Part shown: one piece after another, positions 1 to 64,000 of the stretch
How the letters are laid out: every line of letters starts with the position of its first letter
How positions within the stretch are numbered: position 1 is the first letter of the stretch
Source of the DNA: Candidatus Ruthia magnifica str. Cm (Calyptogena magnifica)
GTDB lineage: Bacteria; Pseudomonadota; Gammaproteobacteria; PS1; Pseudothioglobaceae
Length of the DNA stretch: 64,000 nucleotides
Direction of reading: 5' to 3'
Assembly (NCBI RefSeq): GCF_000015105.1
Contig: NC_008610.1
Span: forward strand, 124,001-188,000
Translations under genes and position numbers: made by a program
The notes under the pieces: generated by a model
The model's database searches: none
Told to the model about the DNA's origin: nothing
The model's input: only the letters and a program-made list of their open reading frames with translations

Positions 1-758
1 GACTTAAAGAAAATAAGTTTGGTGTTGATATTGATGACGTCGTTCCTATTTATCGAATGGCACATAATTCACCTTATTTAGCTGTTAAAGGGCTGAATTG
101 TCATATTGGTTCACAATTAGTAGAAGTGTCTCCTTTTTTAGATGCGCTTGATAAAGTGCTTGAACTAGTTGCTAAGCTTGATAAGATTAATATTCGTATT
201 ACTCATTTGGATTTAGGTGGTGGTATTGGCATTAAATATAACAACGAACAAATAATTGACATTAATGCTTATATTGCCTCAATTCTTGACAAAGTGAAAA
301 TGAATGATTTAAAAATTATTTTAGAACCGGGTCGGGCAGTTGTTGGCAATGCCGGTGTATTTGTTACAAAAGTTGAATTTTTAAAGCAAAATTCAGACAA
401 GTCATTTGCAATTATTGACGGTGCAATGAATGATTTATTGAGGCCTGCTTTTTATCAAACTTATCATCAAGTATTGCCTGTTAATGAAAATGCTAAAGGT
501 GTTGATGCCAATTGGGATTTGGTGGGACCAATTTGTGAAACGGGTGATTTTTTAGCTAAAAATAGAAAGCTTTCTTTATCTGAAGGGGACTATTTAGCAC
601 TAATGTCTACTGGTGCTTATGGCTTTACCATGAGCTCAAATTATAATTCTCGTCCTAGAGTAGCGGAAGTAATGGTATCAGGCAATCAACATACACTAGT
701 GCGAGAACGCGAAACCATTCAAGATTTATTTAACAAAGAGCATATAATTAATGATTAA
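1..758 (+). CDS. lysA: Diaminopimelate decarboxylase, 5'-truncated by window edge
   Basis: Catalyses the last step of lysine synthesis, meso-diaminopimelate to L-lysine, with pyridoxal phosphate in the cytosol. The reading frame is open from base 3 through the left edge, so the N-terminal part with the PLP lysine lies outside; about 251 residues are visible. Family motifs seen are HIGSQ, a glycine-rich GGGIG, EPGRAVVGNAG (phosphate binding), the catalytic-site CETGD and the C-terminal YGFTMSSNYNSRPR. An ATG at 57 is internal, because upstream codons (KFGVDIDDVVPIYRMA) are typical LysA sequence. It overlaps the next gene by 8 bases, so the two are probably translationally coupled. Confidence 0.95.
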   Translation, partial: LKENKFGVDIDDVVPIYRMAHNSPYLAVKGLNCHIGSQLVEVSPFLDALDKVLELVAKLDKINIRITHLDLGGGIGIKYNNEQIIDINAYIASILDKVKMNDLKIILEPGRAVVGNAGVFVTKVEFLKQNSDKSFAIIDGAMNDLLRPAFYQTYHQVLPVNENAKGVDANWDLVGPICETGDFLAKNRKLSLSEGDYLALMSTGAYGFTMSSNYNSRPRVAEVMVSGNQHTLVRERETIQDLFNKEHIIND

Positions 759-1053
759 ATTAACCAACAATCAAAAAAAATTTCTTAGATCAAAAGGCCA
801 TAGTCTAGAACCTATCGTAATGGTAGGACAACATGGATTAAGTGAGTCTGTTTTGGTAGAACTTAAGGCAACCATGGAAAAGCATGAATTATTAAAAATT
901 AAAATACGCATTGACAAGAGAGAGGAAAAGCAAAAAATAATTGCTAAAATTATTAGTATTTATAATGCTTACTTGGTACAAGTAATTGGCAATATTGTGG
1001 TGATTTACCGCGGCTTTGATGAAGAACCACAAATTATCCTTCCAAGAAAGTAA
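751..1053 (+). CDS. yhbY: YhbY-family CRM-domain RNA-binding protein
   Basis: A 100-residue protein made of a single CRM domain. Such proteins associate with pre-50S ribosomal subunits in other bacteria. The sequence starts LTNNQKKFLRSKGHSLEPIV and contains the GxxG-type loop VMVGQHGLSESV, the diagnostic element of this fold. Length matches the family (about 97 residues in E. coli). It sits between lysA and lpxB with overlaps on both sides, so it belongs to the same transcript. The usual partners ftsJ and ftsH are not adjacent here; ftsH is at 34.8 kb. Confidence 0.9.
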   Translation: MIKLTNNQKKFLRSKGHSLEPIVMVGQHGLSESVLVELKATMEKHELLKIKIRIDKREEKQKIIAKIISIYNAYLVQVIGNIVVIYRGFDEEPQIILPRK

Positions 1054-2146
1054 GGGCCCAATAAAGATTGCAATTAGTGCGGCTGAAACCTCAGGTGATC
1101 TGATTGGTTCCAAGTTAATTAAATCCTTAAAAAAGCAAAAATCCAATGTTAGTATTGAAGGGTTAGCTGGGGATAAAATGATTGCTGCTGGATGTGTACA
1201 ACGTTGGGATCAAAAGCAAATCAATGTGATGGGTTTTAGTGAAGTTTTAAAAAAATTGCCATTTTTATTACGTTTGCGAAAACTTATTATTGTCTATTTT
1301 TCTAATCAAAAACCAGATGTTTTTATTGGTGTTGATGCGCCAGATTTTAATTTTGTAATTGAAAGGAAGCTTAAATCTCAAGGTGTAAAAACTGTACATT
1401 TTATTTCGCCTTCGATTTGGGCTTGGCGCCAATTTCGGATTAAAAAAATTAAACAATCATCAGATTTAGTGTTGTGTTTATTTCCATTTGAAGTGGATTT
1501 TTATCAAGCGCATAATCAAAGAGCATTATTTGTTGGGCATCCTTTAGCGCAGAGTTTGCTACCTAGAAAATCACATATTAAGACAAAAAATATTCTTCTA
1601 ATGCCGGGTTCTAGACAAAGTGAAGTTAAGAGATTACTACCTGAAATGTTGCTAGCAGCTAAAATAATGTTAGTGCAAGATCCAATGTTAACCTTTCACT
1701 TGGCTTTAGCGAATGATGAATTATTAAATTGGGCAACTACTCAAGTAGAGAATATTCCAGTTGAAATTTCACTTGGGCGTGCACATGCGTGCATGTTAAA
1801 CGTAGACTTGGCATTAGTTGCATCGGGCACTGCGACGTTAGAGTTGGCACTGGTTGGTGTACCAATGGTGGTTGTTTATAAGTTGTCTAGTGTTAGTTAT
1901 TTTATTGCTTTAATATTAGTTAAGAGTAAATATATTAGCCTGCCAAATATAATTGCCAATAAAAATTTAGTGCCAGAGCTGATTCAAAATAATGCCAATG
2001 GCAACAATATCGCCAAACATGCCATGGTAATTATGAGCCGTGATAATAAAACCTTAATCAAAGAATTTAATGCAATTCATCAACAACTAAATTTAGGCTC
2101 TAGTGATGAGTCAGCGCGTATTATTTATGAATTTATCAACGAGTAA
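1019..2146 (+). CDS. lpxB: Lipid-A-disaccharide synthase
   Basis: Joins UDP-2,3-diacylglucosamine and lipid X into the lipid A disaccharide at the inner face of the cytoplasmic membrane (glycosyltransferase family 19). Family hallmarks are AAETSGDLIGSKLI near the N-terminus, GVDAPDFNF, SPSIWAWR, LLMPGSRQSEVKRLLP and VASGTATLELAL. About 375 residues, close to the usual 380. The ATG at 1019 is preferred; a TTG lies one codon earlier at 1016. Either start overlaps yhbY by about 35 bases. lpxA, lpxD and fabZ, the common neighbours, are absent here. Confidence 0.93.
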   Translation: MKNHKLSFQESKGPIKIAISAAETSGDLIGSKLIKSLKKQKSNVSIEGLAGDKMIAAGCVQRWDQKQINVMGFSEVLKKLPFLLRLRKLIIVYFSNQKPDVFIGVDAPDFNFVIERKLKSQGVKTVHFISPSIWAWRQFRIKKIKQSSDLVLCLFPFEVDFYQAHNQRALFVGHPLAQSLLPRKSHIKTKNILLMPGSRQSEVKRLLPEMLLAAKIMLVQDPMLTFHLALANDELLNWATTQVENIPVEISLGRAHACMLNVDLALVASGTATLELALVGVPMVVVYKLSSVSYFIALILVKSKYISLPNIIANKNLVPELIQNNANGNNIAKHAMVIMSRDNKTLIKEFNAIHQQLNLGSSDESARIIYEFINE

Positions 2147-2963
2147 ATATATTCTTGATAGCGTAGCATTGGCATTGGCTGAGGACTTTGGTACTGGCGA
2201 TGTTTCTGCTGATTTATTTTTAAACAAAACAATAATCTCAGCTGAGATTATATCAAGAGAATTTAGCGTTATTTGTGGCATAGAATATGCACAAAGTACA
2301 TTTTTATTGCTTGATGATAAAATCAAACTAGATTGGAAAATTAAAGATGGTGAGTGTATTAGTTCAGGGCAGATTTTGTGTATTTTAATAGGCTCTTCCA
2401 AGGCTATTATTAGTGCTGAAAGGGTAGCGCTTAATTTTTTACAGATGCTAAGCTCTGTGGCGACAAAAACTCATGATTTAGTGAGTAAAATTAATCACAC
2501 TAATGCACAATTGATAGACACTAGAAAGACTATTCCTGGGCTAAGATTGGCGCAAAAATACGCAGTAAAATGCGGCGGTGGTGTTAACCATCGTATGGGC
2601 TTGTATGATTGTGTTATGCTGAAAGAAAATCATATTATTGCTTTAGGTTCAATCACTTTAGCAGTTAAATTAGCAATAGAGCAATACCCAAATCTTCCTT
2701 TAATTGTTGAAGTTGAGGATTTGAGTCAATTACAAGAAGTGCTCATACTTAGTGGTGTAGCCAGAGTATTGTGTGATAATTTTTCCATAAGTGATTTAAT
2801 ACAAGCGGTTGGTTTAGCTAAAGGTAAATTACCCTTAGAGGCTTCTGGTAATATCAATGAAAACAATATTGTTGAAGTTGCTAATACTGGCGTTGATTTT
2901 ATCTCTACAGGCAGTATCACTAAGAATATTCAAGCAATAGATTTATCTTTAAGATTTATTTGA
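2127..2963 (+). CDS. nadC: Nicotinate-nucleotide pyrophosphorylase (carboxylating)
   Basis: Converts quinolinate and PRPP to nicotinate mononucleotide, CO2 and pyrophosphate, the third step of de novo NAD synthesis. Signature segments are DTRKTIPGLRLAQKYAVKCG, GGGVNHRMGLYDCVMLKENH and EVEDLSQL, with a final EASGNI...VDFISTGSIT. From the ATG at 2127 it is 278 residues; an in-frame GTG/ATG at 2103/2106 would add eight residues and deepen the overlap with lpxB. Its 3' end overlaps the convergent cysQ gene by 15 bases. Confidence 0.93.
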   Translation: MNLSTSKYILDSVALALAEDFGTGDVSADLFLNKTIISAEIISREFSVICGIEYAQSTFLLLDDKIKLDWKIKDGECISSGQILCILIGSSKAIISAERVALNFLQMLSSVATKTHDLVSKINHTNAQLIDTRKTIPGLRLAQKYAVKCGGGVNHRMGLYDCVMLKENHIIALGSITLAVKLAIEQYPNLPLIVEVEDLSQLQEVLILSGVARVLCDNFSISDLIQAVGLAKGKLPLEASGNINENNIVEVANTGVDFISTGSITKNIQAIDLSLRFI

Positions 2964-3707
2964 GGCAAAGAAAATTGGGCTGGTTAAATTGTCTTTAGTA
3001 TTGTAACTTAGAGGCTTTCCATCTTGATTAACAACACTGCCACCTGCGCCTTGTAAAATGCATACCCCAGCAGCAGTATCCCATTCAGAACAAGGGCCAA
3101 ATTTTGGATAATAGTCATACCTACCTTCTGCAATAGCGCAAAATTTTAGTGCGCTACCCAGTTGAGACACCTTATAAGCGCTGTATTTTCCTAAGTGTTC
3201 TTGCAATTGTTTGTTGTGTGACGACCAATGACCAATAACAATTTTTAAGGGGTGATGGTTTGTGTGTGCATTTAATGTCTGAATAACGCCTTCTTGTTTG
3301 AAGGTGTTGTTTGCATCTGTTGTATAGTAGTGTGTTTTACTTAGTGGCGCATAAATCATGCCAAATATTGGTTTATGTTGTTTAATATAAGCAATACAAA
3401 TACAAAATTCACCTGTTTGTTCAAGAAAGTCACGGGTGCCATCAAGTGGGTCAATTAACCAGTATTCATGCCATTTAGAACGTTCAGAAAATTCAATTAC
3501 TTCAGATTCTTCTGAAAGAATAGGTGTGTTTGGCGTGAGTTTTGAGAGTGTTTTAATAATTAGCTTATGTGCGTTTTTATCAGCAATGGTCAGTGGCGTT
3601 TCGTCTGATTTTATTTTAATATTAAGTTCACTTTTATAAAGTGACATAATCATATCACCAGCTTGAGTGGTTAACCTAATTAATGGTGGTATAAGTAAGT
3701 CAAACAC
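2949..3707 (-). CDS. cysQ: 3'(2'),5'-bisphosphate nucleotidase CysQ
   Basis: Inositol-monophosphatase-superfamily enzyme that hydrolyses 3'-phosphoadenosine 5'-phosphate (PAP), a by-product of sulfate assimilation and of some carrier-protein modification, to AMP. Metal-binding motifs are visible: SEES, DPLDGTRDFL and the C-terminal EWDTAAG. 252 residues, within the family range. It is the last gene of the minus-strand run, behind tRNA-Ile2. Substrate specificity within the superfamily (CysQ rather than SuhB) is judged from overall sequence and is slightly uncertain. Confidence 0.88.
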   Translation of the reverse strand: MFDLLIPPLIRLTTQAGDMIMSLYKSELNIKIKSDETPLTIADKNAHKLIIKTLSKLTPNTPILSEESEVIEFSERSKWHEYWLIDPLDGTRDFLEQTGEFCICIAYIKQHKPIFGMIYAPLSKTHYYTTDANNTFKQEGVIQTLNAHTNHHPLKIVIGHWSSHNKQLQEHLGKYSAYKVSQLGSALKFCAIAEGRYDYYPKFGPCSEWDTAAGVCILQGAGGSVVNQDGKPLSYNTKDNLTSPIFFASNKS

Positions 3708-3739
3708 TGTTATATTTACATGATAAGTATTGATGAAAA

Positions 3740-3816
3740 TGGTGGGCCTACTTGGGCTTGAACCAAGGACTAATCGATTATGAGTCGATTGCTCTAACCA
3801 ACTGAGCTATAGGCCC
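3740..3816 (-). tRNA. tRNA-Ile2 (CAU anticodon, lysidine type)
   Basis: A 77-nt cloverleaf including an encoded CCA, transcribed leftward. Acceptor stem GGGCCTA/TAGGCCC, D-loop AGCTCAGTTGGTTAGAGC, anticodon arm ATCGACTCATAATCGAT with CAT anticodon, T-arm ending GGTTCAAGCCC. The CAT anticodon could mean Met or Ile2. The arm sequence matches the ileX pattern, and C4-G69 and C5-G68, determinants for TilS, are present, so I assign Ile2. TilS itself is encoded at 18.7-19.9 kb. The tRNA begins only 7 bases after the rpoD stop codon, so it may be co-transcribed with rpoD. Confidence 0.9.
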
Positions 3817-3823
3817 TAAAGAA

Positions 3824-5626
3824 TTATTCTAGGAAACTTTGTAATTTATGTGCACGAGAAGGGTGTCTTAGCTTGCGTAGTGCTTTGGCCTCAATTTGAC
3901 GAATGCGCTCACGGGTGACATCAAATTGACGACCAACTTCTTCTAAAGTGTGATCGGTATTCATATCAATACCAAAACGCATTTTTAATACTTTAGCCTC
4001 GCGAGGCGATAAGTTAGAAAGTAATTCGCTTGTGGTTTCTCTTAAACTTTCTTTGGTGGTTATCTCAACGGGTGAAGACAGATTAGTGTCTTCAATAAAA
4101 TCACCAATATTAGAGTCTTCATCATCACCAACCGGGGTTTCCATTGACAAAGGCTCTTTGGAAATTTTTAGGATTTTTATAATTTTGTATTCTGGCAGTT
4201 CCATTTCAGTTGCTAACTCTTCAGGAGAAGCTTCGCGACCAAATTTCTGCAAGAGTTGGCGACGTACACGATTAAGTTTATTGATGGTTTCAATCATGTG
4301 AACTGGAATACGAATGGTACGTGCTTGGTCTGCAATAGAGCGAGTAATAGCCTGACGAATCCACCAAGTAGCGTAAGTAGAGAACTTGTAACCACGACGA
4401 TATTCAAATTTATCAACTGCCTTCATTAAGCCAACATTGCCTTCTTGAATTAGGTCCAAGAATTGTAATCCGCGGTTGGCATATTTTTTCGCAATTGAAA
4501 TTACCAATCTAAGGTTTGCTTCAATCATTTGCGATTTTGCTTTTTTAGCACGACGATCACCACGACGATACATTTTATTCAATGTTTTAAGCTCAGTAAT
4601 AGTGAGTTGCATTTCTTCTTCAAATTGTTGGAGATTTTTTTGTGCATAATAAATTTCATCTTTACTGACTTTTAGTTTTTCTTCAGTTTTTTCATCTAGT
4701 TTGATGGCACTAAGCCAGTCAAAATTGGTTTCATTTTTAGAAAATGATTCAAAAAAATATAATCGATTCATGCCTGCATCTAAGCACTTGTTTTGAATGG
4801 TTTTTTCTTGTTTTTTGACTTGCTCCACGCGGTTACAAATAACCTCTATCATGGTATTGACTAGTTTGGGCGCTAGGCGTAAGTCTGACAAACTTTGGGA
4901 TAATTGTTGGCGCATTTCAATTGTTTTTTTATGACGAAAACCGAGTTTTTCATTGGTTTCGTTGTAAGTTTTAGAACATTTTGATATGGTTTCAAAACGG
5001 TTATACACTTGATTTTCATCGGGCCCTGTGTATTCCATGTCCTCATGTTCTTCGTCGTTATCAAACTTGCCTGCATCAAAAGCGGCTTTTTTTACAGCAA
5101 AGTCTTCTGTATCGCCTTGATAGCCAATAATTACGTCGGTCATCTTACATTTTCCTTCTTCTAGGCGGGTGTGCGCTTTGAAGAAAAAGTCAGTAATCAC
5201 AGGGTATAAAGTAATACCCTTCATGATTTCAAACACGCCAGCTTCAATTTCTTTAGCAATGCGGATTTCATCTTCTTGTTCTAGTAAATCAACAACGCCC
5301 ATTTCACGCATGTACATTCTAACTGGGTCTGTTGTTCTGCCAAATTCTGAATCCAGTGCTGCAAGTGCTGCTATTGCAGCTTCTGCTGAAGTTGATTGTG
5401 CTTTAGCACCAGATTCAACCACCAAAGTATCTGCATCTGGAACAATATCAGAAACGGCAATATCTAACTCTTCAAGAATCGTAACAATAGGCTCTACTTG
5501 TTCTTGTGTTAACAAGTCTTCTGGCAGAATGTCGTTAATTTCAGAGTAGGTTAAGTAGCCTTTCTCTTTGCCAGCCATGATTAATTTTTGTAGTGATTGC
5601 TTGTGTGCTTTAGTTGTGGATTTCAT
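3824..5626 (-). CDS. rpoD: RNA polymerase primary sigma factor (sigma-70)
   Basis: The housekeeping sigma factor. 600 residues, similar to other gammaproteobacterial RpoD proteins (about 613). Seen in order: an N-terminal region 1.1; region 1.2 starting [11 protein letters not shown]; a long acidic non-conserved insert; region 2 with [39 protein letters not shown] and [12 protein letters not shown]; region 3; and a helix-turn-helix in region 4 ([20 protein letters not shown]) with the end LRKLRHP. It follows prs by about 100 bases. The usual dnaG and rpsU neighbours are not here. Confidence 0.97.
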
Positions 5627-5727
5627 AAATTAAAGTTAATGTGTTTGACAAAACAAAAGATGGATTATACCCAAAGTTATTGGTTAAAAATCATAGCCTT
5701 GTATTGTGGTATTTTTCTATTCGACTA

Positions 5728-6681
5728 TTACGTAAAAATAGTACTAATAGATTGCTCTTCGCTAATTCGTTTGATAACCTCAGCCATCGTTGGTGCAATG
5801 GACAATTGTCTAATTTTAGAGCAGTTGGTAGCATCGGCATTAAGTGGAATGGTGTTGGTTGTTACCAACTTATTTAGCTCAGAGCTTCTAATATTATGAA
5901 TTGCATTGCCAGAAAGAACGGCGTGTGTAGTGTAGGCCACTACTTTTTTAGCGCCCCGTTGTTTTAAAATGCCAGCGGCTTGACAAAGTGTACCAGCGGT
6001 ATCAACCATGTCATCAATCAGAATGCAAGTTCTACCCTCAACATCACCAATAACATTCATGATTTTAACCATGTTGGGTGCTGGACGTCGTTTGTCAATA
6101 ATGGCAAGGTCTGCATCAAATAGGCGCTTTGCAGCAGCACGTGCCCTTATTACGCCGCCTACATCAGGAGATACAACAACAATATCTTGGTAATTTTTAG
6201 ATAAGATGTCTTCAATTAGAACGGGTTGAGCGTAAATATTATCAATTGGAATATTGAAAAATCCTTGAATTTGATCTGCGTGCAAATCAACGGTTAATAT
6301 TCGATCTACACCTGCAGATTCAACCATTTTTGCAGCAAGTTTTGCTGTGATGGGTACGCGAGTTAGGCGCGATCTACGATCTTGTCTTGAATAGCCGAAA
6401 TAAGGTACAACAGCAGTAATTCGTGTAGCTGACGAGCGTTTAAGCGCATCAACGATAACCAAAAGTTCCATTAAGGTTTCAGCTGGAGAAGGCCCACAAG
6501 TAGGCTGAATTATAAAGACATCACAACCACGTACATTTTCTAATATTTCAACTTGAGATTCACCATCGCTAAATCTACCCACCAGTGCTTTACCTTGTAC
6601 AACATTTAAATTAGAAATGATTTCTCCAGAAAGTTCAGGATTAGCATTACCGCTAAAGATTTTAATTTTCTCAAGAGACAT
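5728..6681 (-). CDS. prs: Ribose-phosphate pyrophosphokinase
   Basis: Makes PRPP from ribose 5-phosphate and ATP, feeding nucleotide, histidine, tryptophan and NAD synthesis. 317 residues. Motifs: [10 protein letters not shown] at the N-terminus, [13 protein letters not shown] (catalytic flexible loop), [12 protein letters not shown], and the PRPP-binding loop [17 protein letters not shown]. Two PRPP-using enzymes, trpD upstream and nadC nearby, lie in this window. Gene order ispE-tRNA-Gln-prs is conserved in many gammaproteobacteria. Confidence 0.96.
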
Positions 6682-6753
6682 AGAGGATTAATCAATACTA
6701 AATAAAGTGGCCAAATTATACGCTGATAAGAAAGACAAGGCATAAAAAGAAGT

Positions 6754-6828
6754 TGGCTGGGCTGGCAGGATTTGAACCTGCGAATGACGGGATCAAAACC
6801 CGTTGCCTTACCGCTTGGCGACAGCCCA
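6754..6828 (-). tRNA. tRNA-Gln (UUG)
   Basis: A 75-nt gene with encoded CCA: acceptor TGGGCTG/CAGCCCA, D-arm TCGCCAAGCGGTAAGGCA, anticodon arm ACGGGTTTTGATCCCGT with TTG anticodon, T-arm CAGGTTCAAATCCTG. It lies between ispE and prs on the same strand. The ispE stop codon is inside its 5' half (21-base overlap), so processing of the tRNA would cut the ispE message close to its stop. Confidence 0.95.
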
Positions 6829-7665
6829 ACTATGAATCGGAGAAGTGTTGATTGCACGTGTTACAAAACTCATCCATTTTTTTGGCACTTTTTTAGCCGC
6901 TGCCAAAGCGTCTTTCTCAGTTAAGAATTCATTAAAAACACAGCTACCTGTGCCGCTCATTCTAACTTGGCTAATATGATTAGCACAAGTATTAAGGTGT
7001 TTTAGTGCAACACCAATTTCTGCCTCCAATGCTATAGCTGCTTGTAAGCAGTCATTATGAGTATTTATAAGTTCAGAGAACTTGGCTATTTTCCCTTGAG
7101 GTTTGCTCATTGTCAATGCATAATGAGAAAAAATTTCTTTAGTTGAAGTATGTTTGTTAATAAAGACAACCAAATAATAATAATTAGGCATTTTAATAGG
7201 GCTTAGAATTTCTCCTATACCTTCCGCCCAAGCGCTTTTAGCAAAGATAAATACAGGTACATCTGCACCTAGATTCAATCCCAATTTCATGAGTTGTGGT
7301 TGGGTTAATTTTGTATCCCAAAGTTGATTAAGTGCCACTAACGTGGTTGCTGCATCTGAAGAGCCACCTCCTAAGCCACCACCAATTGGAATATTTTTAA
7401 CGATTGAGAGGTTAGCACCCAACGTTGTGCCAGTGTATTCTTGAAGTACTTTGGCTGCCTTAACGATTAAATCTTGGCTTTGCTCTACATCTTCATTACC
7501 ATTAATACGTTTAATAACGCCACCATTAGTGATAGAAAATTTTAATTCATCGTAATAATCAAGCATTTGAAAAATGGTTTGCAAATTATGATAACCATCC
7601 TCTCTTTTGTTGTTAATATGCAAAAATAAATTAATTTTTGCAGGGGCGAGCCAAGTACTAGACAT
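6808..7665 (-). CDS. ispE: 4-diphosphocytidyl-2-C-methyl-D-erythritol kinase
   Basis: GHMP-family kinase of the non-mevalonate (MEP) isoprenoid pathway. It phosphorylates CDP-methylerythritol at the 2-hydroxyl. Seen: N-terminal [13 protein letters not shown], the ATP-binding glycine loop [17 protein letters not shown], and a C-terminal [12 protein letters not shown]. 285 residues, typical. The start overlaps the orn stop by 8 bases. The C-terminal HSWAVAKR is encoded by the first bases of tRNA-Gln. Confidence 0.94.
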
Positions 7666-8200
7666 TAATAAAAACGTTTCGGTAATGTTTTAACTCATCA
7701 ATTGAGTCCTGTATATCAGAAAGCGCCAAATGTGCGGAATCTTTTTCAAATATCATTTTTGCATTAGGCTTCCAGCGTATAACCAGCTCTTTAAGAGTAG
7801 AAACATCAATATGACGGTAGTGAAAAAATCGCTCCAGTGTTGGCATGTAATTGTACAAAAAACGTCTATCTTGACAAATGGTATTGCCACACATTGGTGA
7901 GGCGCCTGTGTGTACATATTTTTTTAAAAATTCTAAGGTTTGGGCTTCTGCCTGTTTGCAAGAAAGGCTACTCTCTCTAACACGCCTAAGTAGCCCAGAA
8001 CTAGTATGGTGTTCGGTATTCCACTGGTCCATATTACTTAGAATTTCATCGTTTTGATGAATGACTAAGGAGGGACCTTGCGCAATAATATGAAGTTGTA
8101 CATTAGTGACAATGGTGGCAATTTCAATAATGACATCTTTTTCAGGTATAAGCCCTGTCATTTCTAAATCAATCCAAATGAGGTTGGTCTTTTTATTCAT
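7658..8200 (-). CDS. orn: Oligoribonuclease
   Basis: DEDDh 3'-5' exonuclease that degrades 2-5 nt RNA leftovers (and pGpG) to mononucleotides. The N-terminus [12 protein letters not shown] carries the first acidic pair; later motifs include [13 protein letters not shown] and the [14 protein letters not shown] region with the final His/Asp. 180 residues from the ATG at 8200. An upstream in-frame start at 8221 would add seven residues that do not resemble the family. It overlaps ispE and follows trpD by 14 bases. Confidence 0.94.
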
Positions 8201-8214
8201 TATAAAGACCAATA

Positions 8215-9234
8215 TTAACAATCTGTTGATTCACGGACAAAATCATCCAATTTTTGATGTGCTACATCGCTGTTTAAAATGTTAAGCGCTTTATTAACAC
8301 CCTTTTGTAGTGAATTTGCAAGTCCACATACATAAATAGCTGCACCTGAATTAAGGGCGATGATATTTTTAGCCACTCCGTCTTTACCATCAAGTGCTTG
8401 TTGAATTAGTACTAATGAATAGTCCGCATTGTTGGCTTTTATGTCATTTAAATTACCTAGTGGTAGACTAAAATCAGCAGGGTTGATGGTGTAAGTGCTA
8501 ACTTGACCATTTTTCAATTCAGCCACAAACGTGTCATCAGCAATTGAAATTTCATCTAAGCCATCTTTAGAATGTACAACAATGACATGTTTAGATCCTA
8601 AATTTTTTAAAACATAAGCAATGGGCTCAACTAAAGATTGAGCATAAACCCCCATGACCTGATTAGGTACTTTAGCAGGGTTAGTTAATGGACCTAAGAC
8701 ATTAAAAATAGTTTTAATGGCAAGGTCTTTGCGTGGCTCAATGACGTGTTTCATGGCAATGTGATGAAAAGGTGCAAACATAAACCCGATGCCAATTTTT
8801 TCAATACATTTGCTAATTTTTTCAACACTCATATCAAGATTAACACCTGCTGCCTTTAAAACATCAGCACTGCCTGATTTTGAAGAAATACTACTATTAC
8901 CATGCTTGGCAACCGATCCGCCAGCAGCAGCTACAACAAAGGTACACGCAGTTGAAATGTTAAACAATCCCAGTCCATCACCACCTGTACCACAAGTGTC
9001 TACTAAGTGCTTGGTGTTTTTAATAGTGACACTTTTGACCAAAGAACGCATGGTTTTAGCAGCGGCAGTAATTTCATCAACACTTTCACCTTTTATCGCA
9101 AGGCCAACTAAAAAACCACCAATTTGTGCATCAGTAGTTTTGCCTGTCATAATGTCATTCATCACCTTATGCATCTCATTTTCACTAAGATCTTGTTTTT
9201 TAATAATTTGTTTAATTGCTTGTTGTATATTCAT
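8215..9234 (-). CDS. trpD: Anthranilate phosphoribosyltransferase
   Basis: Second step of tryptophan synthesis: anthranilate + PRPP to phosphoribosyl-anthranilate. 339 residues. Motifs seen are [18 protein letters not shown] (PRPP site), [19 protein letters not shown] (anthranilate/PRPP contacts), and ARM-type helical N-terminus. No other trp gene is in the window, so it is separated from the rest of the pathway. It sits between pepP and orn, 7 bases from the pepP stop. Confidence 0.95.
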
Positions 9235-9241
9235 AATATTA

Positions 9242-10456
9242 TTAGCTCATAAGTGATTCAATTTCGTTGATTTCTTTAGCGAGGGACTTAGTTAGTACTG
9301 TATTTCCTGATGTTGTTACTAATACATCATCTTCAATTCTGATACCAATATTATGATAAATTGGGCTGATTTTATCATTCTTACGAATATAAATGCCGGG
9401 TTCGACAGTGGTTATCATGCCAGCTACAAATTTTCTGTGATGATCGTCTTTTTTGTATTGACCCACATCATGTACATCAAGACCAAGCCAATGCCCTGTG
9501 CCATGCATATAAAACTGTGATAAGTCAGCACCAGTCTTTAATATACCAAGGTTGATTAAACCTTGTTTAATTATATTGGTGGCGACTTTATGAGGCTCAT
9601 TAATTTTTACACCGGGTTTGATGACATTTATGGCATTAATTTGAGCATCAAGCACAATCTGATAAATTTGTTTCTGTGCACGGGAAAATTGACCGTTAAC
9701 TGGAAAAGTTCGCGTAATATCTGAAGCGTAGCAATCCACTTCAGCACCAGCGTCAATTAAAATCAAGTCGTTTTTGTTGAGTTTTTTGTTATTTTCTATA
9801 TAGTGTAGAATGCAAGCATTTTCCCCCCCTGCAATAATAGGCGTGTAAGCATGTTGGGCATTATTTTTAGTAAAATATCCGTCAAAAATACTTTGCACTT
9901 CAAATTCAAACATATTGGGCTGGATTGTTTGCATTGCTAATTGGTGTGCTTTAATTGAAATATTAGCAGCTTTTTGCATGATATTTATCTCAAGCATGTC
10001 TTTAATAAGACGCATCTCATGTAAAGTTGGGGCGAGTGATTTCAATTGATGGTTTGATAAAAGACGTGAAATATCGTTGTCTAATTGACAAGTTTTAGTA
10101 TCAAAATAAACTTGATTATTAAGAATTATTTGGGGTAATTTTTCTTTTAATAAATCTATAGAAAAAGCATGATTTGATTTTAAAGTATTGGGCGCATCAT
10201 CAATTCCTAAACGTTTTCCATCCCAAATTTCACGTATTTTGTCTTTAGGGCGCAAAAATATTGTATAGTTTTCTTTAGAAAAAACCGCCAGAGCTTCAGG
10301 CTCTTGAAAACCAGTTAGGTAGTAAAAATCACTATGTACGCGGAAAGGGTAATTAACATCACCAGAACGATTCTTCTCAGGGTTGGTGCTAACAAGCACA
10401 ATTGCATTATCATCAAGCTCGTTTAGCAGCGCATGTCTTCTTTTTTGATGTATCAT
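9242..10456 (-). CDS. pepP: Xaa-Pro aminopeptidase (aminopeptidase P)
   Basis: Manganese-dependent M24B peptidase that removes an N-terminal residue preceding proline. 404 residues with an N-terminal creatinase-like domain (FYYLTGFQEPEAL) and a C-terminal pita-bread domain carrying the metal ligands: LIDAGAEVDCYASDITRTFP, MHGTGHWLGLDVHD, TTVEPGIYI and RIEDDVLVT. It is the first gene of the leftward run ending at cysQ. The common downstream gene ubiH is not next to it here. Confidence 0.93.
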   Translation of the reverse strand: MIHQKRRHALLNELDDNAIVLVSTNPEKNRSGDVNYPFRVHSDFYYLTGFQEPEALAVFSKENYTIFLRPKDKIREIWDGKRLGIDDAPNTLKSNHAFSIDLLKEKLPQIILNNQVYFDTKTCQLDNDISRLLSNHQLKSLAPTLHEMRLIKDMLEINIMQKAANISIKAHQLAMQTIQPNMFEFEVQSIFDGYFTKNNAQHAYTPIIAGGENACILHYIENNKKLNKNDLILIDAGAEVDCYASDITRTFPVNGQFSRAQKQIYQIVLDAQINAINVIKPGVKINEPHKVATNIIKQGLINLGILKTGADLSQFYMHGTGHWLGLDVHDVGQYKKDDHHRKFVAGMITTVEPGIYIRKNDKISPIYHNIGIRIEDDVLVTTSGNTVLTKSLAKEINEIESLMS

Positions 10457-10707
10457 TTTTTATCAAAAATGGCTTAATTGTGTGAACATTTATATCTACT
10501 ATATTACGTATAAAGATACCATGAAATACGTACGATTGTATCAAAATGCCTCTTGCAAATGAATAATAAATTGATACTTGGTGAATATGCATCACGTCAT
10601 TTGTCAAAAATATTACGCTTTATACAAGCTCAAAATTTGCTATTAGGCTCAAGAGCGTTAAGGACTGAAAGCACTCCATTAGTAAAACCATTGCCAATAT
10701 GCAATTA
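10457..10707. other. Intergenic DNA with no supported gene
   Basis: Between pepP and the dsrS-like pseudogene. A 62-codon open frame on the plus strand (10553-10741) has no recognisable similarity and overlaps the 3' end of the pseudogene. I see only eroded sequence here and presume that the pepP promoter also lies in it. Confidence 0.4.
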
Positions 10708-11722
10708 TTATGGAGTGGTTAATACGTTTAAGGCTTTTTGAATAGGCTCTAATACATTGATAAGTTTTTTACGAATGGCAGAGCCTGTTAAATTGTGAGC
10801 TGAAATGGTGTTGACAACTCACACCTGCTAATAACATTCTGGCAAAGAGCTTTTCTTTTTCATATTTGACATTATGAGTTATGACATTAGCTTGATTAAT
10901 AATATCGTCAATAGATTCTTTACAAGTCATTGATGGGAGATAGATACCGTCCAAGAGCGTCCAATGTACGATACAAAATAGTTTCTTGGTTGATTTTTTT
11001 TAAGATGTGAATCAAGGTTGCTAATAGCGATTGTGCCTGTTCGTTAGAAACGATTTGCAGATCTTGATGTTTAAAATAAAGCGGAATTATGTTAACTTTA
11101 CTGGGTAGATTGTTTTTCATACGCTCAATAAAACCAACCAAAATTGCTGTTTTTTTGGCCTTGTTTCCATAATTTAGTCTTTTCTTCTTTGTTAATCAAA
11201 TCTTTTTGTAATATCAAATTGGTGCTATCAATTAATTGTTCTATATTCTGTGTAAATGGTAAAAACTCTAGCAAATAGTGCGCGATATCTTTACCAACTT
11301 CGGCGTTAACACACAAATTTTTAGTAAGTAGAAACCGTCCAATTTCGGCTTGATTGTTAGTATTAGTAACACACCACCAAGCCAGTTTTATCAAAATTGG
11401 TTGTATTTGACACTGCAACAACTGCTTCAACCTCACCCAGTTTGAGTAATAATGCAAGGTTTGATGATGCCACTTCCACAATTCTTGACCAACGTTTTAA
11501 ATACGATATATAACCACCCATTGCGCCTAGTATTTGATTAATTAGAAGTTTTTTAACTGCTTTAATATAGACGTCGCTATCACCCGTCGGGTTTAAATCA
11601 ATCACTTGTTCTTTGAATTTTGCATTGAGTCCAACTACGACTAATTTATAAGTATCAATACGAATTGCAACTGAGGTGGCAATAAGAACATTTAATTTAA
11701 GAATATCTTCAGTGCTAAGCAT
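10708..11722 (-). pseudogene. Decayed gene resembling dsrS (sulfur oxidation accessory)
   Basis: Four conserved stretches in changing frames on the minus strand read as one broken protein of about 335 codons. It starts from ATG 11722, behind AGGATTT, as MLSTEDILKLNVLIATSVAI, then GGYISYLKRWSR and GEVEAVVAVSN. A frameshift near 11385 leads to LAWWCVTNTNNQAEIGRFLL and LLEFLPFTQNIEQLIDS. A second at a 7-base homopolymer near 11145 leads to VGFIERMKNNLPSKVNIIPL. A third near 10935 leads to CKESIDDIINQANVI and ARMLLAGVS. The last piece, TGSAIRKKLINVLEPIQKAL, ends at 10708. Order and motifs (SEDxLRLNVL, GGYPVYLKRW, RAWWA, LIDSVRLVLQ) agree with my memory of DsrS from purple sulfur bacteria. DsrS identity is moderate; that it is a pseudogene is strongly supported. 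Confidence 0.6.
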
Positions 11723-11980
11723 TTAAAATCCTATTGAGTTGTGATAATGAGTGATTGGCAACAGAGTTTTGAAAAATTACGAATGATTATTTATTGTTTT
11801 AATTAAGCTTTTGGTAAGGGTTAATTTCTTTAATGGCATTGTTTGTTAGTAATAAAATACGCTTATTTAAATAATACTAATGTAGAATAAGAAATGCATT
11901 AAATAATATTAGTATATGAATTAAATACGTACTTTCAAACAGTAAACAGAGTTAATAGGTGTAATAGCGTTGATAATGAT
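11723..11980. other. Intergenic DNA between two leftward genes
   Basis: 258 bases of very AT-rich DNA. A short frame at 11747 (MSDWQQSFEKLRMIIYCFN) could be the remnant of a gene start, but it ends after 19 codons. Nothing else is recognised. Confidence 0.35.
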
Positions 11981-12808
11981 TCACTTATCATTACCTAATT
12001 CCATACCTATCTCATTTGCCCTATTAAAAGCAGCACGCATTGCATGGGCAATAATCACTTCAAAGTCCTGATCTTGGAAAGACTCAATTGCTGCTTGAGT
12101 TGTGCCATTTTTTGAAGTGACTTTATTTCGGAGTTGTTGAGGTGAATCTTCAGAACTACTTGCCACTATGCTTGCACCCAGTGCAGTTTGAATGCTTAAT
12201 TTTTGTGCCACTGCCTCGTCCAGCCCTAATGCTGCACCAACTTTAGTCATTGATTCAAGCATTAAGAAAAAATACGCAGGGCCACTGCCAGAAACTGCTG
12301 TGATTACATCCAGCAAACCTTCATCGTTTACCCATAAGCATTCGCCTACAGAGTTGAGTATATTTTCTGCTAAGGATTTTTGTTTATCTGATACTTGTTT
12401 ATTGGCAAACAAGCCTGTAATACCCTGATTGAGTAAGGCAGGCATATTAGGCATAGTACGTACAATAGCTTGGTTATCACCTAGCCAGCGTTCAATATCA
12501 CGTGATCTAACACCAGCAGCAATAGATATAATGAGCGTATTGATTGCAAGTTTATTTTTTAAGTCTTTACAAACGCTAGATAATACCTGTGGTTTAACAG
12601 CAAGAACAATAACATTACACTGTATTGCAAGTTTAGTATTATCCGTAAAAACCTCAAGATTAAATTCAGTCTTTCGAAGAGATAATAATGCCTTATTGGT
12701 ATCACTAATTTTGATTTGATTGTGCTTAATACCATTGTTAATAAGTCCAGAAATAATAGCATATGCCATGTTACCAGCGCCGATAAAGCCGATGAGTGAA
12801 TTTTGCAT
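11981..12808 (-). CDS. proC: Pyrroline-5-carboxylate reductase
   Basis: Final step of proline synthesis: NAD(P)H reduction of pyrroline-5-carboxylate. 275 residues from the ATG at 12808. Upstream in-frame residues (from 12841) are hydrophobic and unlike the family, so that start is rejected. The Rossmann motif GFIGAGNMAYAIISGL is at the N-terminus, followed by AVKPQVL, RTMPNMPALLNQGITGLF and the family signature SGSGPAYFFLMLESMTKVG. It is divergent from gph. proA, which supplies its substrate pathway, is at 32-33.2 kb. Confidence 0.95.
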   Translation of the reverse strand: MQNSLIGFIGAGNMAYAIISGLINNGIKHNQIKISDTNKALLSLRKTEFNLEVFTDNTKLAIQCNVIVLAVKPQVLSSVCKDLKNKLAINTLIISIAAGVRSRDIERWLGDNQAIVRTMPNMPALLNQGITGLFANKQVSDKQKSLAENILNSVGECLWVNDEGLLDVITAVSGSGPAYFFLMLESMTKVGAALGLDEAVAQKLSIQTALGASIVASSSEDSPQQLRNKVTSKNGTTQAAIESFQDQDFEVIIAHAMRAAFNRANEIGMELGNDK

Positions 12809-12880
12809 AACGAATATTTGAAAAAATAATATAATATACATTTTATCAAAATAGTGTTGTTAAAAAATACAAGGATAACA

Positions 12881-13549
12881 ATGAAAATTTTTAATCCAAA
12901 ATTAATTATGATTGATGTAGATGGAACTTTGGTTGATAGCGCTCCAGATTTAGCTTATTGTATTGATGAATTGATGAAAGTGATGAATAGAACTCCATGG
13001 GGCGAGGCCAAGGTTCGCCATTGGGTTGGTAATGGCGTGCCAAAATTGGTAGAAAGGTCACTGACTGGCGAGTTTGAAGCAAACGTTAATAAACAAGATT
13101 TTAACAAGGCCTATCCAATTTTTTTAGAACTATATAGTGTTAATACTTCTACGCGTTCATGTTTATATAGTGGCGTAAAAGAGGGCTTGAATTATTTAAA
13201 ACAACAAGGTTATATACTAGGCTGTGTGACCAATAAGGCTAAGCAATTCACTTTACCAATTTTGAAAGATTTGGATATTTTTAATTATTTTAGATTGGTG
13301 GTTTCTGGCGATACCTTGGCAAAGAAAAAGCCAGACCCGTTGCCACTATTACATAGTGCTGAATTTTTTAATATCAATCCACAAGATTGCTTAATGCTTG
13401 GTGATTCAATCAGCGATGTAGCCGCTTCGCGTGCTGCTGGATTTGAAATTATTTGTATGTCGTATGGGTATAATCATGGCGAGGATATCCAAAATGCTAA
13501 TCCAGATTTGGTGATTGATTCAATGGCTGAACTTAAAGATTATTTATAA
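12881..13549 (+). CDS. gph: Phosphoglycolate phosphatase-type HAD hydrolase
   Basis: Haloacid-dehalogenase-superfamily phosphatase that dephosphorylates 2-phosphoglycolate. In an autotroph this removes the RubisCO oxygenation product. 222 residues from ATG 12881, preceded by the ribosome site AAGGA. Motif I is MIDVDGTLVDSAPDL, motif II lies near the VTNKAKQFTLPIL region, motif III at KKKPDPLPL, and motif IV is GDSISDVAASRAAGF. Closely related HAD families (pyrophosphatase PpaX, PGP) cannot be excluded. bioA follows within 25 bases. Confidence 0.85.
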   Translation: MKIFNPKLIMIDVDGTLVDSAPDLAYCIDELMKVMNRTPWGEAKVRHWVGNGVPKLVERSLTGEFEANVNKQDFNKAYPIFLELYSVNTSTRSCLYSGVKEGLNYLKQQGYILGCVTNKAKQFTLPILKDLDIFNYFRLVVSGDTLAKKKPDPLPLLHSAEFFNINPQDCLMLGDSISDVAASRAAGFEIICMSYGYNHGEDIQNANPDLVIDSMAELKDYL

Positions 13550-13573
13550 CCAGTGTCAGTAAAATGTATCCAC

Positions 13574-14812
13574 ATGAATACATTTGATAACCAACATATT
13601 TGGCACCCATATGCCAAAATTCCTAACGAAGTTCCTGCCTATTTAGTTGAATCAGCTAAGGGTGTTTATTTAACTTTAGAAGGTGGTAAGCGTGTTATTG
13701 ATGGCATGAGTTCATGGTGGTCAGCAATTCATGGTTACAACCATCCAGTTCTTAATAAAGCGATTGAAACTCAGCTAGGGAAAATGTCTCATGTGATGTT
13801 TGGTGGGTTGACTCATCAGCCTGTGATTGAGCTTACTAAAACGTTATTGAAGATTACACCTGATAATTTAACCAAAATATTTTTTACTGATTCTGGCTCA
13901 GTGTCAGTAGAAGTTGCCCTCAAAATGGCACTCCAATATTGGCACAATAAACGTCAAGCCAATAAGAAAAAATTTATCACGATTCTGGGTGGCTATCATG
14001 GCGATACATTTGGTGCGATGAGCGTGTGCGACCCAGACAATGGCATGCATCATTTGTTTTCAAGCGTATTGTCACAACATTTTTTTGTTAAAAGCCCATC
14101 TATCGTATCTATGGATGAGGCATTGGCAGATTTAGAAATTATTTTAGAACAAGATGCCAATTCAATTGCAGCTATGATTTTAGAACCTGTTGTACAAAAT
14201 GCAGGAGGTATGCGAATATACAACCCCCAATATTTACTTAAAGCTAAAGCGCTTTGCAAGCAGTATCATGTTTTATTCATCTTAGATGAGATTGCTACTG
14301 GTTTTGGTCGTACTGGACAATTATTTGCACTTGAGCATGTCAATGTTAAGCCCGATATCTTATGTCTGGGTAAAGCATTAACAGGTGGCTATATGACACT
14401 AGCAGCCACACTAACAACTAATGGTGTTTCAAGTGTAGTAGGCACATTAATGCATGGTCCGACTTTTATGGCAAATCCCTTGGCTTGCGCTGTTGCTAAT
14501 GCTAGTATTGAATTATTACTTAATTCTCCTTGGCAAAAGAACATTGCCAATATCGAGAAAATATTGAATGCAGAGTTGTTATCTCTTCAAAAACACACAC
14601 AAGTTAAATATGTACGAATTCTAGGCGCTATTGGAGCGATAGAACTTATACATGAAATTGATATACAAATAATTCAAAAACATTTAATTACATTGGGTGT
14701 TTGGTTAAGACCGTATGGAAAGTTACTCTATACTATGCCACCATTTATAATTACTGATAGTGAGCTTTTAGTCATTACTAATGCTATTAAAACTATAGTA
14801 AGTGGACTATAA
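13574..14812 (+). CDS. bioA: Adenosylmethionine-8-amino-7-oxononanoate aminotransferase
   Basis: PLP enzyme of biotin synthesis that converts KAPA to DAPA with S-adenosylmethionine as amino donor. About 412 residues from the ATG at 13574; a GTG at 13553 would add seven residues. Seen: HIWHPYAKI at the N-terminus, DGMSSWWSAIHGYNHP (diagnostic for BioA), FFTDSGSVSVEVALKMA, ILDEIATGFGRTG, and the PLP-lysine segment CLGKALTGGY. No other bio gene lies near; it pairs with gph. Confidence 0.93.
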   Translation: MNTFDNQHIWHPYAKIPNEVPAYLVESAKGVYLTLEGGKRVIDGMSSWWSAIHGYNHPVLNKAIETQLGKMSHVMFGGLTHQPVIELTKTLLKITPDNLTKIFFTDSGSVSVEVALKMALQYWHNKRQANKKKFITILGGYHGDTFGAMSVCDPDNGMHHLFSSVLSQHFFVKSPSIVSMDEALADLEIILEQDANSIAAMILEPVVQNAGGMRIYNPQYLLKAKALCKQYHVLFILDEIATGFGRTGQLFALEHVNVKPDILCLGKALTGGYMTLAATLTTNGVSSVVGTLMHGPTFMANPLACAVANASIELLLNSPWQKNIANIEKILNAELLSLQKHTQVKYVRILGAIGAIELIHEIDIQIIQKHLITLGVWLRPYGKLLYTMPPFIITDSELLVITNAIKTIVSGL

Positions 14813-16170
14813 CATCTAAATCTAGTTAATAAACTGTTAAATAAAATGATTTATTATTTATTATAGTTGTCTTTTTGGTCAGTTCTAATTTAGAAGCAGT
14901 TTTCATGTCTTTGATAAGTTCAAGTCCAGTACCTAGAAAAAATCAAATTTTATATATTGTCATATAAAGTAAAGTAATTCTGCTCTATTTTTGTTGTTAT
15001 AACCAAATCATTTGACGAAAACTCCGATTTTGTAGATATGGCATGTTATTTATTGTCATCAATTTCTTCATAGAAAAATATACTTGGAGCTAACTCTCCA
15101 ATACATTTGTCATTAGCCAAAATATCTTTTTTTAGAGAAGCGCCAACAAAAGAACCTCTCTAAATATGTAATTCATAATTTCCTTTTGATGGTTGCTTAA
15201 ATTGCTTAGCTTTATTAGATTCTTTTATAGTTTTTAGAAGAGCTGCTGCACAATCTCTTGAAAACAAATAGTGTTGTTATTTTGAACATTTTTATTCCTC
15301 TTAGATTTGAATTAAAATTCAAAATAATATTGTAGGAACAATCTATTTTATACAAAAAAATATCATTTAATACTCAAACTCATCTAGTAATTTAAAGTGG
15401 AAAATTCTGAAGTTAGTAAAAAGACACCCAAGTGCAGATTATATTAATTTTTTCTTCCTTATATTCCTATTTTTTATTGAAATAATAAAGATATTATAGG
15501 TACAAACAACTGAAAATAATAATATTGCTTACTATTCTGACTTATTTTTCTAGTTTATTACTCTAAATTTTTATCTGTTTTTTGATGTACGGGTTAATAT
15601 AATTTAGTGAGTCTATTTCATTAGACATTAACTAATATGCATATTCAGAATGTGTATTACACAGCTTCTTTTTAGCTTCATGTCTTTCTTATTGTTCTCC
15701 TTTCTAGAGCCTTCGTACAACTTATCATTTTTTTAAAAACCTACAATTCTAACTTATATGTAGCTCTCTATTTTCTAGTTAATTTTAATTTTTCGTTAAA
15801 TTTAATAAAAGACTTGACACGACTATAGCGTTCATTTGTATAATTTGTAGTATGAGTGTATAGTTGTGTCTATACTGGTATGACTATTTAGTCTGTGTTT
15901 AAATTAAACCAAGAATATATATAAACGGTCATCAGAAGCCATGTTGATATATTTATCACCATGGTAGTAATTGAAATTTTGTCTGTAAAATATACTGATA
16001 TGATTGATATTCCTCTCAAACGTGTTAAAGATTGGCGTTTACAAAGTGTCTTAACTTGTAGGCGATTGGATAACAATGATAAAGAGGTGCCAGATTGATC
16101 TAAAAATCTTAAATTAAATTATTGATATTTCAGAATGAATAGATGATGTTGAATTATAATAAATTATCTA
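14813..16170. other. Eroded 1.36-kb region, coding remnants only
   Basis: No intact gene is supported. On the minus strand around 15050-15260 the frames read LFSRDCAAALLKTIKESNKA and then, after an in-frame stop, GASLKKDILANDKCIGELAP. This looks like the relic of a real protein that I cannot name. A 45-codon plus-strand frame at 15961-16098 (MVVIEILSVKYTDMIDIPLK...) follows a sigma-70-like promoter, but has no recognisable family or ribosome site. The rest is AT-rich filler with stop codons in every frame. Confidence 0.5.
15814..15844 (+). promoter_or_regulatory. Possible sigma-70 promoter in eroded region
   Basis: TTGACA at 15814-15819 and TATAAT at 15839-15844 match the consensus hexamers exactly, but the spacer is 19 bases, longer than the preferred 17. 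No intact gene lies downstream before priA, which is on the other strand. It may be a leftover promoter of a lost gene. Confidence 0.4.
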
Positions 16171-18135
16171 TTATTCAATTGGATCAATATCTAAATACCA
16201 ACGTACTTTGTTTTTGAGTTTTAGTATGTTGATATGTTGATTGAAAGTAGATAGCATTTGGTGGAGTGTTACTCGATTGTTGGATTGTAGGTATAGATTA
16301 AAGTAGTAGTAGTCTGATTTTTTTTCAATGGTGTTGATCACTGGCCCCAAAATTTCTACTGAATTTATTTGTATATTTTTTAATAAAACGACTGCTTCAT
16401 GTAAGAAATTTTCAGCATTTTGTTTATTTTTTGCATTGGCACATAATAATGCCTGGTGTGAAAAAGGTGGCATCATTGCGCTTAAGCGCTGTTTGAGGAG
16501 TTGGTTGGCAAATTGCGTGTAGTGGGATGATAAAATAAAGTTAAAGATTGGATGATCTGGATAGCGAGTTTGAATAACGACTTCGCCTTTTTCTTTATGC
16601 CTGCCTGCACGACCTGATACTTGGATGAGTAGTTGGGCTAAATATTCAGTTGCTCGGAAATTAAGAGATAAAAACCCAGTATCAATATCCAAAATACCAA
16701 CCATTGCAAGATTGGAAAAATCATGCCCTTTAGCTAACATTTGCGTGCCAATAATAATACAAGATTTGCCAGCGTTAATTTGTTCTAAGTGTCGTGTAAA
16801 GGCTTTTTTGCGTCGTGTGGTATCGCGATCAATACGGATAATAGGGGTATCTGCAAAATATGAAGATAGTGTTTCTTCTAGTCTTTCTGTGCCATAGCCT
16901 AGCACTTTAAGGCTTTGCCTAAAGCAGTCTGGGCAGGTGTGTTCTGGCATTTTTTCACCACCGCAATGATGGCATTTAAGACGATTGATATGGCGGTGAT
17001 AAACCATGGTTGAATCGCAATGGTCGCATTGTGCTTTCCAGCTGCACTGTGTGCAATAATAAACAGGTGCATAGCCTCGACGGTTAATAAATAACATGAC
17101 TTGCTTGCCGGCTGATAAATATTGTTTGGTTTTTTCAATCAGCATTTTAGACAAAGCACCATCAGTATTACTGCGCATATCAATCAAACTGATTTTTGGC
17201 AGAGTGGCATTGCCTGTGCGTTTGGTGAGTGTGATACGTGTGATTTTTTGATCCATCACATTTTTTAACAATTCTAATGAAGGTGTTGCTGTACCTAAGA
17301 CTATTGGAATATTGGCTTGTTTGGCACGTATAAAACTTAAATTTTTGGCACAATATCGAAAATTTGATTGTTGTTTAAATGAATTATCATGTTCTTCGTC
17401 AATAATGATTAAGCCTAGGTTTGGCATCGGTGAAAAAATAGCACTTCGTGTACCAATTACCACGCCAGCCTCACCATTTTTAGCCATAAGATAGGCATCT
17501 AGTTTTTTAGTTTCGTTGAGTTGTGAATGAATCGTTACTACGCGTGTTTTTAGGCGTGATTCAAAACGTGTAATCATTTGTGGTGTTAGCCCAATTTCTG
17601 GTACCAATACCAGCACTTGTTTTTTTTGATTAAGCATTGCTTGGGTGGTGTGTAAATATACCTCAGTTTTGCCACTACCAGTCACACCGTGGAGTAAAAA
17701 AGCGTGATATTGGTAGTTTGATTTTAAGATTTGTGTGATGGCAATATTTTGCTCATCTGAGAGCTTGAAGTTTGATTGCTTTGTTTGATTTGGCAAACCG
17801 GTAATTTTTTTAATGTTTGCTTTTTTACCTAAACGCAAGTTTTTAGGTAGTGCAGTTGAAATCACTTCACCAATTGGATGGTGGTAATAATTGGCCGACC
17901 AAAATAAGAGGCTTAAGGTTAGTTTGTCTAAAATTGGCGTTTTGTCTAACACTTCTTCAACAGATTTCAGTTTATAAAAATTACTTTTATCTCTAATAGC
18001 TAGCACTATACCGATTACTTTTTTACGTACAAAAGGCACTTTAACGCGCACACCAACAAGCACCTCATCATCACATAGATAGTCAAAAGTTTTATTTAGT
18101 GGTATGGGTATGGCAACTTCAACAATTAATGACAA
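16171..18135 (-). CDS. priA: Primosomal protein N' (replication restart helicase)
   Basis: Superfamily 2 3'-5' helicase that recognises stalled forks and reloads the replicative helicase. 654 residues, shorter than the E. coli protein (732), mainly in the N-terminal DNA-binding part. Walker A LLHGVTGSGKTEVYLH, DEEH box LIIIDEEHDNSFK, and a zinc-binding cysteine cluster (CTQCSWKAQCDHC ... CHHCGGEKMPEHTCPDC) are intact, as is the RIDRDTT...GTQMLAKGHDF region. All catalytic motifs are present, so it is probably functional. Divergent from ybeY. Confidence 0.96.
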   Translation of the reverse strand: MSLIVEVAIPIPLNKTFDYLCDDEVLVGVRVKVPFVRKKVIGIVLAIRDKSNFYKLKSVEEVLDKTPILDKLTLSLLFWSANYYHHPIGEVISTALPKNLRLGKKANIKKITGLPNQTKQSNFKLSDEQNIAITQILKSNYQYHAFLLHGVTGSGKTEVYLHTTQAMLNQKKQVLVLVPEIGLTPQMITRFESRLKTRVVTIHSQLNETKKLDAYLMAKNGEAGVVIGTRSAIFSPMPNLGLIIIDEEHDNSFKQQSNFRYCAKNLSFIRAKQANIPIVLGTATPSLELLKNVMDQKITRITLTKRTGNATLPKISLIDMRSNTDGALSKMLIEKTKQYLSAGKQVMLFINRRGYAPVYYCTQCSWKAQCDHCDSTMVYHRHINRLKCHHCGGEKMPEHTCPDCFRQSLKVLGYGTERLEETLSSYFADTPIIRIDRDTTRRKKAFTRHLEQINAGKSCIIIGTQMLAKGHDFSNLAMVGILDIDTGFLSLNFRATEYLAQLLIQVSGRAGRHKEKGEVVIQTRYPDHPIFNFILSSHYTQFANQLLKQRLSAMMPPFSHQALLCANAKNKQNAENFLHEAVVLLKNIQINSVEILGPVINTIEKKSDYYYFNLYLQSNNRVTLHQMLSTFNQHINILKLKNKVRWYLDIDPIE

Positions 18136-18145
18136 GATAATAGAC

Positions 18146-18174
18146 TTTTGATAAAATCAATAATTTTATCAAAA
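18146..18174. repeat. Perfect 12-bp inverted repeat between priA and ybeY
   Basis: TTTTGATAAAAT (18146-18157), a 5-base centre, and ATTTTATCAAAA (18163-18174). It lies in the 64-base gap between two divergent genes, just 10 bases from the priA start. It could be an operator shared by both genes; the stem is too AT-rich for a strong terminator. Function is not known. Confidence 0.5.
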
Positions 18175-18199
18175 AATATCATTAAGCCCAAGATTAAGT

Positions 18200-18637
18200 A
18201 TGGTAGTTATTCAAAATATTATTCATGATTCATCTATTAATGAGTATGATTTAAGCAACACTTTACAAGAAGTGATTAAAGAGTTAGACAGGGGTGAAAG
18301 CGAGTTATTGATTCGATTAGTCAATGAAACAGAAATTAAAAATCTTAATAAAGTTTATCGTCATCAAGATAAACTTACTAATGTATTATCATTCCAAAGT
18401 GATTTGCCGATTGAAATTGATGAGGCGGTTTTAGGGGATGTGGTGATTTGTACGCAGGTCGTTTTAAAAGAGTCTATTGAACAACATAAATCTTTTAATA
18501 ACCACTTAACCCATATGGCAATTCATGGTATGTTGCATTTGTTGGGCTATGATCATATTGACACTAAAGATGCGCAGCAAATGGAAAACCTAGAGATAAA
18601 AATATTAGCAAAAATTGGGATTAATAATCCTTATTAA
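18200..18637 (+). CDS. ybeY: Endoribonuclease YbeY (rRNA maturation factor)
   Basis: Zinc-dependent endoribonuclease needed for 16S rRNA 3' maturation and ribosome quality control. 145 residues. The zinc-binding signature HMAIHGMLHLLGYDH is complete (three histidines), and VLSFQSDLP and LGDVVICTQVV are typical. In many gammaproteobacteria it sits in ybeZ-ybeY-corC; here it stands alone, divergent from priA and convergent with tilS. Confidence 0.95.
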   Translation: MVVIQNIIHDSSINEYDLSNTLQEVIKELDRGESELLIRLVNETEIKNLNKVYRHQDKLTNVLSFQSDLPIEIDEAVLGDVVICTQVVLKESIEQHKSFNNHLTHMAIHGMLHLLGYDHIDTKDAQQMENLEIKILAKIGINNPY

Positions 18638-18683
18638 GCTAGCAATAAATACCACCATCCATTTGGAACAAGTAAGATTTACC

Positions 18684-19856
18684 CTAAATGTTAGATATTT
18701 TTCCGATACGTTCAATAGCGCATAATTTATTATCAATGTAATACATTTTTAATCGATTCCGTTCCCATGGCGGGATATTGGCTTCTTGTAAGACTTTTTT
18801 TAGTGATTGAGTGTGCGTTTTTCCTAGTAATTTAATACGTTGGCCTTCTTGTCGATAACGAATTGAAAAATTTTTAAAATTCTTAAGCTCTTTATAAAAT
18901 GGACAAAACGCGTTTTTTCTTGGTAAGGTCTTATTGATGAAATATAATTCATTTTGGTAACGTCTAATCTCATACTTATCCCAACATACTAAAGGGTTGG
19001 TATTTTCTTTTGTGTATAGCAGTTCAATAATTTGATGCATTATTTTATCGCTAGGTGTTAAAAAGTTAAGCAAATTTAAATGATGACGAAGAACATTTTT
19101 AATTCTGTGGGTTTCAAGTTTGATAAGTCTATTTGTATCGATGCGATTGGCATTGTTGATAATGTGATATGTATTCATATCAATATCGGCTAATTCGCGT
19201 ATTAGTTTTAAGGCTTCTGATTGGTGTTTTGCGCTTCTAGCAAGTGTTCTTGTTAAATTTTTATATGCACCAGATAATTTAGGTAGAATTTCTAAACGCA
19301 AGAAATTACGCATAAAATTAGTATTTTTGTTGCTATCATCTTCTATCCAGTTTAGTTTGTTATTTTTAGCATAATCAATAATTTGAAACTTACTAATTGT
19401 TAAAAAAGGACGATAGTGAATACCCATGCCTAAAGGTTTTTCTTTAGGCATGGCGGCTAATCCTTTGATGCCACTACCACGAAACAATTGTAAAAGTAGG
19501 GTTTCTGCTTGGTCGTTCTGATGGTGTGCTGTGCAAAGCACTTCATTTTTTTTTAATGAGTTAGATAAAGAATGATAGCGCTTTTTACGTGTATTTTCTT
19601 CGATATTAGATGTATTATTAAAATATAAATCAATACTTAAATAGGTGATATTAAGGCTTAAACATAGCTTTTCGCAAAACTTATTCCATTCGTTACAATA
19701 TTGAGATAAATGATGGTTGTAATGAATGACTCTTGTTTTATTGGGATAGTGCGTGTTTAAATAATACAACAGTACAACAGAATCAATGCCACCACTAAGA
19801 CCAAGGACAATTTGTTTATCCTTAAGAAATAAATCTTTAGTCTTTAAATTTTCCAA
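18684..19856 (-). CDS. tilS: tRNA(Ile)-lysidine synthetase
   Basis: Modifies C34 of tRNA-Ile2(CAU) to lysidine so that it reads AUA instead of AUG. N-type ATP pyrophosphatase: PP-loop [16 protein letters not shown] near residue 17, then [20 protein letters not shown] and [10 protein letters not shown], followed by the TilS-specific C-terminal domain ([13 protein letters not shown]...IPPWERNRL). 390 residues, shorter than E. coli (432). Its start overlaps the accA end by 20 bases. The substrate tRNA is at 3740-3816. Confidence 0.95.
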
Positions 19857-20787
19857 AATTTAAGAGTTTTTCTTGTCTGTTTTGTAACAATTGCTCTATT
19901 GGTAGTTGTTTAATTTCATTGAGTTGTTGTATTAATGCCTCTTTTAGTAGCACTTTTGCTTGCGAAGGGTCGCGGTGAATGCCACCTAACGGTTCATCAA
20001 TAATGATGTCAATTAGCCCATTTTCTTTAAGATGGGCTGAGGTTAGTTTTAGAGATTCCGCCGCAAGATTAGCCTTGGTTGCATCTTTATACAAAATGGA
20101 TGCACAGCCTTCTGGGGAAATCACGGAGTAAATACTATATTTAAACATCATGATTATATCTGCAACGCCAATTGCTAATGCACCACCAGAGCCGCCTTCA
20201 CCAATAACTACCGAGATAATGGGTGTTGCAAGGGTTGACATTTCAAATAGATTTTTAGCAATGGCCTCACTTTGACCTCGTTCTTCAGCGCCAATACCTG
20301 GGTAAGCACCAGGAGTATCAATAAAAGTAATAATAGGCATTGAGAATTTTTCAGACAGCTTCATTAAACGTAAGGCCTTACGATAGCCTTCAGGCCTAGG
20401 CATGCCAAAATTGTATTTAAGTTTTTCTTGAGTGGTTCGTCCTTTTTGTTGGCCAATAAACATCACTGGCTGGGCATCTAATCTAGCAATGCCACCAATA
20501 ATAGCATGGTCATCACCATAGATACGATCACCGTGTAATTCAGTAAACTCATCAAATACATGAGAAATATAATCAAGTGTATAAAGGCGTTTTGGATGGC
20601 GCGCTAGTTGAGATATTTGCCAGTCGCTTAAAGAGGAAAAGATTTTTTTGGTTAAAGCATTACTCTTGATTTTAAGCGCCCCCATTTCATCAACAATATC
20701 CGCTTTGTCTTTAATATTATCAAGCGCTTGTATTTTTTCCTCTAATTCGACAATGGGTTGTTCAAAATCAAGATAATCTAAGTTCAT
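19837..20787 (-). CDS. accA: Acetyl-CoA carboxylase carboxyltransferase subunit alpha
   Basis: Alpha half of the carboxyltransferase that makes malonyl-CoA for fatty acid synthesis; partner AccD is outside the window. 316 residues, as usual. Seen: [14 protein letters not shown] at the N-terminus, [60 protein letters not shown] and [15 protein letters not shown]. It is upstream of tilS, an order common in gammaproteobacteria. Confidence 0.97.
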
Positions 20788-20919
20788 ACTCTAGTTTAAA
20801 ATTCGTTTATATGTCAATGTTTAAAATTATAGCAGAAACACTGACATTTTTATCTTTTACCACTTTTATATTTGTTGTTTGAATGTATTTGAGTTAGTTT
20901 TGTAATGAATTGATAGACA

Positions 20920-21021
20920 TTTTTTACTAAAAAGCAACATTAATATGTTTTTTGTTTTATGAGAAAATTCTTATTTATGGTTAAAAAATAAAACATATTA
21001 ATGTTGCTTTTTAGTAAAAAA
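20920..21021. repeat. Perfect 32-bp inverted repeat with 38-base loop
   Basis: Left arm 20920-20951 and right arm 20990-21021 are exact reverse complements over 32 bases; the arms contain ACTAAAAAGCAACATTAATA and its complement. The loop (20952-20989) is AT-rich. It lies between divergent accA and ccoS, with the right arm ending just before the ccoS ribosome site (AAGGAAGG at 21021-21028). It would form a long hairpin in RNA or a cruciform in DNA. It could be a mobile-element relic or a regulatory structure. Confidence 0.85.
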
Positions 21022-21031
21022 AGGAAGGAAG

Positions 21032-21172
21032 ATGAATGTAATTTGTTGGTTAATTCCCAGTATGATTTTTGTTGGCGTTGTTCTTGTTATTCTTTTAATG
21101 ATAAGCGTTAAGAACGGTCAGTTTGATGATTTAGAAGGAGAGGGACAACGCATTTTATTTGACGAAGAGTAG
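21032..21172 (+). CDS. ccoS: cbb3-type cytochrome oxidase assembly protein CcoS
   Basis: A 46-residue membrane protein. Members of this family are required for heme and copper insertion into cbb3-type oxidase. Start ATG 21032 follows a strong AAGGAAGG site. One transmembrane helix (SMIFVGVVLVILLMIS, about residues 10-25) is followed by the family pattern NGQFDDLEGEGQRILFDEE. It is normally found next to ccoGHI; here it is isolated, so the rest of the cco cluster must be elsewhere or the gene has moved. It suggests the organism uses a high-affinity terminal oxidase. Confidence 0.85.
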   Translation: MNVICWLIPSMIFVGVVLVILLMISVKNGQFDDLEGEGQRILFDEE

Positions 21173-21277
21173 ACAAGCTTGGCATTTAAAAGAATAAGGT
21201 TGATAACTCATTTTTTTGATAGAAAATTTGTATCTAAAGATTTTAGAAAAAACAAGGCAAATGAAAAGAGGAAAAAG

Positions 21278-21955
21278 ATGGCTAAAAATATAATTGACGG
21301 TCTATTTGGTAAATCACCCATTAGCCCATTACAAAAACATATGACACAAGTGCATTCATGCATTTTAGAACTCAACGGCTTTATGGTTGCTATCCATGTT
21401 CAAAATTGGGCACAAGCTGAAAAAATTAGAAGCGATATCGGTGCCAAAGAAGGTGAAGCGGATATTCTTAAAAAGAAGTTACGTTTGAGCTTGCCCTCAA
21501 CATTTATGATGCCTTTTTCACGCAGAGATTTGCTTGATTTATTGCTGATTCAAGACTCTATTGCCAACATTACTAAGGATGTTTCTGGTTTGATGATTAA
21601 TCGTAAGATGGCTTTGCCAGATGAGATTTTTGATGATGTGATAGAATTAACCAAGGTTTGTATCAAAACATCATCTATGGCGCTTAAAGCTGTTAATGAA
21701 TTGGATGAGTTGTTAGAAACTGCATTTGGTAGTCGTGAACGTAAGGTTATTGGCTCTATTATTAAAGATGTGAATAAACTTGAAAGCAAATCTGATAAAA
21801 TTCAGTATGAAATTCGTGCTAAATTATTTCCATTAGAGTCTAGTTTACCACCTGTTGATGTTATGTTTTATTATCGTGCTGTGGAATGGTTGGGTGAGCT
21901 TGCAGATGCTGCGCAAAAAGTTGGCTCAAGACTAGAAGTGCTACTAGCAAGATAA
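21278..21955 (+). CDS. DUF47 / PhoU-like phosphate transport regulator
   Basis: 225-residue helical protein of the TIGR00153/DUF47 family, distantly related to PhoU, which commonly sits upstream of Pit transporters and is thought to modulate them. Start ATG 21278 follows AGAGGAAAAAG; an upstream in-frame start at 21179 would add 33 basic residues unlike the family. Typical stretches are LFGKSPISPLQKHM, SRRDLLDLLLIQDSIAN and FYYRAVEWLGELADAAQ. The Pit gene follows after 10 bases, so they form one operon. Confidence 0.88.
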   Translation: MAKNIIDGLFGKSPISPLQKHMTQVHSCILELNGFMVAIHVQNWAQAEKIRSDIGAKEGEADILKKKLRLSLPSTFMMPFSRRDLLDLLLIQDSIANITKDVSGLMINRKMALPDEIFDDVIELTKVCIKTSSMALKAVNELDELLETAFGSRERKVIGSIIKDVNKLESKSDKIQYEIRAKLFPLESSLPPVDVMFYYRAVEWLGELADAAQKVGSRLEVLLAR

Positions 21956-21965
21956 GGAGACTATC

Positions 21966-23246
21966 ATGGATGTTGTTGTAAATTATGCTGATATTTTTAT
22001 TATGCTGGCGATTGGATTTGGGTTATTTATGGCTTGGGGTATTGGTGCTAATGATGTTGCTAATGCCATGGGTACTTCGGTGGGCTCTGGTGCTATTACC
22101 TTTAGACAAGCAGTTGTTATTGCAATTGTTTTTGAATTTGCAGGTGCAATTCTTGCGGGTGGAGAGGTAACCGCCACTATTCGTAAAGGTATTTTGGACG
22201 CAGCATTATTTACCGATAGCCCACATTTATTAGTATATGGCATGCTTGCTTCGCTTTTAGCGGCAGGTACATGGTTATTGATTGCTTCATCTCTAGGCTG
22301 GCCAGTCTCTACAACGCATTCAATTGTTGGCGCCATTGTTGGTTTTGGTGCGGTAGGTGTGGGTGTTGATGCGGTTGCTTGGGATAAAGTGATTAAAATT
22401 ATAATGAGTTGGGTGGCATCTCCAGTGCTTGCTGGTACGCTGGCTATTATTATCTTTAAAAGTTTACAATCTTTGGTGATTGACACAAAAGATCTGCTAG
22501 CAAATGCTAAAAAATATTTGCCATTTTATGTATTTTTTGTTGGTTTTATCATTGCATTGGTCACGCTGTTTAAAGGCCTTAAACATGTTGAGTCTTTAAA
22601 ATATATCTCTAAAGATACCTCTTTAAGTATGATGATTGCAGTTACGGTTGGTATTTTGGCAGCTGTAATTGCTGCGTTTCTTATGAAACATATCAAGATA
22701 GACCCTAAGGACGATAAAGATTTTCATTATGCAAATATGGAAAAGCTTTTTGCTGTGCTTATGGTGATTACCGCATCTGCCATGGCATTTGCACATGGTT
22801 CTAACGATGTTGCCAATGCTATTGCACCACTGGCTGCAGTTTATAGTATTGTGGAAGTTGGTGGAGGTATTACCTCAAAAAGTGTTGTGCCTTCGTGGAT
22901 TTTATTGGTTGGTGGTGGTGGCATTGTATTTGGTTTGGTGACTTATGGATTTAGAGTGATGAAAACTATCGGAAAAGGTATTACAGAACTTACTCCTTCT
23001 CGTGGCTTTGCTGCTGAATTGGCCGCTGCAACAACGGTAGTTTTAGCCTCATCAACAGGCATTCCTGTGTCAACCACGCAAGTTTTAGTAGGGGCAGTAT
23101 TGGGTGTTGGTATTGCTAGGGGTGTGGCGGCACTTAACATGCGGGTTATTAATATGATTTTCTTATCTTGGTTAATTACCCTACCAGCAGGTGCAATCAT
23201 GTCTATTTTATTTTTCTTTGCACTTAAAGGTGTGTTTGGAGCATAG
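21966..23246 (+). CDS. pit: Inorganic phosphate transporter, Pit family
   Basis: Low-affinity proton-coupled (or metal-phosphate) transporter in the inner membrane. 426 residues with about ten hydrophobic segments. The PHO4-family duplicated signature appears twice: GIGANDVANAMGTSVGSGAI near residue 25 and HGSNDVANAIAPLAAVYS near residue 280. Each half also has a STTH/STTQ motif (GWPVSTTHSIVGA, GIPVSTTQVLVGA). It follows the DUF47 gene and precedes a BolA-like gene by 3 bases. Confidence 0.94.
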   Translation: MDVVVNYADIFIMLAIGFGLFMAWGIGANDVANAMGTSVGSGAITFRQAVVIAIVFEFAGAILAGGEVTATIRKGILDAALFTDSPHLLVYGMLASLLAAGTWLLIASSLGWPVSTTHSIVGAIVGFGAVGVGVDAVAWDKVIKIIMSWVASPVLAGTLAIIIFKSLQSLVIDTKDLLANAKKYLPFYVFFVGFIIALVTLFKGLKHVESLKYISKDTSLSMMIAVTVGILAAVIAAFLMKHIKIDPKDDKDFHYANMEKLFAVLMVITASAMAFAHGSNDVANAIAPLAAVYSIVEVGGGITSKSVVPSWILLVGGGGIVFGLVTYGFRVMKTIGKGITELTPSRGFAAELAAATTVVLASSTGIPVSTTQVLVGAVLGVGIARGVAALNMRVINMIFLSWLITLPAGAIMSILFFFALKGVFGA

Positions 23247-23249
23247 GTA

Positions 23250-23480
23250 ATGACGTTAGAAGAGATTCAAGCAAAAATTCAAATGGGTATAAAAAATTCA
23301 ACAGTTACCATGGGGGGTGATGGTTGTAGTTGTTCAACAAAAGTGGTTTCATCAATTTTTGAGGGGATGCCACTATTAGCTAGGCAAAAAATGGTACTTG
23401 CTGTTATGAATGAAGAAATTACCAACGGTACACTTCATGCGCTTAGTATTAAAACACGTACGCCAGAAGAGGATGTTTAA
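23250..23480 (+). CDS. BolA/IbaG-family protein
   Basis: 76-residue protein of the BolA family, whose members pair with monothiol glutaredoxins in iron-sulfur and iron handling. Core MGGDGCSCSTKVVSSIFEG, with LLARQKMVLAVMNEEI and LHALSIKTRTPEE, aligns with E. coli IbaG (SGDG...FDGMS...HAVSIKAYTP). The usual histidine after GDG is replaced here by a cysteine-rich CSCS, an unusual feature. It starts 3 bases after pit and may be translationally coupled. Confidence 0.8.
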   Translation: MTLEEIQAKIQMGIKNSTVTMGGDGCSCSTKVVSSIFEGMPLLARQKMVLAVMNEEITNGTLHALSIKTRTPEEDV

Positions 23481-23689
23481 ATTTTTTTAAAGTCTATTCA
23501 TTTTCATACGTCACTTGTAAAACGCACTTGTTGATTAAAGTCTATATCAATAATAATATTAATTGGATAACAATAAACTGAACAATCTTCTATATAGTCT
23601 TTGATTAGACTCAGAACAATCAATGTTTATCTAAATTAACTCACTACACAATAAGGGTTGGCATTCATTCATCGATATTTCGCTCTTTA
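23481..23689. other. Intergenic DNA without recognised content
   Basis: AT-rich DNA between the BolA-like gene and the broken DUF1289 gene. No frame with family resemblance was found. Confidence 0.3.
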
Positions 23690-23811
23690 AGATCCCTTTA
23701 TAAGGGTTCAAACGTATCGTAGCTGAATAATTAACCCAATGTGTGATTTCATCACTATGACGCTTACAACCGACACAATAGTTAGATTAATTGTATTTAC
23801 AAATTCCCATA
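23650..23811 (-). pseudogene. Decayed DUF1289-type cysteine-rich protein gene
   Basis: Reading leftward from 23811 gives MGICKYN, a TAA stop, then SNYCVGCKRHSDEITHWVNY and SATIRLN. DUF1289 proteins have the pattern CxxxCKxx...CxGCxRxxDEIxxW, so this is a small Cys-rich (probably iron-sulfur) protein gene. It is broken by an in-frame stop, lacks the first cysteine (the initial P-C-I) and has no normal C-terminus; the frame continues with unrelated residues to a stop near 23637. Boundaries are approximate. Confidence 0.55.
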
Positions 23812-23920
23812 TAATGAATATGGAGCCCCTCAGACGGATTTTTGACAACCTGATATTTATTCATATATCTATTATAGGATGCTAATGTAAAATTCCTGTT
23901 TTTATTTAAAATATTCTCTT

Positions 23921-25225
23921 ATGGATTTTTCAAAATTAGGCTTGTCTGATTCAATTCTTAAAGCCATAGAACAACAAGGATACAGAGAGCCATCATTAAT
24001 ACAAGCTCAAGCTATTCCAGCTATTTTAGAAGGCAAAGATGTCATGGCTGCCGCCCAAACTGGCACGGGTAAAACAGCAGGATTTATCCTGCCTATTCTT
24101 GAAATATTATCAAAATGTAGTCCTATAAAATTCAATCAGGTTCGTATGCTAATCCTAACTCCTACGCGTGAATTAGCCGCACAAGTCAGCGATAGTGTAA
24201 CGATTTATGGTAAATATTTATCGTTTAAATCAAGCGTGGTGTTTGGAGGTGTAAAGATTAATCCACAAATGCGAAAGTTACGTGACGGCGTTGATATTTT
24301 AGTTGCTACACCAGGACGGTTATTAGATTTATATTCTAAAAATGCAGTGAAATTTGATACGTTAGAAATCATTGTATTTGATGAAGCAGATAGAATGCTA
24401 GATATGGGATTTATTCATGATATTAAACGAATTCTAAAGATTTTACCGCAAAAAAAACAAACACTCATGTTTTCAGCCACTTTTTCTAATGATATTCGAA
24501 TACTAGCAAAGAGTCTGGTTAACAACCCCGTAGAAATATCAGTTACTCCGAGAAATTCCACTGTTAAAACTGTAAAGCAGTGGATTCATCCTGTTGATAA
24601 ATTTAAAAAGCAAGCGCTATTAATATACCTTATTCAAGAACATAGTTGGTATCAGGTGCTGGTATTTAGCCGCACTAAACATGGTGCAAATCGAATTGCT
24701 ACTCAATTAGAAAAGAAAAAAATTAGTGCAACTGTTATTCATGGCAACAAAAGTCAAGGTGCACGCACAAGAGCCTTGGCAGATTTTAAAAATGCTAAGG
24801 TGAACGTGTTAGTAGCAACTGATATTGCAGCAAGGGGTATTGATATTGACCAATTGCCACATGTCGTTAACTTTGACCTACCACGTGTGCCAGAAGATTA
24901 TGTACATCGTATTGGTCGTACTGGTCGTGCTGGTTCAAAAGGTGAAGCAATTTCATTAGTTAGTGTTGATGAAGCTAAGCAATTATTTGATATTGAACGT
25001 CTCATTCAAAATAAATTAGATCGTATAATGGTAGAAGGATTTGTGCCAGAGTACAATTTGCCAGAATCTGGTAAAAAAATATTATCACCAAAAACCAAAA
25101 AAAATAAGAATTATAATAAGCTTAAATACGGTAAAAATAGGAATTCTAAAAAAAACAAATTAAACAATAAAAAAGGTTTTTTGGATAGTAAGTTCAATAA
25201 AAAATCCACAAGAAAAATAATATGA
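23921..25225 (+). CDS. rhlE: DEAD-box ATP-dependent RNA helicase, RhlE-like
   Basis: 434-residue RNA helicase, likely acting in ribosome assembly or RNA turnover. Motifs in order: [19 protein letters not shown] with Q-motif, motif [16 protein letters not shown], Ia PTRELAAQ, Ib [74 protein letters not shown]. The C-terminal 50 residues are lysine/asparagine-rich, a typical RNA-binding tail. RhlE is the best subfamily call by motif II context. Confidence 0.92.
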
Positions 25226-25875
25226 GAATTAAATTAACTGTATTTATTATTACACTACTTTCTCAGGATACACGCTGTATTGTTGGGAAAAATAACTACA
25301 ATGAGCATTAAAATAGTCGTGCAAAACTTAGAATATTTAATTGAAACATCAGGCTAAAATATTCGAGTATTCGAGTATACGAATGTACACCCGCTGATAA
25401 TCCCAATACGTGTTGCTTATTTGTAGTAGGTTTACAAAAAGGTAGTGTAGCTTGTGTTATTCGATTCACGATTAATTGACGTATTTTTAGCAAATAGCCA
25501 ATAATAGCTTGATTTTGTGGAGATTCTGTCGGCCAACTGGAACCAATTATACGACTATATACTAGACTCCGCTAAGATACTAGAGTTAGAGCATCAAGCT
25601 GTCTAGCTATAGAATTGCACAATATTATTACGTGATAATCATTAAACCCCTTTTTAAGATGTATATTCTACTCACATGTAATTAATAGAACCAAGCACGG
25701 TTGTATTAATAAAAAAAGGCCTTAAAGTACACTTACCTTACTGAGGAGGGGGTTTCAAAAGTTGGCACAGATATTTTAATAAACTATCCCTTGTATATCA
25801 AGTAGGATTTTGATAATTACAACTTGTAACGCCATAATAACAGCTGGCTTTCTTTGACTAATTTTATATTAGTAT
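25226..25875. other. Eroded 650-base region
   Basis: No supported gene. On the minus strand, frames around 25330-25560 contain short gene-like stretches such as ATRIGIISGCTFVYSNTRIF and SSWPTESPQNQAIIGYLL, broken by stops and frameshifts; I do not recognise the family. The segment borders the O-acylation module and may be the outer edge of an old island. Confidence 0.35.
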
Positions 25876-26919
25876 TTATTTAAGTCTTACTTGCTTAAAT
25901 ATTTCCTCACTTGCTTTGAAACTCCAATGAGTATCATCACAATAATATACATCTGATATATTATTGTCTAACATCTCCTCTAATATCATTTTGGTATCAA
26001 TAAAATTGTATTCTTTTTTTAGTGGCCTTAATATTTCAAAAAATGCGCTTTGCTGGTATTTGTTATGTTGAATATATTTTGAATAAAGGTTATATTTATC
26101 AACTGACGGCATAAAGTATAGGTTAATATTTTTTTCACTTAATATTTTTTGTAGTTTATTCAAATTCTTATTTAATAAATCAATTGACTTATTATTTGAT
26201 TTTGATAAGCTCTCCAAATCCTTATAATAAAATAACAACCTATCTTTATCTTCACAACTAAATAAGTTCTTTATCAAGGGCGTTATATAAGTCTTTGAAA
26301 AAATAGCATTATCATCATATTTGTATAATAATGAATACAATAGAGCATTGTAGTTTAGATTGTTTATAAATGATGGGTTAGGCTTAGAATGACTATATTT
26401 TTTATCTAAAAATGATGTAGAGATATTTTTTAAGCCTATGTCCCAATCTATGATTTTTGCGTATCTATCAACAGCCCCATTTTCAACTGATTGTAAAATT
26501 ATACTTTTGGGGTTTAATTTATCTAATATGCCATTACTACTTAATATTAATATCGTTTCAATATAGCCTTTACCGCTTGGTTGTATGTTCATTACTTTCA
26601 AATTTTGAGTAGTTGCGATATAGTCTTGATAATATTTGTTATTCCCTCCACCTTTGCCATATGAAAATGAATCGCCAATAGTAAGAATATCTATCTCTAC
26701 ATTGTCGTTATATTGAATATGTTTATTTGGTAAATTTTGCTTATTTTTTCTTAATGTCAATGATTTAGATAAGTAAGACATTCTTCCTAAGTCTCCTACA
26801 TCTATATTCTCTTTATGTATAAAAAATTCTTTTGTAATGAGATTCCAGGTAATAAAATGAAATCCTATTAATAATATAATTAGTAAGCTGAAAATGTATA
26901 AATATTTTTTCTCTTTCAT
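25876..26919 (-). CDS. Membrane-anchored SGNH-type hydrolase/acyltransferase (AlgX/AlgJ-like partner of MBOAT)
   Basis: 347 residues, no close named family. One N-terminal transmembrane helix (about residues 7-27) would anchor it with the main domain outside. Near residue 80 is the SGNH block I motif ILTIGDSFSYGKGGG (serine about 84). Near the end is the block V motif YYCDDTHWSFKASEEIF, with Asp and His spaced D-x-x-H. This arrangement is that of AlgJ/AlgX-like and DHHW-type proteins which receive acyl groups from an MBOAT partner and transfer them to polysaccharide. The MBOAT gene is immediately upstream, 8 bases away. The substrate is unknown. Confidence 0.72.
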   Translation of the reverse strand: MKEKKYLYIFSLLIILLIGFHFITWNLITKEFFIHKENIDVGDLGRMSYLSKSLTLRKNKQNLPNKHIQYNDNVEIDILTIGDSFSYGKGGGNNKYYQDYIATTQNLKVMNIQPSGKGYIETILILSSNGILDKLNPKSIILQSVENGAVDRYAKIIDWDIGLKNISTSFLDKKYSHSKPNPSFINNLNYNALLYSLLYKYDDNAIFSKTYITPLIKNLFSCEDKDRLLFYYKDLESLSKSNNKSIDLLNKNLNKLQKILSEKNINLYFMPSVDKYNLYSKYIQHNKYQQSAFFEILRPLKKEYNFIDTKMILEEMLDNNISDVYYCDDTHWSFKASEEIFKQVRLK

Positions 26920-26927
26920 AAGTTTTA

Positions 26928-28394
26928 CTAAAAATTAAAGTATAAAAATTCTGATACTGTATTAAGTGATGTTAACGCAGTAAATAGCACGATAACATGG
27001 ATAAGTAGATGCCATATATTTGACTTGAATTTATTTGTTTTTTCCAGAGAATTTTTGAATACTAATATCAATATAAAGCCAAAAATTATCCACTTTATAA
27101 CATCAGAGCCATCATTAGTCATCTTCATAACTTCACCAAATTGAATGTTATATTCAGATAAAAAATTTAATTTATTAGAAAATGTTTCTTTTATGACAAT
27201 ATTATCCAAACTAAACATTGACCCTAAAACCTTAACAGCATCATCCCATTCTCTTGCTCTAAAAAATACCCAAGCAATATTGACAAAATTAAAAGTAATT
27301 AACCAAGCCAACCAAATCCAAAGTTTGAAGCCTAACTTACTCCAAAATCTTTGAACCATTAGAGCTAGCCCATGCAGGAACCCCCAGAATATAAAAGTCC
27401 ATCCTGCGCCATGCCAAAGTCCACCTATTACAAAGGTTGCCATTAGATTGTTATAGGTTCTAAATTTACCCTTTTTGTTGCCACCAAGAGGTATGTATAC
27501 ATAGTCTCGCATGAACCTGCTTAAGGTCATATGCCACCTTCTCCAAAAGTCCTGGATGTCGGTAGCCTTGTACGGACTGTTGAAGTTAACAGGAAGTCTG
27601 ATATTAAACAATAAAGCCAAGCCGATTGCCATATCTGTATAACCACTAAAATCAAAATATAGTTGGAATGTGTACGATAAGGATGTTGCCCATGCTTCAA
27701 ATAGGTTTAAAGTTGTTGCCACGTCAAAACCTTGAGTTGCCCACACTGCAAAAGTATCAGCAATAACAACCTTCTTGAATAAGCCAATTGAGAATATGAA
27801 CAGCCCCATTGCAATGTTTCGGTAATTCTTTACTTTGTTTCTAGTATTCGCAAACTGCGGCATCATCTCTTTATGATGAACAATTGGACCTGCAATTAAC
27901 TGCGGAAAGAATGTTACGAATAGTACGTAGTTTAAGAAGTCATATTCTTTAGTTTCTTGCCTGTAGCTATCAACTAAGTAGGCTATTTGTTGAGAGGTAA
28001 AGAATGAGATTGCCAACGGTAGCGCTAATTGTAAAAGTTCGGCGTTGGAGCCAAAAGCAAGATTAAAGTTTTCTATTAAAAAATCAGTATATTTAAAATA
28101 ACCAAGCAATGAGAGATTGAAAACAATACCAAAAATTAGAATTGATTTTTTTGAAAACCCTTTACTCTTATTTTTACACGTCTTATTAAGGCTTCTACCA
28201 ATAACATAGTTAAATACCATTGATGATAGTATGATTGGCAGGTAAGCGACATTCCACCAACTGTAGAAGAATAAGCTGCTACATACTAAAAATCCTTTTG
28301 AAGCCTCTGTGAGCCTTTTGTGATTTAGGTAGAAATATATAAAGAAGGTTATCGGTAAAAAAACAAAGATAAACTCATATGAGTTAAAAAGCAT
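26928..28394 (-). CDS. MBOAT-family membrane O-acyltransferase (AlgI-like)
   Basis: 488 residues, polytopic. Members pass acyl (often acetyl) groups across the inner membrane for O-acylation of an exported polysaccharide or teichoic acid. The AlgI-type pattern is clear: N-terminal FNSYEFIFVFLPITFFIYF, LPLAISFFTSQQIAYLVDSY, FFPQLIAGPIVHH, YFDFSGYTDMAIGLALLF, FWRRWHMTLSRFMRDYVYIP and the catalytic-histidine segment GGLWHGAGWTFIFWGFLHG. First gene of a two-gene operon with the SGNH protein. No alginate synthesis genes are near, so the acceptor is probably a different surface glycan. Confidence 0.92.
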   Translation of the reverse strand: MLFNSYEFIFVFLPITFFIYFYLNHKRLTEASKGFLVCSSLFFYSWWNVAYLPIILSSMVFNYVIGRSLNKTCKNKSKGFSKKSILIFGIVFNLSLLGYFKYTDFLIENFNLAFGSNAELLQLALPLAISFFTSQQIAYLVDSYRQETKEYDFLNYVLFVTFFPQLIAGPIVHHKEMMPQFANTRNKVKNYRNIAMGLFIFSIGLFKKVVIADTFAVWATQGFDVATTLNLFEAWATSLSYTFQLYFDFSGYTDMAIGLALLFNIRLPVNFNSPYKATDIQDFWRRWHMTLSRFMRDYVYIPLGGNKKGKFRTYNNLMATFVIGGLWHGAGWTFIFWGFLHGLALMVQRFWSKLGFKLWIWLAWLITFNFVNIAWVFFRAREWDDAVKVLGSMFSLDNIVIKETFSNKLNFLSEYNIQFGEVMKMTNDGSDVIKWIIFGFILILVFKNSLEKTNKFKSNIWHLLIHVIVLFTALTSLNTVSEFLYFNF

Positions 28395-28444
28395 ACTTGA
28401 TTGAGTGTTTAATTAACATCAATTATAGTTAATTGTGAAACTCT

Positions 28445-28468
28445 AACGCCCTTTGATTGGGTGTTTTT
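28445..28468 (+). terminator. Possible intrinsic terminator (plus strand), orphan
   Basis: AACGCCC at 28445-28451 and GGGTGTT at 28459-28465 can pair with one G-U wobble over a 7-base loop, followed by a run of T. It lies upstream of the divergent MBOAT gene, with no intact plus-strand gene before it, so it may be a relic. Confidence 0.4.
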
Positions 28469-29689
28469 CGATGCTTAAGTGCCCAGACTGAGCCTGACTA
28501 ATGTACTTCATTTCATTCGTTACTACTTTAAATGATATTTGAAAGGGTGGCTTAATCACCTTTCCTTATGGTTTATTAAGAGCATTTATAATTAGTATTG
28601 ACATTCTTCTGCAAACTATACATACATGTATGTTTTTAAATAATTATGAATAAAATAGATAAAGATTCTTGTAGGTTTATCAGGGGCGAATTTTCCATGG
28701 TAGAGTTGTACACACTTCTTTCTGTTATGGATAAGTAACCATCATTTAAGAATCATTTAGGGCGTCGAAGAGAGAAATATTTTTCTATAAAGGGTGTAGA
28801 TATTAGTTATAGAGTTTTAAATCATTGGCGTGATAAAGGAATTATAGAATTGCGTCATTATGGGGTATCTCTTGATATTATCAAGAAAATTAGAGAAAAA
28901 AATGTCAAAGCCTATTATTGAAAATAACTACAGTCTAACTAATTTTGAGTATGCAGTTTATAGGTGTGAGCTAGTATCAAAAAGTCAAACACATCTTGTG
29001 GCATTTAAAAATGGATGCTCAGAAATAACATCAGAGTTAGATATGGAGGTAGCCTCTATTTTTGCCAATTTGGATTCGTATATTAATATTAATTTGAACA
29101 ATATTTTGAGTAAATTCTTATCAGATAAAACGAAATCATTTGTCCTTGCAGATGATGAACTGAAACTACTAGCGGTTTTAAGGTTGGAGAATAACAGTGA
29201 AATTACCGCTAAAATGGATGAGTATGGAAAAAGAAAAGATTGTTAAAAGTAGCTGAAATTGAAGATTATGTATCAAGCAATATGAAGTTTGGTGAAAGTG
29301 TGCAGAAATTTAAAGACGGAAAATGCTACTTAATGGAAGTTATTGAGCAAGAAAAAATTTAAAAAACCCTGAATGTTATTGAATAAGTAAAAGCATTGGA
29401 GGTGATTGAAGCAAATAGTATGAATTATTGGATGAGCTAGAATTCTGTCATAAGGAGATTTTCTTATGGTGGTATCTTAAAAAGTGTCAAGAGTATTTGA
29501 AAGAGTACGATTTAAGCAATAGTGAAGTTGAAGAAATAGAGGCTAGGGGGAAAAGTATCACTAGATTTAATGTTAGAAAGCATGGAATTTTGTCAGACCT
29601 TATAAACAATGAAGAAAAAGCACTCATGAATTTTATGTTGAGCAAGTCTTTATATGCAGAAATAATTGAGTATTAAAAGTGGTGGATTG
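28469..29689 (+). other. Decayed cargo region of a mobile element, several broken frames
   Basis: Plus-strand frames here look like remains of real genes, but none is intact or named. MNKIDKDSCRFIRGEFSMVE at 28646 ends after 30 codons. A following frame has ISYRVLNHWRDKGIIEL (28806-28856), which resembles a MerR-like helix-turn-helix. A 128-codon frame at 28860-29246 and an 82-codon frame at 29428-29676 are acidic and helical, with no recognised motif and no convincing ribosome site. Their position directly in front of the serine-recombinase wreck suggests they came with the same element. Confidence 0.45.
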
Positions 29690-30476
29690 AGGCACTTCAA
29701 GGTCATTACGAAGCCTTAATCTCAAAGAAAACCTATTTTTAAGATACAGAATAAATTATCAAATAAAGTAAGGTATTACAAGCAAGACAAGCATATAGAC
29801 TTTCCTCTTTGGGGTGTAAAATATTACGAATGTAATGAATATATGACAGCCAATTGCTCAACAGGTAGAAATATAAAAGCATCCATATTGTAGATGTAAG
29901 AATAATAACTGCTCCTGTGGGAATAAAAGTATTAAAAGAGAATCTATAGAGAGTGATTTTTCTGAATTATTGAAGAGTGCGACTGCAAAAGCCTTTAATA
30001 GAGCTTTTAAAGGCAATCACTCGAGAACTTTATAATGCTAGAGTTGGGAAGTTACAGATAGAGCGTAAGACTTATACAAAGGAAATATCAAAGTTAGATA
30101 AAGATATTTCTAATTTGGTTGATAGACTGAAGGAGTATTACAGAAAAGGAAGAATATAGAAATACTCTACAAAATAAACATTCATTAATGGATAAGAGAG
30201 ATTAATTTTGGAATCGCATTGAATGGTGTGCTAGATTTTATTAGCAATCCTTATGAAGCCTGGATAAATGGAGATTTGATATAAAAGTTACGAATACAAA
30301 AACTTGTATTCGTTAGACCTCTGAAGTATAGCAAGTTAAAAGGATTTTGAACCGCCGAAATGTTCCTGCCGTTCAGTATTACAGGGGCTTCTAACGGGTC
30401 TAAATCAAGTTTGGTGGAGATGGCGGGAATTGAACCCGCGTCCGAAAACTTTCAAACAAGAAGTCTACATGCTTAG
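29690..30476 (+). pseudogene. Serine recombinase (large resolvase) C-terminal remnant running into ssrA
   Basis: C-terminal half of a large serine recombinase, broken by frameshifts and stops; the catalytic N-terminal domain is gone. In order: GHYEALISKKTYF, then (frame +1) KIQNKLSNKVRYYKQDKHID and FPLWGVKYYECNEYMTANCS, then YCRCKNNNCSCGNKSIKRE (a recombinase zinc ribbon with its four cysteines scattered over frames), the coiled-coil KLQIERKTYTKEISKLDKDI, FGIALNGVLDFISNPYEAW and the end FLPFSITGASNGSKSSLVE. The frame closes at TAG 30474-30476, inside the antisense of tmRNA. This is the layout expected when such an enzyme inserts its element at the 3' end of ssrA. Confidence 0.85.
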
Positions 30477-30759
30477 CTTGGTCTATTTTAGTTAGCTGCC
30501 TTACTGCCCGACCATCAGGGATGTAAGTAGCGATTTCCAACAAGTTTTAACCGAATTACGTGAAAAAAATAATTCTAGCGAGTCTGTGAGCGACCGTCAT
30601 CCTAAAAGTACAGACAACTTTTAAGCGACGGTTAGCTATGCAGCTAAAGCGTAGTTGTTTTCGTTTGCAACTATTTTTTTAAAGCGTATTTTACGAGTTG
30701 TCTTTATCCTCGGCATGCGTCCTTGAGATCCAACTCCTCGTCGAAGCCATGTCATCCCC
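30412..30759 (-). ncRNA. ssrA: Transfer-messenger RNA (tmRNA)
   Basis: 348-nt one-piece tmRNA that rescues stalled ribosomes. The 5' end GGGGATGACATGGCTTCGACG pairs with the 3' end CATCTCC ACCA (encoded CCA). The T-arm GGGTTCAATTCCCGCC is present near 30430. The tag-coding part (about 30630-30665) reads ANENNYALAA then TAG, close to the E. coli tag ANDENYALAA. It lies 22 bases downstream of tyrS on the same strand. Its 3' end overlaps, antisense, the last 65 bases of the recombinase pseudogene. Confidence 0.96.
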
Positions 30760-30781
30760 AAATGTGGAATTATAACACTTT

Positions 30782-31966
30782 TTATTGAATTGTCACTCTT
30801 GCGAATTTACGTTTGCCTACTTGATAAATATTTGTACCAGTTTCTAGTTCAAGGTTTTTGTCTGTGATTTTTTTACCATTGATTTTGGCACCACCTTGGT
30901 TAATCATTTGGTAGGCGTTTGAGGTGCTGGAGCAAAGTCCAGTATCTTTGAGTAAATTAGCAATTTTTATACCGGCTTTAAAACTGAATTTATCCATTTC
31001 ATCAGGCATTTGATTTTTACTAAAGCGATCAATAAAATTTTGCTGCATTTGTTTGGCGGTATCAATATTATGAAAGCGGGTGATAATCTCATCAGCTAGG
31101 ATAAATTTAATATCTCTTGGATTTTTACCTTGCATCATTGCTTGTTTTAAATCAGTAATTACCTTTAAACTTTGGAAGCTGAGTAACTCAAAATAACGCC
31201 ACATTAACTCATCAGAAATTGACATAATTTTTCCAAACATCTCGTCAGGTGTATCGTCAATACCGATGTAGTTGTTTAAGGATTTTGACATTTTTTGCAC
31301 GCCATCCAAACCTTCTAAAATCGGCATGGTGAGGATAACTTGTTGCTCTTGTCCTGCTTGTTTTTGTAATTCTCTGCCTACTAATAAGTTAAATTTTTGA
31401 TCCGTACCACCGATTTCTACATCGCTTTTTAGTTCAACAGAATCATTGCCTTGAACCAATGGGTATAAGAATTCGTGGATAGAAATAGCTTGCCCTGATT
31501 TATAGCGTTTGGAAAAATTATCGTGTTCTAACATTTTAGCGACTGTTTGTTTACTAGCGAGTTGGATAAATTCCATTGATGTCATTTTGTCCATCCATTG
31601 TGAGTTAAACACAACTGTGGTTTTGTCTTTATCCAAGATTTTGAATACTTGTTTAGTGTAGCTTTTAGCGTTTTCTTGAATCTGTTCTCGTGAAAGTGGC
31701 GGGCGAGTTTTACTCTTGCCTGTTGGGTCGCCAATCATGGCGGTGAAATCGCCAATTAAAAACAATATTTCATGCCCTAAATCTTGTAATTGCTTGAGTT
31801 TGTTGATTAAAATTGTGTGTCCTAAATGTAAATCAGGCGCAGTTGGATCAAAGCCTGTTTTTATGCGCAGTGGCTTACTTTTTTTAAGTTTTTTCTTGAG
31901 TTCATCAAGTGGTAATGTCTCATCAGCGCCACGCGTAAAAATAGCCAGTGCTTGCTCTATTTCCAT
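30782..31966 (-). CDS. tyrS: Tyrosyl-tRNA synthetase
   Basis: Class I aminoacyl-tRNA synthetase charging tRNA-Tyr. 394 residues. Motifs: [14 protein letters not shown] (HIGH class), [31 protein letters not shown] (KMSKS), and a C-terminal S4-type RNA-binding domain ([14 protein letters not shown]). The HLGH form and length fit the TyrZ-like subgroup found in Pseudomonas rather than E. coli TyrS. It follows proA by 5 bases. Confidence 0.96.
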
Positions 31967-31971
31967 GTTTT

Positions 31972-33231
31972 TTATTGTCTAATATGCCCGTCACCTAAGA
32001 CGATAAATTTTTGTGAAGTTAATCCTTCCAAGCCAACAGGACCACGTACGTGGAATTTGTCAGTACTGATACCAATTTCTGCACCTAAACCATATTCAAA
32101 GCCATCGGCAAAGCCAGTAGAAGCATTAATCATGACTGAAGCAGAATCTACTTCGGTGATAAAACGGCGCGAACGAGTGTAATTCTCACTCACGATTGAT
32201 TCAGTGTGACCTGAACCATGCTTATCAATATGTTTAATGGCCTCACTCATTGAATTGACAATACGGATGGATAAAATTGCATCTAAATATTCTGTATTCC
32301 AATCTTTTTCTGTGGCTGCGATGATTTTATTTGATAGTTTTAGAGTCTCTTTACAGCCGCGTAATTCCACTCCTTTTGTTAAGTATTGTGCAATCAACTT
32401 GGGTAGTATTCTGCTTACTGCACAGGCGTGTACTAGTAAGGTTTCAGTGGCATTGCATACACCATAACGGCGCGTTTTAGCATTAAAGGCAATGCTGATG
32501 GCTTTTTTTTTATCGGCATCTTTATCAATGTAAGTGTGACAAATACCATTTAAATGCTTGATAACAGGTGTTTTGGCACTGTTACTAATGGCTTCAACCA
32601 AGCCTTTACCGCCTCTAGGGATAATAGCATCAACATAATCACTTGCTTTAACCAACTCAATAACAGCTTCATGATTTTGAGTGTTAATGAGTTGTGCGCA
32701 ATTTTCATTAAGTCCTGCTTGTTTTATGCCTTGCCTGACACAGGTATAAAGCGCATAATTGGAGTGTATGGCTTCTGATCCGCCACGTAAAATGACACTA
32801 TTGCCTGATTTTAAACAAAGTGCTGCAGCATCAATAGTGACATTAGGTCTAGATTCATAAATAATTCCTAATACACCAAGTGGTACGCGCATCTTGCCTA
32901 CTTGAATACCACTCGGTTGATATTTTAAATCTGTAATTTCACCAATAGGGTCGGGTAGATTTATAATTTGATTCAAACTTTCAATAACGCCATTAAGACG
33001 TTCTTCATCAAGCATGAGCCTATCAAGTAGAGTCGTTTCCAACCCTTTATTTTTGCCATTGACAAGGTCTTGATTGTTAGCTTTAAATATGCTTGCTCTA
33101 TTTTGGTCAATTTGACTAGCAATATTAATTAGTGTATTATTTTTAGCCACCGTTGTAGCGCAACGTAATGTTTTTGCAGCATTTTTTGCATTTTCACCTA
33201 GTGTAACGATTAAATTTTTTATTGAGTCCAT
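31972..33231 (-). CDS. proA: Gamma-glutamyl phosphate reductase
   Basis: NADPH-dependent reduction of gamma-glutamyl phosphate to glutamate semialdehyde in proline synthesis. 419 residues of the aldehyde dehydrogenase superfamily. Seen: [52 protein letters not shown] with the catalytic cysteine, and the end [16 protein letters not shown]. proB is not in the window; proC is at 12 kb. Its start overlaps holA by 13 bases. Confidence 0.96.
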
Positions 33232-34238
33232 TGTGTCTTTCCAGCCAAGCTTAGTAATAATGTGTGTAATTCATCAATGACATTAAGATTATCCATACCC
33301 TTGATTGAGCGATCAATACGTCCTAGTGATAATAATAATTTTTGCAAACGCTGATAAGAATGGCGTTTTAATATATTGGTAATAATAGGTTTTCTTTTAT
33401 TCCAAACTCGATTATTTTGCAAGACTATATTAATATTTTTCACTTGTATAAGTTCAACTGACATCTCGATTATTGATTTAATTTCTAGGTATAAGGAATT
33501 ACTTAGTTGAATTGGCATAATCGTATCAGAGATTAAGGTTTGATAAATTTTATTAACTTGATTACTATTGCCAAATAAAGCTGCATCAATTAAGCCATAA
33601 ACAGTGTATTTAGATTGCTGATTAGCTTGTTCAAGATATTCTTGTGTGTTAATTTTACCATTTGGATAAGCCATTTTTAGTTTTTGAATTTCTTGCATAG
33701 AAGCAGTCAAATTGCCTTCTGTGCAAAAAGCAATACTTTGTGCAATTTCTGTATTGGCCTCAAGTCCTAATTCGGCCATATGATTTGCAATCCAATCAAC
33801 CAAATGATTGCTTTGCATTTCGAAGTGCTGAACAACAGTACCAAGCTGTTCTAGTGTTTTGAACCATTTGCTCTTTTGCTGTGCCATGTCCAGTTTTCCA
33901 GTGGAAACAATCAATAAAATATCATCAGGCAGAGTGCTGGCAATTTCAGTCAATGCTTTAGCACCTTTAATGCCGATTTTCCCTGTCTTTAGTCGACATT
34001 TAATAATACATTTCGGTGAAAAAAGAGAAACGGCTGAGATTTCTCTAAAGATTTGATTCCAATCAAAATTAGCATCAATATCAAAACTTATCCGTTCGTC
34101 AAACCCAACTTTTTTTGCTGTTTTATTTATTTGCGCTAAACTTTGTTCAATGAGTAATATTTCCGCACCAAAAATAAAATAAATAGTATCAAGTTTGTTG
34201 ACTAATTGAATATTAAGTTGCTGCGGTTTAATTTTCAT
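33219..34238 (-). CDS. holA: DNA polymerase III subunit delta
   Basis: Clamp-loader subunit that opens the beta clamp. 339 residues with AAA+-like fold but without active ATPase motifs, as in the family. Recognisable parts: [17 protein letters not shown], the clamp-contact region [29 protein letters not shown] and [12 protein letters not shown]. The neighbourhood lptE-holA is conserved in gammaproteobacteria (usually after leuS, absent here). Overlaps lptE by 11 bases and proA by 13. Confidence 0.92.
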
Positions 34239-34680
34239 TAAGTTTAAATAATTTTCTTAACAGTTGTTTGATAATTAAATGACGCAATTGCTGGTAACCC
34301 TCTTCAATTTGCAGTCTGTTTGCTTGGGATACGTTCATCTTATTCAGATATGTATTAGCATTGAAGGTTTGAGATAGTAATAGTTTTTTACGCTGATTAA
34401 AGACCTTAATAGGTATGCTTAAGCTTAGTGTATAACTGCTAGCTTCATTATTCGAAGTATATAAAGCCGTACGTTGATTTTGATTTTCAGTGCCCACTTG
34501 AACAACTAGAGTTTGAGGTATGTTTTGATTAAAGCGCTTTTGTAACTCATCAGCAAAAGCATTATTACGGCTGCTGGTAATAGAGGCGTTTATTTCTGAG
34601 TTTTTATATGGCGGATGAAATCCACAAGAACTAAGAAGTATTATAATAATGGCGGTGGTTAATAAGTTGATTTTTGACAT
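34228..34680 (-). CDS. lptE: LPS-assembly lipoprotein LptE
   Basis: Outer-membrane lipoprotein that plugs the LptD barrel and helps deliver LPS to the cell surface. 150 residues; a lipoprotein signal with lipobox LLSSC (Cys about residue 19) followed by GFHPP, typical of LptE/RlpB. The rest is weakly conserved, so identity rests on the signal, size and the position directly upstream of holA. Confidence 0.87.
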   Translation of the reverse strand: MSKINLLTTAIIIILLSSCGFHPPYKNSEINASITSSRNNAFADELQKRFNQNIPQTLVVQVGTENQNQRTALYTSNNEASSYTLSLSIPIKVFNQRKKLLLSQTFNANTYLNKMNVSQANRLQIEEGYQQLRHLIIKQLLRKLFKLNEN

Positions 34681-34829
34681 GACTCAAAAGTATCTATTAA
34701 TTAAGATGATAATTATGACAGAATTTGAATTTATTTGTAGATAAACCTTGAAAAAATGACATCAGACCATATATGAGTGCACAATAGGGTATAATTAACC
34801 CTCTTGTTTTTTGCAATATTTTTTACATT
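34681..34829 (+). promoter_or_regulatory. ftsH upstream region with a likely -10 element
   Basis: The 149 bases between divergent lptE and ftsH contain GGGTATAATTAAC (TATAAT at about 34789-34794), about 36 bases upstream of the ftsH start, a good extended -10 candidate. The -35 hexamer is not obvious. Confidence 0.4.
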
Positions 34830-36752
34830 ATGTTTAAGAATTTATTACTTTGGTTGGTTTTAGGCAGTGTCCTTACTTCGATTTTTAGTCAGTTCCAAGT
34901 GGGTGATCAAAAAGACGACATTACCTATTCTCAGTTTATTCAAAGTGTTAACCAAGGTGATGTATCCCAAGTAACGATTGCTGGTAGTAATATTACTGGC
35001 GTAGGTGTTGGTGGTGAACAATTTTCAACTTATAGTCCGGGTGATTTAGGCTTGATGGGCGATTTATTGAACAACGGCGTTAATGTGGTTGCTAAACCGC
35101 CTGAAAAAGACGGATTTTTTAAGCAATTAATCATTTCCTTAGCGCCAATTTTATTATTAATTGGTGTTGTTCTTTACACCATGAAGGGTGCTGGTGGCGC
35201 AATGGGTGGGAAAAATCCAATGAGTTTTGGTAAATCCAAGGCACGCTTGATTACTAAGGATGAATCTGACACTACTTTTGATGATGTGGCAGGTGTTGAT
35301 GAGGCTAAAGACGATGTGAGTGAATTGGTAGATTTCTTGTCCAACCCTGGCAAATTCACTAAAGTAGGTGGAAAAATTCCTAAAGGTGTACTTTTGGTAG
35401 GCCCTCCAGGTACAGGAAAAACTTTATTAGCTAAGGCAATTGCGGGTGAAGCTGATGTGCCATTTTTCTTTATTTCAGGTTCTGATTTTGTAGAAATGTT
35501 TGTTGGTGTCGGCGCATCGCGTGTACGTGACATGTTTGAACAGGCAAAGAAAAATGCACCTTGTATTATCTTTATCGATGAAATTGATGCCGTTGGTCGT
35601 CAACGTGGTGCTGGCATGGGCGGCGGTCATGATGAACGTGAGCAAACGCTAAACCAAATGTTGGTTGAAATGGATGGTTTTGAAGGCTCTGAAGGCGTGA
35701 TTGTGATTGCTGCAACCAATAGACCAGACGTGCTAGATCCTGCTTTATTAAGGCCAGGCCGTTTTGATCGTCAAGTTATGGTAGATTTGCCTGATATTAA
35801 TGGTCGTGATGCGATTTTAAAAATCCACATGCGTAAATTACCCATTGCAAAAAATGTTAAATCAATCAATATTGCCAAAGGCACGCCAGGGTTTTCTGGT
35901 GCAGACCTTGCCAACTTGACCAATGAAGCTGCGTTAATTGCAGCAGGTAAAGGTAAAAAATTGGTCGGCATGCAAGAGTTTGAAAAAGCAAAAGATAAAA
36001 TTATGATGGGTTCTGAACGTAAATCTATGGCAATGGATGAAACTGAAAAAGAAATGATCGCTTATCATGAAGCGGGCCACGCCATTGTAGGTCGGTTGGT
36101 ACCTGAGCATGATCCTGTGTATAAAGTAAGTATTATCCCAAGGGGAAGGGCGTTAGGTGTGACGATGTTTTTGCCAGAAAAAGACAGTTATAGCATTTCT
36201 AAGCGTAAATTAAATTCTCAAGTAGCCTCACTTTTTGGTGGACGTATTGCAGAAGAGTTGATTTACGGCACAGATAACGTAACCACTGGCGCAAGTAATG
36301 ACATTGAACGTGTAACAGAAATTGCACATAAGATGGTGAAACAATGGGGCATGTCTGAGACGCTAGGGCCTTTAGCGTATGGTGAAGAAGAGGGCGAAGT
36401 GTTTTTAGGTCGACAAGTTACTAAACATAAGCATGTTTCAGAAGATACCTTCAAAGTTATTGATGTTGAAATTCGTAAAATTATTGACAGCAATTATCAA
36501 ATGGCTTCAAAGATTCTAAAAGATAATAAAGATATTTTAATCGAAATGAGCAAAGCCTTAATAGAGTTTGAAACTATTGATAAAGAACAAATTGACGATT
36601 TGATGGATAGAAAACCAATACGTGAATCAGCCGTGATTGTTGACTCTGATGTTGCTTCTATAGAGTTAGGTTCTGGTGTTGAGCTGAATAATGGCAATAA
36701 AGATTCTGATGAAAAACCATTAAGTGGAGGTACTACCGAACAAGTCGCTTAA
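34830..36752 (+). CDS. ftsH: ATP-dependent zinc metalloprotease FtsH
   Basis: Membrane-anchored AAA+ protease that degrades membrane and some soluble proteins (for example LpxC in E. coli). 640 residues. Two N-terminal transmembrane helices flank a periplasmic domain; then Walker [19 protein letters not shown], pore loop [15 protein letters not shown], Walker [17 protein letters not shown], second region of homology [20 protein letters not shown] and zinc site [10 protein letters not shown]. It leads the ftsH-folP-glmM operon, an order conserved in gammaproteobacteria. Confidence 0.97.
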
Positions 36753-36793
36753 TTTTATTTTTTCTGTTTTTGAACATACCCTACTAGGTAACG

Positions 36794-37594
36794 ATGCAGT
36801 CTACTAATGCAATGATTATGGGTGTGCTTAATATAACGCCAGATTCTTTTTCAGATGGTGGTCAATATCTTGCTATTGACAAAGCCATCAATCAAGCTCA
36901 ATTAATGATTGAGCAGGGTGCTGATATGATTGATATTGGTGGCGAATCAAGCAGACCAAATGCACCGAAAGTGTCAACTGATGACGAAGCCAGCCGTGTT
37001 ATTCCTGTCATTAAAGTATTATCTAAGCTAATCAGTGTGCCAATTTCCATTGACACTGCAAAAGCAAAAATTATGCAACTTGCCATTGAGGCAGGGGCAA
37101 GTATGATTAATGATGTACGTGCTTTGCAGGCCAAATCATCCCTTGAAGTGGCGGCATCAACTGGTAAGGACGTATGCCTTATGCACATGCAAGGTAATTC
37201 TAAAACAATGCAAAACAATCCTGTTTATATAAATGTCATCGATGAAATCAAATACTTTTTTGATCAAAGAGTTGAGGCTTGTATTAATGCTGGTATTAAC
37301 CAAAATAAGATTATTCTAGACCCAGGTTTTGGTTTTGGTAAAACATTCAATCATAATCTTGAAATCCTACGAAGCCTTGACGAGTTTAAAAGTTTTGGTT
37401 TGAGGATTTTGGTTGGTATGTCACGCAAGTCAATGGTTGGTAGTATGCTTAATAGTAGAAACATAAATGGAAGAGTGATTGGTAGTGTAACAACCGCTAT
37501 AATAGCATCTCAAAACGGTGCAGATATTGTACGTGTTCATGATGTTTTAGAAACTAAAGATGCATTTAAGGTTTTACAAAGCGTAGCAGGATAG
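36794..37594 (+). CDS. folP: Dihydropteroate synthase
   Basis: Joins 6-hydroxymethyl-dihydropterin pyrophosphate with p-aminobenzoate in folate synthesis; the sulfonamide target. 266 residues. Signatures: [62 protein letters not shown] and the end [13 protein letters not shown]. Between ftsH and glmM. Confidence 0.96.
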
Positions 37595-37598
37595 TAAA

Positions 37599-38924
37599 TT
37601 GGATAATTATTTTGGCACTGATGGTATGCGTGGCAAGGTGGGTGTTGAACCTATTACCGCTGATTTTTTCTTAAAATTAGGTTGGGCAGTTGGCTCAGTA
37701 CTAGCTAAACGAGCTAAAGCTAGTGTCATTATTGGTAAAGATACTCGTGTATCTGGCTATTTATTTGAATCTGCACTTGAGGCGGGTTTTTTATCTGCTG
37801 GTGTTGATGTTGGTTTACTAGGTCCGATGCCAACACCTGCAGTTGCTTACCTAACACAAACTTATAATGCCAGTGCTGGTGTGGTAATTAGCGCTTCACA
37901 TAATAATTTTCAAGACAATGGTGTTAAGTTTTTTTCGGCTAAAGGTCTTAAATTAAGCAGTCAATATCAAAGCGAAATTGAGAAAAAATTAGCCGAAACC
38001 ATGATCAGCGTAGGTGCTGATAAAATTGGTAAAGCCTATAGGTATGAACAACCACTTGGGCGTTATATAGAATTTTGTAAATCAACTTTTGATAGAACAC
38101 AAAGTCTTTTAGGTCTTAATATCGTTATTGATTGTGCAAATGGTGCTACTTATCATATTGCCCAAAGCGTGTTTTCAGAACTGGGTGCGAATATTAATAT
38201 CATTAATAATACGCCAGATGGTTTTAATATTAATGAGCATTGTGGTGCAACTGACACTAAATATTTGCAACAAGTCGTATTAGAGTCAAAGGCAGATTTG
38301 GGCATTGCCTTTGATGGTGATGGTGACCGATTAATTATGATTGATGAAAATGGTGAGTTAGTTGATGGCGATGAGCTAGTATTTATTATCGCCAAGGCTT
38401 GGCAATCTCAAGGTAGGTTAGTTAATAATACAGTGGTCGGTACAAAAATGAGTAACTTAGGTATGCATCACGCACTAAGAGATTTAGACATTAAATTTAT
38501 CGAAGCTGACGTGGGTGATCGATTTGTGATGGAAAAAATGCAAAAAAGTGGTTCAATATTAGGTGGCGAAGGTTCAGGACATATTATATGCTTGAATAAA
38601 ACCACCTCTGGTGATGGTATTATTTCTGCCTTGCAAGTATTGGAGGTGCTCGTAAAAAGCCAATCCAGCCTTGCTAAGTTAAAGCAATCAATGGAAAAGT
38701 ATCCACAGATTTTAATTAATGTCAAAACTCAAGCAAGAATTAACCTTAAAAATTATACTAAACTACAACGAACTCAACTTGCAGTTGAGCAAACACTTGG
38801 TGATGAGAGTCGAGTATTAATTCGTGTTTCAGGTACGGAGCCACTTATCAGAGTGATGGTTGAAGCCAAAGATAAAATTATTGCTCAGCAAGGTGCTGAA
38901 AAATTGTCAAATATTTTCAAATAG
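37599..38924 (+). CDS. glmM: Phosphoglucosamine mutase
   Basis: Converts glucosamine 6-phosphate to glucosamine 1-phosphate for UDP-GlcNAc, hence peptidoglycan and lipid A. 441 residues. Catalytic phosphoserine loop [19 protein letters not shown], metal-binding [12 protein letters not shown], sugar loop [11 protein letters not shown], and C-terminal phosphate loop [15 protein letters not shown]. The start must be TTG at 37599: the family N-terminus YFGTDGMRG begins four codons later and no ATG or GTG is available. An AGCAGGA ribosome site precedes it. Confidence 0.95.
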
Positions 38925-41051
38925 AATAGAAAAGCACAATCTATTCGCATATCATTTGTAAATGGCTTGTCTTGAATTGTTATTTTGTTCTAAATTTAAC
39001 AAGTATTTTTTAACTTAAAATTTACTGCCATAACTAACTAGTTCTCCGTTACTGTGAATAATACGATGACAATAAATACTAATAAAGTTTGTTCCATTTA
39101 CACTAGCAAATACCTGAACGATTTTTTATTATCAATATTTTTTGTTAATTGTAAGCAAGATAACTGTAAAGTTACTTTTTAGTTTTTATTAAAATTTTGT
39201 CATCATAAGAAGCAATGACTAGTTCGCTATTTTTTATTTTGTAATAATTAAATGTTGATTTGGTTTATTTTACATCCGGTGATTTTATAATGCTTAGAAT
39301 AATGCGTTTTTATATAGGCTTTCTTGAGTTGTTGTAAATTACGGAGCATAAATATTTGTATTGAGTAAGGCTAGGATAAGCAAGAGTAAGTAACGTTCTA
39401 CGATTTGGCACTGTCTTTTTGTGTTATCACGCTTTTTACAGTTTTAGTAATTAATAAAAAATTCATTTCCAATATCAAATAATTCATTGTAATCTACTAT
39501 TACTCTTCTTTAAGCGAATTATTAACTGTAACAGTTAAGTTACATTCTGGTTTAAAATTCGGTAGTAAGAAAACTTTTACTCTATCTTCAATCATATTCC
39601 ACAAGTTAAGCTTTGTCAGCGGGTTATATTGATTAACAATCACTAAAATACCATAATCACTGACATTAACCAGTCTGTGATTTATTTATCCATTTACCTG
39701 TTTTTCTTTTGCCTTACGCAGCACTCACAATAGAATCAAACTTTTTGTAGGTTACTTAAAAATTTCGCCTTAAATATGGGTTTACTTATTATTAGATAAA
39801 TGACCTAAGGAATCTTTTATTTAGCTGTATTAAGGGTATTTATTGGTTAGATGTTAATATTATTCTTGACAAGAATTATACAGATACAATGATAGGTATG
39901 GAATATAGGGATAGGAGTTAGGATTTTTAGTTCTTTAATTTTTGAGTACATAAGGTGTAGTTTAACACTTTGTTATGTGGTTTTTTCTGTTTTGAGAATC
40001 ATATTCCCAACTATACTAGATGTGAATGAACCAATATGTATTTTCTAATAGAAATATTGCAACTGACCCAGAGGAGGCGGGTTTGATAGGCGCTATCATA
40101 TTGATTGCTTAGCAATGAGCAAAGCCATTAAAGTGGCGATTAAAAAAAGTATCAGTATACATATTTAGGTATTCGTTTGCTACGTACTTATTGTAAATAG
40201 GCACGGATATTAGCAATATTTATAAGGCAAGCGATATACAAATAACGATGATTTATATGCATGTATTGTGTACCCAAGCGGGCAAGACGTTGGATCGTCG
40301 TTGGATAGGCTAAATAATTAAGAGTATGGTTTTTCTAATACGGAGTTATTTTTAGATTGTTTTTGATTTGTTATTTTTCTCTTCATTGACTTTGTTTAAG
40401 CCTATTAAGTAAGTGGTTTGGCACTATATTTAGTGTTCACTTTTGTTATCTTTTGTAGCATTTAGCGTGATGATTGATTGGCAGAATAACTGCGGTTGGA
40501 CATATTATTGGGCTTAAATTACACCAAATAATTATAGAGAATGACGATTTATTTAAGCACTGGGAAAAGTAGTTATGTAATTTTAATATTGCATTATAAT
40601 ATTCATAAGTGATTTGATAAAATAGGAGAATGTAATGATTCAGGCGAACATGGTAGGTATGCGTGAGTCGATTTGATTTTTTCCAAACTAACTAGTGATT
40701 AATAATAGTAAAGAATTAGAAAATTGACTATTTTGTGTCTAGTAAGTTCAAAGTTAATTTTGAACTTACGTAAATGGATGAAATTGAAAAATTAAGATTT
40801 ACCGTTATTTTAAGTGACAATCAGGATCTGGCGCTATTTATAATTGTTGTGATTGTGTCCCGCTTTCAAGCTTAGTGATTAAGAATAATCGGCCTTATCG
40901 TTTTTTAGTAAAAAGACAGCAAACTCAAAAAAGGTTCAGATGTTTGTATTTATGAAATCCGTTCTTTATCAAAGGTCAGGGTGAGTGCTAAGATTAATAA
41001 TATAATAAGTGGTGAATTAGATGGTATTCGTCATGCTTTGTGTGATTTATT
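38925..41051. other. Eroded 2.1-kb region between glmM and rnfA
   Basis: No intact gene. It holds an ogt pseudogene (38970-39247, minus) and a broken plus-strand gene ending on rnfA (40916-41055). A minus-strand stretch near 39520-39670 reads LVNVSDYGILVIVNQYNPLT and NLWNMIEDRVKVFLLPN, clearly once coding but not recognised. Between 39.7 and 40.9 kb only short fragments are seen. Confidence 0.55.
38970..39247 (-). pseudogene. ogt: Decayed methylated-DNA-protein-cysteine methyltransferase (ogt)
   Basis: Reading leftward: a possible N-terminus YKIKNSELVIASYDDKILIK (39247-39188), then in the C-terminal region VQVFASVNGTNFISIYCHRI, IHSNGELVSYGSKF, a TAA stop, and VKKYLLNLE. This matches the MGMT C-terminus (SANGxNPIxIIxPCHRVIxSNGxLxGYxxGLxxKKxLLxLE). 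The acceptor cysteine of PCHR is present, but the proline is lost, a stop follows and most of the middle of the protein is missing. The enzyme would remove O6-alkylguanine damage. Clearly non-functional. Confidence 0.78.
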
Positions 41052-41055
41052 ATGA
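40916..41055 (+). pseudogene. Remnant of an unidentified gene that ended on rnfA
   Basis: The frame KKGSDVCIYEIRSLSKVRVS, then [20 protein letters not shown] and LL, ends at a TGA (41053-41055) overlapping the rnfA ATG in the ATGA manner of coupled genes. Two stop codons lie just upstream (about 40916-40921), so the gene is broken. I do not recognise the family. It shows that the rnf operon once had one more upstream gene. Confidence 0.4.
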
Positions 41056-41627
41056 ATGAGTATGTCTTAATCTTAGTGAGTACGATTTTGGTTAATAATT
41101 TTGTCTTGGTTAAGTTTTTGGGCTTGTGTCCGTTTATGGGGGTTTCAAAAAAGATTGATACTGCAATTGGTATGGGCTTTGCTACGACTTTTGTACTAAC
41201 TTTGGCGAGTATTTTTAGTTATTTAATCAACACTTATATTTTGCTTCCATTTGAAATAGAATATCTAAGAACCATTTCTTTTATCGTGACTATTGCTGGT
41301 GTGGTTGGGTTTACTGAATTGGTAGTTAATAAAACATCCCCCATTTTACATCAGTCTTTAGGTGTATTTTTGCCCTTGATTACGACTAACTGTGCCGTTC
41401 TAGGTGTGGCATTGTTAAATGTTAATCAAGATAATGGATTTTTAGCATCGGGCGTTTATGGTTTTGGGGCTGCTATTGGATTTTCATTTGTGTTGGTGTT
41501 GTTTTCAGCCATGCGTGAACGGATTGATGTGGTAGATGTTCCAGAAGCTTTTAAAGGCACGCCTGTTGCGCTGATTACGGCAGGATTGATGTCAATGGCG
41601 TTTATGGGCTTTATTGGACTTGTCTGA
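41052..41627 (+). CDS. rnfA: Electron transport complex subunit RnfA
   Basis: Integral membrane subunit of the ion-pumping ferredoxin:NAD+ oxidoreductase. 191 residues and six transmembrane helices. Typical sequence: [34 protein letters not shown] and [14 protein letters not shown]. The cysteine-containing stretches that hold the intramembrane iron-sulfur centre with RnfE (GLCPF, NCAVLG) are present. First gene of rnfABCDG; overlaps rnfB by 14 bases. Confidence 0.97.
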
Positions 41628-42153
41628 GTTGTTTGATTCTGTCTTAATTCTTTCTATTTTGACATTAATATTGGGTTCGATACTGGGGTATGCTGGGATT
41701 AAATTTAAACTAAAGACCAATCCTTTGGTTGACCAGATAGATGCAATTTTGCCGCAAACCCAATGCGGCCAATGCGATTATCCTGGATGTCGTCCTTATG
41801 CACAAGCAATTTCTATTGGTGAGGCGAAAATTAATCAATGCCCACCAGGTGGTCAAGAAGGCGCTGATGCTCTGGCAGAGCTTTTAGGGGTTGAAACTTT
41901 GGTATTAAATGCCGAACATGGTGAGCTTAAGCCTAATCATGTGGTATTTGTTGATGAGGCTGTTTGTATTGGCTGTACTTTGTGTATTCAGGTCTGTCCT
42001 GTTGATGCATTTTTGGGTGCTTCTAAGATGATGACCCAAGTGATTATTGATGAATGCACAGGGTGTGATTTGTGCATCCCTGTGTGTCCTGTTGATTGTA
42101 TTCACGTACAAGAAATAACTGTATCCAATATATTCAAGGTTAAACATGGATGA
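41614..42153 (+). CDS. rnfB: Electron transport complex subunit RnfB
   Basis: Iron-sulfur subunit that is thought to accept electrons from ferredoxin. 179 residues: an N-terminal membrane helix, a 4Fe-4S cysteine cluster [16 protein letters not shown], and two ferredoxin-type sites [16 protein letters not shown] and [15 protein letters not shown]. The start is a TTG (41614 or 41620), as no ATG or GTG gives the expected N-terminus, and it overlaps the rnfA end. rnfC overlaps its 3' end by 8 bases. Confidence 0.95.
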
Positions 42154-43639
42154 TTATTCATTTAATGGCGGTATTGTGATTAGGAATCCTTATCCAGTGG
42201 ATAAAATGGAGATTATCCAAGCACCATTACCAAAAAAAGTAATCATATCATTGCAACAGTGTATTGGTGAGCATGCTAAGCCTTGCGTGAGTGTTGGTGA
42301 TTATGTGCTTACTGGGCAGGTAATTGCCAGTGCTGAAGGCAGTTTTGGTGTGTTTATTCATGCTTCAATCTCTGGTGTAGTTTTAAGTATTGATAAGCAA
42401 GTGATATCGCATAAATCAGGGGTTAAATTTGAGTGTATTACTATTGAATCTGATGATAAAGACAAATGGATAGATAATGAAGGCTGCGGTGTTGATTTTT
42501 TGCATTCTCCAGTACAGACCATGATTGATTGTATTCAAAAATCAGGCATTGTGGGTTTGGGTGGTGCAGGCTTTCCAACGCACGTTAAACTGGGTAAAAT
42601 TAAACAATGTCATACCTTAATTATTAACGGTACTGAGTGTGAACCAGGGGTTATGTGTGATAATGCTTTGATGCAGTTTTATCCAAGAGAAATTATTCGT
42701 GGTGTTGAAATTTTGCTATATATTTGTGGCGCAGAGCGTGCGATTATTGCCATTGAGGATGATAAACAAGTAGCTTATCAAGCATTATTAATGTTTAATC
42801 ATAATGACAGAATTAGTATTAATCAAATTTCAACTAAATACACCTCTGGTGCTGAAAAACTACTAATTAAGGCTTTACTTGGTGTTGAAATTTCAACAGG
42901 AGGTTTTGCTGTAGATAAGGGTATTGTTTGCCAAAACGTAGCCACTACTAAAGCGGTATTTGATGCAGTAGTTGATCATAAACCATTAGTATCACGTATT
43001 GTTACTGTTACAGGTAGTGGTGTTAAACCTAATAATTTTGAGGTGCGCTTGGGTGCGTCGTTTGAAAGCCTTATTTCAATAGCCAGCCCTAGTCAAAAAG
43101 CGCATGATTATCGTATGGGAGGTATGATGATGGGTGTTGATGTGACTGATATCCAAGCCCCTATTTGTAAAATTACCAATGCTATTTTTGTGAGTAATCA
43201 TATACAAAAGCCCGCCATTCAAGAATGTATTCGTTGTGGTAAATGTTCAGAAGTTTGTCCTGTGAAACTACTTCCTCAGCAACTTTATTGGCATACTAAG
43301 AGTGAGAATATTGAGAAAGCTTTAAATTATAATTTAGCTGACTGTATTGAGTGTGCTTGTTGTGATTATGTATGTCCAAGCCACATATCACTAGCAAACT
43401 ATTTTTCTTTTGCTAAGACACTTAACAAACAACAAACTCGTGAACAGGATAGAATTAACATTGCTAGAGAAAGATTTGAGTTTAGGGAATATCGTCTAGA
43501 GCGCAATAAGCTTGAGCGTGCTCAAATGATGGTAGATAAAAAAAAAGCCTTAAAAGAAAAAATGGTAAAAGATCAGTCTCAAAAACAAAAAATTGCTGAG
43601 GCAGTGCAGCGAGTACAACAAACAAAGAATAAAAAATGA
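42146..43639 (+). CDS. rnfC: Electron transport complex subunit RnfC
   Basis: Peripheral subunit with NADH and FMN sites and two 4Fe-4S clusters. 497 residues. Seen: N-terminal [18 protein letters not shown], nucleotide-binding [30 protein letters not shown], the SLBB-like region, and clusters [17 protein letters not shown] and [13 protein letters not shown]. The lysine/glutamine-rich C-terminal tail is a family feature and is short here. Confidence 0.95.
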
Positions 43640-44583
43640 TGACACCAATATTTAGTTCAACTTCATGGATGATGCGTCAAGTAATTTATGCTTTAGTATT
43701 AGGTGTGATGGTAGCTTATTATTTCTTTGGTTGGGGTATTTTGTTGCAAATAGCGCTGGGAGCGGTAACAGCTATTGTAGTTGAATCAGTATTTATAGCA
43801 CTTAGAAATCGTGATATTATCAACTCAATTAGTGATGGCTCGGCAGTACTCACAGGAATTTTACTAGCCATTTCTATTCCTAGTATTGCACCATGGTGGG
43901 TGATTGTGATGGGTGTGAGTTTTGCGATTATTTTTGGTAAGCAGTTGTATGGCGGGTTGGGTAATAATTTATTTAATCCTGCCATGCTAGGCTACGTATT
44001 TTTATTGATTTCTTATCCGCTACAAATGAGCACTTGGCAGGTTGATTTTTTAAGTTTTACTCAAGCTTTAAAAGTGATATTTGATTTAAGCAATATTGAT
44101 GTAATTAGTGGTGCAACAAAATTGGATGAGGTAAAAAACGGTTTGTCACTCGTAGGCTCAATTCAACAATTGGAATTACATTCACCCTCTCAAGCATGGA
44201 TTAATGTAGGGTTTTTATTTGGTGGTTTGTATTTATTTTTAAAAAAAGTTATTTTTTGGCAAATTCCAGTGGCTTTTTTAGTAGGCATTGTAATTAGTTC
44301 AATATTATTGTTTGTTGGCAATACTGATTTATACTTGCCCACTCAGAATCATCTTATGCTTGGTGGTACGATGTTAGGCGCATTTTTTATTGCAACCGAT
44401 CCAGTGTCTGCCAGCACCACACCTAAAGGCAGAATAATTTATGGCTTTTTGATAGGCGTGTTAATTGTTATCATCCGTACTTTTGGCGGCTATCCTGATG
44501 GTGTCGCCTTTGCGGTATTATTAATAAACATGACTGTACCACTTATTGATAGCTTTACGCAACCCAAGGTGTTTGGACGATAA
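43636..44583 (+). CDS. rnfD: Electron transport complex subunit RnfD
   Basis: Membrane subunit with covalently bound FMN. 315 residues, about nine hydrophobic segments. The flavinylation site ISGATKLDEVKNG (SGAT) is visible near residue 160, and GGTMLGAFFIATDPVSAS is characteristic. It overlaps rnfC by 4 bases and rnfG by one. Confidence 0.94.
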   Translation: MMTPIFSSTSWMMRQVIYALVLGVMVAYYFFGWGILLQIALGAVTAIVVESVFIALRNRDIINSISDGSAVLTGILLAISIPSIAPWWVIVMGVSFAIIFGKQLYGGLGNNLFNPAMLGYVFLLISYPLQMSTWQVDFLSFTQALKVIFDLSNIDVISGATKLDEVKNGLSLVGSIQQLELHSPSQAWINVGFLFGGLYLFLKKVIFWQIPVAFLVGIVISSILLFVGNTDLYLPTQNHLMLGGTMLGAFFIATDPVSASTTPKGRIIYGFLIGVLIVIIRTFGGYPDGVAFAVLLINMTVPLIDSFTQPKVFGR

Positions 44584-45191
44584 TGTTACATGCTATTTTA
44601 AAATCAGGAGCTTTGTTGTTTGTATTTACGGTGGTGAGTGTATTTTTTGTCTCACTTACACAAACTAACACCAAAGATGTGATTACTTATAATGAAAAGC
44701 AATTATTAATTCAACGTTTGGGTGAGTTAGTTAGTGATTATAGTAATGATATATTGGCAGATCAATACACTAAAACGCTTAAATTACATAATGTAACACA
44801 AGTTGTTAATATTTATCCAGCAAAAAAGAATCATAAAATATTTTCCTATTTAATTGAACACACCTACCCAAATGGATATAATGGTGATATCCGTCTATTA
44901 ACAGGCGTTGGTGTTGACAAAAAACTCCTAGGTGTTCGTGTTATAATACATAAAGAAACTCCAGGCTTGGGCGATAAAATTGAACTCAAAAAATCAAATT
45001 GGATTGAGCAATTTTTTGGGCTTTCGCTTTCAAATCCAAGCATGGAAAATTGGAAAGTGAAACGAGACGGGGGTGTATTTGATGCGTTTACTGGCGCAAC
45101 TATTACCCCTCGTGCTATCGTTACGGCTACTTATCAAGTTTTAGAATTACTAAACGAGCCTTGCTTACTTAGCAAAACACCATGCAATTAA
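44583..45191 (+). CDS. rnfG: Electron transport complex subunit RnfG
   Basis: Subunit with one N-terminal membrane helix and a periplasmic FMN domain. 202 residues. The covalent FMN-threonine motif DAFTGATITPRAI is complete, and KETPGLGDKIELKKSNWI is typical. In most gammaproteobacteria rnfE follows directly; here the next 900 bases contain a broken queA instead. Confidence 0.93.
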   Translation: MLHAILKSGALLFVFTVVSVFFVSLTQTNTKDVITYNEKQLLIQRLGELVSDYSNDILADQYTKTLKLHNVTQVVNIYPAKKNHKIFSYLIEHTYPNGYNGDIRLLTGVGVDKKLLGVRVIIHKETPGLGDKIELKKSNWIEQFFGLSLSNPSMENWKVKRDGGVFDAFTGATITPRAIVTATYQVLELLNEPCLLSKTPCN

Positions 45192-45250
45192 AGGGTTTTG
45201 ATTTGTTCGTTTCTCTTATCGCCAAAAATTCACACAAAAATAAAACAGAT

Positions 45251-45823
45251 TAATGAATAATACCGAAGTTATTCTAGCATGCTTATTTGGTTTGGTGTAA
45301 AAGTAATGAATTGAATGCCTTTTAGATGAAAATCTAGGATTGGTAATGATTAGAACCAGCAAAGTGTCTAAAGTCGATAGTTATATTATTTTAGAAAAAA
45401 TATGGCATTCACATTAAATTTTAGCAAAAGAACAACAGTTTTATACGCTAATATTTGAAACAAATTTTTTACTTGATTTATTTTATAATATTCATATCTA
45501 ATCCATTTATCGAAAGAGTAGATAAAGCCCAAGATTTAAACCTCTATCGTATCCTAAAATAGCGCAGTAGTAACTTCAACTTTATGGCTATATTTTTATA
45601 ATGAACTTTTAAATTCTTTAAAAAATAAAGCATTGATTAATCATTTGTTACACTTCATGTTAATGTAGGTGCCAGGTGCACTTATTCCTGTCAAAACTGA
45701 CAACATTAAAGTACTAGTAAATGTCTTTATAGAACGTACACAAATGATGGATATTTATCAACATGCCATTAATCAAAAATATCGATTTTTCTCTTATAGG
45801 TGTATGATGCTTCTGTAAAAAAA
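45251..45823 (+). pseudogene. queA: Decayed queA (tRNA preQ1 ribosyltransferase-isomerase)
   Basis: Fragments in three frames follow the QueA order: NNTEVILACLFGLV (for NNTKVIPARLFG), SKVDSYIILEK, FIERVDKAQDLNLYR (for PPYIERxDxxDLxRYQ), FVTLHVNVGA (for FVTLHVGAGTF), then IPVKTDNIK, and the C-terminus YQHAINQKYRFFSY. At least one stop and several frameshifts are present. The first about 55 residues are missing, and about 100 residues between KTDNIK and the C-terminus are deleted. QueA makes epoxyqueuosine in tRNA-Asn, Asp, His and Tyr. Confidence 0.85.
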
Positions 45824-46120
45824 TGATTTATTAAAATAAGTTAATCATCCTAGAGATTGAACCTATAGAAATTACTTTTACCAAATTATCAAGCTACAAA
45901 TTAAGGCTAATTTTTCTAATGAAATCCAACAATTAATCCCTAGTTTAGCTTATGTTGATTGTGAACAATCATAAATCATTTGTGTACAACATGACGTATT
46001 CTCTCCTTGTGGTTCAAGTATTTTTTATGGAACAAAAATTTTTAGAAAAAGTTCGAGGTTCGAGATTTTAGTTTGCTAGCTTTAGAAAAAAAATTGGAAA
46101 GATTTTTACCAAGACGGCAG
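45824..46120. other. Eroded DNA downstream of the queA remnant
   Basis: A plus-strand stretch near 45900-46030 reads LQIKANFSNEIQQLIPSLAY and, after a stop, IICVQHDVFSPCGSSIFYGT. It looks like a decayed gene but I cannot name it. Neither rnfE nor tgt is recognisable here. Confidence 0.4.
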
Positions 46121-46891
46121 TTAAAAATATTTGCTTTCAATTTTTTCTAGTGTTGGTACAGATAAATTAAATACTTTTGCCAATTCAAGTGCACGCTTTA
46201 ATCTTGCAGGTGCAGATCTGCCCATACAATTGTGTGTCAAATCACCTTCAAAGGCCTTAATCATGCCTTGCTCTAAATCTCTTTCATTAAAAGATTTACC
46301 TGTGAGTGCGCTTTGAAGTTTTAATACATCGCTTGATACATCACGCATTAAGTTTAAATATTGATTGTGTAAGTCATTAACCGTTGCGCCTTTTTCAATG
46401 GCTATCCCTGCAATGTTGGTGGTTAGAATGTAGAGATTTTTTAAAACTAATTCAAATAATAGCATTTTTTCAGAGTTAAGCGTATGGGCGGGAATATCAA
46501 TCAAAGCTAAAGAATCAATTAGGATTTGTGCTTTTTTTCCATAGGTAGGGGATGAAATTAATACTTTAGAATCCATGCCTTTCTTTTTTTCAAACCAGAC
46601 TGAAATCACAGTGGAATTTATAAAGTTGTGTGTTTGCCAATCACGAGGCAGGAGTTCATTTTGCATCATAACAACCCTATCTTTCCACTGTTTAGGAATA
46701 GATTGAAGTGCATTTTGTAAATCAGCTTCTGCTGTGCAAACTAAGATAAATTCTGGGCTTATAGTATTTACCAACTTATCAATATTGGTTTGTCTTGTGA
46801 TGGGGTAAACAGGGTAATTATTTTTTAAAAAGGCACGAGAGAAAACACTTCCTAACTCACCAATACCTAATACAACAATGGGGTTTTTCAT
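46121..46891 (-). CDS. Putative NAD(P)-binding dehydrogenase, ketopantoate-reductase/6PGDH-like
   Basis: 256 residues. N-terminal Rossmann motif [16 protein letters not shown], then [15 protein letters not shown], and a helical C-terminal half with [19 protein letters not shown], which recalls the C-terminal domain of PanE-like reductases. The usual GxGxxG is present as GIGELG. Its start overlaps the sucD end by 4 bases (ATGA), so it is co-transcribed with sucCD. I do not know its substrate; the family link is by fold pattern only. Confidence 0.6.
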
Positions 46892-47757
46892 GCCAATATT
46901 TCAAGTAAGGTTTTGCCCATAGTTGCAGGCGTTGGAGCAATTGCGACACCGACTTTTTTTAAGGCGTTGATTTTATCGATGGCTTTACCAGTGCTAGCAT
47001 TAATAACTGCACCTGCATGTCCCATACGTTTACCTTTTGGCGCACTCAGCCCTGCAATATAAGATACCACAGGTTTGGATACGTTAGATTGGATGTATTC
47101 TGCCGCTTCCTCTTCAGCTGAACCACCAATTTCACCCACCATAATAATAGACTGGGTTTGTGGGTCCATTTCAAATAGGGCTAGGCAATCAACAAAACTC
47201 ATTCCTTGAATAGGGTCGCCGCCAATACCAATGCAGGTGCTTTGTCCAAGTCCAGACTGAGTGGTTTGATGTACGGCTTCGTAAGTGAGTGTACCTGAGC
47301 GTGATATGACGCCAACACTGCCATTTTGGTGAATGTTACCAGGCATAATACCTAATTTGCATTCATCGGGTGTAATGACTCCTGGGCAGTTAGGACCAAT
47401 TAAAATTGAATCTGATGTTTTTAATATAGCTTTAATTTTAAGCATATCTTGTATAGGAATACCTTCGGTAATGCAAACAATCACGGGCATTTGTGCTTCA
47501 ATAGCTTCAAGTATTGAGACATAAGCAAATTGAGGTGGTACGTAAATCATGCTTGCATTAGCATTTGTTGCATTCATCGCCTCTGCTACTGTGTTAAAAA
47601 CAGGAAAATTTAGGTGCTTTTGCCCACCTTTGTTTGGTGTTACGCCACCGACAAATTGTGTACCATAGGTAATAGATTGTTCGGAGTGGAATGTGCCTTG
47701 TTTGCCTGTAAAGCCTTGGGTGATTACTCGTGTATTTTTATCAATTAGAACGCTCAT
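46888..47757 (-). CDS. sucD: Succinyl-CoA synthetase subunit alpha
   Basis: CoA-binding and phosphohistidine subunit of succinyl-CoA ligase. 289 residues. N-terminal [73 protein letters not shown] and the active-site histidine segment [10 protein letters not shown] are all present. Coupled with sucC by a 4-base overlap. Confidence 0.97.
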
Positions 47758-48914
47758 TTAGTCAGCTTCACAATTTTTATAGCGGCTTTAGTTAAATCAG
47801 ATTCTACATGAATATTAAATTTAGACTTATTAAGTAGATTTAATCCTTCTGGAGCATTAGTGCCTTCCAAACGCACTACAATTGGCAGAGTCAGGCCAAC
47901 TGTTTTTATGGCTTGTAATATACCTTGTGCGATTAAATCACAGTGCACAATACCACCAAAAATATTCACCAAAATACTTTTAACATTTGTCTCAGTTTGA
48001 ATTAGTTCAAAAGCTTTAGCAACCCTATCAGCAGTTGTTCCACCACCCACATCTAAAAAATTAGCAGGCGAGCCACCAAAATGCTCAATTAAATCCATTG
48101 TTGCCATTGCCAATCCTGCGCCATTCACCATGCAACCAATATTACCATCAAACAAAATGTAGTTAAGTTGATATTCACTGGCAAGTCTTTCTTTTTCATC
48201 TTCTTGTGAAATATCACGCAATTTGGCGATATCTTTATGGCGATACAGCGCATTATCATCAAAATCAATCTTGCCATCAAGTGCTAATAATTTATTTTCT
48301 TGAGTAATAATAAGTGGATTAATTTCAATCAAATTGACATCTTTTTGAGTAAAAATTTCATACAAGCTCAAAAGAGTATTGTTAAATTGTTTGGTGAGTT
48401 CAGTATTAAACCCTAGTTTTTTTGCCAAAAAGGTGCAATCTTGCACAGATAAACTGCCCAGTGGATCAATGCCAAATTTAATAATTTTATCAGGCGTTTT
48501 ACTGGCAACTTTTTCAATATCCATGCCGCCCTTAGTAGAGCTCAAAACAGTAATTTTGTGTGTTTGCCTATCAATCAACAAACTAAGATATAATTCACGT
48601 TCAATATTTTGTTTCGCTTCAATTAATAACTGACCCACTGGCAATCCTTTAGCATCTGTTTGTGGCGTGATAAGTTTCGAGCCTAATAATTGATTACATA
48701 CACGTTCAACTTTTTCAATACTATGGCAGAAAATAACACCACCACCCTTGCCGCGTCCCCCTGCATGGATTTGAGCTTTAACGACCCAAACATCACCCCC
48801 CAAAGCCTTGCAAACGTCGTTGATCTTGGTGGTATTATCAATAAGAATACCTTTGGGAATTTGAATGTCTCTACATCTAAATAATGTTTTAGCTTGGTAT
48901 TCGTGTATGTGCAT
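47754..48914 (-). CDS. sucC: Succinyl-CoA synthetase subunit beta
   Basis: ATP-grasp subunit that determines nucleotide specificity and binds succinate. 386 residues from ATG 48914 ([12 protein letters not shown]), the standard family start. An in-frame ATG at 48992 would add 26 residues that overlap the efp start and are rejected. Seen: [82 protein letters not shown] and [16 protein letters not shown]. SucCD run the succinate/succinyl-CoA step even in an incomplete TCA cycle. Confidence 0.96.
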
Positions 48915-48968
48915 AAATAATGAGTAAAATAAAGCGTCTAACAATTTTACACACAAACTTTTTAAAAA

Positions 48969-49532
48969 ATGGTAAATTACGCTATTAACCAATTCAAAAA
49001 CGGTTTAAAACTCATTTTAGATGGTAATCCTTGTTCGATTGTGAATAATGAAATTGTTAAACCTGGTAAGGGACAAACGTTTAATCGAGTTAAATTTAAA
49101 GATTTAATTACTGGTAAAACACTGATTAAAACTTTTAAGTCTGGCGAGACTTTAGAAGGTGCTGATGTGATGGAGTTGGATTTACAATATCTTTATAATG
49201 ATGGTAATACATGGAATTTTATGGATCTAGATTCATTTGAGCAATATACTATTGATAATGCTACTATGAATGATGCTAAAGGTTATTTGGTTGAGCAGGA
49301 CATGTGCACGGTTACGCTTTGGAATGATAATCCTATTTCAGTTATCCCACCTAATCATGTTATTCTTGAAGTACTCAATACTGATCCAGGCTTAAAAGGC
49401 GATACTGCGGGGACAGGTGGTAAACCAGCTACAATGAACACAGGGGTTGTGGTGCAAGTGCCTCTTTTTGTTGATATTGGTGATAAAGTGAAAGTAGATA
49501 CACGTACTAATGAATATGTAGGTCGTGCATAG
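48969..49532 (+). CDS. efp: Elongation factor P
   Basis: Relieves ribosome stalling at polyproline stretches. 187 residues, three OB-like domains. Lys34, the residue that is beta-lysylated, is present in [15 protein letters not shown]. The C-terminal signature [20 protein letters not shown] is complete. EpmA, which modifies Lys34, is the next gene. The promoter must lie in the 54-base gap to divergent sucC. Confidence 0.96.
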
Positions 49533-49594
49533 TGGTAATTTTTTTCTTATAATATCTATGTTAGAAAATGGAATTTTTATTTAATGATTAAAGC

Positions 49595-50476
49595 ATGCAA
49601 GGTAATATAGCGCTGATTAAAAGACAGCGAGTTATTCAAAAAATTAGACAGTTTTTTGAGCAACAAGCAGTATTAGAAGTTCAAACACCAACACTGATAA
49701 ACACACCAACGAGTGATGCTTATATTGACAGTATTTCATTGAGTGTGAATGCTAATATTGGCATGCAAAACACTCAATATCTACACACTTCTCCAGAGTT
49801 AGAAATGAAAAAATTGCTGGTTCAAGGAAGCGGGGATATTTATCAAATTTGTCAAGTATTTCGTGATAACGAATACGGTGAGCATAATTCTAATGAATTT
49901 ACTTTGCTTGAATACTACCGTCTTGGTTTTGATATTAATCAGTTAATGGCTGATATGGTTAATTTGTTACAAACATTAGGAATTCAAGACAAAGTGCATC
50001 AATTATCCTATGCTCAAGTTTTTAGTCAATATGCAGATATTGATGTTTTAAATACTGATTTTGATGTGCTTAAAGTAATCGCCTCGAAATTAGGCTTGAG
50101 TACTGATTTTGCATGGATTGAAGAGTTACAAATGTTGCTATTTGTGCATTTAGTTGAACCGAAATTAAAAAATATACCCCTATGTTTTATTTATGATTAT
50201 CCTAAATCACAATCTGCATTTGCTAAAGTTAAAAATCAGGTAGCACACCGTTTTGAGTTGTATTTAAATGGGATTGAAGTGGCAAATGGCTATGATGAGT
50301 TGCAAACCAAGGATGAATACCAGCAAGTTTTTACGTGTGAAACTATCAAACGAAAGCAGCTTGGTAAGCCTATATCGCAGATTGGTGTGTCATTTTTATC
50401 TAAGCTTAACAAGTCTTTACCTCAATGCTCTGGTGTGGCGATAGGTATTAATCGATTATTAACACAAATTAGTTAA
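49595..50476 (+). CDS. epmA: EF-P (R)-beta-lysine ligase
   Basis: Truncated lysyl-tRNA-synthetase paralogue (also PoxA/GenX/YjeA) that lysylates Lys34 of EF-P. 293 residues: the class II catalytic core without the anticodon-binding domain. Motif 2 VFRDNEYGEHNSNEFTLLEY and motif 3 GVAIGINRLL are visible, as is LHTSPELEMKKLL. Next to efp, its substrate. The aminomutase EpmB is not in the window. Confidence 0.94.
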   Translation: MQGNIALIKRQRVIQKIRQFFEQQAVLEVQTPTLINTPTSDAYIDSISLSVNANIGMQNTQYLHTSPELEMKKLLVQGSGDIYQICQVFRDNEYGEHNSNEFTLLEYYRLGFDINQLMADMVNLLQTLGIQDKVHQLSYAQVFSQYADIDVLNTDFDVLKVIASKLGLSTDFAWIEELQMLLFVHLVEPKLKNIPLCFIYDYPKSQSAFAKVKNQVAHRFELYLNGIEVANGYDELQTKDEYQQVFTCETIKRKQLGKPISQIGVSFLSKLNKSLPQCSGVAIGINRLLTQIS

Positions 50477-50526
50477 ACTCAGATATAAAATATGGATGAT
50501 TTTAATTAGTTAAAAACAAAAAACTC

Positions 50527-51771
50527 ATGATTAAACTTATCTACCTTGTTCTTTTATTCTCTTTTCCAATACAGGCATTGCAAATTCTACAACCTATTAA
50601 TGATAACCAAGCTGTCCAACAGCAATTAGAGGCACCTCAATTAAATGCACCATTGTCTGTTAAACAATTACTAACCCAATTAAAAAAATCAGCTAAGCTT
50701 GGTGATGCTAGATCACAATTTAGTTTAGCTAATATGTATCATAATGGTATTAATGTAATAGTAGACGATAAATTGGCTTTTTATTGGTATTTACAGGTGG
50801 CTGAACAAGGTTATGTAAGTGCACAATTTAATGTGGCTAATAGTTATTATTATGCTCTAGGGACTGATAAAGATTTAGAACAAGCATTGCATTGGTATAA
50901 AAAATCAGCATTATTGGGATATAGAGCAGCACAACTCAATCTTGCTAAGTTATACGATGTGGGTATTGGCGTTGATAGAGATTTAACATTAGCACAGCGT
51001 TGGTATGAAGCAGCAGCCAATCAATTTGACCCTGAAGCACAATTTTACTTAGCTGATTTTTATGAGCGTGAAGGAGATTCTAGTAAGGCGTTAGATTATT
51101 ATAAAAAGTCTGCAAATCAAGGTTTTGTTAATGCACAAGTCAGATTGTCAGCATTGTATCGAATTGGTTATTTGGTCAAACAAAGTGATATTAAAGCTCT
51201 ATATTGGACATTAATTGCAAGCAATCAAACAGTTAAATTGTTGAAAAAGTTATCATCCAAATCACAAAAAGTAGTGCAGAATAAGCAAGAAAAAAGTGTT
51301 ATTCATCAAAGTATTATTAAGCCAATAGTTATTATTGAACCAATTATGGTAAAGACGCCACAACAGTCGACTATTAATTTAAACGAGCAACTATTTAGCA
51401 ATATAGATCGTCTTATTCCCAGTCAAGATGAAATTTCTAAGTCGCTTAATTATAATACTAAATTAAATACTAATTTGGAAATATTGCTGACCAGTGTTGG
51501 GCAAAATAACCCTATTGTTCAATATAATTTAAGTGCACTTTATAGTAAGGATGGGATTGTGCGTAAAGATAATAGAGCGGCATTTATACTCATGCGCCAG
51601 TCTGCTAATCAAGGCATTATTCAATCGCAAAATATTTTAGCTATCATGTATATGAATGGTATTGGTGTACAGATAGATCACAACAAGGCTTATTATTGGG
51701 CAAACGTAACAGCACAAAAGGGCAGCCAACAAGGTAAACGTATTTTATTATATTTAATTGCTAATTTATAA
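50527..51771 (+). CDS. Secreted Sel1-repeat protein
   Basis: 414 residues. A signal peptide (IKLIYLVLLFSFPIQALQ) is followed by at least four Sel1-like (TPR-type) helical repeats of about 36 residues: around 60-95, 96-131, 132-167 and 168-203, and two more at the C-terminus (about 335-410). Each carries the A-x-x-x-Y/L-x-x-G...A-x-x-W-Y-x-x-A-A pattern, for example SQFSLANMYHNGINVIVDDK. The middle (about 230-325) is a low-complexity linker. Such proteins act as scaffolds in the periplasm or envelope. The partner is unknown. Confidence 0.8.
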   Translation: MIKLIYLVLLFSFPIQALQILQPINDNQAVQQQLEAPQLNAPLSVKQLLTQLKKSAKLGDARSQFSLANMYHNGINVIVDDKLAFYWYLQVAEQGYVSAQFNVANSYYYALGTDKDLEQALHWYKKSALLGYRAAQLNLAKLYDVGIGVDRDLTLAQRWYEAAANQFDPEAQFYLADFYEREGDSSKALDYYKKSANQGFVNAQVRLSALYRIGYLVKQSDIKALYWTLIASNQTVKLLKKLSSKSQKVVQNKQEKSVIHQSIIKPIVIIEPIMVKTPQQSTINLNEQLFSNIDRLIPSQDEISKSLNYNTKLNTNLEILLTSVGQNNPIVQYNLSALYSKDGIVRKDNRAAFILMRQSANQGIIQSQNILAIMYMNGIGVQIDHNKAYYWANVTAQKGSQQGKRILLYLIANL

Positions 51772-51789
51772 ATTTTTAATAATAAACAG

Positions 51790-52165
51790 TGTTTCAAATT
51801 TTTGCATTAGAAGATATGACACACAGTGAGGGTTCTTATGCGATAATTGTAGACATTGCTGCTTTCATAAGCTTGAAGATGAAGATACAGGTGATATTTT
51901 TTTACTGATATGATTTGGTTGCCATATAGACGAATAAAGTTGTCAATGCCTTCACTTGAGATATGTCAATAACTAGTACCAAATTGTTTAATCATTAGCC
52001 AAAATTGGGTTAATAAATTTAATTGGTTACCAAGCACGTATGTTTATCGACTTTTGTATGATTGGTACTCATTAGTGAAGATGTAGAAACTGTATATTTA
52101 TTAGGTATTTCTGTACGTATCGGATGAAGATGAAATTGATTTGCATATAATTAACTGGATGAAAT
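51790..52165 (+). pseudogene. ycgN: Decayed ycgN (UPF0260 cysteine-rich protein)
   Basis: In shifting frames: FALEDMTHSE, CDNCRHCCFHKLEDEDTGDI, FFTDMI, then VPNCLIISQNWVNKFNWLPS with TYVYRLLYDW, and SDEDEIDLHIINW at the end. This is the YcgN/UPF0260 order (LEDMTxxEWExLCDxCGxCCLHKLEDEDTG, FNWLPSTCAYRLL, DHIxxW). Several frameshifts and stops break it, and the VACRLLD-CRCxNY block is scrambled. The original function is unknown; its cysteines suggest a metal or iron-sulfur site. Confidence 0.85.
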
Positions 52166-52209
52166 GATGGAAATATATACATTATTACTATTAGGATTTT
52201 TTGGCTAAT

Positions 52210-52432
52210 GCTATCTTAGCAAGCTGGCTACATGGGTATATATTAAATACTATTTTTGTCAAATTAATTAAGGGTAAAGTATCTATTGAAGTAATTGTAG
52301 AAGCCAATGGATGCTTTAGGTAAAATTTACTTCTTTACTGATATCCGCAATTTAACAGACGATAAAATTACACATCGTTGGGGTTATAAGAATAAGGTTA
52401 AAGCTGAGATTAGTTTTAACATTAAAGGAAAA
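52210..52432 (+). pseudogene. DUF2914-domain gene remnant
   Basis: The frame at 52307-52432 reads [20 protein letters not shown] and [20 protein letters not shown]. This matches the DUF2914 pattern (VYFFTDIRxxxGxxITHRWxYxGKxxAExxFxIxGxRWRV). The domain end (WRV) is missing; the frame runs into the argG ribosome site. Upstream residues such as SWLHGYILNTIFVKLIKGKV (about 52215-52280) may belong to the same gene in another frame. A gene fragment, not functional. Confidence 0.65.
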
Positions 52433-52433
52433 C

Positions 52434-53645
52434 ATGAACAAAATAAATATAAAAAAAGTGGTACTCGCCTATTCTGGCGGACTAGATACAAGCATTATCG
52501 TTAAATGGCTACAAGATACCTATCGGTGTGAAGTGGTTACCTTTACAGCTGATATTGGTCAAGGTGAGGAGGTAGAGCTTGCACGCACTAAGGCAAAAGC
52601 CGCGGGTGTCAAAGAGGTTTATATTGAAAATTTACGTGAAGAATTTGTACGTGATTTTGTATTTCCGATGTTTCGAGCTAATGCCATTTATGAAGGTGAA
52701 TATTTATTAGGCACTTCCATTGCTCGTCCGCTTATCTCTAAGCGTTTAGTAGAAATTGCCCATCAGGAAGACGCAGATGCAATTAGCCACGGCGCAACAG
52801 GAAAAGGTAATGATCAAGTTCGTTTTGAGTTAAATGCTTATGCATTAGACGCAGATATACAAGTCATTGCGCCTTGGCGTGAATGGGATTTGTCCTCACG
52901 TGAAAGTTTAATGGACTATGCACAAAAGCACGGTATTGAAATTGATTATAAAAAACAATTAAAAAAATCCCCTTATTCAATGGATGCAAATTTATTGCAT
53001 ATTTCTTATGAAGGTGGTATTTTAGAAGACCCCTGGGCAGAGCCTGAAGAAGATATGTGGCGTTGGACAGTTTCACCTGAAAATGCACCTAATAAGGCAG
53101 AATATGTTGAGATTACTTTCAAAAAAGGCGGCATTATAGCCATCAATGGCAAAACAATGAGTCCCGCTTCAGTGATGGAAGATTTAAACAAACGTGCAGG
53201 TGCGCATGGCATTGGTCGTAATGATATTGTAGAAAATCGTTTTGTGGGTATGAAATCTCGTGGTTGTTATGAAACACCTGCAGGAACTGTCATGTTAAAG
53301 GCGCATCGCGCTATGGAATCACTCACCCTTGATCAAGCAGCAGCACATCTTAAGGATGAACTCATGCCCAAATATGCCGAAATGGTTTATAACGGCTTTT
53401 GGTTTGCACCAGAGCGCAAAATGCTACAAGCTGCCATTGATAATACTCAAGAAATAGTCAATGGTATTGTTCGTCTTAAGTTCTACAAAGGCAATGTCAC
53501 TGTTGTAGGTCGACAATCTAAGGATAGTTTATTCAGTGAAAAAATCGCTACTTTTGAGGATGATGAAGGGGCATACAATCAAAAAGATGCAGCTGGATTT
53601 ATCAAGCTTAATGCATTGCGCCTGCGACTTAAGGCATTAAAGTAG
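52434..53645 (+). CDS. argG: Argininosuccinate synthase
   Basis: Joins citrulline and aspartate with ATP in arginine synthesis. 403 residues. PP-loop [18 protein letters not shown] near residue 10, [31 protein letters not shown] and [16 protein letters not shown] are all in place. Start ATG 52434 follows AAAGGAAA. The 5' end abuts a DUF2914 remnant, so its promoter may lie in old coding sequence. Confidence 0.97.
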
Positions 53646-53718
53646 TATATGCTTTCTTGGGTTAAGAAGAATTGTATTCTAAATACTTGATTTAGAATAC
53701 AAAAATTAAATATAAAGT

Positions 53719-53792
53719 TGGAGGCTGGGACCGGAATCGAACCGGTCTATAAGGCTTTGCAGGCCCCTGCATAACCGCTTTGCTACCCAGCC
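53719..53792 (-). tRNA. tRNA-Cys (GCA)
   Basis: 74 nt with encoded CCA. Acceptor GGCTGGG/CCCAGCC, D-arm GCAAAGCGGTTATGC, anticodon loop CCTGCAA with GCA, T-arm CCGGTTCGATTCCGG. The purine-rich D-loop and discriminator T match bacterial tRNA-Cys. Confidence 0.95.
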
Positions 53793-53855
53793 ATGTTAAA
53801 ACTTACAAAGGCGATAATAAAAAGACTTATATTAATCTTTTTTTGAAAACTTAAT

Positions 53856-53869
53856 CTCTAAATTTAGAG
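53856..53869. repeat. 14-bp palindrome at the 3' end of tRNA-Gly
   Basis: CTCTAAATTTAGAG reads the same on both strands and overlaps the last two bases of the tRNA-Gly gene. It may form a weak hairpin in the tRNA trailer. It could also be chance in AT-rich DNA. Confidence 0.4.
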
Positions 53870-53940
53870 CGGGAAACGAGATTCGAACTCGCGACATTCA
53901 CGTTGGCAACGTGACGCTCTACCAGCTGAGCTATTCCCGC
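53868..53940 (-). tRNA. tRNA-Gly (GCC), CCA not encoded
   Basis: 73 nt without CCA. Acceptor GCGGGAA/TTCCCGC, D-arm TAGCTCAGCTGGTAGAGC, anticodon loop TTGCCAA with GCC, T-arm GCGAGTTCGAATCTCGT. The bases following the discriminator T are CTA instead of CCA, so the tail must be added by tRNA nucleotidyltransferase. The other four tRNAs in the window do encode CCA. Confidence 0.94.
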
Positions 53941-53992
53941 ATAGGTGATGAATTATAGTGTTTTTTAGATAATAGTCAAGTCAGGCTTTGCA

Positions 53993-54577
53993 TTAATTAT
54001 TAAAAGTTTTACGCCCTTCTTTTAGATAGATAAACCCGGACCATAAGGTTAAAGAAGTTGCTATTAATAATAAAACAACACCGATTTTAAAACTTGGCAG
54101 TCCAAAAAAAGGTTGCTGATATAACAAAAATAAAATGGCAAATATTTGTACAAAAGTTTTCACTTTACCCATCCAAGAAACACTGACATTTGATCTTTGT
54201 CCAATAGCTCCCATCCATTCTCTAAGTGCTGAGACTAAAATTTCACGTGAAATAATAATAAGAGCACAAACGCTAATATACCAATGTGTGTCAGTTGGGT
54301 AAAAGTCCACTAAGAGGATGAGTGCAGTGGAAACCATAAGCTTATCCGCAACAGGATCTAAAAAAGCACCAAGTTGTGAGGTCATATTTAGCCTTCTTGC
54401 TAGGTAACCATCAAAATAATCAGTTGCACTAATAAGTACATAAGTACCCGTAAGCAAAAAATTAATCCAAGTAAACACAGGCATTATAGAGTAAGCAGGT
54501 TGGAAATAATATAAACTTACAAACACTGGAATTAGAAAAATTCTTGACAGGGTTAGAATGTTTGGAATCGTGGTCAT
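53993..54577 (-). CDS. pgsA: CDP-diacylglycerol-glycerol-3-phosphate 3-phosphatidyltransferase
   Basis: Makes phosphatidylglycerol phosphate, precursor of phosphatidylglycerol and cardiolipin, in the inner membrane. 194 residues from ATG 54577 (MTTIPNILTLSRI). The longer in-frame version from 54673 reads through tRNA-Arg and is rejected. The CDP-alcohol phosphotransferase motif is complete: ATDYFDGYLARRL followed by GAFLDPVADKLM (D-x2-D-G-x2-A-R-x8-G-x3-D-x3-D). Confidence 0.95.
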   Translation of the reverse strand: MTTIPNILTLSRIFLIPVFVSLYYFQPAYSIMPVFTWINFLLTGTYVLISATDYFDGYLARRLNMTSQLGAFLDPVADKLMVSTALILLVDFYPTDTHWYISVCALIIISREILVSALREWMGAIGQRSNVSVSWMGKVKTFVQIFAILFLLYQQPFFGLPSFKIGVVLLLIATSLTLWSGFIYLKEGRKTFNN

Positions 54578-54611
54578 AGATTGGTTGTTATGACAAGTGT
54601 TGAAAAATATA

Positions 54612-54688
54612 TGGTGCGCTCGGCTGGAGTTGAACCTGCAACCGCTCGGTTCGTAGCCGAGTACTCTATCCAATTGAGCTACGAGCGC
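54612..54688 (-). tRNA. tRNA-Arg (ACG)
   Basis: 77 nt with encoded CCA. Acceptor GCGCTCG/CGAGCGC, D-arm AGCTCAATTGGATAGAGT, anticodon loop CTACGAA with ACG (A34 to be edited to inosine by TadA), T-arm GCAGGTTCAACTCCAGC. It is 34 bases upstream of pgsA on the same strand. Confidence 0.95.
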
Positions 54689-54741
54689 ATCAAGGGCGTT
54701 ATTATCGCTATATTTATATTAAAGGTCAAGGTGATTTGAGT

Positions 54742-55995
54742 TTATTTTTTTAGTAAATCAACCAGCTCATTCATCTTTACTGTTCTAGAACCTTTTATTA
54801 GTACAGTAGCGTGAACATGATTGGCTAACAGGTGGTTGGCTAATTGTTGTTTGCTGTCAAAGTGAATACCATAGTAGTGCTGTGTTAGCTTACCATAGCT
54901 ATAAAAAGTATCAGCAGATTTTTTGGCTAATTGGCCGATTTTAAGGTGGAGTTCCTCTGAATCATTACCTAATTCTCTCATAGCGCCAAGTACGACAATT
55001 TTTTCTCCAGAAAAATCTTGTAATGCTTTAAGTGCAGTAGTCGTGGAATGTGGATTGGCATTGTAAGTGTCATCAATAATTCTAAATTTTTTTGTGTTGA
55101 TAACCTCTAACCTGCCATGTTCTGCCTTCGTTACTTCCAAGCCTTGCTTGATTAGATTGATATCAATCCCTAGTGCATAAGCACAGGTACTAGCTGCCAA
55201 GGCATTTTCAATGTTATGCGTACCAATCAAATTAAGTGTGACTGATATTTTTTGCTTATAAATGTTTAAATCAAATTTATTATTAACAAGTTTGCTAGCA
55301 AAAATATCACCACCTTTTCCAAAACTAACGTCACCCGTAAAAGTGTCTTGAGTATTAACAATGTTATGCGAGTTATTTGAGTAAATCTCACCTTTAGCTT
55401 TGACTAAATTATCAAATCCTCCAAATTCACCAATGTGCGCATCAAGTGTATTGGTTACAATGGCAATATTAGGATTAACTAAGGAGCAAAGATGTGCAAT
55501 TTCTCCCAAATGATTAGCCCCCATTTCAATCACTGCATATTGGTGTTGCTCTTCCAGTGTCAATAATGTCATTGGTACGCCCAGATGATTATTCAAATTA
55601 CCCTGAGTTTTTAGCGTTGGTGCTTGCAAATTTAAGATATTTGCCAGCATGTTTTTAGTGGTAGTTTTGCCGTTACTACCCGTAATAGCAATAACGATAG
55701 GCTTGATGTTTTTAAGGTGCCAACTGGCAATTGTATTCAGTGCAATTTGTGTGTCGTCTACCACTAATGTTGGTAACTGATTATTTACAGGTTTGTTAGC
55801 AACAATTGCCACTGCACCCATTTGTTGTGCTTGATCAATGTAGTCATGCGCATCAAAGTTGTCGCCAGTCAAAGCTAAAAATAGTGCACCATTCATATGT
55901 TTGCGAGTGTCAGTACAAACGTCTTTAAATTCAACATTGGTAGTACAATCTGTTTTTAATATTTTGGCAATGGTGCTTGTGGTAGTTTGCAGCAT
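54742..55995 (-). CDS. murF: UDP-N-acetylmuramoyl-tripeptide-D-alanyl-D-alanine ligase
   Basis: Adds D-Ala-D-Ala to the UDP-MurNAc-tripeptide in peptidoglycan synthesis. 417 residues. Mur-ligase motifs: ITGSNGKTTTKNMLANIL, QGNLNNHLGVPMTLL, IEMGANHLGEIAHL, DDTYNANPHSTTTAL and VLGAMRELG. It follows murE on the same strand but is separated from it by about 640 bases of eroded DNA. Confidence 0.95.
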   Translation of the reverse strand: MLQTTTSTIAKILKTDCTTNVEFKDVCTDTRKHMNGALFLALTGDNFDAHDYIDQAQQMGAVAIVANKPVNNQLPTLVVDDTQIALNTIASWHLKNIKPIVIAITGSNGKTTTKNMLANILNLQAPTLKTQGNLNNHLGVPMTLLTLEEQHQYAVIEMGANHLGEIAHLCSLVNPNIAIVTNTLDAHIGEFGGFDNLVKAKGEIYSNNSHNIVNTQDTFTGDVSFGKGGDIFASKLVNNKFDLNIYKQKISVTLNLIGTHNIENALAASTCAYALGIDINLIKQGLEVTKAEHGRLEVINTKKFRIIDDTYNANPHSTTTALKALQDFSGEKIVVLGAMRELGNDSEELHLKIGQLAKKSADTFYSYGKLTQHYYGIHFDSKQQLANHLLANHVHATVLIKGSRTVKMNELVDLLKK

Positions 55996-56021
55996 GAGGG
56001 CCTATGATTAGTTTGTTCCAT

Positions 56022-56219
56022 TATAAAACGTCTTCAAAGAGACAACAAACATCTATTTGCAAAATTTTAGAGATTTTTAATAAATGTTCAATATTAAAAT
56101 GTTTATCTTTTGCACCAACTTTAAGCATAGAGAAAATACTAACAGATTCATATTCCATTTCTAATGCCAATGCTAATTGCGATGTTCCTTTTTCATACGT
56201 TGTTTTTAAACTGTATAAC
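56022..56219 (-). pseudogene. Remnant of an XRE/Cro-CI-type helix-turn-helix regulator gene
   Basis: Reading leftward: YSLKTTYEKGTSQLALALEM, EYESVSIFSMLKV and then NIEHLLKISKILQIDVCCLF, ending at TAA 56022-56024. The pattern LRxxKGxSQxxLA...xxSxxxxxLxGxKxxxxxxLLKIAxxLxVxxxxLF is that of XRE-family DNA-binding domains. There is no good start codon and ribosome site, and the frame is preceded by a palindrome, so it is a fragment or a barely preserved gene. A plus-strand open frame over the same DNA is considered a shadow. Confidence 0.5.
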
Positions 56220-56221
56220 TC

Positions 56222-56258
56222 AAAAACTATTATAGTAAATATTACTATAATAGTTTTT
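56222..56258. repeat. Perfect 17-bp inverted repeat with 3-base centre
   Basis: AAAAACTATTATAGTAA, centre ATA, TTACTATAATAGTTTTT. It lies just upstream of the HTH remnant in the place of a promoter or operator. It may have been the autoregulatory operator of that gene; an AT-only hairpin with trailing T run could also act as a weak terminator. Confidence 0.7.
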
Positions 56259-56637
56259 TATCAATACAACAATAGGAGGAAAAAATAAAAATATTAGTAT
56301 TTGGCAGATTTACTATCTTTGTCAGTATATACACAGAGTGATATATATTTTGATATTGTGGTTTAATAAAACAACATAAAAAATAGTATTAATATTAGCG
56401 GAACTTAAAGTACAAAAAAATAATTACAATGCGTTAATTGGAAAACGTTTGAATGATAGTATAGCTATTGAATTAAAATGCACTAAATGGTAAATAATGT
56501 TGTAACAGTAGTAGCAATTTCTGGTAGAAATATTGGTGTTAGTTTATTGTTTTGTTTTTTAAACAGGAAAAATTATTTCTAATCAGAGACTTTATTTGTT
56601 AATTTTCATTAGTAAGTAAGACTTTTCCAATTAAAGG

Positions 56638-58032
56638 TTAAATAGCTTTAGTGCTATTTTGTGCAATTTCTAAGTCATTTAGGTAGATTGTTTTATCAGA
56701 GAATTGTTGTATGGTTTCATGTCCTTTGCCAGCAATTAGTAAGCATTCATTTTCTTTGAGTGTTGTGATTGCCGTTTCGATAGCAAGCTGTCTATTTTCA
56801 ATAATGTCTAATTTGTAACTATCGTCAATGCCACTTAAGATGTTTTCAATAATGGTTTTTGGATTTTCAGACCTAGGGTTGTCATTGGTTAAAATAATAG
56901 TATCCGCTAGATTTGAGGCAATTTTGCCCATTTCTGCGCGTTTATCTTTGTCTCGGTTACCGCCACAACCAAAGACAATACGAATTTTGAAGTTTGGATA
57001 GTGTTTTTTCAAAGTGGTGATGGCATTCCCGATGGCATCAGGTGTATGGGCATAATCTATCCAAGCAAGATGAGGCTCAATTCTTTGCATTCTACCAGGT
57101 GGTGGCAATAGTTGATAAAATAGCGGAATAATATCATCACGTTTAAATCCAAGCGCCTCAACACTGTTCAATGCTGCCAAAATGTTCAGTAAATTAAACT
57201 CACCTAAAAATGGGATTTCAAAAACATAATGGTCTAATTGCACTAAAAAGCCTTGTTCAATGGTTTTGATTGAGTCAAAATCACCTAGAGAGTAGCTGAT
57301 TCGTTTTTTATCTTTAGTGATATTTAGAAAATGTTTGTAATGACTATCATCTTGGTTAAGAATAACAGATTCAACAGTATCAAGAACAAATAATTTTTCT
57401 TTGGTTGCTTGATATTTATCAAGTGTGTGATGATAATCAAGATGATCTTGAGTAAGATTGGTAAATATTGCTTGTTTAATATTCAATCCAGCAATTCTAT
57501 CTTGAGTGAGTGCGTGTGAAGAAACCTCAAGTATGGCGTGATGAATATTGTTTTGATAGTAATTATCTAATACTTGGTAAAGCGTCAAAATATCTGGCGT
57601 TGTATTAAGGGATAACTGTTGACTATGAGTGATACCTAAAGTGCCAATTAAACCATTTTTAATCCCAAGTTTGGTTAGTAATTGCGAGATAAAGTAGGCA
57701 ACAGAAGTTTTACCATTCGTACCTGTGATACTAATGATATTAACTTTTATAGCATTTTTATAAAAAGTATTTGCCAGTGTTTGTAAATATTGAGATAAGT
57801 TGTCAATACGAATAGATGGAATGACACATTCTATCTCTTTTGAGTCAACTAATATAGCAACGCAGCCTTTGTCGATTGCTTGGTTGATATAATCAGCACC
57901 GTGTGTTAATTTCCCTTGAAGTGCAATAAACAAATCTCCAGGTTGTGTGCTTTGAGCATTAAGACACAAGCCCTTTATCTCTATGTCTATCTTAGTTTGT
58001 ACAATATTGGCTAAAAGCTGAGAAATATTCAT
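56638..58032 (-). CDS. murE: UDP-MurNAc-tripeptide synthetase (meso-diaminopimelate-adding)
   Basis: Adds meso-diaminopimelate to UDP-MurNAc-L-Ala-D-Glu. 464 residues. Motifs: ISITGTNGKTSVAYFISQLL (ATP), LNTTPDILTLYQVL, LEVSSHALTQDRIAGL, FTNLTQDHLDYH, and the DAP-selecting box LTNDNPRSENP (DNPR), which supports diaminopimelate rather than lysine as substrate. lysA in this window uses the same diaminopimelate pool. Confidence 0.96.
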   Translation of the reverse strand: MNISQLLANIVQTKIDIEIKGLCLNAQSTQPGDLFIALQGKLTHGADYINQAIDKGCVAILVDSKEIECVIPSIRIDNLSQYLQTLANTFYKNAIKVNIISITGTNGKTSVAYFISQLLTKLGIKNGLIGTLGITHSQQLSLNTTPDILTLYQVLDNYYQNNIHHAILEVSSHALTQDRIAGLNIKQAIFTNLTQDHLDYHHTLDKYQATKEKLFVLDTVESVILNQDDSHYKHFLNITKDKKRISYSLGDFDSIKTIEQGFLVQLDHYVFEIPFLGEFNLLNILAALNSVEALGFKRDDIIPLFYQLLPPPGRMQRIEPHLAWIDYAHTPDAIGNAITTLKKHYPNFKIRIVFGCGGNRDKDKRAEMGKIASNLADTIILTNDNPRSENPKTIIENILSGIDDSYKLDIIENRQLAIETAITTLKENECLLIAGKGHETIQQFSDKTIYLNDLEIAQNSTKAI

Positions 58033-58252
58033 AATAGGTATTATAAGATTTTTTACAAGTTATATAGCGAGACTGTAAATATTTTTTATAAAACTATCTT
58101 TAAATTGCCTACTTTTCGTTATACTCTGCACATAACTAATGTTTTTTCTTGATTTTGAACAAAGATGTTGTTTTTAGTATATCTTTCTAGGTGAAAAATC
58201 AGTTAAAATTTTGGTCATTTTTTTAACAAATAGTTTTCTGGGGAGAAAGTAT

Positions 58253-60142
58253 ATGGTGTTAACACGTAGAGACTTTATTAAAGTATTGGGCGCTGGTTCG
58301 GCAGCAGGTTTGATTAGTGGCTGTGGGAATGATGCAGATAAGTTGTCTTCTCAAGATAATAGATACGAAGTGGCAAAAACAGGCAATGCTCGTATTTTGC
58401 ATATCACTGATACTCACGGTAACTTGCTTCCTAATTATTTTCGTGAGCCCAATGTTAATTTAGGCTTTGGCGCTACCTTTGGACAATTGCCACATGTTGT
58501 GGGTAACAAGTTACTTAAGCAAATTGGCGTTAAGGCAGGTTCAGCCGATGCATATGCTTTTACTTACAACAACTTTGAAGATTTAGTGGCTAAATACGGT
58601 AAGACAGGTGGTTTTAGTCAAATTAAAACCGTGCTAGACTCATTACGTGAAAGTGCAGATGGTGTACAAAACACACTAACCTTAGATGGTGGTGATACTT
58701 GGCAAGGCTCAGGCACTTCACTTTGGACGCGTGGTGCTGACATGGTTGAAGCTTGTAATATTTTAGGGGTAGATGTCATGGTTGGTCATTGGGAGTTTAC
58801 TTATAAAGAAGAAGAAACACTAAAAAATATTAGCTTTTTTAAAGGTGATTTTTTAGGTCAAAATGTACGTATTATAGAAGACACATTAATGGGTGATGAG
58901 TACATCACCATGACTGAAAAGTATGGTGGCAATGGTCTATTTGATGAGAATGAAGGGCTGCCATTTAAGCCTTATGTGATCAAAAATGTTGGCGGTCATC
59001 GTATTGCAGTGATTGGTCAAGCCTTTCCAAGAACATCAAATGCTAATCCGCAAAAATATTTCTTTCCAGATTGGTCGTTTGGTTTACGTGAGGATGAAAT
59101 GAGTGAATTAGTTTCTGATATTCGTAAAAATGAAAAACCAGATGCAGTTATTATAATTTCACATAATGGTATGGATGTTGATATCAAAATGGCATCGCGT
59201 ATTAGCGGTATTGATGCAATTTTTGGTGGTCATACGCATGATGGCATGCCTAAGCCAGTTGAAGTTAAAAATGCAGGTGGCGTTACTGTTGTTACTAATG
59301 CAGGTTGTTCGGGTAAGTATATTGGCGTCATGGATTTGAATATTAAAGACCATAAAGTCATGGGTTATGAATACAAAATGCTGCCTATTTTGACTGACTT
59401 TATTAAGCCTGATACGGCTATGGTGTCGTTTATTGATAAAATTCGCACTACTAGATATGATAAAGATGTGGTTGAAGCGCGTAGTGCTAAGATGTTAAAC
59501 AATCCTGATCGTATTGGTAAAACTTATGATGAAATTTTGACAGAAAAATTATGCACTACTGAGCAAACCCTATATCGTCGTGGTAATTTTATGGGTACTT
59601 GGGATCAAGTGTTAGTTAATTCTCTACGTGAAGAGCACGATGCAAATTTTGCCATGTCAGCAGGTGTGCGTTGGGGTACAAGTGTGCCAGCAGGATACAA
59701 CGTAACGATGGAAGATTTAATGACCAACACTTCAATGACTTATGGTGAAACCTATGTGAGTGAGTTAAAAGGTGCGCAACTTAAAGAAATCTTAGAGGGT
59801 ATTGCTGAGAACTTATTTGTACAAGATCCATATTTACAGTCAGGTGGCGACATGGTGCGTATGGGCGGTATGGATTATACGATTGATCCAGCTTTAGGCC
59901 TTGGTCAGCGTATTAGCAATATGAAAGATGATGAGGGTACACCTATTGATCTGAATAAATTTTATAAAGTATCAGGTTGGGCACAAGTAAGTAATGTTGG
60001 TAATGGTCGTTTAATGTGGGATGTGGCAGCAGACTATTTACGCAAACAAAAGCATCTTAATTTGACTAAAGTTAATCACCCAACTATTAAGGGCGTGAAC
60101 AACAATCCTGGTATTGAAAATTATGATGGTAAGTTGATTTAA
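58253..60142 (+). CDS. soxB: SoxB, thiosulfate-oxidation sulfate thiohydrolase
   Basis: Periplasmic dimanganese enzyme that releases sulfate from the SoxY-bound sulfur intermediate. 629 residues from ATG 58253, preceded by GGGGAGAAAG. A Tat-type signal with TRRDFIKVLG and a following SAAGLISGC is present. 5'-nucleotidase-superfamily metal motifs: ILHITDTHGNLLPNY, LTLDGGDTWQGSGTSLW, MVGHWEFTY, IISHNGMDVDIK and IFGGHTHDGMPKP. No other sox gene is adjacent, as often in SUP05-clade genomes where soxB stands apart from soxXYZA. Confidence 0.97.
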   Translation: MVLTRRDFIKVLGAGSAAGLISGCGNDADKLSSQDNRYEVAKTGNARILHITDTHGNLLPNYFREPNVNLGFGATFGQLPHVVGNKLLKQIGVKAGSADAYAFTYNNFEDLVAKYGKTGGFSQIKTVLDSLRESADGVQNTLTLDGGDTWQGSGTSLWTRGADMVEACNILGVDVMVGHWEFTYKEEETLKNISFFKGDFLGQNVRIIEDTLMGDEYITMTEKYGGNGLFDENEGLPFKPYVIKNVGGHRIAVIGQAFPRTSNANPQKYFFPDWSFGLREDEMSELVSDIRKNEKPDAVIIISHNGMDVDIKMASRISGIDAIFGGHTHDGMPKPVEVKNAGGVTVVTNAGCSGKYIGVMDLNIKDHKVMGYEYKMLPILTDFIKPDTAMVSFIDKIRTTRYDKDVVEARSAKMLNNPDRIGKTYDEILTEKLCTTEQTLYRRGNFMGTWDQVLVNSLREEHDANFAMSAGVRWGTSVPAGYNVTMEDLMTNTSMTYGETYVSELKGAQLKEILEGIAENLFVQDPYLQSGGDMVRMGGMDYTIDPALGLGQRISNMKDDEGTPIDLNKFYKVSGWAQVSNVGNGRLMWDVAADYLRKQKHLNLTKVNHPTIKGVNNNPGIENYDGKLI

Positions 60143-60535
60143 TTTTTTTGATAAATATTACTCTGGTGTTGTTAGGTAAACTAAAAAAATACCATTAAAA
60201 TCCTTTGATTTATCGATCTAGGCGAGGATCCTATACATATTGATGATGCTGTTGTGTGTGTTTATACAGGTATTTTATTGATTATCCTGATTTATATAAT
60301 CTTCACTTTGATTGATGTGATATATCGTCTTTTTAAATCCAGACGTAGTTGTGCTTTGAATTTGTGCCTTTTGGTTGACGTTTAACTTAGTGTGGGTGTG
60401 TTTGTTATTTATGTGGCTAGAGGTAATTGTGGTTTTTATACAGGTTGTAAAATCTATGCGTTATTGGTCAAAATAGTCATTGTGAGAACGTTGATTGGGA
60501 TAAGATTAAGTGCAAAACTAAGATAAGAAAAATAA
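60143..60535. other. 393-base region with possible broken gene
   Basis: Between soxB and the HupE/UreJ gene. One plus-strand frame of about 55 codons (about 60215-60386; DLGEDPIHIDDAVVCVYTGI then LLIILIYIIFTLIDVIYRLF) contains a hydrophobic stretch but no start codon with a ribosome site. A further frame piece (SVGVFVIYVARGNCGFYTGC) follows a stop. It may be a decayed small membrane protein; not recognised. Confidence 0.35.
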
Positions 60536-61663
60536 ATGTTGTATTTGATTAAGGCCATCACCTTATTTTGGTTGTTGATTGATGTGTCAATAGCAGATAT
60601 GGTCAGGCCTGCTTTGGTGGAAATTTCAATTTATCCTGATAAAAAAGTCGACGTTGTGATTGATTTAAGTCTTGAAGCTTTAATGACTGGCATTAGCACT
60701 CAATATAAAAATACTACAGATGCACCAAATTCAGCACAATATGACACACTTCGTTCATTAATAGCGGATGATTTGAGAGAACAATTCAAGGCTTTTGAAA
60801 CTGAGTTTTTAAATTATATTTTTTTAACAATCAATGAAAAACCTCAACAGTTAACACTCACTTCAGTAAAGATTGATATTGTGGGCTATAAGAAAAGATC
60901 CAGAAAAACTTTATTAACTTACTCAACCCAGCTAAGAAAATGGCCAAAAACTCTGTCATGGCAATACAATAAAGCCTATGGAGATAGTGCATTGCGTTAT
61001 CAAGTATATAAGGAGGGTGAATATAATTGGAGTCAGTGGCGTTGGTTGCGTAATGGTGTTACAAGTGGTGTGATTGATATTAACGACCTAGAACCAATAA
61101 CAACTATGCAAAGGATGCTACAATTTATAAGCATTGGTTTTGATCATGTTATTCCATTAGGTTGGGATCATATGCTATTTATTATTGGCATGGCATTGTC
61201 TTCATTAATGTGGCGACGATTGTTATTATTGGTCAGCGTTTTTACGTTAGCACATACTTTAACATTGGGCTTAGCAATGCTTGGTATTGTAGAAATATCA
61301 GAGCGAATTATTGAACCATTGATTGCTTTTTCAATTGCTTACGTGGTGATTGAAAATTTGTTACCTAATCAGTCCATCAAGCGAAAAAGTATTATCGTAT
61401 TTTTATTTGGACTTGTGCATGGCCTAGGTTTTGCCAATATGCTAAAAAGTTTTGAAATGTCATCAGACAATTTTTTAATTACACTAATCAGTTTTAATAT
61501 CGGTGTTGAATTGGCACAAATTTTGATTGTATTAAGCGTGGTATCACTCTTATTTTTTGTAAAATCACTCAATTTAGATTATAAAAAAATAGCTATTGTC
61601 CCAACCTCAATTGTCATTTCTTTAATTGGAATTTGGTGGGGTATAGATCGGCTAATAAATTAA
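60536..61663 (+). CDS. HupE/UreJ-family membrane protein
   Basis: 375 residues: a signal peptide (to about residue 20), a periplasmic-type beta-rich N-terminal domain (about 20-190), and a C-terminal HupE_UreJ_2 domain of six to seven transmembrane helices with the diagnostic FISIGFDHVIPLGWDHMLFI, FTLAHTLTLGLAMLG, FGLVHGLGFANML and SFNIGVELAQILIV. The histidine-rich signatures suggest transport of nickel, cobalt or another metal, but members of this subfamily are mostly uncharacterised. Starts at ATG 60536. Confidence 0.82.
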   Translation: MLYLIKAITLFWLLIDVSIADMVRPALVEISIYPDKKVDVVIDLSLEALMTGISTQYKNTTDAPNSAQYDTLRSLIADDLREQFKAFETEFLNYIFLTINEKPQQLTLTSVKIDIVGYKKRSRKTLLTYSTQLRKWPKTLSWQYNKAYGDSALRYQVYKEGEYNWSQWRWLRNGVTSGVIDINDLEPITTMQRMLQFISIGFDHVIPLGWDHMLFIIGMALSSLMWRRLLLLVSVFTLAHTLTLGLAMLGIVEISERIIEPLIAFSIAYVVIENLLPNQSIKRKSIIVFLFGLVHGLGFANMLKSFEMSSDNFLITLISFNIGVELAQILIVLSVVSLLFFVKSLNLDYKKIAIVPTSIVISLIGIWWGIDRLIN

Positions 61664-61670
61664 AGATTTT

Positions 61671-62639
61671 TTAAATAATTTTTGCTTGCATTAGGGTATG
61701 AGTATTGATAGCGCCAACGACTTGGTTGTTGTCATCAACGACGGGTAATGAGTTTAGGTTAAATTCATCCATCATTTGCACTGCCGCCATGGCAGGCCTG
61801 TCTTTTGAGATTGATTGGCAATTAGGCGTCATAACCTTGCTAATGGTTAGACTTTGAATATTAGGATATGTTTCAAGTACACGTCTTAAATCACCATCTG
61901 TAAAAATACCTTTTAAAATGTTGTTGTTGTTGGTAATTAATACCATGCCTAAGGTTTTTTGACTCATTATTAATAAGGCGTCTAGCAATTTAGTATCAGC
62001 ACTAACGATAGGTATATCATCCCCTATTTTCATAATGGTACTGACAAGGGTTAACAAGCGACGACCTAATGTACCTGATGGGTGTGAGCGGGCAAAATCA
62101 TCTACACTAAAACCTTTATTGATTAATAAGCTAATTGCTAGTGTATCACCCATGACTAAAGCTACCGTGGTTGAAGAAGTTGGGGCTAAGTTATGTGGGC
62201 AGGCTTCTTTTTCAACACTGACATCAAGATGCACGTTACTGATCCTACCAATTGAGGAGTTTACATTTTTTGTCATGCCAATGATTAAAATACCGAGACG
62301 TTTAATGATTGGTATTAAGGTCATAATTTCATCAGATTCTCCAGAGTAGGAAATAGCAATCACCACATCTTCTTGTGTAATCATGCCTAAATCACCATGC
62401 CCTGCTTCACCAGGATGAACAGCAAAGGCAGGGGTGCCAGTAGAAGCAAATGTTGCAGCAATTTTGCCCGCAATGTGCCCAGATTTTCCCATGCCAATTA
62501 ATACCACTTTGCCAGTGCAATTTTGGATTAATTGACAAGCATCGATAAAACTTTGATCAAGCCCATCGGCTAGCATCATTACAGCTTGTGCTTCAGTTAA
62601 AATGACTTTTTTTGCAGATTGTAACAGTGAGTTGGACAT
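61671..62639 (-). CDS. kdsD: Arabinose-5-phosphate isomerase
   Basis: Interconverts ribulose 5-phosphate and arabinose 5-phosphate, first step of Kdo synthesis for LPS. 322 residues from ATG 62639; a longer start at 62681 adds 14 hydrophobic residues not seen in the family. The SIS domain shows VVLIGMGKSGHIAGKIAATF, ASTGTPAFAVHPGEAGHGDL and ISYSGESDEI; then two CBS domains (IPIVSADTKLLDALLIM, MTPNCQSISKDRPAMAAVQM). Works upstream of the lipid A pathway gene lpxB and of LptE. Confidence 0.93.
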   Translation of the reverse strand: MSNSLLQSAKKVILTEAQAVMMLADGLDQSFIDACQLIQNCTGKVVLIGMGKSGHIAGKIAATFASTGTPAFAVHPGEAGHGDLGMITQEDVVIAISYSGESDEIMTLIPIIKRLGILIIGMTKNVNSSIGRISNVHLDVSVEKEACPHNLAPTSSTTVALVMGDTLAISLLINKGFSVDDFARSHPSGTLGRRLLTLVSTIMKIGDDIPIVSADTKLLDALLIMSQKTLGMVLITNNNNILKGIFTDGDLRRVLETYPNIQSLTISKVMTPNCQSISKDRPAMAAVQMMDEFNLNSLPVVDDNNQVVGAINTHTLMQAKII

Positions 62640-62693
62640 GGCTAATAAACACATTGGTATAATAAGTGTTAATTTTATCAATACATAAGACAG

Positions 62694-63173
62694 GTGAGTA
62701 AAGAAAAAACAAAAATTTTATTTGTATGTATGGGTAATATTTGTCGCTCGCCAACGGCAGAGGGTGCTTTTAAGTCACAAATGGAAAAGCGTGGTGTTGG
62801 GTGCTTGTTTGAAATAGATTCTGCAGGTACTCATGCTTATCATATCGGTGAGCAGCCAGATTCACGTTCGCAATTAGCTGCTAATAAATGTCATGTTGAT
62901 TTATCTTATCAGCTGGCAAGACAAGTGCATAAGAGTGACTTTTATCATTATGATTATATTTTTTCTATGGACACTTCAAATTTGAGTGTTTTACAATCTA
63001 TTTGTCCACGTGAATATCAAACTAAACTATCATTAATGTTGGATAATATTCCTAATAACCAAGTAAAAAGTGTGCCCGATCCTTATTTTGAAGGATGCTT
63101 TGATGAGGTATTTGAAATGCTAAATTGTGCCAGTGGTTTTTTATTGCAAAGCTTGTTAAAAAGATCTCTATAA
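62694..63173 (+). CDS. Low-molecular-weight protein-tyrosine phosphatase
   Basis: 159 residues, start GTG 62694. Catalytic P-loop VCMGNICRSPTAEGAFK (C-x5-R-S) near residue 13 and the general-acid aspartate in VPDPYFEGCFDEVFEML near residue 127 are intact. The physiological substrate is unclear; similar enzymes act on tyrosine kinases of exopolysaccharide systems or on arsenate. No such kinase is seen in the window. Confidence 0.9.
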   Translation: MSKEKTKILFVCMGNICRSPTAEGAFKSQMEKRGVGCLFEIDSAGTHAYHIGEQPDSRSQLAANKCHVDLSYQLARQVHKSDFYHYDYIFSMDTSNLSVLQSICPREYQTKLSLMLDNIPNNQVKSVPDPYFEGCFDEVFEMLNCASGFLLQSLLKRSL

Positions 63174-63179
63174 ATCTTG

Positions 63180-63209
63180 TTGACATAAGTACTCCTAACA
63201 AGGTATAAT
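63180..63209 (+). promoter_or_regulatory. Sigma-70 promoter for rpsL operon
   Basis: TTGACA (63180-63185) and TATAAT (63204-63209) are exact consensus hexamers with an 18-base spacer. They lie about 90 bases upstream of rpsL and directly after the phosphatase stop. This is one of the best promoter matches in the window, as expected for a ribosomal protein operon. Confidence 0.8.
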
Positions 63210-63301
63210 GCCTCGCTTTATCGTCTTTAGAGAAAAAACAAAAGAGGATTTAATAATTTGAATACATTATAAACTTTAGAGAAATTTGGAGAAATTGCAA
63301 T

Positions 63302-63676
63302 ATGTCAACGATTAATCAATTGGTGCGTAATCCGCGTAAAAAGAAAGTCATCAAAAGTGGTGTGCCAGCATTAGACAGCTGCCCTCAAAAGCGTGGTGTT
63401 TGTACTCGTGTGTACACCACAACTCCTAAAAAGCCTAATTCGGCACTTAGAAAAATTGCTCGTGTTCGACTTACCAATGCCAATGAAGTAACGACCTATA
63501 TTGGTGGTGAAGGTCATAACTTACAAGAACACTCAGTGATTCTTATTCGTGGTGGTCGTGTGAAAGATTTACCTGGTGTTCGTTACCACACAGTTCGTGG
63601 TGCATTAGATACAACAGGCGTTGATGGTAGAATGCAAGGCCGTTCTAAATACGGCACTAAAAAGTCAAAAAAATAA
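63302..63676 (+). CDS. rpsL: 30S ribosomal protein S12
   Basis: 124 residues, the universal S12 length. Signature segments: [59 protein letters not shown] and [15 protein letters not shown]. The conserved lysine residues linked to streptomycin response are in place ([12 protein letters not shown]). First gene of the classical str operon; rpsG follows. Confidence 0.98.
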
Positions 63677-63693
63677 AAAATTACAATAATTAA

Positions 63694-64000
<307 letters not shown>

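Follow-up and report, generated by a model that had tools for sequence, protein, structure and literature searches.

The accA and ccoS genes of Candidatus Ruthia magnifica are divergent neighbours in the stretch of DNA that was analysed (the window, 64,000 nucleotides), and the 244-nt intergenic space between them holds a long perfect inverted repeat (Table 1). The genome is a single contig of 1,160,782 bases with a G+C content of 33.8% (window and 20 sampled stretches), and excerpts of an earlier account give 1.16 Mb, 34.0% G+C and a lost recA gene of which a remnant is left (PMC3202245). The identity of ccoS was confirmed by a match to the Pfam family FixS (PF03597, E = 5.9e-17), and the purine-rich stretch AGGAAGGA in front of it is likely to be its ribosome-binding site. 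The accA/ccoS intergenic region was found in 12/12 genomes of the genus, and it is shorter here than in 9 of the 11 relatives (range 227-280). The element ATTATAGCA at window positions 20826-20834 (minus strand TGCTATAAT), about 40 bases before accA, is invariant in the alignment of all 12 genomes and resembles an extended -10 promoter for accA. Elsewhere in the window lies a tmRNA gene (30412-30759, minus strand, 190.9 bits).

Table 1. Features of the accA/ccoS interval and its flanking genes, in window coordinates.
Feature	Position	Strand	Basis or remark
accA, divergent neighbour of ccoS	19837..20787	-	start 20787
Left arm, 32 nt exact	20920..20951	+	exact inverted-repeat search
Outer left arm, apparently rewritten from right arm	20920..20943	+	alignment, 24-mer and template-switch tests
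Loop, 38 nt	20952..20989	+	orthologous, same orientation as in relatives
Right arm, 32 nt exact	20990..21021	+	recognisable in relatives (alignment)
Purine-rich stretch AGGAAGGA	21022..21029	+	likely ribosome-binding site of ccoS, inference
ccoS, FixS family, 46 aa	21032..21172	+	Pfam match

The inverted repeat in front of ccoS is real and far beyond chance. The original prediction of two perfect 32-bp arms around a 38-base loop held at the positions listed in Table 1, and when two mismatches were allowed the arms extended to 40 nt with 38/40 positions paired (20920-20959 and 20982-21021). A scan of the window for template switches, in which alignments of the relatives covered 20-52 kb of the 64 kb, yielded six inverted repeats with exact arms of at least 12 nt, among which the ccoS repeat alone was long; it was the longest exact inverted repeat of the window (loop of up to 150), the runner-up having arms of 17 nt. 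The 24-base arm core was absent from all of 100 dinucleotide shuffles of the window at up to 3 mismatches, which agreed with the earlier judgement that such arms exceed chance by far. The RNA of 20910-21060 was predicted to fold at -45.5 kcal/mol (z -7.8), and shuffles as good were 0/200. The right arm had also been expected to reach the ribosome site of ccoS, and it does end at 21021, abutting AGGAAGGA and standing 10 bases ahead of the ccoS ATG (21032). In a sample of 464 of the 1161 kb of the genome, made up of 20 stretches of 20 kb and the window, exact arms of at least 32 nt were found in two repeats, namely the ccoS repeat and a MITE-like element.

This MITE-like element lies outside the window at C1:303301-303460 (L134:3301-3460) and is an inverted repeat of 160 bp whose outer arms are exact over 35 nt. 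Of 60 genomes of the bacterial family, 25 gave matches to it (26 in G007, 23 in G024), and an empty site was seen in G003 and G011, where the flank matches overlap by 4 bases, which suggests a target duplication. The ccoS repeat is also a long inverted repeat of the same genome, and its shape alone, together with the existence of such a family elsewhere in the genome, speaks for the earlier suggestion that it is a non-autonomous mobile repeat of MITE type. Unlike the 160-bp element, however, it is not multi-copy in the bacterial family and has no empty site, and neither several copies nor an insertion with target duplication relative to an empty site was found for it. A whole-genome search for a repeat family returned, at up to 3 mismatches of the arm core, the two arms and one weak third place with 3 mismatches, so the repeat is present as a single copy. 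Moreover, the relatives carry the loop and the right arm at the orthologous position, this genome shows no insertion or extra length relative to them, and arm matches numbered 0 in viral contigs and none in phages. The suggestion of a mobile repeat was therefore not borne out, and we regard a MITE-like origin as highly improbable.

Watson-Crick pairs join 32/32 positions of the arms here, as against 8-18 of 32 in the 11 relatives, which add 4-8 G-U pairs. Loop and right arm could be traced through the relatives in the alignment, the orientation of the loop is unchanged, so that it has not been inverted, and a deletion within the loop is common to this genome and G006. Close to the loop, this genome has CAT in its right arm, where 6/11 relatives have GGC and the other five GAC or GGT, and CAT complements the left arm. 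Among the 12 genomes of the genus, with this species represented by one sequence, the perfect palindrome occurs in this one alone, which bears out the recent origin that had been proposed for the arms. Palindromes can cause cloning errors, and the species is known here from that one sequence, both of which would suit a sequencing or assembly artefact; however, the two flanks are as in the relatives and the order of the loop is retained, unlike in a simple chimera, and there is very little probability that the repeat arose in this way.

The left arm is where this genome departs from its relatives. A block, AAAYGAGTAAGATTYGAT, was found exactly once per genome in 11/11 relatives (up to 1 mismatch) and 0 times in this genome, and it occupies in the relatives the position of the outer left arm (for example G006:C1:1175865-1175882). 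The outer left arm of 23-24 nt replaces about 29 nt of G006, the conserved block included. When up to 3 mismatches were allowed over 34 loci (L011-L044), matches to the block were confined to seven genus loci (L012, L015, L016, L018, L020, L030 and L031), with one extra 3-mismatch place in L030. In some relatives the block contains a possible mini-frame, ATGAGTAAGATTTGA. Aligned with G006, the left arm shows 7 substitutions and lacks 6 bases, and the right arm shows 6 substitutions, as against a mean of 2.3 and a maximum of 5 in 32-nt background windows.

We compared the outer left arm with both strands of the relatives. The 24-mer matched the minus strand of their right arm at 19-23 of 24 positions in 10/11 relatives, the exception being G008 (15 of 24), whereas the best match anywhere on their plus strand reached 15-16 of 24. 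Among 5000 shuffles, the observed score was reached by 0 for G006, G010, G009, G011 and G007, by 1 for G003, and by 15-33 for G002, G001, G004 and G005. In 10/11 relatives the new arm was thus closer to the reverse-complemented right arm than to the orthologous stretch, and in blastn alignments with G011, G010, G009 and G003 the left arm fell on the minus strand of their right arm. A template-switch score with free jumps was poorly controlled (gains to 28.5 among 110 genome pairs) and was replaced by a test against shuffled sources. In this test the reverse-complement source beat 300/300 shuffled sources for G010, G003, G011 and G007, 298/300 for G006 and 296/300 for G009; the alignment was weaker for G001 and G002, in which 10/300 and 17/300 shuffles reached it, and for G004 (257/300), G005 (278/300) and G008 (138/300) it did not stand out from the shuffles.

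A repeat that is perfect here and imperfect in the relatives has the pattern of a quasipalindrome template switch, and we presume, with a probability of about 0.8, that the ccoS repeat is a lineage-private and recent correction of a quasipalindrome by template switching during replication. The starting state would have been an imperfect inverted repeat (quasipalindrome) between accA and ccoS, and inside it, on the line leading to this genome, the replication machinery would have switched template. The outer right arm would then have been copied over the outer left arm, so that about 29 bases were overwritten by about 24, and a second correction near the loop, in the opposite direction, would have turned the right arm to CAT, the outcome being a perfect 32-bp palindrome in which the old loop is kept. 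Some correction would have run left to right, because the CAT of the right arm is what the left arm demands, and a single simple event is insufficient, both arms having changed. One or two events of template switching, as we infer them, account for why the changes are clustered and complementary and why the block is gone, and the resulting palindrome would be nearly neutral.

The quasipalindrome could also have become perfect step by step, through separate point mutations and small indels that selection for pairing may have favoured. The relatives already form part of the pairs, as given above, and the left arm also aligns linearly with a blastn identity of 0.72-0.81 in 6/7 relatives; because this linear alignment is possible, the probability of the template switch was not set higher. 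However, the stepwise route, measured against G006, needs 7 substitutions and indels in the left arm and 6 differences in the right arm, with all 32 pairs coming out complementary, and the relatives show no selection for pairing, which makes it quite improbable.

A different reading is that a selected RNA hairpin controls ccoS, in which case a transcript from left of 20920 would fold and limit or protect the mRNA. The very stable fold of the site and the stop of the stem right at AGGAAGGA are in line with this reading, as is the presence of a hairpin in the interval of G001, G004, G005 and G008, which is moderate and different from the ccoS repeat (plus-strand fold z of -2.3 to -3.9; GATGTACT...AGTACAT in most of them). 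However, the plus-strand fold z of the interval, -8.65 in this genome, was -1.6 to +0.4 in the other seven relatives, no better than shuffles, and in these Watson-Crick pairs form at 15-18 of 32 positions. A scan of 20600-21400 gave no consensus promoter left of the stem on the plus strand, and a ccoS transcript begun in or after the left arm would form no RNA stem. The repeat site had no match to an Rfam family, the relatives have not kept the stem with compensating changes, and since the perfect stem is unshared there is nothing in their arms to covary. The idea that the stem blocks translation of ccoS is thus unsupported by conservation, we found no evidence for the active maintenance of the arms that had been suggested, and control of ccoS by a selected hairpin appears unlikely. 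A transcript that begins left of 20920 might give the stem a lineage-specific effect on ccoS. A terminator was rejected: 20600-21400 holds no consensus terminator, and the site lies between two divergent start codons. With a different hairpin in four of the relatives, the accA/ccoS interval may be a spot where palindromes tend to form.

The branch of this genome carries 0.070 substitutions per site (about 2.9 kb of flanking sequence), and at that rate about 4.5 changes are expected in the 64 arm bases over the whole branch. Because none of the arm changes breaks pairing, we estimate that the last correction probably dates from the later portion of the branch, assuming that there is no constraint. 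The recA gene is present here as a fragment with stops, and the family cut-off for recA was passed in 7/12 genomes. For SbcC there was no match here at E 0.001 and 0/12 genomes were above the cut-off, which is strict (1/14 control genomes passes), so that its absence here is based on the missing match at E 0.001; an exonuclease I domain was present in 12/12 genomes. Such repeats could persist where hairpins are no longer cut. The recA-bearing relatives are without the repeat, and so are G001, G004, G005 and G008, which had no recA match, so that these genomes show no correlation between recA and the repeat.

Previous work, according to excerpts of one study, has established template switching at quasipalindromes in E. 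coli, which renders them perfect (PMC7202029). Like the mutations described there (Ripley model), the change in front of ccoS would have copied the opposite arm and turned an imperfect repeat into a perfect one; unlike them, it is recognised by comparison of species and was not observed with a reporter, and its rewritten stretch is about 24 nt with both arms changed. Monttinen and Loytynoja (2022) described, in the excerpted parts of their study, mutation patterns fitting template switches that create and repair the stems of RNA genes (PMC8794818). As with those stems, a nearby reverse-complement copy would give a perfect stem that is recognised against relatives; the microRNA and rRNA genes covered in those parts differ from the ccoS repeat, which is bacterial, intergenic and without an Rfam match. 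The mutation type is therefore already known, and the ccoS repeat, of which our literature searches found no report, is a clear new instance of it.

The ccoS repeat would provide a clear natural case of a long perfect hairpin in a reduced bacterial genome that came about with no mobile element and no visible selection for pairing, and it cautions that a perfect hairpin beside a start codon need not be a regulator. There is a slim chance that the template switch exchanged a genus-conserved upstream element for a hairpin and so rewired ccoS expression in essentially one step; if this were true, a cbb3 oxidase assembly gene would be affected in a symbiont that lacks RecA and in which no SbcC was seen. 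More interesting than the stem may be that the conserved block is lost here; since every other genome of the genus keeps this block, its role can be tested.
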